From Syntrophobacter sp. SbD2 (GTDB lineage Bacteria > Desulfobacterota > Binatia > UBA9968): a stretch of 47,145 bases of DNA. Positions 1 through 47,145 of this stretch are shown one piece after another (within the stretch, counting starts at the first letter, position 1; each line of letters starts with the position of its first letter). The notes under the pieces were generated by a model. The model was not told the origin of the DNA, did no database searches, and saw only the letters and a program-made list of their open reading frames with translations. The position numbers and the translations under genes are program-made. Where the stretch lies: contig CAMDBU010000022.1 of the NCBI GenBank assembly GCA_945889495.1, positions 1 through 47,145 of the forward strand, written 5' to 3'.

Positions 1-147
1 GACGCACACACTTGGCCTATACCGAACGCCAGCTAAGAAGCAGGGGTTCCGCTACGGTCCGATTTCTACCTTGGAGGCTGCTACCAACAAACCGACCTGA
101 CATTTTCGCCTTGCCGTTAACATGACAGATTGACGTTGCTACGACAG
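1..147 (+). repeat. inverted duplicate of 36080-36226
   Basis: Bases 1-147 match the reverse complement of 36080-36226 without any gap; I count 12 mismatches by eye, about 92% identity. The match covers a gene 3' end (stop codon aligned in both copies) and about 47 bases after it. Homology probably extends left of the window. Confidence 0.9.
2..100 (+). pseudogene. 3' end of an unidentified gene, cut by the window edge
   Basis: An open frame runs from base 2 to a TGA at 98-100 and encodes 32 residues, starting THTLGLYRTPAKKQGF and ending NKPT. The same C-terminus is encoded on the minus strand at 36127-36339, with the stop in the same place. I do not recognise the family. This copy may be the end of a complete gene lying outside the window; completeness cannot be judged, so the pseudogene label is provisional. 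Confidence 0.5.
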
Positions 148-152
148 AATTT

Positions 153-1016
153 TCACCGCCCGAGCGCGATGGCGATGGTGCCGACGACCACCGCCAAGGT
201 GCCGAGAATCGTGATCGCGGTAACTTTCTCCTTGCCGCGCAAAAAAACCATCGAGATCAGCAAGCTAAATAGCGGCGTGGTGGCGACGATGGGCGAGACG
301 ATGACCACCCGGCCGGTGGTAAGTGCCATGAGGGTCAGAAGCGCGCCCAAGGCTTCGAAGGCGCCGGAGAGAAAAAAATCGATGGTCGCGCGCCGGTGCC
401 AGATCAGTTTACGCTCGCCGCCGGTCCAGATCGTGTAGGGGATCGCGCCGACCAAGGAGACGATGGCGACGACGAAGCTAAAAAACACCGGCTCGTTGGT
501 GATCGTCAGACCGTAGCGGCGCAGCGGAAAGGCCACGCCGGCGAGAAATCCCGCGACCATGGAATAAACCACATGCCACCAGCGGTAGCTCGGCGGCGCC
601 GCTTCGGGCTTCCAGGAGATCATCACCACGCCGGCAACTACCAAGAGCGTGCCGAGCAGCACGGCGATGCCGGCGCGCTCGCCCATCAGCGCGATGGCAA
701 TGGCCGCGCTCCATAATGGATAACTATTGCGCAGCGGCTGGCTGCGCGAGGTGCCGATCTTTTGTAGGCCGATAAAGGTCAGTAAGCTGATGCCGGTCTG
801 CATCACACCCAACAGGACGAAAACCAGCAAAGCCTTGGTGGCGAAGCCCGGCACGCCGCTGAAGAACAGCACGGCGGCGCCAAGCGTAAGGGTGCGCGCC
901 GCCAAGGAAACCAAAGTGGCGGTGAGCGGCGTCGAATAGCGCAGGCCCGACCAGCCATAGACGGCGAACAGGGCGAATGAAACGGCCGCCAGCAGTGCAG
1001 TAACTTCGGAGCTCAT
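153..1016 (-). CDS. EamA/DMT-family membrane transporter
   Basis: The 287-residue protein is almost wholly hydrophobic, with about ten predicted membrane helices arranged as two tandem EamA halves (roughly residues 5-135 and 148-285), the usual length and layout for drug/metabolite transporters of the inner membrane. The link PEAAPPSYRWWH separates the halves. The family exports amino acids, metabolites or drugs; the substrate cannot be told from sequence. It is transcribed away from the protease gene at 1164. The ATG at 1016 has no clear ribosome binding site. Family assignment is firm, function open. Confidence 0.88.
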   Translation of the reverse strand: MSSEVTALLAAVSFALFAVYGWSGLRYSTPLTATLVSLAARTLTLGAAVLFFSGVPGFATKALLVFVLLGVMQTGISLLTFIGLQKIGTSRSQPLRNSYPLWSAAIAIALMGERAGIAVLLGTLLVVAGVVMISWKPEAAPPSYRWWHVVYSMVAGFLAGVAFPLRRYGLTITNEPVFFSFVVAIVSLVGAIPYTIWTGGERKLIWHRRATIDFFLSGAFEALGALLTLMALTTGRVVIVSPIVATTPLFSLLISMVFLRGKEKVTAITILGTLAVVVGTIAIALGR

Positions 1017-1112
1017 GATCGGTTGGCACCCATGGGTGTACTAGAGCCCCGGCGGTCAGTCAAAGGAAGATGAAAAAAAACAACTATCTTACCCAGCGGC
1101 GATCTTTTCGTA

Positions 1113-1118
1113 TATAAT
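1113..1118 (+). promoter_or_regulatory. possible sigma-70 -10 box for the HtrA-like gene
   Basis: A perfect TATAAT lies 46 bases before the start codon at 1164, in the divergent gap. No convincing -35 box is found 16-18 bases upstream, so this is only a candidate. Confidence 0.4.
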
Positions 1119-1163
1119 CACTGCCGACCCAAACGAGCCCGAGGCATCGCCCAAGGAGAACCC

Positions 1164-2708
1164 ATGCGCCGTACCGTTACTGGATTATTTGTCATGATGA
1201 TTTTCGCCCTGGCCGCCGGCCAGGCGGCGGCGCAGGATCAGATCCGCGATCTGGTAGTGAAGATTCACGCCACCCAGCACGCCCCCGACCTGCTCCGTCC
1301 CTGGACCAGAAGCAGCCCGCAGCAGGTCACCGGTTCAGGTGTGGTCATCGAGGGAAGGCGCATCCTGACCAACGCTCACGTGGTACGCTACGCGACGCAA
1401 ATCTACGTCCAGCCCAATCAATCGGCGAATCACATTCCGGCGCGCGTCGAAGCGATGACTCCAGGCATGGATCTAGCGGTCTTGAAGCTCGATGACGAAA
1501 GCTTTTTCGACAAGCGTGGCGCCCTGCCCTTCGCCGAGGAGTTGCCGCGGGTCAAAGACAACATCAACGTCTACGGCTACCCCACCGGCGGCACCGGATT
1601 GTCGGTAACCCAAGGCATCGTGTCGCGCATCGAATACACCGACTATTATTACCAAGCCACCGGCCTGCGCATTCAAGTCGACGCCGCGCTCAACTTCGGC
1701 AACAGCGGCGGTCCAGCGGTGACCGACGGCAAACTGGTGGGATTGGTTTTCAGCTTGATTCAAAACGCCCAGAACATCGGCTACCTGATCCCGGTCGAAG
1801 AGATTCAACATTTCCTCGCCGACATCAAAGACGGCGCCTACGACGGCAAACCGCAAACCCTTGATTTGATCCAGACCGTCGAGAACGACGCCCTGCGCCA
1901 GCGTCTTGGCCTACCTAAAGGTGTCAACGGCGTCATGGTCTCGCAGCCCTACCGCGACGATCCCGAATATCCGTTGAAAGAATGGGATGTCATCACCAAG
2001 ATCGGCGACACGCCCATCGACGGCGACGGCAAAGTGGCGATTCGCTACGATCTGCGGCTGTCGGCCTCCTACCTGGTGCAGAAGTACGCCAAGAACGGCA
2101 AGCTACCACTCACGGTGTTTCGCAACGGCAAGTTGATCGCCCTCGACCTGCCGGTGCGTTCGAAGCGCGAGTTGGTGATTCCTTATCTGATGAATGACAA
2201 CCCGCGCTATTTTATCTTTGGCCCCTTCGTCTTTTCCCAAACCACCCAGGATTACCTCGAACGGTTGGGCAACCAGCGGCCGAGCGCCTTCGGTCGGCGG
2301 CCGAGCCCGCTGGTTATCCGACGCCAAGACCGGCCGGCCTTCGATAACGAAGAGTTGGTGGTGGTGTCCTCACCGCTGTTTCCCCATCGGATCACCAAAG
2401 GTTATGACGATCCCAATCGCTCGGTGATCAGCGAGGTCAATGGCGTGGCGGTGCGCAACCTGCGCCACATGGTCGAGCTCCTGCGCGATAGCCGTGACGA
2501 GCAGATCAGCTTCAAGTTCGCCTCGTCCGGCGTGTTGACCCATGAGACCATGGTGTTCAATCGCGCCGATCTGATGAATGCCACGAGAAAAATTCTCGAG
2601 GACAATGGCATCCGCTATCCCTACTCCTCCGACCTGCGCGCGGTGTGGGAAGGCTCGCCCACCGGTAGCAAGTCGGCGCAAGCCAATTGTTGCGGCCTAA
2701 CGCCCTAG
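1164..2708 (+). CDS. exported HtrA/DegP-like serine protease with PDZ region
   Basis: The 514-residue protein starts with a signal peptide (residues 1-23, ending AAAQ). A trypsin-like domain follows with the full triad: His72 in TNAHVV, Asp103 in MDLAVL and Ser181 in GNSGGP. A PDZ-like region occupies about 240-335 (GVMVSQPY and EWDVITKIGD), and the C-terminal part to residue 514 resembles the extra domain of plant and bacterial Deg proteases of the longer type. The likely role is periplasmic protein quality control. An AAGGAG site precedes the ATG. The sugar dehydrogenase gene begins 9 bases after the stop, so the two are probably co-transcribed. Confidence 0.9.
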   Translation: MRRTVTGLFVMMIFALAAGQAAAQDQIRDLVVKIHATQHAPDLLRPWTRSSPQQVTGSGVVIEGRRILTNAHVVRYATQIYVQPNQSANHIPARVEAMTPGMDLAVLKLDDESFFDKRGALPFAEELPRVKDNINVYGYPTGGTGLSVTQGIVSRIEYTDYYYQATGLRIQVDAALNFGNSGGPAVTDGKLVGLVFSLIQNAQNIGYLIPVEEIQHFLADIKDGAYDGKPQTLDLIQTVENDALRQRLGLPKGVNGVMVSQPYRDDPEYPLKEWDVITKIGDTPIDGDGKVAIRYDLRLSASYLVQKYAKNGKLPLTVFRNGKLIALDLPVRSKRELVIPYLMNDNPRYFIFGPFVFSQTTQDYLERLGNQRPSAFGRRPSPLVIRRQDRPAFDNEELVVVSSPLFPHRITKGYDDPNRSVISEVNGVAVRNLRHMVELLRDSRDEQISFKFASSGVLTHETMVFNRADLMNATRKILEDNGIRYPYSSDLRAVWEGSPTGSKSAQANCCGLTP

Positions 2709-2717
2709 CGGCGGCCC

Positions 2718-3824
2718 ATGACTCCAGCGCGGCGCCAAACTTTCGTATACCTCTGCTTGATCGCCCTATTGTGCGCTCGCGCGGTGGACGGGCAAACCAC
2801 GCCGACAGTCGAGACCATCGCCGGCGGCCTGGACACGCCCTGGGCGCTGGATTTCGCGCCGGACGGACGGATATTTTTGAGCGAGCGCGCCGGGCGCATC
2901 CGTGTCATCGAGAACGGCAAGCTCCACGCCGAGCCCTGGATGACCTTGGAAGTCGCGGCAGTGGGCGAAGCTGGCTTACTTGGCCTCGCCGTCGATCCGC
3001 AGTTCGCGCGCAACGGCTATGTTTATGTCGCCTACAGCTACCGCAACCCCAATTCCCCACTGCGCAACCGGCTGGTGCGCTTGCGCGAAGATGCGAAGAC
3101 GAACAAAGGCGTGGTCGACAAAATCCTCATCGACGATGTCCGGGGCGCCAACAATCACGACGGCGGCCGGGTCAAGTTCGGCGCCGACGGCAAACTTTAC
3201 TGGACCATGGGCGACGCTCAGACCACCCGCTACGCGCAGAATCTCAAATCGCTCAACGGCAAAATTCTCCGCTTGAATGCCGACGGCAGCGTGCCGGCTG
3301 ACAACCCATTCACCGGCTCCTTTGTCTATTCCTACGGCCATCGAAATCCCCAGGGGCTCGCCTGGCAACCCGGCAGCGGCCGATTATTCGCCACTGAGCA
3401 TGGACCGAGCGGCTTTCAGGGCTGTTGCCGCGATGAAGTTAATTTCATCGAGCCCGGCAAAAATTACGGCTGGCCCGAGATCCGCGGCGATGAGAGCAAG
3501 GACGGCATAGTAGCGCCACTCATTCACGCCGGCACGAGCGAAACCTGGGCGCCCGCCGGCGCGACCTTTGTCAGCCACGGCCCATGGGCGGGCTCGCTGC
3601 TGTTCACCGGCCTGCGCGGCCAAACCCTTTATCGGCTGATCTTTGACCCGGCCAATTCGCCCAAGGTGGAAAAACTCGAACGTCACTTGGTACGCCAGTT
3701 CGGCCGGCTGCGCGATGTTATCGAGGGGCCGGACCAAGGGCTTTATTTACTCACCAGCAACCGCGACGGCCGCGGCAGTCCGGCACCGCAGGATGACCGA
3801 GTCTTGCGGCTAAGATTCAAATGA
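2718..3824 (+). CDS. PQQ-dependent soluble aldose dehydrogenase (YliI/GDH-B type)
   Basis: The 368-residue protein has an N-terminal signal peptide (to about residue 25) and one six-bladed propeller domain of the glucose/sorbosone dehydrogenase family. Marks are TPWALDFAPDGRIF at the start, the catalytic His147 in NNHDGGRVKFG, and SYGHRNPQGLAW. Members oxidise aldoses in the periplasm with PQQ and calcium. No PQQ synthesis genes lie nearby. The ATG at 2718 follows the protease stop by 9 bases. Physiological substrate unknown. Confidence 0.9.
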   Translation: MTPARRQTFVYLCLIALLCARAVDGQTTPTVETIAGGLDTPWALDFAPDGRIFLSERAGRIRVIENGKLHAEPWMTLEVAAVGEAGLLGLAVDPQFARNGYVYVAYSYRNPNSPLRNRLVRLREDAKTNKGVVDKILIDDVRGANNHDGGRVKFGADGKLYWTMGDAQTTRYAQNLKSLNGKILRLNADGSVPADNPFTGSFVYSYGHRNPQGLAWQPGSGRLFATEHGPSGFQGCCRDEVNFIEPGKNYGWPEIRGDESKDGIVAPLIHAGTSETWAPAGATFVSHGPWAGSLLFTGLRGQTLYRLIFDPANSPKVEKLERHLVRQFGRLRDVIEGPDQGLYLLTSNRDGRGSPAPQDDRVLRLRFK

Positions 3825-3903
3825 CCGATGCTTGCGGTTGATCGACAGCGCCCATAATAACGACGGAGATTTATTCCCGGCTCGGCCCAGCGAGGAAAAT
3901 CTT

Positions 3904-4050
3904 ATGATCAAGAGATTTGGCGCGGTATTTTTCTTTTTCATCATTATCATTGCCGCCATCGGGGTGGCTAATTTCTTAGCGATGACGTTTTACGAGAAAT
4001 CATTGATCGCCGTGGTCAAAGACTTCATCTTTATCCTAACCAGAAAATAA
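3904..4050 (+). CDS. 48-residue single-helix membrane protein
   Basis: From ATG 3904, preceded by GAGGAAAAT, the frame encodes MIKRFGAVFFFF followed by an isoleucine-rich helix and a short tail ending FILTRK. A longer upstream start at 3832 exists but lacks a binding site and reads non-hydrophobic residues. The protein resembles a small inner-membrane peptide with two hydrophobic stretches (about 5-25 and 32-46). I do not recognise a family. It follows the dehydrogenase by 79 bases. Confidence 0.5.
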   Translation: MIKRFGAVFFFFIIIIAAIGVANFLAMTFYEKSLIAVVKDFIFILTRK

Positions 4051-4150
4051 CCCTCTCGGGTCCGGAGCACCGTACTCCAATCCAGAGTTGTCGTTGATCC
4101 TTGCTCCGCCCTGTACTAGGATCGCCAAGTTCGTAGCGAGGTGATTCGAC

Positions 4151-4831
4151 ATGCGCAAAACAATCTTTTCCTGGTTGGGCCATGAGTTCATCGAAATTTC
4201 CGCCGAAGCCGCCCCTGGCGCCAATGCCGGCGCCGAGGCTAGCGCGCTGTTTGAGCGCATCGACGGCGCCCTGCGTGGCCATGGATTATCCCTCGACAAC
4301 ACCGTGCGCTCGCGGCTCTGGGGCCGGGACCGCACCAGCCGAGACGCCGGCAGCACCGAACGGGTAAGAGTCCTCTCCGGCAAAGCGCGCTCGGCGAGCT
4401 CGAGCTACATCGCGCCGGGCCATTTCGATGGTGCCGCCAAGGTCGCCGTCGATTTGCTCGCCATGCGCCCGGCCAGCGCCGACCAGCAGAAACAGATCGT
4501 CGAGTATGAACCGGCCATCGTGCCGATCCGCTTTTTGGTTTACGACGGCGTGGTGGTGCTCTCCGGCGTCACCACGGTGCTGCCGACACTAGCCGAACAG
4601 TTCGACAATATTTTGCCGCGCATCACCGGTTCGCTGGGCGACGCCGGCAGCTCCTGGGCCAAGGTCGCCCAGGTGTCTTTCTACTTTCACCGCAGCCAGG
4701 ATCTAGCCCATTTGAAAAAACTTTTCGCCGAGCGCGTCTCGGCGCAGCCGCCGCGCATGGAATATGTCACGGTCGACGGCTATTCATCGGAAGGAAAATT
4801 CTGCGAAGTCGAAGTCACCGCCAAGCGGTAA
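4151..4831 (+). CDS. RidA/YjgF-family protein
   Basis: The 226-residue protein carries a RidA-like fold, seen in SSSYIAPGHFDGAAKVAVDLLAM and later in the VVVLSGVTTVLPTLAEQFDNIL segment, which resembles the usual binding-site strand and helix. It is longer than classical RidA (about 130 residues), so it may hold two related halves. Family members deaminate reactive enamine or imine intermediates or act in degradation pathways. A GAGGTGA site precedes ATG 4151. The dehydrogenase gene follows after 18 bases, which suggests a two-gene unit. Confidence 0.75.
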   Translation: MRKTIFSWLGHEFIEISAEAAPGANAGAEASALFERIDGALRGHGLSLDNTVRSRLWGRDRTSRDAGSTERVRVLSGKARSASSSYIAPGHFDGAAKVAVDLLAMRPASADQQKQIVEYEPAIVPIRFLVYDGVVVLSGVTTVLPTLAEQFDNILPRITGSLGDAGSSWAKVAQVSFYFHRSQDLAHLKKLFAERVSAQPPRMEYVTVDGYSSEGKFCEVEVTAKR

Positions 4832-4849
4832 ACGTAGAGGTAAACATCC

Positions 4850-5833
4850 ATGGCAACCGCAAGTTTCAAGATCGCCGTTCTCGACGACTTCGAAAAGATC
4901 GCCGAGACCGTGCCGGCCTTCGCCAAGCTCCAAGCCCGCGCCGATATCACCGTGCTGCGCGAACGGCTCGATTCGAGCGAAAAAATTGTCGCCACGCTCA
5001 AGGATTTCGATGCCTTGCTGTTGATGCGCGAACGGACCTTTTTCAGCGACAAAGAGTATAGCCAACTGCCAAAGTTAAAATTCATCTCGCAGACCGGCCG
5101 CACCAGTGTGCATCTAGATTTGGCCAACGCCACCAAGCATGCCATCGCTGTCGCCGGCACTCCCAGCGACACCGGCTCGGCGACCAAGGAGCTCACCATC
5201 GGCTTGATCCTCGCCCTGGCGCGCAAGATCCCGCAGGTGAACCAACGCATGCGCGAGGAACGCTGGCCGGCGCTCACCGGCATGATGCTCGAAGGTAAAA
5301 CCATCGGCGTCTTGGGGCTCGGCCGCATCGGTAACGAAGTCGCGCGCATTTTGAAAGCGTTCAACAGCCGGGTGCTCGCCTGGTCGCGCAGCCTGACCGA
5401 GGATCGGGCGGCGCTGGTTGGCGCCGAAGCGGTGCCACTGGAGACTCTGCTTAGAGAATCCGATGTCGTCACTCTGCATGTCCACTTCAGCCCGCAAAGC
5501 GTCGATCTCATCAGCGCCAAAGAAATCGCCCTAATGAAGCGTGGCGCCATCCTGGTCAACACCGGGCGCGGCCCGATCATCAACGAGGCGGCGATGGTGG
5601 CCGCCCTCAAGAGCGGCCATTTGGGCGGCGTCGGCCTCGATGTCTACGACCAAGAGCCCTTGCCCATGGATCATCCGCTACGCCAGTTCGACAATGCCAT
5701 CTTAATGTCCCACCGCGGCTATGCCACAGTAGAAATTTTAAGCGAGCGGTATGAGCAGGCGCTGACCAATTTGCTGGACTACCTCGATGGCAAGCCGCTT
5801 AAACTGATCAATCCTGATGTCGTGGTTCGCTGA
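4850..5833 (+). CDS. D-2-hydroxyacid dehydrogenase family protein
   Basis: The 327-residue protein has the split catalytic and NAD-binding layout of the D-isomer 2-hydroxyacid dehydrogenases. The dinucleotide motif GLGRIG is at 156-161. The catalytic trio is Arg240 (NTGRGP), Glu269 (YDQEP) and His288 (MSHRG). It should reduce 2-oxoacids or oxidise 2-hydroxyacids with NAD(P)H; the substrate (phosphoglycerate, glyoxylate or other) is not evident. The AGAGG site sits just before the ATG. Position after the RidA-like gene suggests joint expression. Confidence 0.92.
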   Translation: MATASFKIAVLDDFEKIAETVPAFAKLQARADITVLRERLDSSEKIVATLKDFDALLLMRERTFFSDKEYSQLPKLKFISQTGRTSVHLDLANATKHAIAVAGTPSDTGSATKELTIGLILALARKIPQVNQRMREERWPALTGMMLEGKTIGVLGLGRIGNEVARILKAFNSRVLAWSRSLTEDRAALVGAEAVPLETLLRESDVVTLHVHFSPQSVDLISAKEIALMKRGAILVNTGRGPIINEAAMVAALKSGHLGGVGLDVYDQEPLPMDHPLRQFDNAILMSHRGYATVEILSERYEQALTNLLDYLDGKPLKLINPDVVVR

Positions 5834-5884
5834 GCGCGACGCGGTACTGGCCGCGGCATTCCGGCAAATTTCAGTTGGCAATTG

Positions 5885-5893
5885 TGCTATGAT
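5885..5893 (+). promoter_or_regulatory. candidate extended -10 promoter of the toxin-antitoxin pair
   Basis: TGCTATGAT is an extended -10 box (TGn then TATGAT) 24 bases before the antitoxin ATG at 5917. No good -35 is seen, as expected for extended -10 promoters. Confidence 0.45.
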
Positions 5894-5916
5894 AGAGTTC
5901 ATCGAAGGAGAGAATC

Positions 5917-6120
5917 ATGGACCAATCGAGCCAAACCATGCAACAAAAAGTGATCGCCCTGGCGGAGCAACTGCCCGCCGATGCGTCTTGGGATGATGTG
6001 ATCGAAGAAGTCCGCTTTCGCCGCGCCGTCGAACTCGGCATCGCCGCCGCCGAGCGCGGCGCCTTCGCCACCGAAGACGAAGTGCGCGGCGCCTTTGCCC
6101 AATGGGGTGTGAAGGTTTGA
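5917..6120 (+). CDS. antitoxin of a ParE/RelE-type toxin-antitoxin pair
   Basis: The 67-residue acidic protein has the pattern LAEQLPADASWDDVIEEV followed by RAVELGIAAAERGAFATEDEV, which fits the small antitoxin family often found directly before RelE/ParE toxins (pattern: LP-D-ED-I-E..R--IE-G----G). A GAAGGAGA site lies before ATG 5917. Its TGA overlaps the start of the toxin gene. Such antitoxins bind and neutralise the toxin and repress their own promoter. Confidence 0.78.
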   Translation: MDQSSQTMQQKVIALAEQLPADASWDDVIEEVRFRRAVELGIAAAERGAFATEDEVRGAFAQWGVKV

Positions 6121-6407
6121 TTCTCCGCTGGACTCGCCCCGCGCTCGCCGATGTCGTCGAAGCGCAGAGTTACATCGCGCTGGATAATCCCAACGCCGCG
6201 GCCACCATCGCTCAACGCATCTGGGATGCCGCTAATAAGCTTTGCGACAGCCCCAATATTGGCCGCCCAGGGAAGTTTTCCGGTACCCGCGAATGGGTCG
6301 TCACCCATACCCCTTACTTGATCGTTTATCGCGTCAAAGAAGACGCCGTGGAAATCTTGCGGGTTTGGCACAGTCGGCGGGACTGGCAAAACAATCCCAC
6401 CGGCTAA
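6117..6407 (+). CDS. RelE/ParE-family toxin
   Basis: The protein matches the ParE/RelE fold: ILRWTRPALADVVEAQSYIA at the N-terminus, GRPGKFSGTREWVV in the middle, and YLIVYRVKEDAVEILRVWHSRRDW at the end. ParE members poison gyrase and RelE members cleave mRNA; RPGK...TRE is nearer the ParE pattern. I place the start at TTG 6117, which overlaps the antitoxin TGA as TTGA and gives the usual short N-terminus of 96 residues. An ATG at 6102 would add five residues and a longer overlap. Confidence 0.88.
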   Translation: MILRWTRPALADVVEAQSYIALDNPNAAATIAQRIWDAANKLCDSPNIGRPGKFSGTREWVVTHTPYLIVYRVKEDAVEILRVWHSRRDWQNNPTG

Positions 6408-6466
6408 AGTAATATCGTCCAATCCGGACAACGATTCACTTTCATTACCTACCGCTTTTGGAAACT

Positions 6467-7108
6467 ATGGCCCAAGCACCTAAACTCGCAGCTACGGAAC
6501 TCGATAGAACCTCATCGCGCACCATCGGCCACTACGACAGGCGCGCCGAAATATTTTGGCGCGACACCCGCGACCATGATGTCAGCCAAAATATCCAAGC
6601 GTTATTGCAAGCGATCGCCGGCACGCCACCCTTTCGCATCCTCGACTTCGGCTGCGGTCCGGGGCGCGATTTGATAGCTTTCAAAGAGCTAGGCCATGAA
6701 CCGATTGGCCTCGACGGCGCGGCGCGTTTCGCCGCCATGGCGCGCGATCATAGCGGCTGCGAAGTCTGGCACCAGGATTTTCTCAAGCTGGAGCTGCCGG
6801 CGGAATATTTCGACGGCATTTTCGCCAACGCCTCGCTCTTCCATGTGCCGAGCCAAGAGCTGCCACGGGTGCTGCGCGAACTGGGCGCGACGCTCATACC
6901 AGGCGGCGTCCTATTCAGTTCCAACCCGCGCGGCGACAATCAAGAAGGCTGGCAAGGCGAACGCTACGGCAGCTACCATGACTGGGACAGCTGGAAGACC
7001 CTAGTCACCGCCGCCGGCTTCACAGAAATTCATCACTACTATCGTCCGCCCGGCTTGCCACGCGACCAACAACCCTGGATCGCTTCGGTCTGGCGCAAAG
7101 CAGTATAA
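6467..7108 (+). CDS. class I SAM-dependent methyltransferase
   Basis: The 213-residue protein has the SAM-binding motif ILDFGCGPGRDLIAF near residue 60, an acidic end of strand 2 (GLDGAARF) and the post-motif region YFDGIFANASLFHVP typical of the Methyltransf_11/25 group. The C-terminus ends WIASVWRKAV. The target is unknown; small molecules are usual. The ATG at 6467 is preferred over a TTG nine bases upstream; neither has a clear ribosome binding site. It follows the toxin gene by 59 bases but is probably unrelated to it. Confidence 0.87.
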   Translation: MAQAPKLAATELDRTSSRTIGHYDRRAEIFWRDTRDHDVSQNIQALLQAIAGTPPFRILDFGCGPGRDLIAFKELGHEPIGLDGAARFAAMARDHSGCEVWHQDFLKLELPAEYFDGIFANASLFHVPSQELPRVLRELGATLIPGGVLFSSNPRGDNQEGWQGERYGSYHDWDSWKTLVTAAGFTEIHHYYRPPGLPRDQQPWIASVWRKAV

Positions 7109-7156
7109 CTCGCACCGAATCTTACTGTTGCCTATGCCTGTTGCCTTCTCCACCAA

Positions 7157-7183
7157 TTGACAGCGACGCCGGGTATCTAATAA
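7157..7183 (+). promoter_or_regulatory. weak candidate sigma-70 promoter of the amidohydrolase gene
   Basis: A perfect TTGACA at 7157-7162 is followed after 15 bases by TAATAA at 7178-7183. The -35 is ideal, but the spacing is short and the -10 matches poorly. Confidence 0.35.
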
Positions 7184-7228
7184 GGTGCAGTTAAATCCTG
7201 AATCGTCCCAATCAAGGAGGAGCTACCC

Positions 7229-8281
7229 ATGGCTTTTGTCAGCGATCTGATTATTTCATCCGATTCCCATGTCATGGAACCGGTGGACCTGTGGAAAAAC
7301 CGCGTGTCGGCGAAATACAAAGACACCGCGCCGGTTTTTCCGCCGCACCAAGTCGGTGAAGGTTTCCAGCAACATGCCGGCGGCTGGGACGCCAAAGCGC
7401 GCATGCGCGAGATGGAATCTGACGGCTTGAGCGCCGAAGTGCTTTACCCGACTCTCGGCTTGGACCTGTTCGGCCTCGACGACGCCGGTTTGCAGGAAGA
7501 ATGCTTCCGCGTCTACAACGACTGGCTGATCGATTATTGCAGCGCCGATCCGACCCGGCTGATCGGCATTCCCGCCATCGCGGTGTACAACGTCGACAAC
7601 GGCATCAAGGAACTCGAACGCTGCCTCAAAGCCGGCTTGAAGGGCGCGATCATCTGGCAAGCGCCGCACAAGGACATCCCGTTTACCTCCAACCATTATG
7701 ACAAATTCTGGGCCGCCGCCGCCGATCTCGACGCGCCGGTGAGCCTGCATATCTTGACCGGCCATAGCTACAACAAAGACAAAAACCGCAAAGGCGTCGA
7801 GCGCTACCGCGGCAGTGTCAACTTGAAGCTCATGGACATCGCCAACGCTTTGTTCGAGCTAATTTTCTGCGGCGTCTTGGAAAGAAATCCCAAGTTGAAA
7901 ATCGTCTCGGTGGAAAACGAGTCGGGCTGGATGCCGTGGATCTTCCAGCAGTGGGATTATTATTACAACCGCTTCAAGAAAGAGAACCCGCCGGCGTTCT
8001 CCAAGAACCCCAGCGCCTTCATCAAGGATCAGATCTACGCCTGCTTCTTCAACGATCATGTCTGCGGCGAGAATCTCGCCTTCTGGGGCCAGGACAACAT
8101 CATGTGGTCCAATGACTTCCCCCATCCGAACTCAACTTGGCCCAACTCGATCAAGATCATCCAACGCGACTTGGGCCATCTACCCGAAGCTACCCAGCGC
8201 AAAGTCGTGTGCGACAACGTCTGCCGGCTCTACGACATCGACGCGTCGAAGCTGCCGCGGGTGCAAAAACAAGCGGCGTAA
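7229..8281 (+). CDS. amidohydrolase-2 family metal-dependent hydrolase
   Basis: The 350-residue protein belongs to the Amidohydrolase_2 (ACMSD-like) TIM barrels. The N-terminal metal motif is SSDSHVMEP (Asp12, His14), central His residues lie in VSLHILTGHS, and the C-terminal Asp/His motif is in WSNDFPHPNSTWPNS. Relatives decarboxylate or hydrolyse aromatic-ring fragments and related acids. An AAGGAGG site stands 8 bases before ATG 7229, the strongest in this part of the window. It stands alone, with a terminator directly after it, so it is likely monocistronic. Exact substrate not inferable. Confidence 0.9.
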   Translation: MAFVSDLIISSDSHVMEPVDLWKNRVSAKYKDTAPVFPPHQVGEGFQQHAGGWDAKARMREMESDGLSAEVLYPTLGLDLFGLDDAGLQEECFRVYNDWLIDYCSADPTRLIGIPAIAVYNVDNGIKELERCLKAGLKGAIIWQAPHKDIPFTSNHYDKFWAAAADLDAPVSLHILTGHSYNKDKNRKGVERYRGSVNLKLMDIANALFELIFCGVLERNPKLKIVSVENESGWMPWIFQQWDYYYNRFKKENPPAFSKNPSAFIKDQIYACFFNDHVCGENLAFWGQDNIMWSNDFPHPNSTWPNSIKIIQRDLGHLPEATQRKVVCDNVCRLYDIDASKLPRVQKQAA

Positions 8282-8304
8282 CAACTCAGAATCGAGATCT
8301 AACC

Positions 8305-8335
8305 GTAGGGGGCGGGTTTCAAACCCGCCCCTTTT
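8305..8335 (+). terminator. GTAG-foot REP-like hairpin, also a terminator
   Basis: GTAG at 8305-8308 precedes a perfect hairpin with 11-base arms (8309-8319 and 8321-8331, GGGGCGGGTTT against its complement) followed by TTTT. It can end the amidohydrolase transcript. A close copy lies at 18392-18412 on the other strand, so it is also a dispersed repeat. Confidence 0.75.
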
Positions 8336-8353
8336 CATTTGGAAGACCCGACC

Positions 8354-8914
8354 ATGGCCTACTCACTGCAACGTTTTATCGAAGACCTGACCACCATCAC
8401 CAACCGCTACCAGGAAGCGGAACAAATCGTCGCGGTGGCCAAACCCCTGCTCGGCGAATTGGTCAAGAACCCTGACTGCATCGCCGCCCAATTTAAAAAA
8501 CATGGCGGCAAAACCTACGGCCGCTACATGCTGCACCGGGCGGCGCGCTTCAACGTGACCTCCGTCGTATGGGGCCCCGGCGACAGCGCCAAGGCGCATA
8601 ACCATGACACCTGGGGACTTGTCGGTGTGGTCGAGAATGAATTGCAGGAAACCCGCTTCAAACGGCGCGACGACGGCAGCAAGGAAGGCTACGCCGAGCT
8701 CGAAGCGATCGGCGTCAATAGCAACAAAGCGGGAATGGTTTCGACATTAATCGCGCCCAACGACGACATCCACGAGATGCTCAACACCACGCTTAAAAAC
8801 ACCGTCGAAGTCCATGTCTACGGCATCGACCTGGCGCACTATCAACGACTCCAGTTCGACGTCGCGGCGAAGTCGGTGAAATTCTTCGCCAGCGCCAAGT
8901 ACGATAACTGCTAA
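8354..8914 (+). CDS. cysteine-dioxygenase-like cupin
   Basis: The 186-residue protein has the thiol dioxygenase cupin pattern: His82 and His84 in AHNHDTWG and His140 in NDDIHEML as the three iron ligands. This fits the type I cysteine / 3-mercaptopropionate dioxygenase family, which oxidises a thiol to a sulfinic acid with O2 and Fe(II). Specificity cannot be read with certainty. I start at ATG 8354 with GGAAGA upstream rather than the TTG at 8339. The convergent neighbour is a multi-domain rhodanese, which hints at a sulfur-related pair. Confidence 0.82.
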   Translation: MAYSLQRFIEDLTTITNRYQEAEQIVAVAKPLLGELVKNPDCIAAQFKKHGGKTYGRYMLHRAARFNVTSVVWGPGDSAKAHNHDTWGLVGVVENELQETRFKRRDDGSKEGYAELEAIGVNSNKAGMVSTLIAPNDDIHEMLNTTLKNTVEVHVYGIDLAHYQRLQFDVAAKSVKFFASAKYDNC

Positions 8915-8923
8915 ATGCGCCCA

Positions 8924-8942
8924 GGGCGACCGCCGGTCGCCC
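8924..8942. terminator. perfect hairpin between convergent genes
   Basis: Arms GGGCGACC (8924-8931) and GGTCGCCC (8935-8942) with a 3-base loop, 10 bases past the cupin stop. There is no U-run, so termination strength is uncertain; it also resembles a dispersed palindrome. Confidence 0.55.
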
Positions 8943-8977
8943 CGACAAAAATTTCGATTGAATCAACGCCAGTCCCC

Positions 8978-9012
8978 GTAGGATGGGTTGATCGCAGCGA
9001 AACCCGACATCC
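8978..9012 (+). repeat. GTAG-foot imperfect hairpin repeat
   Basis: GTAG at 8978-8981 leads into GGATGGGTT, a 10-base loop and AAACCC...ATCC, forming an imperfect hairpin in the gap before the rhodanese stop. From memory, very similar elements (GTAGGnTGGGTTGAGC...AAACCCA) recur in many environmental genomes. Confidence 0.6.
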
Positions 9013-9016
9013 GAGC

Positions 9017-10567
9017 TCAGTGCTTGAGCTTCAACTCCCAGTTCAAATAATTCAGCATGTCCTCCTTGCTGCCGCGAATCGATGGTGACAGGACGACATC
9101 GTTGGGTTTCACTAAACAATCGTCGAGGCCAGTGGAGGTGGCGAAGCCCGCCGCTGTCCAGCTCTTCAGACCGCCGTCGAGCACCAGGACATTGCCGTAA
9201 CCGCCGCGCGCCAATTGGCGCGCGGCGAAGATCGACTGGCGGCCGTCGGCGCAGGTGAGAACGATCTGCCGTGCGCGGTCGGGGAACAACTCGGGAATTT
9301 TAACATCGATCCAGCCGCGGCAAATCCACTTGGCGCCGGATACATGGGCGTTTTCATGCTCCAGGCTGGTGCCGACATGGAGAATCAAACTTGAGGTGGA
9401 TTCGCTCAACTTAAACAACTCGGCGGCGCCGATGAAGCGCAGCCCGCGCCGCGCCATACCGATGGCCAACGGCTCGGCTGCCGCGCTGGCAACCGCGACA
9501 CTCCTGCCGCCGGCGCGCCAGCCGTTAAGTCCGCCTTGGAGCACGCTGACATGTTTGAAACCCATCTGGCGATACCAGTAGGCCGCCATCACCGCGCGCG
9601 CGCCGTGGTCGCTGATGAATATAATGTCGCCATTACGCACCGCCACGAAATCATCGGCGCGCTGCACAGCCTGGCCGCCCGGCAGGTTGATCGAGCCAGC
9701 AATATGGCCGGCGGTAAATTCCGCCTCGGAGCGCACGTCGATCAAGTAATGAACACCGTCGCCGTCATTGAGCCTTGCAACTTCGTCCGGCGGCGTTGAA
9801 GAGATATTTTCCTCGGCGGCGATGCGCTCGGCCGCGGCCAGCGCGCCGGATTGGTTCAGCGAAGCCTTGCCGAAACGGCTCGGCTTATTCTCCAATTGAA
9901 AACCCGCCAACACCCAGCCCATGGTGCCGTTTCTGAGCGCGCGCACGTTGGTCAAGCCGAGACGGCGCAGCGCGGCGGCGCCGATAATGCTGCGGGTGCG
10001 CCCGGCGCAGTTAACGATCACCGCCGGTTTCTTGCGTAACTCATCGACCCAGTGAATCAGCTCGCCGCCCGGCACATTGATGCCGCCCGGGATGCAGAAC
10101 CGGCCGTACTCCTCAGGCGTGCGCATATCGAGGATCGTTAGATCTTCCTGGCGATCGATTAGCGCTTTCAACACCTCCGGCGCTAGATCCGGCACCGCGC
10201 GCTCATGATGGACGCGCTCGCCGAAGGCCTTGCTCGGCACGTTGACGCCGCTGACGGTCTCGCGCTGCTCGGCGCGCCAGGCGGCTAGACCACCGTTGAG
10301 AAGTGAAACATCCTCATAGCCCAGCTCGTTCAACGTCGCCGCCGCGAGCTCCGCCCGCGCTCCACCTTCGTCATAGACCACGATGGGAATCTTGCGATTG
10401 GGCACCAAGTCAGTGATGCGAAACTCGATCTGGCTGCGCGGCAAGGAAGTGCTGTTGGGAATTTGCTCATCGTTGTACTCGCCGCGCTCGCGCGCGTCGA
10501 ACACCGCGAATAGCCGATCGGAGGCCATTAACTGCGCCAGATCGGCGGATGAAATCTGTTTGTTCAT
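9017..10567 (-). CDS. four-domain rhodanese sulfurtransferase
   Basis: The 516-residue protein is four rhodanese domains in a row (about 5-102, 128-225, 262-355, 376-475). The active-site loops read VVYDEGGAR (Asp66), VNCAGRTRS (Cys187), FISDHGAR (Asp320) and LTCADGRQS (Cys439). Domains 2 and 4 keep the persulfide-carrying cysteine, while domains 1 and 3 have Asp there and are probably structural or regulatory. The family transfers sulfane sulfur. I start at ATG 10567 (MNKQISSADL), which begins domain 1; the longer frame would run into the divergent aldolase gene. No signal peptide, so probably cytoplasmic. Confidence 0.88.
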   Translation of the reverse strand: MNKQISSADLAQLMASDRLFAVFDARERGEYNDEQIPNSTSLPRSQIEFRITDLVPNRKIPIVVYDEGGARAELAAATLNELGYEDVSLLNGGLAAWRAEQRETVSGVNVPSKAFGERVHHERAVPDLAPEVLKALIDRQEDLTILDMRTPEEYGRFCIPGGINVPGGELIHWVDELRKKPAVIVNCAGRTRSIIGAAALRRLGLTNVRALRNGTMGWVLAGFQLENKPSRFGKASLNQSGALAAAERIAAEENISSTPPDEVARLNDGDGVHYLIDVRSEAEFTAGHIAGSINLPGGQAVQRADDFVAVRNGDIIFISDHGARAVMAAYWYRQMGFKHVSVLQGGLNGWRAGGRSVAVASAAAEPLAIGMARRGLRFIGAAELFKLSESTSSLILHVGTSLEHENAHVSGAKWICRGWIDVKIPELFPDRARQIVLTCADGRQSIFAARQLARGGYGNVLVLDGGLKSWTAAGFATSTGLDDCLVKPNDVVLSPSIRGSKEDMLNYLNWELKLKH

Positions 10568-10667
10568 GCAATCGATATCTCTTGGCTTGCGGAAAAACTT
10601 GATCCTACCGTTAGATTCTGTTCTACTTACCTCCGCGGCAAATTCAAGCGCACTTCCGGAGGATTCC

Positions 10668-11627
10668 ATGGCAGCGATTCATGACAAGTTCAGCGGTCTG
10701 TTTATCCCTTACGTCACGCCGTTCAACCAAGACGGCTCATTGGACGTCGAGAGTTTGACCCGGCTGACCAAACATTTCGCCGCTCTTCCCGGCGTCGCCG
10801 GTTTAGTGTCCTGCGCGCGCATCGGCGAGAGTCCGGTGTTGAGTATCGCCGAGAAACGCCAAGTCTACGAGGTCTGCGGCAAGATCGCCCAGGACGCCGG
10901 CAAAGTCCACATCGCCACCATCGCGCCCCAGTCCACTGACGAAGCGGTGGCACTGATCAACGATCTCGACAATCTCGCCGTCGACGGCGTGATGATCTTC
11001 CCGCCGCTGCTGTTTTCCTGGGGCAAGGTCGACAACAATTTGAAGGTCCGCTTCTTCGAGGATCTCGCCCGCGAGACCAAACTCCCGGTGGTGTTGTTTC
11101 AGATCCCGGTGAAAAGTTACTACTACGATCCCGACACCATCTGCCGCATCGCCCGACTGGAAAACGTCGTCGCCTTCAAAGAGGCGTCTTTCGACATCGA
11201 GCTGTTCACGAATACCGCGAAGCAATTACAGCGCGACAAGTCACCGATGAGAATCCTCACCGGCAACGACCGCTTCGTCGCCGAGAGCTATCAACTGGGC
11301 GCCAACGGCGCGCTTATTGGCGTCGCCAACGTCGCCACGGAAAAATGGGGCGCCATGGACTGCGCCGGCCGCGCCGGCAAATTCGACGAAGCGTTTAGAA
11401 TTCAGAAAGAGCTGGAGTCGGTGAAAGAATTGGTCTTCAGCGAACCGATCGTCGAAGCGGTGGCGCGCATCAAAGCCGTGCTGCACTACGAAGGCCTGAT
11501 CAAAACCGCCCATGTGCGCCGCCCGCAGCTGGGGATCTCCGACGCAGAGAAAAAACAATTGCTGGAAAGCTACCGCGCCCTCAAGAACAACCAGTTCCGC
11601 CCCCACAGTGCTCACCAAGCGGCGTGA
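10668..11627 (+). CDS. dihydrodipicolinate synthase (DapA) family aldolase/lyase
   Basis: The 319-residue protein is a class I TIM-barrel aldolase of the DapA/NanA family: GLFIPYVTPFNQDG at the start, and Schiff-base Lys171 in VVAFKEAS. The GTTGES loop is altered to SCARIGES, and the catalytic Tyr of the usual YNxP motif is replaced by Phe145 (FQIPVKSYY). It is therefore unlikely to be true lysine-pathway DapA and more likely another pyruvate-dependent lyase or hydratase. A CCGGAGG site precedes ATG 10668. It is divergent from the rhodanese gene. Confidence 0.87.
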   Translation: MAAIHDKFSGLFIPYVTPFNQDGSLDVESLTRLTKHFAALPGVAGLVSCARIGESPVLSIAEKRQVYEVCGKIAQDAGKVHIATIAPQSTDEAVALINDLDNLAVDGVMIFPPLLFSWGKVDNNLKVRFFEDLARETKLPVVLFQIPVKSYYYDPDTICRIARLENVVAFKEASFDIELFTNTAKQLQRDKSPMRILTGNDRFVAESYQLGANGALIGVANVATEKWGAMDCAGRAGKFDEAFRIQKELESVKELVFSEPIVEAVARIKAVLHYEGLIKTAHVRRPQLGISDAEKKQLLESYRALKNNQFRPHSAHQAA

Positions 11628-11630
11628 TCC

Positions 11631-11745
11631 GGATTCGGATAGACTCTCGCAAAGGCGCAAAGACGCCAAGTTCGGAAAGAATTATTTTCTTCCGAAAACC
11701 TTTGCGTCTTTACGCCTTTGCGAGAGAAATTCCGGCATCCGAATC
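11631..11745. repeat. 115-bp nested inverted repeat between convergent genes
   Basis: Inner arms 11644-11678 and 11690-11726 are long, imperfect complements built of AAAGGCGCAAAGACG-like units. Outer arms are GGATTCGGAT (11631) and ATCCGAATC (11737). The right arm recurs at 31872-31912 with few differences. It can fold into one long hairpin and may end both transcripts. Confidence 0.85.
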
Positions 11746-11755
11746 TTTGCGACAA

Positions 11756-13036
11756 CTATTCAGCGCCGCGCCCTGGGATCACCAACGCGAATAACGCAAT
11801 GGTCACCGCCAACAGCACCATGGCGCTGATCGCCAGCGACCAGTGGATGCCGATCAGTCCGCCGACCACGCCGACGGTGACGCCGCTGAAGGCGCGCAGG
11901 CCGTTGTGCGAGGTATTGAATAGGCCGATCAAGCGGCCGCGCAGCTGCGGCGGCGCTTGCAGCTGCACCAAGGTCTGCGCCATAGAGAGAAACGCCAGGT
12001 TGAGCAGCCCGCCGCCAAACAACAACGCCACCGACAAATAATAATTCTGCGACGCCGCGAAGCCGATGATCGAGACGCACCAGAGGATCGAACAGATGGA
12101 GGCATTGCGCGCGCTGGCGCGCAGTAGGCCGCTACCTTCGAGCAGCAGACCGCCCAAGGCGGCGCCGCCGGCGCTGGCGCCAAGCATGATGCTATAGGCC
12201 AAATCCTGCTTGTCATGGCCGAAGTCATGGGCGAACTCCGGCATCTGCGCTTGGTAGGCGTTGCCGACCAAGAGTGACGTCGCCCCGCCTAACAGAATCA
12301 TCGAGAAGATGGTCGGATTGGACGCGCTTTCGCGCAAGAGGTGCCAGGCGCTGGCGAGGCTCACGCGGCCGGCTTTTGGCGCATTGGGATCGTCCCGCCC
12401 ATGGCCGGTGTAGGGCAGGATGAACATGTAGATGATCGTCGGCAGATACATCAACACGTTGATGAACAGGCCAGCCGGTCCGCCGAACCAGAGCATAGTC
12501 GCGCCACCGACCGCGGGGCCGACCAGGATCGCGATGTTGCGCCCGGTGGAGTTGAGTCGCACCGCGCTCTGTAAATATTCCCGGCCGACGATATCGTGAA
12601 TGATCAGTTGGCTCGCCGGCTGGCCCAACACGCCCGACAGTCCGTGCATCACCAAGAGCGCGCAGGCATGCCAGACTTCGATGGTATCGGTGAGAAACAA
12701 GATCGCCCAGGTGAGCGAGACCAAGCCGTACATCGCTTGGGCGCATTGAATCAGCCGGCGGCAATCATGGCGGTCGGCCAGAGCGCCAAAGTAGACGGCG
12801 AAAAACAAAAACGGCGTCCAGTGGCTGATGACGGCGAAGCCGGCCAGCACCGGCGAATGAAATTTTTGGTAGAGCAGCCAGTAGCTGATGACATGCTCGA
12901 TGTTATCGCCCATCTGCCCCATCATCAGGACGAAGAAATAGCGGCGATATTCCGGATGATGCAGCGCCGCGAAGGCGACGCGGCCGGCAGATTTGGTCGT
13001 CTTGGAGCTGTCTGGTGATTGGGAATTAGTTGCCAT
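11756..13036 (-). CDS. MFS exporter, tandem paralogue 1 of 3
   Basis: The 426-residue, twelve-helix protein is of the EntS-like MFS group (MFS_3). The loop between helices 2 and 3 reads GALADRHDCRRLIQ, a version of the MFS signature. It shares long near-identical stretches with the next two genes, for example DNIEHVISYWLLYQKFHSP and HSPVLAGFAVISHWTPF. Such carriers usually export small hydrophobic compounds or siderophores by proton antiport. No siderophore genes are seen. It is the last gene of the three-gene minus-strand array. The ATG at 13036 has no clear binding site. Confidence 0.88.
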   Translation of the reverse strand: MATNSQSPDSSKTTKSAGRVAFAALHHPEYRRYFFVLMMGQMGDNIEHVISYWLLYQKFHSPVLAGFAVISHWTPFLFFAVYFGALADRHDCRRLIQCAQAMYGLVSLTWAILFLTDTIEVWHACALLVMHGLSGVLGQPASQLIIHDIVGREYLQSAVRLNSTGRNIAILVGPAVGGATMLWFGGPAGLFINVLMYLPTIIYMFILPYTGHGRDDPNAPKAGRVSLASAWHLLRESASNPTIFSMILLGGATSLLVGNAYQAQMPEFAHDFGHDKQDLAYSIMLGASAGGAALGGLLLEGSGLLRASARNASICSILWCVSIIGFAASQNYYLSVALLFGGGLLNLAFLSMAQTLVQLQAPPQLRGRLIGLFNTSHNGLRAFSGVTVGVVGGLIGIHWSLAISAMVLLAVTIALFALVIPGRGAE

Positions 13037-13094
13037 GCTAATTGAAGAAGACCGAGACAGAGACCGCTCTGTCCCTATCTCAACTCTCGATCTC

Positions 13095-14351
13095 TCAAGT
13101 CTCGACCTTGCGCGCCTGCGCCGGCACGGCGAAGGCGAATAGCGCCAGGGTGATGGTCATCAGCACCATGGCGCTTAGCGCCAGGGACCAGTGGACGCCG
13201 ATCAAACCGCCGACCACGCCGACGGTGAGGCCGCTGAAGGCTTTGAACCCCATGCTGGTCATCGAATACAGGCCGATTACCCGGCCGCGCAGCGCCGCCG
13301 GCGAGCGCAATTGCACGATGGTCTGGGCCATGGACGAAAAGGTTAGATTGAGCACGCCGGCGATAAACAACAGCGCCAGCGATAAATAATAGTTGGTCGA
13401 GAGCGCAAAGGCAGCAATCGCGACGCACCAAAGGATCGCGCTGACGATCGCCGTGCGCACGCTCGGCGGCAGCCAGGAGCGCCCTTCGAGGAGAAAGCCG
13501 CCCACCACTGCTCCGGCCGCGTTGGCGCCGAGCAGCGCGCTATAGGCGAAGTCGGCTTTCTCGGTGCCGAGATCGTGGGCGAACTCCGGCATGGTCGCTT
13601 GAAACGCCGTGCCAACGAAGAACGACACGCAGCCGCCCAGCACCACCATGGTGGTCACCGGCCGGTTGCTCCACACTTCGCGGATCACGGTGAAGGCGTC
13701 GCCCCAGCCGATGGCGCGGCGCGTCGGCACTTCGCCTTCGCGGCTATGGCCGGTGTAGGGCACGGTCAAGAGCCATACCGTCAGCGGCAGATAGATCAAA
13801 GTGTTGACCACCAAGCCCACCGGCGGACTGAAGATCAACATCAAACCGCCGCCCACCGCCGGGCCGAAAAGAATCCCCAACTGCCGGCTTGTCGAGTTGA
13901 GCCGGATGGCGCTCTGTAACTGATCGCGGCCGACGATGTCGTGAATCAGCAACTGACTGCCCGGCCCCCAGAGCACACCGGCCATGCCGTGGATCACCAA
14001 GAGCGCGCAGGCATGCCAGACTTCAATCGTATCGGTCCAAAATAGAAACGCCCAGGCCGCCGACACCCCCATGTACATGATCTGCGCGACTTGAATCACT
14101 TTGCGGCAATCGTAGCGGTCCGCCATAGCGCCGAAGTAGACAGCGAAAAGTAGGAACGGCGTCCAGTGGCTCAGCACCGCGAAACCGGCCAACACCGGCG
14201 AGTGAAATTTGGTGTAGAGGAGCCAGTAGCTGATCACATGTTCGATGTTATCGGCCATCATGGCCAACGCCGTGGTCCAAAAATAGGAGCGGAAGTCTTT
14301 GTGATGCAGCGCGGCGAAGGAAAGCTTCTTGTCAGGTGCGGCAGTGGCCAA
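13095..14351 (-). CDS. MFS exporter, tandem paralogue 2 of 3
   Basis: The 418-residue protein is the middle gene of the tandem array, with the same twelve-helix EntS-like layout. It is especially close to paralogue 3 in YDCRK.IQVAQIMYMGV and RQLGILFGPAVGG. The best start is TTG 14351, which has CGGAGAAC seven bases upstream; no in-frame ATG lies near the conserved FAALHHKD start. It ends 58 bases before paralogue 1. Substrate unknown. Confidence 0.87.
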   Translation of the reverse strand: MATAAPDKKLSFAALHHKDFRSYFWTTALAMMADNIEHVISYWLLYTKFHSPVLAGFAVLSHWTPFLLFAVYFGAMADRYDCRKVIQVAQIMYMGVSAAWAFLFWTDTIEVWHACALLVIHGMAGVLWGPGSQLLIHDIVGRDQLQSAIRLNSTSRQLGILFGPAVGGGLMLIFSPPVGLVVNTLIYLPLTVWLLTVPYTGHSREGEVPTRRAIGWGDAFTVIREVWSNRPVTTMVVLGGCVSFFVGTAFQATMPEFAHDLGTEKADFAYSALLGANAAGAVVGGFLLEGRSWLPPSVRTAIVSAILWCVAIAAFALSTNYYLSLALLFIAGVLNLTFSSMAQTIVQLRSPAALRGRVIGLYSMTSMGFKAFSGLTVGVVGGLIGVHWSLALSAMVLMTITLALFAFAVPAQARKVET

Positions 14352-14464
14352 TAACGTTCTCCGAAAATCTCAGACTAATCTCGGACAGTAACCAATATCG
14401 ATTGGCGACGCAATCCAATCGACGGCGTTGAGCGAACCGGCAGAAGTGGCCAAATCCTTTTGTT

Positions 14465-14548
14465 GTCATTCCCGCGCAGGCGGGAATCCAGGTTTTCTTC
14501 GATCTCGTAGTGTCAGCGAGGCTGGATGCCGGTGTTCACCGGCATGAC
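14465..14548. repeat. cruciform repeat of two hairpins (GTCAT...ATGAC)
   Basis: ATTCCCGC-GCAG-GCGGGAAT (14468-14487) and ATGCCGGTG-TT-CACCGGCAT (14526-14545) are perfect hairpins inside an outer GTCAT/ATGAC and CCAG/CTGG dyad. From memory this is a very common repeat of environmental Proteobacteria. A decayed half-copy lies at 27154-27182. The rest of the 14352-14580 gap shows no gene. Confidence 0.88.
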
Positions 14549-14580
14549 GGATCTTTACTTAGCTGGAATCGCGATGTTCA

Positions 14581-15873
14581 TCACCCAGGTTCGACCACCG
14601 CCGTGCGCTGCTGGGCGAAACCAAACAGCGCCAGGGTGATCGCCAACAAGACCAGCGAGCTCAACGCCAACGACCAGTGGACACCGATGAGCCCACCAAT
14701 GACACCAACCGTGACGCCGCTAAAGGCACGCAGGCCGAAGGCCGACATGGAAAACAATCCGATTAAGCGGCCGCGCAGGTGCATGGGCGCTTCCAACTGG
14801 ACGATGGTCTGGGCGATGGAGTAAAAAGCCAGATTGAGCGCGCCGGCGATAAACAGCAGTGTCAACGACAGCGGATAGTTTTTCGAAAACGCGAACAGGG
14901 TCATGGTGACGCACCAGAGAATCGCGCAACCGATCGCCGCCTTCACCGTCGGCGGCAGCCACTGTTTGCCGTCGAGGACAAAACCGCCGAACACCGAACC
15001 GGCGGCGTTGGCCGCCAGCAGCGCGCTATAGGCGAAGTCGGTATTATCGGTGCCCAAGTCATGGGCGAATTCCGGCATGCTGGCTTGAAAGGCATTGCCG
15101 ACAAACAGCGACGCCGCGCCGCCGAGCGCGATCATGGTGACGATGGAGCGGTGCTGCGCCACTTCGCGCAACACGCCGACGGCGTCGCGCCAACGCAAGC
15201 CGCGCCGCGCCGGCGCGCCCTCGCGCAGGTGGCCGGTGTAGGGCACCAGCATGAGCCAAATGGTCAGCGGTAAATAAATCACCGCGTTGATCAGCATGCC
15301 CGCCGGCGCGCCGAACCACAGCATCATGGCACCGCCCACCGCCGGGCCGAAGAGAATGCCCAACTGGCGCGCGGTGGCGTTCAAGCGCACCGCGCTGGGC
15401 AAATCCTCGCCGCCGACGATGTCGTGGATCATGAGAATTTCCGCCGGCGTCCAAAATACCCCGGCGATACCATGGACGACCAGTAAAACGCAGGCATGCC
15501 AGATTTGAATCGTGTCGGTCCAGAACAGCACCGCCCACACCGCGGTAACGCCCATGTACATGATCTGGGCGACTTGAATAAGCTTGCGGCAGTCGTAACG
15601 GTCGGCCAAGCCGCCGAAATAAACCGACAGCAGAAGAAACGGCGTCCAGTGACTGATCACGGCGAAGCCGGCCAGTACCGGCGACTGAAATTTTTGAAAC
15701 AGCACCCAGTAACTGATCACATGCTCGATGTTGTCGGCCATCATGGCCAACATGGTGGCGACCAGAAACCAGCGGTAGTCTTTGTGCTTGAGCGCGGCGA
15801 AGGGGATCCTCGGTTTCACCGCGGTCACAGTTGTTGGCGTGCTTGAGTTGGGTGAGTCCAATGCGGCGTCCAA
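14581..15873 (-). CDS. MFS exporter, tandem paralogue 3 of 3
   Basis: The 430-residue protein is the first-transcribed member of the array. It has the shared core (DNIEHVISYW.LFQKFQSP, SHWTPFLL, ADRYDCRKLIQVAQ) and the twelve-helix MFS_3 layout. The N-terminal tail of about 24 residues before PFAALKHKDY differs from the paralogues. The start is TTG 15873 or TTG 15861; neither has a clear binding site, so the N-terminus is uncertain. A 229-bp gap with a cruciform repeat separates it from paralogue 2. Confidence 0.86.
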   Translation of the reverse strand: MDAALDSPNSSTPTTVTAVKPRIPFAALKHKDYRWFLVATMLAMMADNIEHVISYWVLFQKFQSPVLAGFAVISHWTPFLLLSVYFGGLADRYDCRKLIQVAQIMYMGVTAVWAVLFWTDTIQIWHACVLLVVHGIAGVFWTPAEILMIHDIVGGEDLPSAVRLNATARQLGILFGPAVGGAMMLWFGAPAGMLINAVIYLPLTIWLMLVPYTGHLREGAPARRGLRWRDAVGVLREVAQHRSIVTMIALGGAASLFVGNAFQASMPEFAHDLGTDNTDFAYSALLAANAAGSVFGGFVLDGKQWLPPTVKAAIGCAILWCVTMTLFAFSKNYPLSLTLLFIAGALNLAFYSIAQTIVQLEAPMHLRGRLIGLFSMSAFGLRAFSGVTVGVIGGLIGVHWSLALSSLVLLAITLALFGFAQQRTAVVEPG

Positions 15874-16146
15874 TCGGTCGACGGTAGATTTTCAACCTAA
15901 CGGAAATTACCGAGTGGTGCAAACTTGACGAGCGTTGTTTAGTGGTTCAATGACCCGAGATCTCTCACTCCGTTCGAGATGACAGTTGCCTCTAGCTTCT
16001 GTCATTTCGAGCGCAGCGAGAAATCTCTCTTGAACTCAAACTGACCTACGACCCGACATGGAGCGCCGGTCGAAATTATTCCCTTGCGCTCTCCGCGCGC
16101 TTTTGCGAGAAACGGATGAGCGGCGAAACAACATCGAGGCAAGACA
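15874..16146. repeat. gene-free gap with an inverted repeat (15957-15985 / 15999-16029)
   Basis: The gap between divergent MFS genes holds arms starting GAGATCTCTCACTCC and CTGTCATTTCGAGCGCAGCG, complementary with a few mismatches. I recognise the type (GTCATTTCGAGCGCAGCGAGAAATCTC) as a common dispersed element. Any promoters for the two flanking genes must also lie here; none is obvious. Confidence 0.75.
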
Positions 16147-17412
16147 CTGAAATCCATCGCGCAGATACTATCGCAGACCTTCGTCGGCTGGCGCATGGTC
16201 GGTCTGGTCTCCGCCCTGCGCGTGCTCGGCGGCGGACTACACAACTACGGCTTCACGGTGTTTTTCCTGCCGATCAGCACCGACCTGGGACTGAACCGCG
16301 CCGAGACCTCGCTGGCGTTCTCGTTGGCGCGCGCCCAGGGCGCCATCGAAGGCCCCTTCGTCGGTTATCTCATTGATCGCTTCGGCCCCAAGCCAATGAT
16401 CCTCACAGCCGTGCTGTTGACGGGCTTGGGTTATGTCTGCCTCGGCTGGGTCAACAGCTACACGACTTTTTTGATTGTTTACCTGGGCATCATTTCGCTG
16501 TCGTTCACACCCGGCTTTGTCCACGCGCCCATGGCGGTGGGCAACACCTGGTTCATTCGCTACCGCGCCCGCGCCATGACCGTGATCAGCTCGGCGGTGC
16601 CCATCGGCGGCACGTTGTTAACGCCGCTGCTCGCACTCGCCGTGCAAAAATGGGGCTGGCGCTGGGGCGCCATCCTCGGCGGCCTGGCGTTTCTAATCGT
16701 CGGTATTCCGTTGGGCCTCGGCGTACGCTCATCGCCGGAGAGCATGGGCTTACTGCCGGACGGCGCCGCTGAAACCAAGAACGACGAAGCAGCGAGTGAA
16801 CGCGCCAGTGGCGCGGCGATCAAAGAAGATCCGACGCTTCGGCAAGCGATGAAGACTTGGATCTTTTGGCTCTTCGTCGTCGGCATGACCGTGCGCGTCG
16901 GCGCCTACAGCACCATCAGCGTCCACTTCGTGCCGATCATGGTCTGGAAAGGCATGTCCCAAGAGAGCGCGGCCCTCTTATTGGCGAGCTTCGCGCTGTT
17001 CAATTGGGCGGCCCACTACCCCATCGGCTGGTTCGCCGACGCCATGAACCGGCCCAAGCTCTTGGCCTTGTGCATGCTCGTAGCCGCGGTTTCGATGTTG
17101 TTGCTGGTCCTGGGCGAAGGCACCTGGCCGCTGTGGGCTTTCACCATCGGCTTCACCGCCATTGACGCGTCGTTCCCGATCGTCTGGGCGACCATCGGCG
17201 ACTTCTTCGGGCGCAAATACTTCGCGACGATCCGCGGCACCATGTCGTTTTTCTACACCTGGGGCAGCGTCCTGGGTCCGGTCATGGCCGGCGCCGCCTA
17301 CGACCGCAGCCAAAGCTACGTCGCGACGCTGTACGGCTTGGTAGCGATCCTCTTGCTGGGCGCGGCGCTCACTGCGATGACGATTAGACCGTGGAAACAA
17401 CTAAATGGATAA
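16147..17412 (+). CDS. MFS carrier, oxalate/formate or monocarboxylate type
   Basis: This twelve-helix MFS protein is unrelated to the tandem array. FVGWRMVGLVSALRVLGGG then RAETSLAFSLARAQGAIEGP and GYLIDRFGPKPM fit the OFA/MCT-like carriers of organic anions. The family's N-terminal F.GWR motif is only covered if translation starts at CTG 16147 (GAGG eight bases upstream). The nearest ATG, 16195, would cut into that motif. The frame is closed by a TGA at 16117. With CTG the protein has 421 residues. Confidence 0.85.
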   Translation: MKSIAQILSQTFVGWRMVGLVSALRVLGGGLHNYGFTVFFLPISTDLGLNRAETSLAFSLARAQGAIEGPFVGYLIDRFGPKPMILTAVLLTGLGYVCLGWVNSYTTFLIVYLGIISLSFTPGFVHAPMAVGNTWFIRYRARAMTVISSAVPIGGTLLTPLLALAVQKWGWRWGAILGGLAFLIVGIPLGLGVRSSPESMGLLPDGAAETKNDEAASERASGAAIKEDPTLRQAMKTWIFWLFVVGMTVRVGAYSTISVHFVPIMVWKGMSQESAALLLASFALFNWAAHYPIGWFADAMNRPKLLALCMLVAAVSMLLLVLGEGTWPLWAFTIGFTAIDASFPIVWATIGDFFGRKYFATIRGTMSFFYTWGSVLGPVMAGAAYDRSQSYVATLYGLVAILLLGAALTAMTIRPWKQLNG

Positions 17413-17477
17413 TTGACAATGGATAATGACAATCCGGACTCCCGCATTATCCATTTTCAATTATCCATTATCCATTT
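17403..17477. repeat. AT-rich inverted repeat between convergent genes
   Basis: Arms built of ATGGATAATTGACAATGGAT (17405-17424) and its complement (17445-17477) overlap the stop codons of both flanking genes. It probably acts as a two-way terminator. From memory, related ATGGATAATTGACAATGG elements recur in other genomes. Confidence 0.82.
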
Positions 17478-18375
17478 ATTGATCCATTGTTTTCGGGTCG
17501 AGCGCGTCTCTCAGCGCATCGCCCAATAGATTGAAGCTCATCAAGGCGAAGAAAATAAACAGCCCGGGGAGAAACACTTGCAGCGGCGCGATGAAAATAT
17601 TGGTCGCGGCGTTGGTCAGTAGATTGCCCCAGCTGGGCGTCGGCGGTTGGATGCCGAGACCGAGGAAGCTCAAGGTGGTTTCGGCGCGGATCGCGGCGCC
17701 GGCGTCGAGGGTCGCCGAGACGATCAATGGACCGAGCGCGTTGGGCAGAAGATGGCGCAGCATGACTCGCCAGCGCGACGCGCCCAGACATTGCGCCGCC
17801 AGGACGAACTCCTGCTCGCGAAAAGATAATACCGCGCTACGCGCCAAGCGCGCCGCGTTGGTCCATTCGAGGGCGACTAGAATAATGATAATGTTGAGCA
17901 GCCCCGGCCCAGCTAGTTTGGAGAGCACCAACAGCAAGACGATGCGCGGAATGGTATAAATCGTGTCGACCAGACGCATCAGAGCATTGTCCAGCGCGCC
18001 GCCGACATAGCCGGCGAGAATCCCAACCAAGCCGCCGATCAGGACAGTGCTGAGCGCCACCGCCAAGCCGACGGTGAGTGACACCCGCCCGCCATGCATG
18101 ATGCGCACCCAAGTATCGCGCCCGAGTTCATCGGTACCCAACCAATGACGTGCCGACGGCATCTGCATGCGCTCGGACAAAGAAATCTGATCGAGCTCGA
18201 AGGAAACTAAATACGGCCCGACAATCACTCCGAGCAGTAATGTGAGAAAGAAAAAGAAACCGACGTAGGCAACGCGATGCCGTTTGAAGCGCCGCCACAC
18301 CACCAGCCAGTAGCCGGCGGGTTGGGCGTTCGCGATGGAATTCGATGGAATTGCCAAGGGAGTTTCGCTTGTCAC
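17476..18375 (-). CDS. peptide/nickel-type ABC transporter permease (DppC-like)
   Basis: The 299-residue inner-membrane protein has the N-terminal OppC-type segment (about 20-75) and a binding-protein-dependent permease domain with the EAA-type loop SREQEFVLAAQCLGASRWRVML. It ends with the family's usual GDALRDALDPKTMDQ. It pairs with the DppB-like permease at 18525 and the binding protein at 19588 to import peptides, nickel complexes or other small solutes. No ATPase gene is adjacent. The start is GTG 18375. A repeat-filled gap of 149 bp separates it from the DppB gene. Confidence 0.9.
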   Translation of the reverse strand: MTSETPLAIPSNSIANAQPAGYWLVVWRRFKRHRVAYVGFFFFLTLLLGVIVGPYLVSFELDQISLSERMQMPSARHWLGTDELGRDTWVRIMHGGRVSLTVGLAVALSTVLIGGLVGILAGYVGGALDNALMRLVDTIYTIPRIVLLLVLSKLAGPGLLNIIIILVALEWTNAARLARSAVLSFREQEFVLAAQCLGASRWRVMLRHLLPNALGPLIVSATLDAGAAIRAETTLSFLGLGIQPPTPSWGNLLTNAATNIFIAPLQVFLPGLFIFFALMSFNLLGDALRDALDPKTMDQ

Positions 18376-18391
18376 TTGTCAGCACCAAGAC

Positions 18392-18502
18392 GGGCGGGTT
18401 TCAAACCCGCCCCCTACGCGGATCTCTTTATTGCGCCCTTTGCGTTCTTTGCGGCCGCCCTTCCGAATCCGAGTTGCATCCGATTTTGGGCCTTTTGTGC
18501 TC
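18392..18502. repeat. composite repeat inside the ABC operon
   Basis: Three parts lie here: a REP-like hairpin (18392-18412, minus-strand copy of 8305-8335 including the GTAG foot), TTTGCGTTCTTTGCGG at 18440-18455, and TTCCGAATCCGAG at 18461-18473. The last is the exact complement of 19543-19555. Confidence 0.78.
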
Positions 18503-18524
18503 TTTGTGGTTAAATCTCTTCTCT

Positions 18525-19496
18525 TCAACTCTGATAGCGAATCCGCGGATCGAGCCAGCCATAGATGACGTCCGCCAGCAAATTGAAGAACACTACCGTC
18601 ACCGCGATGATCATCACCACGGTCATGGCGACGACGTAATCGTTGCCCATGATCGAGGTGTATAGCAGCCGGCCCATGCCAGGATAGGCGAACACGGTCT
18701 CGACGACTGTCGAACCGCCGACCACCCGCGGCATGGTGACAGCGATGATCGTCACCACCGGAATTAGCGCGTTCTTGAGCGCGTGGCGGCCAATCACCAC
18801 ACGCTCGCTCAATCCCTTGGCGCGCGCCGTGGTCAGATAATCCTGGCGCAATACTTCGAGCAGGCTCGAGCGCATGAAACGTTGCACCTGAATAATTTCG
18901 GAAATCGCCAGCACCGCCACCGGCAGGATCAAATGCTTCAGCCAGTCCACGGTCGCCGCCCAACTGCCCGGCTCGAGCTCGCCGTTGACGATCCCTGAGG
19001 TCGGCAGCCAACCGAGCTTGACCGAGAATAGAATGATCAACATCAGCCCCAACCAAAAGGCCGGCACCGAATAGGCGATAAAGGTGGTCGCGGTGAGCAC
19101 GTAGTCGCCGATGGAATACTGGCGCACCGCGGAAAAAATCCCCAGCGCGATGGCGATGATCTTGCCCAGCACCACCGCGGCGATGGTCAGGATCAGAGTG
19201 TTCTTGAGCGCCGGCAAAATAATATCGAACACCGGCTGGCCATACTCCCGCGAGTAGCCAGGATTGAGCTGAATCAATTGCCAGAGCCACTTGGCGTATT
19301 GAACGTAGACCGGATCGTCAAAACCATAAATCCGCCGCAGCCGGTCAAGATCCTGCGGCCGCAGGTTGGGAATCCCTTCGAGCATGCGAAACAGCAGATC
19401 GCCCGGCATCAAGTGGAGCAGCGTGAAGATCAGCGCCGAGATCACGAGTAGTAGCGGCACAGTCTGGAGCAACCGACGAGTAACATAGAGCAGCAT
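18525..19496 (-). CDS. peptide/nickel-type ABC transporter permease (DppB-like)
   Basis: The 323-residue protein begins MLLYVTRRLLQTVPLLLVIS, the family's typical first helix, and holds six membrane helices. The ATPase-contact loop is SSLLEVLRQDYLTTARAKGL. The C-terminus ends YGWLDPRIRYQS as in most DppB proteins. It forms the heterodimeric channel with the DppC-like protein. ATG at 19496. A palindromic repeat lies between it and the upstream binding-protein gene. Confidence 0.92.
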   Translation of the reverse strand: MLLYVTRRLLQTVPLLLVISALIFTLLHLMPGDLLFRMLEGIPNLRPQDLDRLRRIYGFDDPVYVQYAKWLWQLIQLNPGYSREYGQPVFDIILPALKNTLILTIAAVVLGKIIAIALGIFSAVRQYSIGDYVLTATTFIAYSVPAFWLGLMLIILFSVKLGWLPTSGIVNGELEPGSWAATVDWLKHLILPVAVLAISEIIQVQRFMRSSLLEVLRQDYLTTARAKGLSERVVIGRHALKNALIPVVTIIAVTMPRVVGGSTVVETVFAYPGMGRLLYTSIMGNDYVVAMTVVMIIAVTVVFFNLLADVIYGWLDPRIRYQS

Positions 19497-19505
19497 GGGT
19501 TATTT

Positions 19506-19586
19506 ATCGTGTTCGTGCTCGTCGCTCGTGCTCGTCAAAGATCTCGGATTCGGAACCGAACACGAGCGACGAGCCACGAGCACGAT
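19506..19586. repeat. GCTCGTCGCTCGTG inverted repeat inside the ABC operon
   Basis: Arms at 19506-19534 and 19557-19586 are made of TCGTGCTCGTCGCTCGTG units and their complement. The loop holds CTCGGATTCGGAA (19543-19555). It directly follows the stop of the binding-protein gene and could damp expression of the permeases. Confidence 0.83.
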
Positions 19587-19587
19587 C

Positions 19588-21276
19588 CTAGGCTTTATTC
19601 CAAGTATGAGTATTCCACGAGCTCGAGTTCTGCCCGCCGCTCTCTTGGCGCGGCGTGATACCGGTCAAGCCCTTTTTCATCACCAGAACTTCCGGGGTGA
19701 AAAACAGCGGCAGATGGGGCAGCGCGGCGCTGAACATTTTGCAAAACTCGATTTGCAGTTTCTCCGACTGTTCGGGCGTGATGATCGAGTTGATGTCGTC
19801 GAGGATGGCGTCCTTCTTGGGATCGTTCCAGCCCGACACGTTCTCCGGCGCGTATTTGTTCTCGGCCGTGGGGATATTCTTGGAATGAAACCGTTCCGGC
19901 CATTCTTCCACCGTGACGTTGTGCGAACCGATATAGGCGCCCGGCCAACGGCTGCGGTTTTCCGACGAATTGAGCAAGCGGTTGGGCATGTTTTTGATAT
20001 TGGTGCGCACGCCGAGCTTCTTCCAATAGTCGGCGATGATCGCCTGCGCCTGTTCGTGATCGCGGCGTTCGGCGGTGACGCGGAACTCGAACTCCATTTT
20101 CTCGCCCTTGGCGTTGACCAGGACGCCGTCGGCGCCGGGATTCCAACCCGCCTCGGCCAGCAGTTTTTTCGCCCGGGCCACGTCGAACTTGTAAATCGTC
20201 GACGCCGCCAGCGCTTTGGCGTTGACCTTGCGGGCGCGCGACAGTGGCAGATGGGAAATGACTTTTTCGCCTTTGAAAAGATTTTGCACCATGGCGTCGC
20301 GGTCGACAGCGTGCAACAGCGCGCGGCGCACACGCACGTCGCTGAAACAGGGATTGTCCCGGCTGAGACTCAACCAGCTCCAGGACGCCGGGCTGATCAG
20401 CACTTTGCCCTTGCCCTGCTTTTCCCATTGGTCGCGCAGGATCATCGCGCCGTCAAAGGAGATCGTGCTGCGCATGCACAGGTCCACTTCGCCGGCGAGC
20501 ACCGCCGCTAGATTGGTGTTGGTGTCTTCCACCGTCTTGTAGCTGATCCGGTCGATCTTCGGCCGGCCGAGAGCGAAATCGTTGAACGCTTCGAACTCCA
20601 CCCGGCTGCCCTGCTCCCACTCGACGACTTTGAAGGGGCCGGCGCCGACGAAATTTTTATTCCAGTAGGGCAGATTGGCGAACGCCTTCATGTCGCCGCC
20701 TTGAAAGGCGTCGAGTAGTAAATGGCGCGGAAAGGCGCGCACGTGGGTGTACTGAATTGCGTAGGCTTCGTTGTAGAGATCGTTCCAGTGAATCACGATG
20801 GTGCGGTCGTCGGGGGTTTCGATCTTGGAGATCATCTCCGGCACCAGCCGGTCGGGCATGGGGAATTCCGGATGCTTGGCGATCTGCCAGCCAAACTCGA
20901 AATCTTTCGACGTGTAGGGCTTGCCGTCATGCCATTTGAGACCGGGCCGCAGCTTGTAGACCGTCGTCATAGTTTTCTTCTGCACGTCGATCTTCCAGGT
21001 GCCCTTCTTGACCGATGGCAGCTCCTCGGCCAACACCGGCACGCGCTCGAAGGTGACCGGATTCTGTCCCACCAACCCGGCATCGGCGATCGACACATGC
21101 TCGGTTTCGCGCCGGTTGTGATAGCCCAGGCTGGTCACCTGGCGCTCGCCATGAATGACGATGCGCTTACGCCCCGGCTGCGCTGCGAATAGCTGCGGCG
21201 TCCACAGCGCAGTGGCGGCAGCCGCGCCGGTCAGTTTGACGAATTGTCTGCGGGTCAAGGATGGACTCTTTTTCAT
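19588..21276 (-). CDS. Tat-exported ABC substrate-binding protein, peptide/nickel type
   Basis: The 562-residue protein has a twin-arginine signal (SLTRRQFVKLTG, Arg9-Arg10, followed by an alanine-rich helix to about residue 32) and a mature SBP_bac_5 domain. Marks are YKLRPGLKWHDGKPYTSKDFEFGW and a late DDINSIITPEQSEKLQIEF segment. It captures the solute for the DppBC-like channel; peptide binding is the family default, but many relatives take up other small molecules. GGAGG stands six bases before the ATG. It is the first gene of the three-gene set. Confidence 0.91.
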   Translation of the reverse strand: MKKSPSLTRRQFVKLTGAAAATALWTPQLFAAQPGRKRIVIHGERQVTSLGYHNRRETEHVSIADAGLVGQNPVTFERVPVLAEELPSVKKGTWKIDVQKKTMTTVYKLRPGLKWHDGKPYTSKDFEFGWQIAKHPEFPMPDRLVPEMISKIETPDDRTIVIHWNDLYNEAYAIQYTHVRAFPRHLLLDAFQGGDMKAFANLPYWNKNFVGAGPFKVVEWEQGSRVEFEAFNDFALGRPKIDRISYKTVEDTNTNLAAVLAGEVDLCMRSTISFDGAMILRDQWEKQGKGKVLISPASWSWLSLSRDNPCFSDVRVRRALLHAVDRDAMVQNLFKGEKVISHLPLSRARKVNAKALAASTIYKFDVARAKKLLAEAGWNPGADGVLVNAKGEKMEFEFRVTAERRDHEQAQAIIADYWKKLGVRTNIKNMPNRLLNSSENRSRWPGAYIGSHNVTVEEWPERFHSKNIPTAENKYAPENVSGWNDPKKDAILDDINSIITPEQSEKLQIEFCKMFSAALPHLPLFFTPEVLVMKKGLTGITPRQESGGQNSSSWNTHTWNKA

Positions 21277-21449
21277 GATCGAACCTCCACAACGGCTGCG
21301 TCAATTTACGCAACCGGTATAACCAATGGGTCGCGCCCGGTCAATTCAAATTCCGCCAAGCCATCTTCGCGACATTGACTTGAATCCGACCCATCGCTAG
21401 AATCCGCCCAGCCGTCAGAGCTTTTTCCAGCCGTAACCAAGGAGCGCCG

Positions 21450-21812
21450 ATGATTCTATCGAAAAACGCCGATGTCCAAGCGATCGTTGTCAAAGCCATT
21501 GAAGGCAAGCCGATGTACGGCGGCGAGCTGTTGGTCAAACCGCTCATCACCGGCGACGAGATGACCTTTTTGGAAATCCATTACACCCCCGGCGTCGGCG
21601 CGCCGCTCCATGTCCACACCCATGAATCGCTCGCCTACGTGGTCAAAGGCAAAGTCAAAATGACCGTCGGCAAGGAGGAGTTCATCCTCGGCCCCGGCGA
21701 TGTCTGCCGCCACCCCAAGGGCGTCCCCCACGGCGTCGAAGGCATCGAAGAGTCGATCGTCGTCGAGATCAAATCGCCAGCGCCACCGCTGAGCAGCTTC
21801 TTAGGCATGTAA
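21450..21812 (+). CDS. small single-domain cupin protein
   Basis: The 120-residue protein is one cupin barrel. The first metal motif is GVGAPLHVHTHESLAYVVKG and the second is GPGDVCRHPKGVPHGVEG, so His ligands for a divalent metal are in place. Function is unknown; such cupins act as isomerases, dioxygenases or sensors. AAGGAG precedes ATG 21450. The next gene starts 31 bases after its stop, suggesting a two-gene operon, divergent from the ABC set. Confidence 0.85.
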   Translation: MILSKNADVQAIVVKAIEGKPMYGGELLVKPLITGDEMTFLEIHYTPGVGAPLHVHTHESLAYVVKGKVKMTVGKEEFILGPGDVCRHPKGVPHGVEGIEESIVVEIKSPAPPLSSFLGM

Positions 21813-21843
21813 ATTCATCGAAACCGTTTTAAGGAGAACAAAC

Positions 21844-22197
21844 ATGGCAGGCAAAGCGAAATATTTAATGATCGCCAGCATGGACGTCGACGCCGAGCAT
21901 GACGCGATCTTCAACGAAGTCTATGACAAAGAGCATGTGCCCAATCTGCTCAAGGTCCCCGGCGTCCTCGGCGTGTCGCGTTACAAACGGGGCACGTTGA
22001 CGATGAACATCGGCGGCGAAAGCAAAACTATCGAGATCCCCAACGAGCCGGTCTACACGGCGATCTACGAACTGGAAAGCCCCGAAGTCCTCACCAGCCC
22101 AGCCTGGGACAAAGCCATCGAAGACGGCCGCTGGCCGGCGCAGGTGCGGCCGCACACGAAAAACCGCCGCCATGTTTTGTTGAAATTGATGGACTGA
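21844..22197 (+). CDS. dimeric alpha/beta-barrel (DUF4286/EthD-like) protein
   Basis: The 117-residue protein reads as a ferredoxin-like dimeric barrel: KYLMIASMDVDAEHDAIFNEVYDKEHVPNLLKVPGVLGVSRYKRG has the WY..EHVP-type core of EthD and DUF4286 proteins. The conserved His in KEHVPNLLKVPG marks the pocket. Relatives act as small-molecule isomerases or monooxygenase-like helpers. TAAGGAG stands just before ATG 21844. It follows the cupin gene and is likely co-expressed with it. Confidence 0.75.
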   Translation: MAGKAKYLMIASMDVDAEHDAIFNEVYDKEHVPNLLKVPGVLGVSRYKRGTLTMNIGGESKTIEIPNEPVYTAIYELESPEVLTSPAWDKAIEDGRWPAQVRPHTKNRRHVLLKLMD

Positions 22198-22236
22198 AAC
22201 AGACGGTGAACACCGCAGCGCGTCTCGGCGCGATAA

Positions 22237-22698
22237 CTAATTGACCGGGCTGAGCAGTTCTTTCAACTTCGCGCCCAGCTGCTCGGCTTGGGCCGCCTCC
22301 ACACGACTTTCGAAGAGCGGGAACAGTTCCCGCTCTTCCTTGCGGATATGCCGTTCGAGCAGATCGCCCAAGTCAAAGATCAATTTCGCCAAGCCAGTCC
22401 CCGCTTCGAGCTGGGGCATGGCCAGGCGCAGCTGTTCATGATCGCGCACCAATTGATCGAGCAGCTCACCACAACCCGCCACCTGCGCGCGCATCAGCGG
22501 AAACAAAATTTCTTCCTCGGCTTTGAAATGCGCCACCAGGCTGGCGCGGTAAAATTCCAAAAATTCTTTGGCGCGCTCGCGCAATCCAACCGCGCCCATG
22601 GGTTTAATCTGCCCCAGCCCCTGCTTACGGCAACGTAAAGCGAGCGCCAGGCCGTGATGATGGTCGTGGGAGAGAAGCTGTAGGCTAGGATGACGCAT
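22237..22698 (-). CDS. hemerythrin HHE-domain protein
   Basis: The 153-residue protein has the HHE cation-binding pattern: LLSHDHHHGLALALRC near the N-terminus, HFKAEEEILFPLM in the middle, DHEQL and HIRKEERELFPLF later. These supply His and Glu ligands for a di-iron centre. Such proteins sense or bind oxygen or nitric oxide or protect iron-sulfur clusters. I start at ATG 22698 (MRHPSLQLL); the longer frame runs through the palindromic repeat. It is convergent with the gene at 21844. Confidence 0.85.
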   Translation of the reverse strand: MRHPSLQLLSHDHHHGLALALRCRKQGLGQIKPMGAVGLRERAKEFLEFYRASLVAHFKAEEEILFPLMRAQVAGCGELLDQLVRDHEQLRLAMPQLEAGTGLAKLIFDLGDLLERHIRKEERELFPLFESRVEAAQAEQLGAKLKELLSPVN

Positions 22699-22708
22699 GA
22701 TGGTCACA

Positions 22709-22787
22709 AGATTGGAGTGCTGGAGTAATGGAGTGGTGGAGTGATGGGTCCGGACCACCCAATACTCCAGTACTCCATCACTCCAAT
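22709..22787. repeat. GGAGT-unit inverted repeat
   Basis: Arms of repeated TGGAGT units (22709-22751) and their complement (22752-22787) meet at GGGTCCGGACC. It fills the gap between the CoA-transferase stop and the hemerythrin start on the minus strand. The type (ATTGGAGTACTGGAGT...) is familiar from environmental genomes. Confidence 0.85.
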
Positions 22788-22788
22788 C

Positions 22789-23973
22789 TCAGACAGCTCC
22801 CTTAGCGCGTAATTGATTGATCGCCGCCCCGTCCAACCCCAGCGCGCCGAGAATCTCATCGGTCTGTTCCCCCAGCACCGGCGGCGGCAGATCGATGGAG
22901 GGCGGCGTCCGGCTCATGTCGACGGCGTTGCCGATGAGCTGCATCTTGCCCATCTGCCGATGTTCGACTTCGATGGGAAATCCGTAGGTTTTGACTTGGG
23001 GATCGGCGAACACCTCGTCCAGGGTATTGATCGGCGCCGCCGGCACATCGGCGGCGATCAGTCGGCGCAGCCAATCGTCGCGCTTGCCGGCGCGAAAGAT
23101 CGGCGCCAACTGTTCGTTCAAAGCGTCGTAGTTTTCCACCCGCGCCTTGCGGTTATTGAAGCGCGGGTCCTGGCCCCACTCCGGTTTGCCAACGACGTCG
23201 AACAAGCCTAGCCAAAATTTATCCGGCGACGACATGTGCAGCACGAACGCCAAGCCGTCTTGGTCTTCGAAGGCGAACACGCCGGCGGTGGTGGTGCGAT
23301 GTTTGCGCCGCGGCACATGGCCGGTCTCGAAATAGCGCGCCGCGTTCTCGCTGACAAAGGACACCGAGGCGCGCAGGAGTGAGGTCTCAACATGCTGCCC
23401 GAGGCCGGTGATGCTGCGGTTCATCAGCGCGCCCAACACGCCGTAGCAAGCGTACATGCCGGTCAGATGATCGGAGAACGAGATCCCCATGCCCTGGGGC
23501 TTGCCGGGATCGGTGAGCAGACTCAACAGACCGCTGCGCGCTTGGCCGATGGTGTCGTAACCTGGCATGTCGCGGTAAGGCCCCTTGGGCCCGAAGCCCG
23601 ATATCGAGCAATAGACCAGTTTAGGATTGCGCTCCTTGATGTCGTCGTAGCCCAGACCGCGCTTGTCGAGCACACCGGGGCGAAAGTTTTGGATGAAAAC
23701 ATCCGCGCTAATAAGCAACTGGAGCAAAACATCGCGCCCCTCATCGGTGCGGAAGTCCACGGTGACGCTTTTTTTGTTGCGGTTGAGACTGCAAAAGGTC
23801 GACGAGTAGTTACGCTCGCCCCAGCCGCGAAACGGATCGCCACGCTTGGGCTCCTCGACCTTGATCACCTCCGCGCCCAAGTCCGCTAGCAATTGCGACG
23901 CGAACGGTCCAGTAACATAACTCGCCGCCTCGATAATTTTTATTCCCGCCAAAGCCCCAGCCATGATCGCCAT
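22789..23973 (-). CDS. CaiB/BaiF family CoA-transferase
   Basis: The 394-residue protein is a class III CoA-transferase: LAGIKIIEAASYVTGPFASQLLADLGAEVIKVEEP at the N-terminus, QNFRPGVLDKRGLGYDD in the middle and the catalytic Asp140 in DMPGYDTIGQA. These enzymes move CoA between carboxylic acids through an aspartyl-CoA intermediate. The specific acids are unknown. Two ATGs (23973, 23964) are possible; the second is nearer the family start. The hemerythrin gene follows after the palindrome on the same strand. Confidence 0.93.
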   Translation of the reverse strand: MAIMAGALAGIKIIEAASYVTGPFASQLLADLGAEVIKVEEPKRGDPFRGWGERNYSSTFCSLNRNKKSVTVDFRTDEGRDVLLQLLISADVFIQNFRPGVLDKRGLGYDDIKERNPKLVYCSISGFGPKGPYRDMPGYDTIGQARSGLLSLLTDPGKPQGMGISFSDHLTGMYACYGVLGALMNRSITGLGQHVETSLLRASVSFVSENAARYFETGHVPRRKHRTTTAGVFAFEDQDGLAFVLHMSSPDKFWLGLFDVVGKPEWGQDPRFNNRKARVENYDALNEQLAPIFRAGKRDDWLRRLIAADVPAAPINTLDEVFADPQVKTYGFPIEVEHRQMGKMQLIGNAVDMSRTPPSIDLPPPVLGEQTDEILGALGLDGAAINQLRAKGAV

Positions 23974-24070
23974 CCTTAACTAAACAGATTGATCTCATCT
24001 TCCTAACTGCTCAGCGCCGGGGAAGCAAGCCTGCGGACATCAAGTGAAATGAATTGACTCCAGGAAACAA

Positions 24071-24116
24071 GAAGCCCTCCGGTTCGTAGTCGCTCGGACT
24101 CGAACAAGAGGGCTTC
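24071..24116 (-). terminator. hairpin after the HTH gene
   Basis: GAAGCCCTC (24071-24079) pairs with GAGGGCTTC (24108-24116), and GGTTCG/CGAAC extends the stem inside. Read on the minus strand it is followed by TTGTTTCC. It lies 25 bases past the HTH gene. Confidence 0.6.
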
Positions 24117-24140
24117 GTCGCGCCAAATCGATGATCGAAT

Positions 24141-24344
24141 CTAGCGCTCTTCGGTGTGCAACTGACGGGGCGCCGGCGGCTGGCCCTGGGGCGAAACCAT
24201 CGCCAGGATATCGGTGCGGCTAAAACGCCAGCCGCCGCCGAACTTGCGGCCAGGAATCGAACCCTGCTTGACCAGCTTGTAAACCGTGCGCGGGTGGATT
24301 TGTAGCAACTCGGCAACTTCCCCTGCGGTCAAAATCTCGTCCAT
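24141..24344 (-). CDS. excisionase-like (MerR/BldC) helix-turn-helix protein
   Basis: The 67-residue protein is a winged-helix DNA-binding domain of the excisionase type: EILTAGEVAELLQIHPRTVYKLVKQGSIPGRKFGGGWRFSRTDI. The tail of about 20 residues (SPQGQPPAPRQLHTEER) is proline-rich. It starts at ATG 24344 with GGAGGAG upstream; a longer frame back to 24452 would lack a site. No integrase or phage gene is near, so a BldC-like regulator is more likely than an excisionase. It stands alone with its own hairpin terminator. Confidence 0.85.
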   Translation of the reverse strand: MDEILTAGEVAELLQIHPRTVYKLVKQGSIPGRKFGGGWRFSRTDILAMVSPQGQPPAPRQLHTEER

Positions 24345-24660
24345 GGAAACTCCTCCTTCGACTGCGGTCATATTTCTAATCGTCGGATTAGGCAGATTCC
24401 ATGCCACAAACGCGCTGTCAATCCATCGGGACAGGTTCTGACAGCCGCGCAACTACGGGACAAACTGAGAAATTCGGCTCCCGCGCGTAGCGCACAAAAA
24501 GTGATGATCGGCACAATTGGGAACAAACCTATGATTTTTTTGTCGGCCGCGCACTTCCCGATGGAGTGCTCGGAGATTCCCGCAACGGCGACAACTATCT
24601 CATGGCGAGTAAGACGACCGCGTTCAGATTGGCGATCTAAAAATCTCGCCGCGCACGGCG
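24345..24660. other. gene-free gap before livF stop
   Basis: No convincing gene on either strand. It holds the HTH gene's leader with TTGACA on the minus strand at 24416-24421 and the palindrome at 24376-24391. The part 24500-24660 holds nothing I recognise; it should contain the end of the liv transcript, but no clear terminator is seen. Confidence 0.5.
24376..24391. promoter_or_regulatory. palindromic operator candidate of the HTH gene
   Basis: CTAATC-GTCG-GATTAG is a perfect 6-4-6 palindrome 31 bases upstream of the HTH start codon. Its place downstream of a TTGACA box suggests a repressor site, perhaps autoregulatory. Confidence 0.45.
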
Positions 24661-25374
24661 TTACCCGCCGAGATAAGCGGCGATGACGCGATCGTTGTGC
24701 AGCAGTTCCGCGCTCGGTCCGGCCAACGCGATGGCACCATTCTCCATCACATAGCCATAGTCGGCGATCTTGAGCGCCTGACGGACGTTTTGCTCCACCA
24801 GGAGGATGGTCAAGCCGCCGTGGCGAAGCTCTTGGAGCGTGCGAAAGATCTCCTGCACCAACAGTGGCGCCAATCCCATGGACGGTTCGTCGAGCAGTAA
24901 CAAGCGCGGCCGCGCCATCAGCGCGCGGGCGATGGCGAGCATCTGCTGCTCACCGCCGGAGAGATTGCCGGCGGCGCCGCCGAGGCGATCTTTCAAACGC
25001 GGAAAGAGCGTTAACATTTTGTCGAGATCGCCGGCGATCGCCGCATCGTCGCGGCGCCGGTAGGCGCCGAGCAGCAAATTCTCCCGTACCGTCAGCGTGG
25101 TGAGAATCTCGCGCCCTTCAGCCACCTGCACCATGCCGAGTTCGACGATCCGGTGCGCCGCCAGACCGCGCAACTCTTGGCCGTTGAACTGAATCGAACC
25201 CGCGCTGGCGCCCAGCAGTCCGGACAACGCCAACAAGGTGGTCGACTTGCCGGCGCCGTTGGCGCCGAGCAACGTCGTGATCCGCCCCGATTCCAGCTCG
25301 AAATCGATGCCGCGCACCGCTTCGATCGCGCCGTAGTGGACCTGGAGATTTTTCACTTGCAGCAAAACGCTCAT
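24661..25374 (-). CDS. livF: branched-chain amino acid-type ABC ATPase LivF
   Basis: The 237-residue ATPase has Walker A GANGAGKST (37-45), signature LSGGEQQMLAIARAL (about 138-152) and Walker B LLLLDEPSMGL. The short length and the QNVRQALKIADYGYVMENGAI ending fit LivF rather than LivG. It powers import with LivG. Its ATG overlaps the livG stop (ATGA), a sign of coupled translation. It is the last gene of the liv set. Confidence 0.93.
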   Translation of the reverse strand: MSVLLQVKNLQVHYGAIEAVRGIDFELESGRITTLLGANGAGKSTTLLALSGLLGASAGSIQFNGQELRGLAAHRIVELGMVQVAEGREILTTLTVRENLLLGAYRRRDDAAIAGDLDKMLTLFPRLKDRLGGAAGNLSGGEQQMLAIARALMARPRLLLLDEPSMGLAPLLVQEIFRTLQELRHGGLTILLVEQNVRQALKIADYGYVMENGAIALAGPSAELLHNDRVIAAYLGG

Positions 25375-26147
25375 GACCGGCTCTTTTCACCATCGCCGTC
25401 ATCGCCGAGATAAGCTTCGATGACTTGTCGATCGGCGCGAATCGCCGCCGGCGCGCCCTGAGCGATCAGCTGGCCAAAGTTGAGCACGGCGATCTCGTGA
25501 CACAGCCCCATGACAAAGCGCATGTCATGTTCGATGATCAAGAGCGCCAGACCGCTGGCTTCAAGCTTGACGATCTCCTCCATCAGCTGCTGCTTCTCGG
25601 CGCCATTCATGCCCGCCGCCGGCTCGTCGAGCAGCAATAACTTTGGCGCCGTGGCCAACGCCCTGGCGATCTCCAGCCGGCGCTGTTCGCCGTAGGAAAG
25701 TTTGCCGGCGAGCAGTTCCGCCTTATCGGCCAACCCGACCCGTGCAAGCAGCTCCTTGGCGGCGGCGCGCTCGCTACGTTGAGTGGCGCGCAATTTCGCC
25801 GACGGCAAAAGAAAACTCACGGCGCCGGAATTTCCTTGCCGGCCGATCGCCACCAGGACATTTTCCAAGAGCGACATCTCCTTGAAGATGCGGATATTTT
25901 GAAACGTGCGCGCGATGCCCAACCGGGTGATCCGGTGCGGCGCCAGACCGGTCAACGCTTGGCCGTGGAACTCAATGACGCCCGCCGACGGCGCCAACAG
26001 GCCCGAGATTAGGTTGAATACGGTGGTTTTGCCGGCGCCGTTGGGACCGATCAGGCCGAAAATGCCGCGCTCGGGAATCGCCAGCGAGACATCTTGCAGC
26101 ACCTGCAAGCCGCCGAAATTCTTCGCGATCGATGACAACGTTAACAT
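25371..26147 (-). CDS. livG: branched-chain amino acid-type ABC ATPase LivG
   Basis: The 258-residue ATPase has Walker A GPNGAGKTT (34-42), the LivG insert after residue 85 (FQNIRIFKEMSLLENVLVA), signature LSYGEQRRLEIARAL and Walker B LLLLDEPAAGMN. The C-terminal QVIEAYLGDD is typical. ATG 26147 (MLTLSSIAKNFGG) is chosen; it lies 2 bases past the livM stop. An upstream frame to 26195 would overlap livM. Together with LivF it forms the ATPase pair. Confidence 0.93.
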   Translation of the reverse strand: MLTLSSIAKNFGGLQVLQDVSLAIPERGIFGLIGPNGAGKTTVFNLISGLLAPSAGVIEFHGQALTGLAPHRITRLGIARTFQNIRIFKEMSLLENVLVAIGRQGNSGAVSFLLPSAKLRATQRSERAAAKELLARVGLADKAELLAGKLSYGEQRRLEIARALATAPKLLLLDEPAAGMNGAEKQQLMEEIVKLEASGLALLIIEHDMRFVMGLCHEIAVLNFGQLIAQGAPAAIRADRQVIEAYLGDDGDGEKSRS

Positions 26148-26149
26148 AG

Positions 26150-27004
26150 TCAACTGGCCGCCCCACCGCGCCGCAGATAGCGGGTCAAATCCCAAATCCC
26201 CTTGGGCGAATAAAGAATGATCACGATCAAGATCACGCCGTTGATCAGCGGCCGGTAGTTGCCGAGGCCGCGGAGTAATTCCGGCAGCAACGTAATCAAC
26301 ACGCCGCCGATGACCGCGCCCCAGGGGCTACCGGTGCCGCCGAGCACGCCCATGGCGAGAATCTCGACGCCGCGGTCAAAGCCGTATTCGTTGGGGCTGA
26401 TAAAAAAAGTGAAGTGGGCGTTCAAGCCGCCAGCCAAGCCGGCCAGTCCGGCGCCGAGCACGAAGGCGAATAGTTTGTAAGCGCGCACGTTGAGCCCCAT
26501 GAGTTCGGTGGCGACCTCATCCTGACAAATCGCCACCATGGTGCGGCCGATACGCGAGCCGGCGCAGCGCAAGAGCAGATAAATCGCCGCGACGACTAAG
26601 ACCAGCACGTCGAACCATTGGCTATGCTGCGGGATGCCGTTGAGGCCCAGCGCGCCGCCGGTGAGATTTTCCGCGTTGAGAAGAAAAATCCGCACAATCT
26701 CGCCGAAGGCCAGCGTCGCCATCGCCAGATAGACCCCAGACAAGCGCAAGGTCGGCGGCCCAAGGAGCAACGCCACCGCCGCCGGCAGCAAAGCGCCGAG
26801 CATCAGCGACAAATAAAAAGGCAGCCCACTGTGCAAGCTCAAGAGCGCCGCCGTATAAGCGCCGATGCCCATGAACGCGGCATTGGCGACGGTCAACAAA
26901 CCGCAGGCGAGGGTCAGATAGATCGACAACGCCAGCAGCACATTGGTGCCGATGGACAACACCAGCGTGCTATAGGTTGCCCAGAAAGTTTCCAGCCATT
27001 CCAT
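26150..27004 (-). CDS. livM: branched-chain amino acid-type ABC permease LivM
   Basis: The 284-residue membrane protein has eight to nine helices and the LivM features LTLACGLLTVANAAFMGIGAYTAALL near the start and GLNVRAYKLFAFVLGAGLAGLAGGLNAHF, then MGVLGGTGSPWGAVIGG near the end. It forms the channel with LivH. A 364-bp repeat-filled gap separates it from livH, unusual for a liv operon, where these genes often touch. Confidence 0.92.
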   Translation of the reverse strand: MEWLETFWATYSTLVLSIGTNVLLALSIYLTLACGLLTVANAAFMGIGAYTAALLSLHSGLPFYLSLMLGALLPAAVALLLGPPTLRLSGVYLAMATLAFGEIVRIFLLNAENLTGGALGLNGIPQHSQWFDVLVLVVAAIYLLLRCAGSRIGRTMVAICQDEVATELMGLNVRAYKLFAFVLGAGLAGLAGGLNAHFTFFISPNEYGFDRGVEILAMGVLGGTGSPWGAVIGGVLITLLPELLRGLGNYRPLINGVILIVIILYSPKGIWDLTRYLRRGGAAS

Positions 27005-27368
27005 TTCGATGATCCGAAACTGACACCCAACGGGTTATGAATCATTAATGAACGTGTGGACTCGCCCTCGCCTCTTCATCCATGATTCCGGCCCTTCGGC
27101 TTTGCTCAGGGCAGGCTCCGGCCGGAATCCATCTTTAAACCCACCGCCCACAACCTGGATTCTCGCCTGCGCGGCAATGACGAAAATCCTATTCCGCCCG
27201 GCCTCGAACAAATCAACCTGGCACTTCGCGATCGGGGTATGAACCCCGCTCGCGACCAAAGGGGATGCTCGCCCCCTTTGGAAACCCCATTTAGTTGTGC
27301 CCGCCGCAAGCAGCGGGGAGTATTAGATTGAACCGTTGTACTTCGAACCCGCGCGCAGCGTGTCCCAC
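27005..27368. repeat. repeat-filled gap splitting livH from livM
   Basis: No gene is seen. It holds a GCCCTTCGGCTTTGCTCAGG-type element (27091-27116), a decayed half of the cruciform repeat (27154-27182, CCTGGATTCTCGCCTGCGCGG), and a perfect hairpin CCAAAGGGG...CCCCTTTGG (27256-27281). Several elements seem stacked on one another, as if insertions accumulated inside the operon. Confidence 0.78.
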
Positions 27369-28250
27369 TCACGCCCGCCGCTGCGCCGCTTTGCCGAACA
27401 AGCCTTGGGGCCGCAAGAGGAGAATCGCGAACAAAAGTCCGAAAGCCACCGCGTCGCGCATGGACGAGCCGATATAAGCGATCGAAAACACTTCGGCGCA
27501 GCCCAAGAAAAAGCCGCCGAGGAGCGCGCCGCGAATATCGCCCATGCCACCGAGAATCACCACGGCGATGCCCTTATGGAGCATCGGCTGGCCCATCTGG
27601 GGAAACACCGCGTTGGTGTAGAGCGCGATCAACACGCCGGCGACGCCGCCCAACGCGGCGGCGACCACCGAGGTCATGCGAAACAGCCCTTCGACATCGA
27701 TGCCCAGGAGCGCCGCCGCCTTGCGCGACTCGGCCAAGGCGCGCAGCGCGCACCCCATGCGCGTGCGCATGAGCCACCAGAGCAGCACCGCCATCAAGAG
27801 AAACGCCAGAAAAATTATTTGTAGCTCCAGCCAGGTGATCTGCACGCCGGCCAACTGTAAACCCTCGGCGGCCAAGCCATGGGGCGGAAAGCGCAGATTC
27901 TCGGCGCCGAAGATGCCTTGGATTGTGCTGTTGAGAGAGATCGCCAGACCGATGGTGGCGATCATCGGCGCCAGATGCGGCGCCTGGCGCGCCCGCAGCG
28001 GCGCGAAGATCAACCGGTCGAGCAGCCAGCCGGCCGCCGCGGTGACGACAATCGCCGCGCCCACCGCCAAAACCAGAGGAAGTTTGAACAGCAACACCGC
28101 TTGCAGCGCGGTGTAGGCACCGAGCATGAACATGGCGCCATGGGCGAGATTGACGACGTTTAGGACGCCGAAGATAAGCGTGAAACCGAGAGCGAACAGT
28201 GCATAGACGCCGCCCAGGGAAATCGCGTTGACCAGTTGCTGGGCGAGCAT
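27369..28250 (-). CDS. livH: branched-chain amino acid-type ABC permease LivH
   Basis: The 293-residue membrane protein starts LAQQLVNAISLGGVYALFALGFTLIFGVLNVVNLAHG, the LivH hallmark, and has eight helices with the loop SRKAAALLGIDVEGLFRMT. The C-terminus ends FGLLFAILLLRPQGLFG. It begins at ATG 28250, 9 bases after the livK stop. Confidence 0.94.
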   Translation of the reverse strand: MLAQQLVNAISLGGVYALFALGFTLIFGVLNVVNLAHGAMFMLGAYTALQAVLLFKLPLVLAVGAAIVVTAAAGWLLDRLIFAPLRARQAPHLAPMIATIGLAISLNSTIQGIFGAENLRFPPHGLAAEGLQLAGVQITWLELQIIFLAFLLMAVLLWWLMRTRMGCALRALAESRKAAALLGIDVEGLFRMTSVVAAALGGVAGVLIALYTNAVFPQMGQPMLHKGIAVVILGGMGDIRGALLGGFFLGCAEVFSIAYIGSSMRDAVAFGLLFAILLLRPQGLFGKAAQRRA

Positions 28251-28259
28251 GCGCTGCTT

Positions 28260-29408
28260 TTACTTCTGAATGACGTACTGGTTGCCCTTGGTCACCATCA
28301 CGATGGCGGTCTGCACCGCGTCGTAGCCGGCGGGCTTGCCATCCTTGTCCTGCACCTGGCGGAATTTGAAAGCGCCGGTGGCGCCGTTGATCTGCACCGC
28401 CGGCAAGGCGTTGCGCAGCGCGGTGCGGTCGGCTTCGAGCTTGCCGGTGAGTTTTACCTTCTTCAGCGCTTGGGCGACGATATACATGGCGTCGTAAGCC
28501 TGGGCGGCAAACTGATCCGGCAGCGCGCCATGGGCCTTCTGAAATGCGGCGATGAAGCGTTTGTTCTCCTCGACCGGATTTTCGCTCGACCACGGGCTAC
28601 CGACCCACAGGTTGTCGGAGTTGTCCTTGGCCAGGTCGAAGACTTTCGGCGAGTTCATGCCATTGCCGCCGATGAACGGCAGCGTGATGCCCAGCTGGCG
28701 CGCCTGCACCATCGCCGGCGCCCCCTCGGCCACCAACGCCGACATGACGATGGCATCCGGGTTACTCGACTTGATCTTGGTCAGCTGCGGTTTGAAATCG
28801 ACATCGCCCTTGGCGAAAGTCTCGGTCGTCGTCACTGGAATCTTGAGAGTGTCGAGGGCTTTCTTAAAATTGTCGTAACCGCTCTTGGTGAAGATATCGT
28901 CGTTGCCGTAAAGCACCGCGACTTTTTTCAGACCGGTCTTCTGCGCCGCGACCTTCAAAGTCACCGGCAAGATATCCGCCTCAGTCACCGAATTGCGAAA
29001 CACATAATTGCCGATGGAGGTAATTCCATCGGCGGTATTCGAGGTGCCGAATACCACCACCTTGGCGCCCTGGGCCACCGGATCCGACGCCTGCGCCGAG
29101 TTGGACAAGGTCGGACCGAACAGCATCAGCACCTTGTCCTGAAAGATCAGCTTTTTGAAAACGTTGATCGCCTCTTCCTTCTTGCCCTGCTCGTCTTCGA
29201 TGACCAACTCGATCTTCTTGCCGTTGATGCCGCCGCTGCCGTTGATCTCGCCCAGCGCGAGCTCGAAACCCTTGCGGATCGGCACGCCATACTGGGCCGC
29301 GTTGCCGGTGAGCGCCTCGGCGACGCCGATCTTGATCTGAGCCGCGGCCGGATTTGAAAACGCTCCGACAACCGACAACGCAACCAAAAGAATTTTCGCC
29401 AGCTTCAT
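28260..29408 (-). CDS. branched-chain amino acid-type periplasmic binding protein
   Basis: The 382-residue protein has a signal peptide (to about residue 25, SNPAAAQ) and the Leu/Ile/Val-type type I binding fold: IKIGVAEALTGNAAQYGVPIRKGFELALGEINGSGGINGKKIELV. Such proteins in this context bind branched-chain or aromatic amino acids or other small acids. Start ATG 29408 is preferred over ATG 29414 because AGAGG lies directly against the first ATG and at six bases from the second. It leads the livKHMGF set, 16 bases after the methyltransferase-like gene. Confidence 0.92.
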   Translation of the reverse strand: MKLAKILLVALSVVGAFSNPAAAQIKIGVAEALTGNAAQYGVPIRKGFELALGEINGSGGINGKKIELVIEDEQGKKEEAINVFKKLIFQDKVLMLFGPTLSNSAQASDPVAQGAKVVVFGTSNTADGITSIGNYVFRNSVTEADILPVTLKVAAQKTGLKKVAVLYGNDDIFTKSGYDNFKKALDTLKIPVTTTETFAKGDVDFKPQLTKIKSSNPDAIVMSALVAEGAPAMVQARQLGITLPFIGGNGMNSPKVFDLAKDNSDNLWVGSPWSSENPVEENKRFIAAFQKAHGALPDQFAAQAYDAMYIVAQALKKVKLTGKLEADRTALRNALPAVQINGATGAFKFRQVQDKDGKPAGYDAVQTAIVMVTKGNQYVIQK

Positions 29409-29424
29409 AGTCATCCTCTAAAGG

Positions 29425-29985
29425 TTATTTTTTCGCTGCCTCGACGTGCCAGAGATAGAGCGTGTGATCCCAGCTCGAACCGTCCTTGATATATTCGGTC
29501 TTGTGCGGCTTCCAGTCACCCATGTCGAAATCATGGGAGACGATGCGCGAGCCCGGCTTCATCTGCTTCCAAATATTGGGCCGGATCATCAGGTTCACTT
29601 CCGGTAGCAAATACATCGTCAGCACGTTGGCCGCCGACAGATCGACGGTGCGAATATCTTGATTGCGAATCTCGACCAGATGCTCGACGCCGGCCTTCTT
29701 GATGTTCTCATGGGACTCTTTGATGCGCTGCGGGTCGATCTCGAAACCGATCGCCTTGACGCCATATTTTTTCGCCGCCGTCACAACGATGCGCCCGTCC
29801 CCCGAACCAAGATCGTAAACCACATCGCCCTTCTTCACCTGGGCCAGCTCCAACATGCGGTCGACCACTTCCTGGGGCGTCGGCACGTAGGGAACGATCT
29901 TACCCTCTTGAGCCGAAACCAGCGCCACGGTTTGCAGCCAAGTCAACGTCAATGCCAGCGATACAACGTATAGGAACTTTTTCAT
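29425..29985 (-). CDS. exported SAM-methyltransferase-like protein
   Basis: The 186-residue protein opens with a clear signal peptide (MKKFLYVVSLALTLTW to AQEG). It continues with a class I SAM fold: VVYDLGSGDGRIVVTAAKKYG, GFEIDPQRIKESHENI, and NVLTMYLLPEVN. The TPQEVVDRML lead-in occurs in a family of such short proteins. SAM is not expected in the periplasm, so either the signal acts as an anchor or the fold has another use. GGAAG precedes the ATG. It is followed closely by livK. Confidence 0.83.
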   Translation of the reverse strand: MKKFLYVVSLALTLTWLQTVALVSAQEGKIVPYVPTPQEVVDRMLELAQVKKGDVVYDLGSGDGRIVVTAAKKYGVKAIGFEIDPQRIKESHENIKKAGVEHLVEIRNQDIRTVDLSAANVLTMYLLPEVNLMIRPNIWKQMKPGSRIVSHDFDMGDWKPHKTEYIKDGSSWDHTLYLWHVEAAKK

Positions 29986-30007
29986 GGTCGCTTCCTTCGG
30001 TGGGCTA

Positions 30008-30095
30008 CGCGAGTTCTTGTTGCGTACTTTGCGGTTAATTCTCCGATTCCGAACTTTGCGTCTTTGCGTCCCTTCGATACACTCAGGGCAGGCTT
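30008..30095. repeat. composite intergenic repeat
   Basis: TTTGCGG and TTCCGAACTTTGCGTCTTTG (30047-30066) match the element at 31872 and 11690. Then CCCTTCGATACACTCAGGGC (30070-30089) follows, the same type as 27091-27116. The element TCCGATTCCGAA (30042-30053) equals the complement of part of 31811-31823. Confidence 0.75.
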
Positions 30096-30115
30096 GACGG
30101 AAGAATATCTGAAAC

Positions 30116-30421
30116 TCAGCCGTTTTTCTGAAAGAACTTGCCGAGCCAGCTGCCCTCTTCCTTGCCCGCCACTTGCTCCAGTTCGCCGGCGTCCAACCAG
30201 ATGCCGCCGCAGCCAGTGCATTGATCGACCTCGATCTTTTGAAAGCTGCGTGCCTTGAGCGACTCGCCACACTTGGGGCAGCGCATGTAGGCGGCTTTCT
30301 TCGCCCCCTCTTTGGCTTCGGCTTCTTGTTTGGCCTTCAGCTTCGCCAGCTGTTCTTTTTCTTTTTTGACGAAGTATTCATCCTCTTGGGCTTTTTTTCG
30401 TTCGTCCCACTTATTCGCCAT
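30116..30421 (-). CDS. zf-TFIIB-type zinc-ribbon protein
   Basis: The 101-residue protein has a charged, probably helical N-terminal half (KKEKEQLAKLKAKQEAEAKEG) followed by a zinc ribbon: CPKC and, 20-some residues on, CTGCGGIWLDAGEL. This is the zf-TFIIB pattern of bacterial proteins of unknown role. ATG 30421 has GGAGGATG upstream and is the only start with a binding site. It follows the hydrolase gene by 26 bases, so it is probably co-transcribed. Confidence 0.85.
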   Translation of the reverse strand: MANKWDERKKAQEDEYFVKKEKEQLAKLKAKQEAEAKEGAKKAAYMRCPKCGESLKARSFQKIEVDQCTGCGGIWLDAGELEQVAGKEEGSWLGKFFQKNG

Positions 30422-30447
30422 GACATCCTCCAGAGATTTTTGTCGAA

Positions 30448-31146
30448 CTAGGCCAGCGCCTTCTTCAACCACTTGGCCGTGCTGGCGACCGATTTTTCCG
30501 CGGCGTCGCGGTTGGCCCCGTCCTTACTCGACGGGTTGTTGAGAAAGGCATGGCCGGCGCCGGCATACATTTCGATTTGATATTTCTTCTTATGCCGCTC
30601 CAGGGTGTCGCGAAACATGTCGATCTCGGTTTGAGTCGTGCCCTTATCGTCGGTGCCGTAATGACACAGCATCGGCGCGCTAATGCTCTTCAGATCCTCG
30701 GGATCGGGAAACATACTCTGGTAATAAATCACCCCGGCAGCGAACGCCTTGGACTGCGCCAGCGCGTACAACGCCAAACCGCCGCCCATGCAGAAACCGA
30801 GCACCGCCACTTTCTTCTTGCCGACCCAAGGGAGCTTGCGCAGATAAGGCACGCTGTCGACGATATGATTGACGGCCCGAGGAATGTCCAAGGAAGTCTT
30901 CTTGAGCGCGCAATCTTCCAGCGTGTGATAGGTCTTACCGTGAAATAAATCGGGCGACAGACAGACGAAACCCTCTTGGGCGAAGCGCCGGGTCACCGCC
31001 CGCTGGCCGTCGTCCAAGCCGCGATAACCATGAACCAGGACAATCGCCGGCCGCTCGCCGCCAGCGCTGGGCCGGGAGAGAAAACCGTCGACGACATCTT
31101 TGCCGCTGCGATGGGCGGCATGCATGGAGACGATCCGTTCAGCCAT
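30448..31146 (-). CDS. dienelactone hydrolase family protein
   Basis: The 232-residue alpha/beta hydrolase has the DLH triad: Cys119 in GFCMGGG, an Asp in GTDDKG (166-167) and His199 in GAGHAF. The family opens dienelactones in aromatic catabolism, but many members have other ester substrates. No other ring-cleavage genes are here. ATG 31146 lies 37 bases after the leuD stop on the same strand, so it may ride on the leuCD transcript. Confidence 0.9.
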   Translation of the reverse strand: MAERIVSMHAAHRSGKDVVDGFLSRPSAGGERPAIVLVHGYRGLDDGQRAVTRRFAQEGFVCLSPDLFHGKTYHTLEDCALKKTSLDIPRAVNHIVDSVPYLRKLPWVGKKKVAVLGFCMGGGLALYALAQSKAFAAGVIYYQSMFPDPEDLKSISAPMLCHYGTDDKGTTQTEIDMFRDTLERHKKKYQIEMYAGAGHAFLNNPSSKDGANRDAAEKSVASTAKWLKKALA

Positions 31147-31183
31147 TTCTCAGTTTGCTCCCGGTGCTGGAAATAAGTCGAGA

Positions 31184-31798
31184 TTAGCCGGCGAAAGTAT
31201 TCATGTAGGGCAGCTTCTTGGCGGTCTGTTTGACCTGATCGAGATTGGCGCGCAAGAGCGTGGTGGAGTCCCAGGAACCCATGGTGAGCGCGGTGCGATA
31301 GGTGTCGGGCAGATCGATGGCGATCTTCACCTTGCCGTAGGTCAGAGTCTTGTTCTCGATATCGACGGTGTACTCGGTCTTGGGATTTTCCTCGACGCTC
31401 TTGATCAATTGCTGGATGTCTTTTTCGCTGGCGGTCACCGTCGGCACGCCCATCATGGTGCAGTTGCCGGCGAAGATCGCCGCGAAGGACTCGCCGACGA
31501 TGACTTTGATGCCGAAGCGGTTGAGCGCCTGGGGTGCATGCTCGCGCGACGAGCCGCAGCCGAAGTTTTTGTTGACGAACAGAATCGACGCACCGCTATA
31601 CTCGGGATCGTTGAACGGATGATCTTTCTTCTTGCCGTCGCTGGTGTAGCGCTCGTCGAAGAACGGATAGTCGCCCATGCGCGAAAACGTCACTTCCTTC
31701 AAATAGCGCGCCGGAATGATCCGGTCGGTGTCGATCTCGTTGCCGCGCATCGGCAACGCCGTGCCGGTGATTTTAACGATCTTGATTATCTCGCTCAT
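31184..31798 (-). CDS. leuD: 3-isopropylmalate dehydratase small subunit
   Basis: The 204-residue protein has the LeuD swivel domain with NFGCGSSREHAPQAL and the N-terminal DTDRIIPARYLK. Length matches the proteobacterial form (about 200). It joins LeuC to isomerise 2-isopropylmalate to 3-isopropylmalate in leucine synthesis. GAGGATGT precedes its ATG. A 128-bp gap holding a repeat lies between it and leuC. Confidence 0.95.
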   Translation of the reverse strand: MSEIIKIVKITGTALPMRGNEIDTDRIIPARYLKEVTFSRMGDYPFFDERYTSDGKKKDHPFNDPEYSGASILFVNKNFGCGSSREHAPQALNRFGIKVIVGESFAAIFAGNCTMMGVPTVTASEKDIQQLIKSVEENPKTEYTVDIENKTLTYGKVKIAIDLPDTYRTALTMGSWDSTTLLRANLDQVKQTAKKLPYMNTFAG

Positions 31799-31810
31799 AC
31801 ATCCTCACGA

Positions 31811-31912
31811 ATTCGGAATCGGACTATCTCCCGCCAAGCTCGCCAAGGCCGCAAAGTAAATTCTCTTCCTCTTCCGAACCTTTGCGTCTTTGCGCCTTTG
31901 CGAGAGAAATTC
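31811..31912. repeat. repeat between leuC and leuD
   Basis: ATTCGGAATCGGA (31811-31823), GCCAAGGCCGCAAAG (31842-31856) and TTCCGAACC followed by TTTGCGTCTTTGCGCC (31872-31896) make an inverted-repeat set like that at 11644-11726. It interrupts an otherwise tight gene pair. Confidence 0.8.
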
Positions 31913-31926
31913 TTCTTCTTTTCTTG

Positions 31927-33324
31927 TTACTCGTACTGGCGCACGTCGACGACCTTGCCGTTGAGCGCCGCCGCCACCACCATGGCCGGGCTCATCAATA
32001 GAGTACGCCCGGTCGGGCTGCCTTGCCGGCCGATGAAGTTGCGATTGGACGACGATGCCGAGATTTCCCGGCCGTTGAGCTTGTCCGGGTTCATCGCCAG
32101 ACACATGGAACAGCCGGCTTCGCGCCACTGAAATCCCGCTTCCTCGAATATTTTGTCCAACCCCTCGGCTTCGGCGAGTTTTTTCACCTCGGCTGAGCCG
32201 GGCACCACCAGCGCGCGCACGTTGGGATTGACCTTGCGCCCCTTGGCGATCTTCGCCGCGGCGCGGAAGTCTTCGAGACGGCCATTGGTGCAGGAGCCGA
32301 TGAACGCGACGTTGACCGGCGTGCCGGCAATCGGCGCACCGGGCGTCCAGCCCATATGTTCGTAGGCTTTTTTCGCGCTCTCGGGATCGGTGGATTTTTC
32401 CGGCAGCGGCAGATTCTCCGTCACGCCCACCGACTGGCCGGGGTTGATGCCCCAGGTCACCGTCGGCTCGATGTCTTTGCCCTCGATGTTTACGACATCG
32501 TCGAACTTGGCGTCGGCGTCCGAAGCCACCGACTTCCAGTAGACCACCGCCTTGTCGAACGCCTCGCCCTTGGGCGCATGAGGCCGCCCCTTGATATAGT
32601 CGAAGGTCGTCTGATCCGGATTGACGTAGCCAACCAATGCGCCGCCTTCGATGGCCATGTTGCACACGGTCATGCGCTCTTCCATGTTCATCCGGTCGAT
32701 GACTTCGCCGCCGTACTCGTAGGCAAAGCCCTTGCCGCCGCCGACGCCCAATTGGCGGATGATGTGCAAGGTCACGTCCTTGGCGTAAACGCCGACGCCC
32801 AACTTGCCGTTGACGTTGATCCGGCGCACTTTCAATTTGTCCATCGCTAAAGTCTGCGTCGCCAAAACGTCGCGCACCTGGCTGGTGCCGATGCCGAAGG
32901 CCAAGGTGCCGAAGGCGCCGTGGGTGCTCGTGTGGCTATCGCCGCAAGCCAGCGTCATGCCCGGCTGGGTCAACCCCAACTGCGGGCCGATGACATGGAC
33001 GATGCCTTGGTTCATGCTGTCGAGGCCGAAGAATTCCACGCCGAACTGGGCGACGTTGCGCTCCAACGCCTGGGTGAGATCCTCCGCCTCTTTATCGAGA
33101 AACGGCCGCTGGCGCAGGTCGGTAGGCACAATGTGATCCACCGTCGCGAAAGTACGCTCGCGAAACGCCACGTCCATGCCCTTTTCACGCAGCATATCGA
33201 ACGCCGGCGCGGTGGTGATTTCGTGAATTAAGTGTAGCCCAATGAAGAGCTGAGTTTGGCCAGTCGGCAGGATGCCCACCGTATGGGATTGCCAAATCTT
33301 GTCGTAGAGAGTCCGTTCGGCCAT
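31927..33324 (-). CDS. leuC: 3-isopropylmalate dehydratase large subunit
   Basis: The 465-residue protein is the aconitase-fold large subunit. Cluster ligands are seen in [13 protein letters not shown] (about residue 345) and [11 protein letters not shown] (about 405), and [13 protein letters not shown] is conserved. Length equals the E. coli type. ATG 33324 ([16 protein letters not shown]) has AAGGAG 10 bases upstream; the longer frame is not used. leuA and leuB are not in the window. It is the first gene of the long minus-strand run. Confidence 0.95.
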
Positions 33325-33848
33325 CGAAAAATTCTCCTTCGGCGGGATAATATCGGTCGCTATCTGGGACTTCAAGAGCTGAATCGAGCGAGAGGGATGG
33401 CAGAAAGCTCCATCATCAATGCGAGAGCGCCGCTTAACGTTGAACTTCGCGCTGATAGCCTGCTGTGTCGGCAGTTAGACTGCTGACTGACAAAACCAAA
33501 ATAGCAGTAATGACTGGAGCGAAGGAGATAGCGTCTGGTCAGCCACTCACCGGCAAGGGAGACTTCGCCTTCACTCGGCAATCGCGGTTGAATAATCGTC
33601 ATAAGCCGACGCGGGAATTGTCCTGGATCGGTCAAGTGCCTTCCGGCGCCGGCCTGTCGGAGACTGCTGCTCCCTCCAAGGTGTGCGTCAAACTGGGGCT
33701 ATCTCAGCATACTCCCTTCTACTTTCCCTACCGATGTTCGCGCTAATGGAGTTCCATCGAAAGCCTGAGTCAAGTGTGATGTATCTCGCTTGAAGCGCCA
33801 CCATTCCTATGTGACACTAAAGACGAATGTTCTCATAGGAGCGCAACC
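33325..33848. other. 524-bp gene-free divergent region
   Basis: Between leuC and vapB. A frame at 33465-33746 (plus) has no family likeness or binding site. No T-box, leader peptide rich in Leu codons or clear hairpin is seen before leuC. It holds AGGAG for vapB at its right end and TTGAAG at about 33800. Otherwise I see nothing. Confidence 0.5.
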
Positions 33849-34049
33849 ATGACGACGAATCTAGCAATTGACAATCGACTTTTGGAACAAGCGCGCAAGC
33901 TTGGCAAGCAGAAGTCTAAACTCGAAACTGTAAGCGCCGCTCTGGAAGAGTATGTTCAGCGGCGCAAGCGTTTGCGCGCACTGGAAGGATTTGCAACGAT
34001 CACTTTCGACCCCAAGTTTGACTACAAGAGAGCACGGAACAAACGGTGA
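33849..34049 (+). CDS. vapB: VapB-type antitoxin
   Basis: The 66-residue protein reads MTTNLAIDNRLLEQARKLGK at the N-terminus, the ribbon-helix-helix DNA-binding pattern of the VapB/DUF2191 group, and VSAALEEYVQRRKRLRALEGF, followed by a toxin-binding tail. AGGAGCGCAACC precedes the ATG. Its TGA overlaps the toxin's GTG (GTGA). Confidence 0.88.
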   Translation: MTTNLAIDNRLLEQARKLGKQKSKLETVSAALEEYVQRRKRLRALEGFATITFDPKFDYKRARNKR

Positions 34050-34465
34050 TTCTCCTCGACACGAGCGTTCTCTCGTTGGCCTACCGGCGACGGCGACGGA
34101 ATGCACCAGAGTCCAGACGTGTCACAGTGCTACGCCGGCTGATTATCGACGACGTACCGTTAGCCATCCCAGGAATCGTCTTGCAGGAAATTCTGTCGGG
34201 CATCCGCGCACAGCCTCAATTCGATAAGCTGAAAAGAATGTTGGAATCCTTTCCGGTGGTAGTCGCGGCAGAGCGTCATCATGTCATCGCAGCGCAAATC
34301 GCCAACGCTTGCCGTCGAAAAGGAATCGCGGCATCTACAGTGGACTGTCTAATAGCCGCGCTCGCGACATCCCAGCGAGATATCTTGTTCACACTGGATG
34401 AGGACTTCAACCGGATAGCGACGGTTTGCGACCTGAAACTCTTGTCCATCGAACAGGTTTCGTAG
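34046..34465 (+). CDS. vapC: VapC-type PIN-domain toxin
   Basis: The 139-residue protein has the PIN endonuclease acidic residues: Asp5 (LLDTSVLS), Glu48 (VLQEILSG), Asp100 (STVDCLIAA) and Asp118 (TLDEDF). VapC toxins cut tRNA or rRNA. It starts with GTG 34046, which overlaps the VapB stop. The RAYT gene follows convergently within 40 bases, so this pair may mark the edge of the mobile region. Confidence 0.9.
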   Translation: MILLDTSVLSLAYRRRRRNAPESRRVTVLRRLIIDDVPLAIPGIVLQEILSGIRAQPQFDKLKRMLESFPVVVAAERHHVIAAQIANACRRKGIAASTVDCLIAALATSQRDILFTLDEDFNRIATVCDLKLLSIEQVS

Positions 34466-34501
34466 GTCATGATAACCAGGACAGAGAACGAGGTTACAAT
34501 T

Positions 34502-35425
34502 TCACATCTCGACTTTCTTTGTCAGTTTCTCAATCTCCCGCCGCAGACTGTCGTTTTCTCCCATGCGCGCGCTCAATCGGCCGATCAACGTTCCCACCGT
34601 CGCTGTGTCCCTGGCGAAGTAGCGCGCCACTTCGCCCAGTCCGTAGCCCTGCCGGCGTACCAGAACATACGCGATCTTAGTGCGCGCGTGGGAGACTGCC
34701 CAGCTGCGATCGGCGCTCTTGAGCACTGGCACTTGGACCGTCAGCTGCCGGCTCAACTCCTCGACCACTTTATCAATCGGACGACGCTTCTTCGGACGCT
34801 CTTCTTCTTGCTCGTCTTGGAGCTTTTCGCCAAAACCCTCTGATCCCAAAAACCGCTGGTCCGACACTTCGTAGTATTCTTCTTTGTGCCCGTCGTTCAC
34901 GCCGTCGCCGACAAAGGCCCGGTAGCGCGCCCGCCCGCCGAGGACGTCGAGCACCTTACGCGGGTCGATGGTCTCGCTGGCTTTGCCGTCAAGATAGGCC
35001 CGGTGGCCGCTGTATGAATACTTCTCCGGCTCTTTGACCATGCCAGCGCGCACCGGGTTGAGATGAATGTAGCGGATCAGCTGAAGCAGGTACTCGTCCT
35101 TGTCGCAGACGATGGCCTTGTAGCGCCCCTGGAAGACATGGCCGGATTTGCGGTGATGTAGATTGAAGTACTGGCTATAGGACTGCTGGAGCCCTTGCAT
35201 GAATTTGGCTAAAGGCTGGCGGGAGCTTTCGACCAACAAGTGCACATGGTTGGGCATCAGACAGTAGGCGTGGACGGTGTAATCGTAGCGACGCCGGTAT
35301 TGACCCAGCCGGGTTAGATAAACTTGGTAGTCGCCGTCATTGAGAAATGTCTTGCGCCGTTGATTGCCGCGGACGATGACATGATAGAGCAGCCCTGGAG
35401 CAAATAGTCGGGGACGGCGTGCCAT
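34502..35425 (-). CDS. REP-associated tyrosine transposase (RAYT, Y1/HUH)
   Basis: The 307-residue protein is a Y1 transposase of the IS200-like/RAYT kind. GLLYHVIVRGNQRRKTFLND starts the domain, the HUH motif is His60-Val-His62 in MPNHVHLLVE, and QSYSQYFNLHHRKSGHVFQGRYKAI and YIHLNPVRAGMV follow. The C-terminal part (about 215-305) holds a DnaA domain IV-like helix-turn-helix (HARTKIAYVLVRRQGYGLGEVARYF) and a short coiled tail, as in a subset of RAYTs. RAYTs nick single-stranded DNA at GTAG-footed REP hairpins. ATG 35425. Confidence 0.93.
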   Translation of the reverse strand: MARRPRLFAPGLLYHVIVRGNQRRKTFLNDGDYQVYLTRLGQYRRRYDYTVHAYCLMPNHVHLLVESSRQPLAKFMQGLQQSYSQYFNLHHRKSGHVFQGRYKAIVCDKDEYLLQLIRYIHLNPVRAGMVKEPEKYSYSGHRAYLDGKASETIDPRKVLDVLGGRARYRAFVGDGVNDGHKEEYYEVSDQRFLGSEGFGEKLQDEQEEERPKKRRPIDKVVEELSRQLTVQVPVLKSADRSWAVSHARTKIAYVLVRRQGYGLGEVARYFARDTATVGTLIGRLSARMGENDSLRREIEKLTKKVEM

Positions 35426-35478
35426 GAATCAAGCTTGTAGTGAATATGGTTCCCACTGTCAAGTTAGTCGTGTTATCG

Positions 35479-35490
35479 AAGTCTGACCCC
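35479..35490 (-). repeat. 12-bp putative terminus of the RAYT element
   Basis: On the minus strand GGGGTCAGACTT (35490 to 35479) lies 54 bases upstream of the RAYT start codon. Its exact complement is the end of the decayed copy at 36944-36955. Confidence 0.6.
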
Positions 35491-35511
35491 TTCTCTTCCC
35501 GCCTATAAAAT

Positions 35512-35536
35512 GAACCCCACGCCGGGCGTGGGGTTC
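35512..35536 (-). terminator. rho-independent terminator
   Basis: GAACCCCACGCC and GGCGTGGGGTTC form a perfect stem; on the minus strand ATTTTATA follows. It is 31 bases past the stop of the 35568-35843 gene. Confidence 0.72.
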
Positions 35537-35567
35537 GACAGGTAATCCCTAACTTCTAGTTGAGGCC

Positions 35568-35843
35568 TTACTTTTTGATAATTGGGTCATTCATTCCAGC
35601 GTCGAAAAAGGCCGCATGCTGTTTTTCGAAAGCAACGCACGTAGCGCCGCCGTTGGTTGCGTTCTGTCGCACGCATTTTCTAGTTCCCTTAGCCAAATTG
35701 GAGCATGCGCTCCCGGCGGCAAACAATGAGGCGCAATCCTTTTCCATCTGCGCTTTCAAAGTTGCCTCATCCTCCGCGGCCATAGCAATTGACCCGAGAA
35801 CCAATAAACCGAAAAACATCGCATTTCTCATCGCAATTTTCAC
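35568..35843 (-). CDS. small secreted four-cysteine protein
   Basis: The 91-residue protein has a signal peptide (MKIAMRNAMFFGLLVLGSIAMA, cut near residue 22) and a short mature part with four Cys (37, 47, 57, 69) that could form two disulfides. I do not recognise the family. The start is GTG 35843, five bases after a perfect AGGAGG. It has its own terminator. The AT-richer leader contrasts with its neighbours and fits a recently acquired gene. Confidence 0.72.
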   Translation of the reverse strand: MKIAMRNAMFFGLLVLGSIAMAAEDEATLKAQMEKDCASLFAAGSACSNLAKGTRKCVRQNATNGGATCVAFEKQHAAFFDAGMNDPIIKK

Positions 35844-35875
35844 TTTGTCCTCCTATTAATTAAAGTTGATATTAA

Positions 35876-35887
35876 AACGATATCGTT
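35876..35887. promoter_or_regulatory. 12-bp perfect palindrome before the small secreted gene
   Basis: AACGATATCGTT lies 33 bases before the GTG start, within AT-rich DNA that could hold the promoter; a TTGCGC overlaps its end. An operator is plausible but unproven. Confidence 0.4.
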
Positions 35888-36079
35888 GCGCAACTTATTC
35901 ATTTAATCGGATGTCTCAGGAAAAACTTTAGGGGGAAGAATGAAAGGAAGGGAATAATCCGGCTATGGCAGGGGTGACTGCGGCGAATTCTTCGCCAATC
36001 TCGGCGTTTGGACTCAGGACGAGGTTGCGGAACCATGCGGGAGATATAGACGGACCGTCCAATAAACCTAAAAAGATCA

Positions 36080-36226
36080 CTGGCGTAGCAACATCAATAT
36101 GTCATGTTAACGGCAACGCGATAATGTCAGGTCGGTTTGTTGATAGAGGCCTCCAAGGTAGAAATCGGACCGTAGAGGAACCCCTGCTTCTTGGCTGGCG
36201 TTCGATATAGGCCAAGTGTGTGGGTC
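36080..36226 (-). repeat. inverted duplicate of bases 1-147
   Basis: Reverse complement matches the window start, 135 of 147 positions by eye, with no gaps. Confidence 0.9.
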
Positions 36227-36339
36227 GTTTTGGAATCGAAGGCCGCGAGCTTTTCGGTTTTATAGAAAATCTCCACTGCGCCATCGTAGCGCTGGCGTAG
36301 CGCTGGGCTCAGGTCGTGAACCTTGCCATTCCTCACCAA
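36127..36339 (-). pseudogene. truncated unidentified gene, paralogue of bases 2-100
   Basis: The frame encodes LVRNGKVHDLSPALRQRYDG at its start and ends TLEASINKPT, sharing its last 32 residues with the frame at 2-100. There is no proper start; a stop lies just upstream, and before it a hydrophobic stretch in the same sense (LVFTLACFG) looks like a lost signal peptide. So the 5' end appears broken. Function unknown. Confidence 0.6.
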
Positions 36340-36458
36340 GCCGAATCATCAGGAGACGCCAAAGCAAGCTAGGGTAAAGACCAGACCACAATCCCACACA
36401 AGCCTCCGGCATAACCGCCCCTTCCCCGCATGGAAATAACTCTAGACCATGTAGAGAT

Positions 36459-36569
36459 GGGGTCAAATCTGCTTTTAGCTTTTTGTTAACGCTTCCGTAA
36501 TTCTTCGAGCGCTTCGGTCGATCTTCCTGTCTTCCGCTAATCTTAAGAGCTAAAAGCGGACTTGACCCC
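36459..36569. mobile_element. 111-bp MITE-like element with 22-bp terminal inverted repeats
   Basis: The left end starts GGGGTCAAATCTGCTTTTAG and the right end is its complement at 36548-36569, 20 of 22 positions matching. It has no coding capacity. The GGGGTCA tips resemble the RAYT element tips. Confidence 0.68.
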
Positions 36570-36623
36570 TTCTCCTTGTTCTGACTGACCCCGTCTCCCT
36601 GACCGGGGTAGCTCAGGGTGACC

Positions 36624-36911
36624 CTATTGGCTTCGCTCTACTCCCCCTACCGAGGTTGACCCCTTTCTATTCCCTTTCCTCGTCGTAAAGAATTGACGTT
36701 GACTTAGTACGCCATAGACTACCAACACAACCAGAGTCACATACCCAATGAAGAGCCATGGAGACATTGACGCTTGTGCAACCCCACCAATTTGGCGCAT
36801 ATCTTCGAAATTCAGAAGATAATAATTGACCAGCGAAGATACTAAGTGAAATGCGTTCGCGATTGAGTAAAGGACAGCTGCGTTCCAACTTCGTTTCAAG
36901 AATCCAATCAC
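36624..36911 (-). CDS. small two-helix membrane protein
   Basis: From GTG 36911 the frame encodes 95 residues with helices at about 10-33 (AAVLYSIANAFHLVSSLVNYYLL) and 52-70 (WLFIGYVTLVVLVVYGVLS). No family recognised. The C-terminus reads into the repeat-rich stretch, and no clear binding site is seen, so it may be real or a remnant. Confidence 0.4.
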   Translation of the reverse strand: MIGFLKRSWNAAVLYSIANAFHLVSSLVNYYLLNFEDMRQIGGVAQASMSPWLFIGYVTLVVLVVYGVLSQRQFFTTRKGNRKGSTSVGGVERSQ

Positions 36912-36943
36912 GATAAATCCACTTACCAGGAGAGACAGACTTA

Positions 36944-37034
36944 GGGGTCAGACTTTTACGTCTTGACTTTCTTTGTCAGTTTCTCAATCTCCCGCCGCAG
37001 ACTCTCATTTTCTCCCAAACGCGCGCCGCATCGA
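36944..37034 (-). pseudogene. decayed second RAYT: last 27 codons plus element terminus
   Basis: On the minus strand the frame ending at TAA 36956 encodes GARLGENESLRREIEKLTKK and VKT, nearly identical to the end of the intact RAYT (SARMGENDSLRREIEKLTKK then VEM). AAGTCTGACCCC follows directly (36955-36944), the complement of the tip upstream of the intact gene. Everything upstream of the fragment is lost. Confidence 0.85.
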
Positions 37035-37194
37035 CCGACTTTTGACGTTGGCCAGCTTTCCACTTCCCTCACACGTCGCGTGTCATAGCTTTGTATTCAG
37101 CGTGATTCTCAGGGTTGGTCTTACTACAGCTGCCGCGGTCAATCCAGAACTACACACCCGAGGAGTCTAACAATTCGCCAGTGCCCCAATATGC

Positions 37195-37234
37195 ACCGAG
37201 CCGCGCCGATCGTTAAAATCGTGCGCGGCTCGGT
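37195..37234 (-). terminator. hairpin after the tRNA gene
   Basis: ACCGAGCCGCGC (37195-37206) pairs perfectly with 37223-37234, 25 bases past the tRNA. The U-tract is weak. Confidence 0.6.
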
Positions 37235-37258
37235 AACGGAAATCTATGAAGAAGAAGT

Positions 37259-37335
37259 TGGTGGGCCCACCTGGACTCGAACCAGGGACCAACCGGTTAT
37301 GAGCCGGTGGCTCTAACCAACTGAGCTATGGGCCC
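37259..37335 (-). tRNA. tRNA with CAU anticodon, probably tRNA-Ile2
   Basis: A complete 77-base cloverleaf with encoded CCA: acceptor GGGCCCA/TGGGCCC, D-loop AGCTCAGTTGGTTAGAGC, anticodon arm ACCGG-CTCATAA-CCGGT and T-arm GGTTCGAGTCC. C4-G69 and C5-G68 in the acceptor and A38 in the loop agree with the TilS-lysidinylated isoleucine tRNA rather than elongator Met, but elongator Met is not excluded. Confidence 0.95.
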
Positions 37336-37393
37336 TTAGATAAATCGTTTTGAGTTGGGAGTTTCGGGTTACGCGTTGATGGCTTCGCCGCGG

Positions 37394-39265
<1,872 letters not shown>

Positions 39266-41016
39266 TCTAGTATCCTTTCTCTCTTCGCGGTCTCATCGCG
39301 TTTTTCTTCGGCGGCGCGGATGGCGATGCGTAAATCGCGCTCTTGGGTTTTCAAATATTTGCGCTGCAAGTGGGCCAAGCAATCGCCGGCCATCTTGGCG
39401 CACTCGGCATCAGAGCGGTTTTCCGCTTCCAACACCAGAGCGGCAAACTCGCTGTTCAGCTGCTCGGGTAACTTCTGGGTGATCGCGCCGATATCAATAT
39501 TCCCTGTTTCTTGCCATTCCAAGATGATCGCGTCAACCACTGGACCCCATTTGTCGCTAAAACATTTACGCAGCCGTGCCTCACGGGCCAGTTTTTCGAG
39601 CAGCGGCGGCACCCGCAGGGCGAGACCGACCAGCGAACGCTCGGCGAGATCGTCGCGATTGTCATTTTGCGCGGCGGCCGCGGGCTGGGCCGACGGCGCG
39701 GGTCGACTCGCCGTCATCGGTCGAGGATTGGCGCCACTTCCCACCGGCCGGCGGAGCAGCTCCTCGCGCACGCCCAAATCGGCGGCGCGGCGGATCAGCA
39801 AATCGACCTCAAATGGATTGGTCACCTTGGCGAGCAGACGGCCGATCTCGCTGGCGGTCTGGCTCTTGCCCTCGATGGTGCTGCCGAAGCGCTTTTGCAG
39901 CCAGGAAAAATAAAAATCCGCCATCGGCACCGCTTGACCCAGCAACTTCTCGACGGCGTCTTTGCCCTGCTTGCGCACGAAGGTGTCGGGATCGTCTTCT
40001 TTGGGTAAAAACGCCGCTCGGCCGAGCAGACCGGCTTCGACAAAAATCTCAAAGCTGCGCGCCGCCGCTTTCAAGCCAGCGTCGTCGCCGTCGAACAGCG
40101 CGATAATATTTTTAGTGTAGCGCGACAGCGCGCGGACATGTTCGACGGTGAGCGCCGTGCCCAGGGTCGCCACCGCGTAGCCGATGCCATGCTGCGACAG
40201 CGCGATGACGTCGAGATAGCCTTCCACCACCACCACCCGGTCGGCCTGGCGAATCCCTTCCTTGGCTTGGTGTAGGCCATAGACCGTCGAACCCTTGTGA
40301 AACAGTGGTGTCTCACTGGAGTTCAAGTATTTGGGCATCCCCTGGTCCATCACCCGGCCGCCGAAGCCGACGATCTTGCCGGCCGCGTTGGCGATCGGAA
40401 ACATCACCCGGGCGAAAAATTTTTCGTAGTACTGCTGCGGATTGCGCTGGCCCACCAGCCCCAACTTGAGCGCGTCGGTGAGCGCCAAGCTTTCTTTCTT
40501 GACCAGACCGACCAACCCAGAGCCGCCCTGGGGCGCGAAGCCCAACATGAACTTGCGCGCGATCGCCTCATCGACGCCGCGCCGCTGCAAATAATCCAGC
40601 GCAGCCTTGCCTTCGGGATGGTCGAAGAGAATGCGCTGGTAGTTGGCCGCCGCGCGCTCGTTGATACGAAAGAGATTTTCCCGCTCGCCCAGATCGCGCT
40701 GGTAGTTGCCGGCTTCGGTACGCTCGATGACGATGCCGTAGCGCTTGGCCAGCTGCTCCACCGCTTCCGGGAAGCTCAGGTGATCGTACTGCATGAGAAA
40801 CTGAAACACGCCACCGCCGGCATGGCAGCCGAAGCAATGATAGATGCCCTTTTCTTCGTTGACCGTAAACGAGGGCGTCTTCTCGCCGTGAAACGGACAG
40901 AGCCCCATGTGATTGCGGCCGGATTTTTTTAACGTGACATAGTCGGAAATAACTTCGACGATGGATGCGCGGCTGCGGATTTCAGCGATTTTGTCCTGGC
41001 TAATCATGGCCAATTG

Positions 41017-41550
41017 CTAGATCGCGCGGCGCTCGCTCGCCGCCGCCGGCGCGCTCGGTTCGCCGTTAAACATGCGTTCCTTGCCCGCCTTGAGCAAACT
41101 TTCGCCCAGCTGCGCTAGTGGCGGCACCAGATAAGCGCCTTCCAGGGAGGCGCGCGTCGGTTGCGACAGCAGTGAAGATGAATTCAACAAAAATAGCCCC
41201 AGCGCCGCCACCGCGGCGCCCTTGCCGACGCCGATGGCGATGCCGCCGGCACGATTGACAGTTTGCAGAAAGAGCATTTTTTCCGAACGGTGCAAGAGCC
41301 AACCCGCCAGACTGAAACTAAAATAAGTTACAAAGAAGATCGCGACAAATCCAGCGCCCTTGAGCATTATCGGGGCAAACTGCCAATGGCGCGCGAGAAA
41401 TTGCGCCGCGACATCGCCGTAGCGCGCCGCGACTAGGAAACCGACTACCAGTCCAGCCAATGATAAAATTTCACGGAAGAGACCACGGAAGAAACCACGC
41501 AAGCCAAACAGCGCGAAGACGGCGAGGAGAATCCAATCGACCCAATTCAC
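41017..41550 (-). CDS. cvpA: CvpA-family membrane protein
   Basis: The 177-residue protein has four membrane helices and the CvpA start NWVDWILLAVFALFGLRGFFRGLFREILSLAG. CvpA proteins are needed for colicin V production in E. coli and envelope resilience elsewhere; the function is not settled. Start GTG 41550 with AGTAGG upstream. It sits between yqeY and dnaG, 9 bases before dnaG. Confidence 0.88.
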   Translation of the reverse strand: MNWVDWILLAVFALFGLRGFFRGLFREILSLAGLVVGFLVAARYGDVAAQFLARHWQFAPIMLKGAGFVAIFFVTYFSFSLAGWLLHRSEKMLFLQTVNRAGGIAIGVGKGAAVAALGLFLLNSSSLLSQPTRASLEGAYLVPPLAQLGESLLKAGKERMFNGEPSAPAAASERRAI

Positions 41551-41645
41551 CAGCTGGTACCTACTAGCGTGGGCGCCGGCTCGTCTGCGCCGCCCGCCAA
41601 CTTCGCACGTCGATATATCGCGCTAACCTGAGCGAAATCCAGCCG

Positions 41646-41687
41646 CATCGGGAGGATCGCTCCACTTGGTGCGCGATCCTCCCGATG
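41646..41687 (-). promoter_or_regulatory. 15-bp perfect stem-loop between yqeY and cvpA
   Basis: CATCGGGAGGATCGC (41646-41660) pairs with 41673-41687; the loop is 12 bases. It directly follows the yqeY stop and lacks a U-run. It may be an attenuator or mRNA processing site that lowers dnaG and rpoD output, as the E. coli operon has an internal terminator between rpsU and dnaG. Confidence 0.65.
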
Positions 41688-41688
41688 G

Positions 41689-42135
41689 TTAACCGCCAAG
41701 TAACGCCTTGGTGAGATCGCTCACTCGTTTGCCGTCGCTGCGTCCCGCCACCTTGGGCATCAAGAGCTTCATCACTTTGCCGAGATCGGCAAGCCCGCTG
41801 GCGCCGGCCTCGGCGATACTCGCTTGGATCGCTGCTTTGATCTCGTCCTCGGAGAGCTGCTGCGGTAGAAACCCCTTGAGAATAGCCAGTTCGGCTTCTT
41901 CCTTGGCCGCCAGCTCAGCGCGCCCGCCCTTGCGGTAGAGCTCGATCGCCTCGCCGCGCTGTTTGCACAACGTACCGATGATTTTCTGAATCTCATCGCC
42001 GCTGAGCGCCCGGCGCAGCCGGATCTCCTCGTTTTGCAGCGCCGCCAACAACAACCGCAGGGTTGAAAGGGTCACCGCGTCGCCGCCCTTCATGGCGGTC
42101 TTCACGGCCTGTTGAATCTCAGCTTTCAATTCCAT
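41689..42135 (-). CDS. yqeY: GatB/YqeY domain protein
   Basis: The 148-residue protein has the YqeY pattern: KAEIQQAVKTAMKGGDAVTLSTLRLLLAALQNEEI, then ELAILKGFLPQQLSEDEIKAAI and GKVMKLLMPKVAGRSDGKRVSDL. It resembles the tail domain of GatB that contacts tRNA; the role of the free form is unknown. It follows rpsU by 27 bases as in many MMS operons. Confidence 0.93.
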   Translation of the reverse strand: MELKAEIQQAVKTAMKGGDAVTLSTLRLLLAALQNEEIRLRRALSGDEIQKIIGTLCKQRGEAIELYRKGGRAELAAKEEAELAILKGFLPQQLSEDEIKAAIQASIAEAGASGLADLGKVMKLLMPKVAGRSDGKRVSDLTKALLGG

Positions 42136-42162
42136 CGCGGCAACTCGCTCACAATCTAGTGC

Positions 42163-42357
42163 TTAAAATGCATGACGGACGCGCCGCAGGGCACGTTTTT
42201 TCGCGGCAATCGCTTTTTTCTTACGTTTCACGCTGGGTTTCTCGTAATGTTCCCGTTTGCGCAATTCAGCGAGGATGCCGGCTTTTTCGCATAGTTTTTT
42301 AAAGCGGCGGATGGCGCTTTCAATCGATTCGTTATCTCGAACCCGAACTCCGGTCAT
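42163..42357 (-). CDS. rpsU: 30S ribosomal protein S21
   Basis: The 64-residue protein shows the bS21 pattern: [44 protein letters not shown] and a basic tail. It binds the 30S platform and helps in initiation. It is the first gene of the macromolecular-synthesis operon; the ATG lies 49 bases after the -10 box at 42407. Confidence 0.95.
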
Positions 42358-42406
42358 AAATAAGATTCACCCCCGATCCAGGCAGACCGCACATAAACCG
42401 AGGTTG

Positions 42407-42434
42407 ATTTTAGCTGTTTAATCCCCCAAGTCAA
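42407..42434 (-). promoter_or_regulatory. sigma-70 promoter of the rpsU-yqeY-cvpA-dnaG-rpoD operon
   Basis: On the minus strand TTGACT (42434-42429) and TAAAAT (42412-42407) are 16 bases apart, 49 bases before the rpsU ATG. This is the best promoter match in the window. Confidence 0.72.
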
Positions 42435-42536
42435 GTAAAACACTTTTAAATCTAACCGCTTGCACTAATTAGACGGCAATCGTTTGAAGCTGACGAGAAG
42501 TCCGCGAAGGGCGCCGAACAACCGACCTGACGGCGT

Positions 42537-43268
42537 TCATCGAGCGCTGCCCGCGGCGGCCAGTCTGGCGGGAAAATCGGATACAATCCCCTGCACGCCG
42601 AGGGCGGCGAATTGCTCGATCTCGCGGCGCTGATTGACGGTCCAGACAAAGACATCCAACCCAATCTGCCAAGCGCTGTGGCAAAACTCCCGGTTGGCGA
42701 GCTCGTTCTGGATATGGATCGATGACGCGCCAAGCCGCTCGGCGGCAGCGAGCGGATCGATTTTACTCCGGGCACCGTGGATGATCCCGAGGGTGACTTC
42801 CGGCGCCAATTCACGCACCCGCGCCAGGCTGCGATAATCGCAGGACGAAATAATCGTCCGGTCCAAATAATCGTAGTGGCTCAAGATAAACAGCAACTTC
42901 AGTTCGATACCCGGCGGCGCGCCAGCAAAGGCTTTGATCTCCAAGCAGAGATCGACCTGGCCGGCGAAAACTTCCAGCGCCTCTTCGAGAGTCAAGATTT
43001 TTTCACCGCGAAACCCCGGCTTGCGCCATTTGCCGATGTCGAGCTTGCGCAATTGATCGAGCGTCTTGTCGTGAACCTTGCCGCGGCTGCCGGCGGTGCG
43101 GCTAAGCCTTTCGTCGTGGAATACCACCACATGACCATCGGCGGTCAACTGGCAGTCGAACTCGATCATGTCAGCGCCCGCCGCGATCGCCTTCTCGAAC
43201 GCCAACCGGCTATTTTCCGGATAATCCCCCGACGCGCCGCGGTGAGCAATTTTTTTAAATGAGGGCAT
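42537..43268 (-). CDS. glycerophosphodiester phosphodiesterase (UgpQ-like)
   Basis: The 243-residue TIM-barrel protein has the GDPD motifs KIAHRGASGDYPENS (His9), MIEFDCQLTADGHVVVFHDERLSRT and LEIKAF. It releases glycerol-3-phosphate from phospholipid head groups, likely in the cytoplasm since no signal peptide is seen. ATG 43268 is the family start; an upstream frame to 43484 overlaps tlyA. It follows tlyA after a short repeat. Confidence 0.9.
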   Translation of the reverse strand: MPSFKKIAHRGASGDYPENSRLAFEKAIAAGADMIEFDCQLTADGHVVVFHDERLSRTAGSRGKVHDKTLDQLRKLDIGKWRKPGFRGEKILTLEEALEVFAGQVDLCLEIKAFAGAPPGIELKLLFILSHYDYLDRTIISSCDYRSLARVRELAPEVTLGIIHGARSKIDPLAAAERLGASSIHIQNELANREFCHSAWQIGLDVFVWTVNQRREIEQFAALGVQGIVSDFPARLAAAGSAR

Positions 43269-43283
43269 AACGAATAATTCCGA

Positions 43284-43311
43284 TCTCTGTGGTCTCCGTG
43301 CCCTCTGTGGT
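43284..43311. repeat. CTCTGTGGT-type intergenic repeat
   Basis: TCTCTGTGGTCTCCGTGCCC then TCTGTGGT is a short tandem-like element in the tlyA to glycerophosphodiesterase gap. The type is familiar from unrelated environmental genomes. Confidence 0.6.
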
Positions 43312-43338
43312 AAAAGCTCCGCGTCTTCCAAGAAGTAA

Positions 43339-44088
43339 TTACACCGCGTCGGCCTCGGCCACTTTGAGATGCAGCAAAAATTCTTTATTGCCCTTGGGAC
43401 CCAGGAGCGGCGATTCGGTGACGGCCAACACTCGATAACCGCTGTCAGTCGCCGCTTGGGAAATCTCCGCGACCACCCGGTCATGTTCTTCGGGCGCGCG
43501 CACCACGCCGCCCTTGCCGACTTTGCCTTTGCCGACTTCGAACTGCGGTTTGATCAGCGCGATGACCGCGCCGTCGGGCGTAAGCAACGCGCGCACTTTC
43601 GGTAAAATCAATTTGAGCGAAATGAACGAGGCATCGATGGTCGCTAGTTCTGGTATGAACGGCAGGCGCGCGCCATCGAGATGACGAATGTTAGTTTTTT
43701 CCAGCACCGTCACTCGGGGATCGTTGCGCAGTTTCCAGTCGAGCTGGCCGTAACCGACATCCACTGCGATCACTCTGGCCGCGCCATGGGCGAGCAGGCA
43801 GTCGGTGAAGCCGCCAGTCGACGCGCCGACGTCAATGGCGTTTTTGCCAGTGACATCGATGACGAACTGGCGCAGGGCTTTTTCCAGCTTGACGCCGCCG
43901 CGGCTGACATAGGGCGGCGCGGCTTTGATGCTGATCGGCGCCGCGCCATCGATCAGGTTGCCGGCTTTGGTGACCGGCTGCTGATTGACCAGCACCTCGC
44001 CGGCGAGAATCAGCCGCCGCCCCTCTTCCCGGCTCGCCACCAGTTGGCGCTCGACCAGGAGGAGATCTAAGCGCTGCCTCTTTCCCAT
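43339..44088 (-). CDS. tlyA: TlyA-family 2'-O-ribose rRNA methyltransferase
   Basis: The 249-residue protein has an S4 RNA-binding domain (RLDLLLVERQLVASREEGRRLILAGEVLVN, about 5-65) and an FtsJ-like SAM domain (NAIDVGASTGGFTDCLLAHG). TlyA proteins modify 16S and 23S rRNA riboses and affect capreomycin sensitivity. Its ATG 44088 lies 22 bases inside dxs, so translation may be coupled. The position after dxs is a common bacterial arrangement. Confidence 0.93.
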   Translation of the reverse strand: MGKRQRLDLLLVERQLVASREEGRRLILAGEVLVNQQPVTKAGNLIDGAAPISIKAAPPYVSRGGVKLEKALRQFVIDVTGKNAIDVGASTGGFTDCLLAHGAARVIAVDVGYGQLDWKLRNDPRVTVLEKTNIRHLDGARLPFIPELATIDASFISLKLILPKVRALLTPDGAVIALIKPQFEVGKGKVGKGGVVRAPEEHDRVVAEISQAATDSGYRVLAVTESPLLGPKGNKEFLLHLKVAEADAV

Positions 44089-45983
44089 CCCTCTCGACTT
44101 TTCTTTTTGCCGCGGCGCATCATCTGCAAGGCGGCTTGAGCGATGGCGTCTTTATCGAAACCGCAGATCTTCTTGAGCTCGTCCTGAGTGCCATGGGCAA
44201 TGAACCGATCGGGCACGCCGAGGCGTTTGATATCGACGCCGGTGATGCCTTCGTCGGCCATGAATTCCACCAGGGCGCCGCCGAAGCCGCCTTGGATCAC
44301 ATGATCCTCGACGGTAATCAGCCGGGGCACGCGGGTGAGCAGATCGCGGAATAATTTGCCGTCCAGCGGTTTGACGAAGCGCGCGTTGACCACCGCGGCA
44401 TTGATGCCCAGCGGCGCCAGATCCTGCGCCGCGCGCAGCGCCGGGATTACGGTGTTGCCGATACCGGCGATGACCAGATCGGTGCCGTCGCGCAGCAGTT
44501 CGCCTTGGCCGATTTCGAGGTTGCGCAGTTCGCCGTCGAGCGTCACATCGAAACCTTCGCCGCGCGGGTAGCGCAGGGCGATGGGCCCGTTATGATCCAG
44601 CGCGGTCTTGAGCATATGTTGGAGCTCGTTTTCGTCTTTCGGCGCCATGATCACCATGTTGGGGATCGAGCGCAGGTAGGCGAAATCGAATACTCCATGA
44701 TGGGTCGGTCCATCGGCGCCGACCAGGCCGCCGCGATCGAGGGCCAGGACGACATGGAGATTTTGCAGGCAGACGTCATGGAGTATCTCGTCATAGCCGC
44801 GCTGCAAGAAGGTCGAGTAGATCGCCACCACCGGCACATAGCCTTCGGTGGCCAAGCCGGCGGCGAAGGTCACCGCATGCTGTTCGGCGATGCCGACATC
44901 GTAGGTGCGCTCGGGCAGCTCGCGTTGCATCTTATCGATGCCGGTGCCGCTGCCCATGGCGGCGGTGATGCCGACGATCTTGGGATTGTCCTTGGCCAGC
45001 CGCACCAGCGCTTGGCCAAAGATCTCGGTGTAGGTTGGCACCGGGCTTTTATCTTTCTTAGCCTTGCCGGTGAGCACATGGAAGGGCGTCACGCCGTGAA
45101 ACTTGATCGGATCGTTTTCCGCTAGCGCAAAACCTTTGCCCTTCTTGGTCAGCACATGGACCAAGGTCGGTCCCTCAACCTTTTTGACATTTTCCAAAGT
45201 CGCGATCATGGCAGCCAAATCATGGCCGTCGATGGGACCGACATATTGAAAGCCTAAACTCTCGAAGAGAAATCCCGGCGTCACCAAACTCAAAAAGGAA
45301 TCGCGAATCTTGCGCGCGGCGTACTTGAGCTGCTCGCCGTTGGGCAGATTCTTAAGCAACCCGGAAAGATTTTTTTGCAAGCGCACGCCCAAGTCGGTGG
45401 TGAACTGACGGCTCAAAAACGATGACACCGCGCCCACTCGAGGATCGATGAAATGTTCGTTGTCGTTGAGAATGACGATCAGGTCGCGGTCCAGATGGCC
45501 GGCGGAGTTCAGTCCTTCATAGGTCAGCCCCGCGCTCAAGCCGCCGTCGCTGATCACCGCTACGACTTTGCGTTTGCCGCCGGCGAGCGCGTTGGCTTCG
45601 ACCATGCCGAGCGCCGCGGAAATCGACGTGCCTGCGTGGCCCGCGCCAAAGGTGTCGTATTCACTTTCGTCGCGCGAGAGAAAACCGCTCAGCCCGCCCA
45701 ACTGGCGAATCGAGCCCAGCCGGCTACGCCGGCCGCAGATCAATTTATGCGCGTAGGTCTGATGGCCGGTGTCCCAGACGATGCGATCCTCCGGCGTGTT
45801 AAACACGTAGTGCAGCGCCAGGGTCAGCTCCACCGCGCCCAAGGTGGAGGCGAAGTGGCCGCCCACTTCGGATACCACCGAGATCACTTCCTCGCGAATC
45901 TCCTGGGCCAAGCGCGGCAACTGGTCGAGGTTCAGTTTGCGCAGGTCGCGCGGATATTCGATGCCGTCTAGCAATCGCGCCAT
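44067..45983 (-). CDS. dxs: 1-deoxy-D-xylulose-5-phosphate synthase (variant ThDP motif)
   Basis: The 638-residue ThDP enzyme makes DXP from pyruvate and glyceraldehyde-3-phosphate, first step of the MEP isoprenoid path. It has the GHQTYAHK loop (His74), the second-domain YDVGIAEQHAVTFAAGLATEG and VGADGPTHHGVFDFAYLR. In the cofactor motif the usual GDG is SDG (Ser145-Asp146) with NDN at 173 intact, and GHSSTS is GHAGTS. ATG 45983 is one base after the ispA stop, so they are translationally coupled. Close similarity elsewhere argues for activity. Confidence 0.92.
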   Translation of the reverse strand: MARLLDGIEYPRDLRKLNLDQLPRLAQEIREEVISVVSEVGGHFASTLGAVELTLALHYVFNTPEDRIVWDTGHQTYAHKLICGRRSRLGSIRQLGGLSGFLSRDESEYDTFGAGHAGTSISAALGMVEANALAGGKRKVVAVISDGGLSAGLTYEGLNSAGHLDRDLIVILNDNEHFIDPRVGAVSSFLSRQFTTDLGVRLQKNLSGLLKNLPNGEQLKYAARKIRDSFLSLVTPGFLFESLGFQYVGPIDGHDLAAMIATLENVKKVEGPTLVHVLTKKGKGFALAENDPIKFHGVTPFHVLTGKAKKDKSPVPTYTEIFGQALVRLAKDNPKIVGITAAMGSGTGIDKMQRELPERTYDVGIAEQHAVTFAAGLATEGYVPVVAIYSTFLQRGYDEILHDVCLQNLHVVLALDRGGLVGADGPTHHGVFDFAYLRSIPNMVIMAPKDENELQHMLKTALDHNGPIALRYPRGEGFDVTLDGELRNLEIGQGELLRDGTDLVIAGIGNTVIPALRAAQDLAPLGINAAVVNARFVKPLDGKLFRDLLTRVPRLITVEDHVIQGGFGGALVEFMADEGITGVDIKRLGVPDRFIAHGTQDELKKICGFDKDAIAQAALQMMRRGKKKSREGWERGSA

Positions 45984-45984
45984 A

Positions 45985-46962
45985 TTAGGATTGCATCTCC
46001 TTATTGGGAAGTTGTCCATTCATGGTCAAGGCCCGCGCCGCCACTTGTCGGGAGATCGCCCGCAGCGGCTCAGCGCTAGCGCCGAAGGGTTGCAGTTCGC
46101 GCAAACATTGGTCGCGCAGCGCCGCCAGCCGTTGTTGCGCCGCGGCGATGCCGATGACCGACGGAAAGGTCGCCTTGTTCCACTCGCTGTGGCCCGATTC
46201 GGCGCTCTCCCCCGGCGCGGTCTCGCCCAATATATCGAGAATGTCGTCGGCGATCTGAAACGCCAGCCCCAAGCATTCACCGAAGCGGCTGATCCGTCTG
46301 AGCTCCGCCGGCTTGGCGCCGGCTACCTGCGCGCCCAAGCGCAATGATGCGCGGATCAGCGCGCCGGTTTTGCGCACATGGATATATTCGACCACGCCGA
46401 TATCGACTTCGCGCCGCTCGGCCTCAAGATCGAAAGCCTGGCCGCCGACCAGACCGGCAACCCCAACCGCATGGGACAGCTCATGAACCAACTGGAGCAC
46501 CAACTGCGCCGGGACTAGCTTCAACACTTCCGGCCCAGACATGACGTGAAACGCTTCGGTCAAAAGCCCATCGCCGGCAAGCAGCGCGATGCCCTCGCCG
46601 TAAACCTTATGATTGGTCGGCGCACCGCGGCGCAGGTCGTCGTTGTCGAGCGCCGGCAGATCGTCGTGGATGAGCGAATAGCCGTGAATCATCTCGACGG
46701 CGCAGGCAAACGGCAACAGCGCTTTACGCGCGCCGCCGAAGATCTCGCCGGCGGCCAAAAGCAAGATCGGCCGGATCCGCTTACCACCAGGGAAAAGCCC
46801 GTAATGCATCGCCTGCCAGATGGTGCCGCTACGCTCAGCATAGCGCTTGAGATAGCCGTCCAGCGCACGATCCACCGCCGCGCTACGCGCATGCAGATAG
46901 GACTCCAGATCGAAGTCGATGGTCGGATGATTGGTTTTAACGGCTAGACCTGTTTCGCTCAT
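45985..46962 (-). CDS. ispA: farnesyl/geranyl diphosphate synthase
   Basis: The 325-residue trans-prenyltransferase has the first aspartate-rich motif DDLPALD (100-106), the second FQIADDILD (DD at 239-240), FPGGKRIRPILLLA and NHKVYGEG. Length and motif spacing fit the short-chain type (FPP or GGPP). It condenses IPP with DMAPP or GPP from the pathway that begins with the neighbouring dxs. ATG 46962. xseB, often upstream, is not in view. Confidence 0.94.
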   Translation of the reverse strand: MSETGLAVKTNHPTIDFDLESYLHARSAAVDRALDGYLKRYAERSGTIWQAMHYGLFPGGKRIRPILLLAAGEIFGGARKALLPFACAVEMIHGYSLIHDDLPALDNDDLRRGAPTNHKVYGEGIALLAGDGLLTEAFHVMSGPEVLKLVPAQLVLQLVHELSHAVGVAGLVGGQAFDLEAERREVDIGVVEYIHVRKTGALIRASLRLGAQVAGAKPAELRRISRFGECLGLAFQIADDILDILGETAPGESAESGHSEWNKATFPSVIGIAAAQQRLAALRDQCLRELQPFGASAEPLRAISRQVAARALTMNGQLPNKEMQS

Positions 46963-47145
46963 TGGGAAATATCGCTCGCATCAGCCTGATAAACGTTAGG
47001 GAACCTCTAAAAACTCACCCTTGAAATTGTAGTTACTGTTTGCACAATATTTTCCTTCACAAAATAACCAGATGCCCGTCCTGGGGCGGCAAGCGATCTA
47101 TTTTGACGCTCGGTTAGCCTCGTTCCCCGTCGTTTTGCCACATCT
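46963..47145. other. region upstream of ispA, window edge
   Basis: On the minus strand an open frame from the edge ends IVQTVTTISRVSF with TAG at about 47006. It shows no known family. The AT-rich section GGAACCTCTAAAAACTCACC (47000-47019) could be an insertion-sequence edge, but no transposase is visible. No clear promoter. Confidence 0.3.

Follow-up and report, generated by a model that had tools for sequence, protein, structure and literature searches.

Separate Y1/HUH transposase systems proposed for GTAG-footed hairpins and a RAYT-like gene sharing one contig of Syntrophobacter sp. SbD2

The genome examined here very probably holds several separate Y1/HUH transposase systems, three of which are represented in a single window, the 47,145-nucleotide stretch of DNA that constitutes contig C22 of a 5.64 Mb draft assembly (239 contigs, 95.6% complete). 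REPs of the GTAGGGGC class, comprising the hairpins at 8305 and 18412 and probably that at 8924, would most likely owe their spread to subclass 2.4 TnpAREP enzymes (RAYT group 4). The bulged hairpin at 8978 would be a REP akin to those bracketing an E. coli-like RAYT gene on contig C52, and the RAYT-like gene of the window itself would be a TIRYT that moves, if it moves anything, its own unit of about 1 kb. Hairpin class and gene class are paired, both by position and by co-occurrence across genomes. Occurrence in one window does not make a RAYT and GTAG-footed hairpins partners: this genome carries, side by side, several Y1 genes from different branches, and the hairpin sequence, GTAGGGGC versus GTAGGATG, points to the class of the enzyme. 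For group 4, which the accessible portion of PMC8266576 does not list among the groups assayed (2 and 3), the choice of partner can thus be tested.

The features of the window that bear on this reading are listed here; hairpins are named below by position.

8305 to 8331, plus strand: REP of the GTAGGGGC class with GGGTTT arms; GTAG foot at 8305-8308, stem-loop at 8309-8331; the arm type has 41 copies in the genome, this one included
8924 to 8942, no strand assigned: footless hairpin GGGCGACCGcCGGTCGCCC, probably related to the REPs that surround the 2.4-like gene of contig C8, whose arms are similar
8978 to 9012, plus strand: REP with a GTAG foot and a bulged stem, from a different family, GTAGGATGGGTTGATCGCAGCGAAACCCGACATCC, recognized by its sequence and 16 genomic matches
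18392 to 18417, minus strand: REP of the GTAGGGGC class with GGGTTT arms; foot at 18414-18417, stem-loop at 18392-18412; one of the same 41 copies
18438 to 18453, minus strand: a pair of iteron-like units (CGCAAAGAACGCAAAG) upstream of the foot of the REP at 18412
34492 to 35492, minus strand: presumed TIRYT unit, homologous to a unit at G010:C588, with GGGGTCAG at its 5' end (35483-35490) and absent from its 3' end
34502 to 35425, minus strand: RAYT-like Y1 transposase of 307 aa with a DnaA-like C-terminal domain and subclass 2.1/TIRYT features, from profile matches and motifs

GTAG-footed hairpins and their genomic copies

An earlier note had described three intergenic hairpins with GTAG directly before the stem and had joined them with the RAYT-like gene in one candidate system. 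All three are present and lie, in the gene context of the window, between Pfam-matched genes, where shorter mechanical ORFs overlap them. The direct foot holds at 8305, where GTAG adjoins a perfect stem of 11 bp whose loop is a single nucleotide (DNA fold z -4.5). At 18412, on the minus strand, one G intervenes before a perfect 10-bp stem (z -3.8), so that GTAG is not quite directly before the stem, and at 8978 GTAG is followed by a 9-bp stem broken by a 3-nt bulge. The stem GGGCGGGTTT-n-AAACCCGCCC is common to 8305 and 18412. The window holds two footed perfect stems of 9 bp or longer; 200 dinucleotide shuffles gave 0.015 on average and 1 at most. The hairpins at 8305 and 18412 on the one hand and 8978 on the other are two unrelated kinds of REP. 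The footless hairpin at 8924-8942, absent from the list in the earlier note, probably belongs, as its sequence suggests, to the GTAGGGGC class of 8305 and 18412.

Genome-wide, the arm type GCGGGTTTnAAACCCGC is present in 41 copies, every one with a 1-nt loop, and in none of the control; other arms occur on the same base, for example GAAAAATC, GCAGC and GTATG in a sample of about 0.45 Mb. When all 41 copies were read, GTAGG adjoined a single side of 23, both sides of none and neither side of 18; hairpins lacking a fixed GTAG had been named in the earlier note as contrary evidence. The hairpins at 8305 and 18412 are short palindromes with an unpaired GTAG at one end and many dispersed copies, as expected of the GTAG REP superfamily; the GTAGGGGC class likewise shares with that superfamily, as set out in the available part of PMC3733652, the form of a short intergenic palindrome with GTAG at one end. 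That the hairpins are REP elements is borne out, and in this genome REPs bracket RAYT-type genes on contigs C52 and C8. The GTAGGGGC string is absent from the main text of PMC3733652, where REP families are drawn in figures. A literature search with GTAGGGGC and related strings yielded none relevant by title among the matches listed, and an Rfam search of the window returned one tRNA and nothing else.

The 8978 type, a GTAG-footed, bulged, repeated palindrome, matches 16 places in the genome when up to 2 mismatches are allowed and none in the control, and is found in 13 of 145 genomes, its own included. Taken alone it folds weakly (z -1.3, with 20 of 200 shuffles equally good). Its relatives lie at the RAYT gene on C52, the protein product of which matches PDB 4er8 over its full length (E 1.2e-49); this gene is bracketed by GTAGGATGTGGTGAGCGCAGCGAACCGCATC and a variant of it. 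Bulged REPs on both sides are also a feature of E. coli TnpAREP, subclass 2.2 or group 2 (PDB 4er8; PMC8266576, as far as accessible), and 8978 has the same build, but it differs in sequence from the REP at C52, the exact form of which occurs only twice, both times at that gene, with 2 further occurrences at 3 mismatches.

Genes that accompany the hairpin classes

Three kinds of gene were compared under one setting: window-type genes, defined as the best matches to P0001 at E <=1e-30 (30 loci, 28 parsed; L173 and L175 left out as unparsed), 2.4-like genes (30 loci, 29 parsed; L147 left out) and RAYTs with 178-206 bits to NF047646 (12 loci). A GTAGGGGC hairpin lies inside 27 of the 29 2.4-like genes (26 or 27, depending on the setting) and within 250 bp of 16, the flanks of the other 13 being free of it; 2 of 29 control segments have one. 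The NF047646-high RAYTs are accompanied by other GTAG hairpins, which were found at 10 of 12 loci (7 or 10, again depending on the setting), on both sides at 8 and at 1 control, none of them of the GTAGGGGC class. Beside window-type genes, the one in the window included, a GTAGGGGC hairpin occurs within 250 bp in 0 of 28 cases and any GTAG hairpin in 2 of 28, with 1 in the control.

The 2.4-like kind was first encountered at L113 and L114, in which the hairpin translates in frame as VGAGFKPAPT. The set was found by protein similarity with the hairpin-encoded insert masked; its query, L114, had been noticed via its hairpins, so that this first set could be biased despite the mask. In a second set, drawn from named loci of many phyla as the best 80 of 580 and reduced by 11 in which the gene was not parsed, a GTAGGGGC hairpin is found in or beside 58 of 69 2.4-like genes and in 4 of 69 controls. 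In L114 (1390-1485), L144 and L128 the in-frame palindrome appears up to three times, with VGAGFKPAPT-like peptides between the HUH motif and the tyrosine. Literature searches for GAGFKPAPT, GCGGGTTTCAAACCCGC and the iteron strings described below gave nothing related by title.

The genome has an intact gene of this kind on C8. It encodes 187 aa, with the motifs NHVH, WQ and YITDNP, and is preceded by GTAGGGGCGACCGGCCGGTCGCCC 16 bp before the start; GACCGGCCGGTC arms are found before the gene, after it and in an in-frame internal remnant. The TAG of the GTAG foot of the downstream REP supplies the stop codon of the gene, and the internal remnant has no GTAG. On C67, a truncated 2.4-like gene is followed by GTAGGGGCGAAAAATCTTTCGCCCCTAC, a REP with GAAAAATCTTTC arms. 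According to the available sections 13 and 23 of PMC6006769, the REPs of subclass 2.4 are long and double-foot forms, and REPs are also inserted in frame in its genes, between the HUH motif and the tyrosine; the hairpin-gene pairing is therefore of a known kind. The C8 gene shares with this subclass NH[IFV]H, WQ, its size (187 aa versus a median of 194), flanking REPs on both sides and, between HUH and Tyr, an in-frame stretch derived from a REP. It differs in the third motif, YITDNP, which fits the printed YIxNNP only in part (D for N), and the genus differs in its feet, with 57 single-foot and 2 double-foot hairpins among GTAGGG hairpins sampled from three genomes. The C8 gene would thus belong to subclass 2.4, an assignment made from motifs and REP insertions rather than from the published TnpAY1 tree.

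The arm sequence seems specific to each copy of a 2.4-like gene. GGGTTT arms, those of 8305 and 18412, were found at 2.4-like genes only in relatives (G017:C372, of the same family, and G085:C115), with a near variant at the 2.4-like gene of the genus mate G002 (L143); a search of the window's own genome, the 95.6% complete draft, yielded no such gene.

Co-occurrence was scored in 145 genomes, one per species, with hairpins counted as matches to GTAGGGGCG followed by CGCCC and a 2.4-like gene called present at E <=1e-12, weaker matches in G079, G112 and G123 being scored as absent. Of the 35 genomes with a 2.4-like gene, 30 had at least 7 hairpin matches and 5 had fewer; of the 110 without one, 16 had at least 7. 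This cut-off was picked after the counts were known, and the association gave p 5e-5 when labels were shuffled within families, a permutation test that is independent of the cut-off. When both gene kinds are considered, genomes with at least 7 matches number 14 of 18 with a 2.4-like gene only, 10 of 24 with the window type only, 16 of 17 with both and 6 of 86 with neither. The 16 hairpin-rich genomes in which a 2.4-like gene was not detected include G033 (4 contigs, 99% complete) and the single-contig G028. Loss of the enzyme gene has been reported for REPtrons (PMC3733652, in the part available) and is a possible explanation for these genomes. The presence of any NF047646 match was tried as a predictor of hairpins and rejected (within-family p 0.19).

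In E. coli, TnpAREP recognizes its REP as a single strand, GTAG is crucial, and the strand is cut at a CT on either the 5' or the 3' side of the REP (PMC8266576, accessible portion). By analogy, a subclass 2.4 enzyme may bind the single-stranded GTAGGGGC hairpin, use GTAG as a guide and cut at an adjoining CT. The sequence CCTC directly 3' of the stem in 11 of the 23 footed copies would offer such a CT.

Iteron-like arrays and alternative readings of the hairpins

Iteron-like repeats, consisting of CRCARAG with two-base spacers in 9-bp units, often three in number, lie 5' of GTAG at 18412 and at many footed copies. The triple-unit pattern has 204 matches in this genome and none in the control, 84, 46 and 108 matches in the genus mates G001, G002 and G003, and occurs in 16 of 145 genomes; it is strongly expanded in this genus. 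Among the 23 footed copies, more iteron units stand on the GTAG side in 18 and on the other side in none, with 5 ties. Under looser rules the corresponding counts are weaker: 6 versus 1 in G000 (6 ties), 14 versus 3 in G001 (18 ties) and 2 versus 1 in G002 (6 ties). In samples, a hairpin within 60 bp of an array lies 3' of it in 14 cases and 5' in 2 in G000 (63 arrays), and in 11 and 2 cases in G001 (25 arrays). The arrays were seen in fixed orientation upstream of several hairpin kinds, at 18438-18453 in the window and at many places in L004-L060 and L269-L308. Literature searches turned up no description of them, a weak result, since publications may show repeats of this sort in figures or supplements alone. 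We tentatively suggest either that single-strand transposition uses the arrays as landing sites of fixed orientation or that an array makes up half of a composite mobile element that has its own enzyme. The polar neighborhood of iterons and REPs, if it holds up, would bear on how REPs choose their sites.

Under the composite reading taken to its full extent, REP and iteron array would constitute one mobile element and the 2.4 enzymes would be bystanders in this genus. The one-sided placement of the arrays in the footed copies and in G000 and G001 speaks for such an element, but most arrays have no hairpin, the spacing between the two is variable, the hairpin class is frequent in genomes that lack arrays, the G002 sample has no side bias (of 15 arrays, one with a hairpin 3' and one with a hairpin 5'), and 8305 itself has no array. 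We consider this reading improbable.

It is less probable still that the hairpins represent terminators of transcription, or stem-loops in RNA that selection maintains, rather than remnants of mobile elements. Their intergenic position would suit this function, 8305 lies just 3' of a stop codon and runs into TTTT, and some other copies run into T-runs. RNA pairing does not explain a foot that is one-sided in 23 of 41 copies and never on both sides, however, and the agreement of 41 copies in their arms and in a loop of exactly 1 nt, together with the presence of these palindromes in and beside 2.4-like genes, likewise argues against this reading. A secondary use of some REPs as terminators is compatible with their spread by 2.4 enzymes.

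The RAYT-like gene of the window and further palindromes

The RAYT-like gene was correctly described as retaining its HUH motif, present as PNHVH (Y1_Tnp match, E 9.8e-17), and as carrying a DnaA-like domain. This tail scores below the Pfam cut-off (20.2 versus 31.5 bits), and residues 200-304 match positions 333-436 of TIGR00362 (DnaA) at E 7e-7. In a comparison with solved structures, neither P0001 nor the C8 protein gave a match at E 0.001. The motifs NHVH, FQ and YIHLNP and the HTH/DnaA-like tail are those given for subclass 2.1 in Table 1 of PMC6006769, in the part available; section 20 of that source states that no REP-like sequences were found near subclass 2.1 genes, that these are probably the TIRYTs of PMC3733652, and that the end repeats of TIRYTs mostly share GGGGWSAS.

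Such a GGGGWSAS-type motif, GGGGTCAG, is found 65 bp 5' of the start codon in the window gene and in its paralogue on C195, adding to the likeness to TIRYTs as described in the accessible parts of PMC3733652 and PMC6006769. Outside this genome the nearest homologue is that at G010:C588, with 78% identity; it is flanked by 20-bp inverted repeats, both ends being present. Homology between the two covers 34492-35492 of the window including both ends, which argues for a unit of about 1 kb of its own kind. The window copy differs in that its 3' repeat is no longer recognizable, the motif having been lost there. Among the 28 window-type genes, the motif occurs upstream in 11 and downstream in 7. A gene for a VapC-type PIN toxin (34046-34465) directly adjoins the unit. 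The DnaA-like tail was considered as a reader of the 9-bp iterons and rejected: no iteron pair lies within 300 bp of 30 parsed genes, and G009, with 14 window-type matches, has 0 iteron matches.

The partnership proposed in the earlier note, in which this DnaA-tailed RAYT recognizes and spreads the GTAG hairpins, draws on the shared window and the intact HUH motif and on an excess of hairpin-rich genomes among those with the window type (at least 7 matches in 26 of 41, versus 20 of 104 without; raw p 1.9e-5), an excess also visible where the window type occurs alone relative to genomes with neither gene; yet the association disappears within families (p 0.18), genomes such as G060, G083 and G085 are hairpin-rich without a window-type gene, no GTAG hairpin was found within 300 bp of the gene or its C195 paralogue, and the near-absence of such hairpins beside window-type genes agrees with the published account of subclass 2.1, so that we regard it as extremely unlikely. 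The earlier note had named as contrary evidence hairpins that are equally abundant in close relatives lacking any RAYT, and G033 and G077 (96% complete, 190 contigs) hold 29 and 38 pattern matches (5 and 2 in the controls) with no match to NF047646 or PF01797.

Palindromes of other kinds were also seen. On C18 (L003, 900-2600), a further Y1 gene with a 248-aa frame and PNHVH has a pair of hairpins on each side, GGACA..TGTCC and GCGGGTTAGAAAACCCGC, ending in CTCC (GGAG backwards); from their sequence, these pairs look like REPINs of another family. The CGGGTTAGAAAACCCG hairpin has 3 copies in a sample. Within the window, two opposed hairpins occupy 14464-14549, ATTCCCGC-GCGGGAAT after TGTC and ATGCCGGTG-CACCGGCAT on the minus strand with CGTC before it, and look like the CGTC-tagged REP class in the available part of PMC3733652. 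Long perfect or near-perfect palindromes lie at 22312-22338 (27 bp) and, inside a rhodanese-like gene, at 9202-9227 (26 bp).
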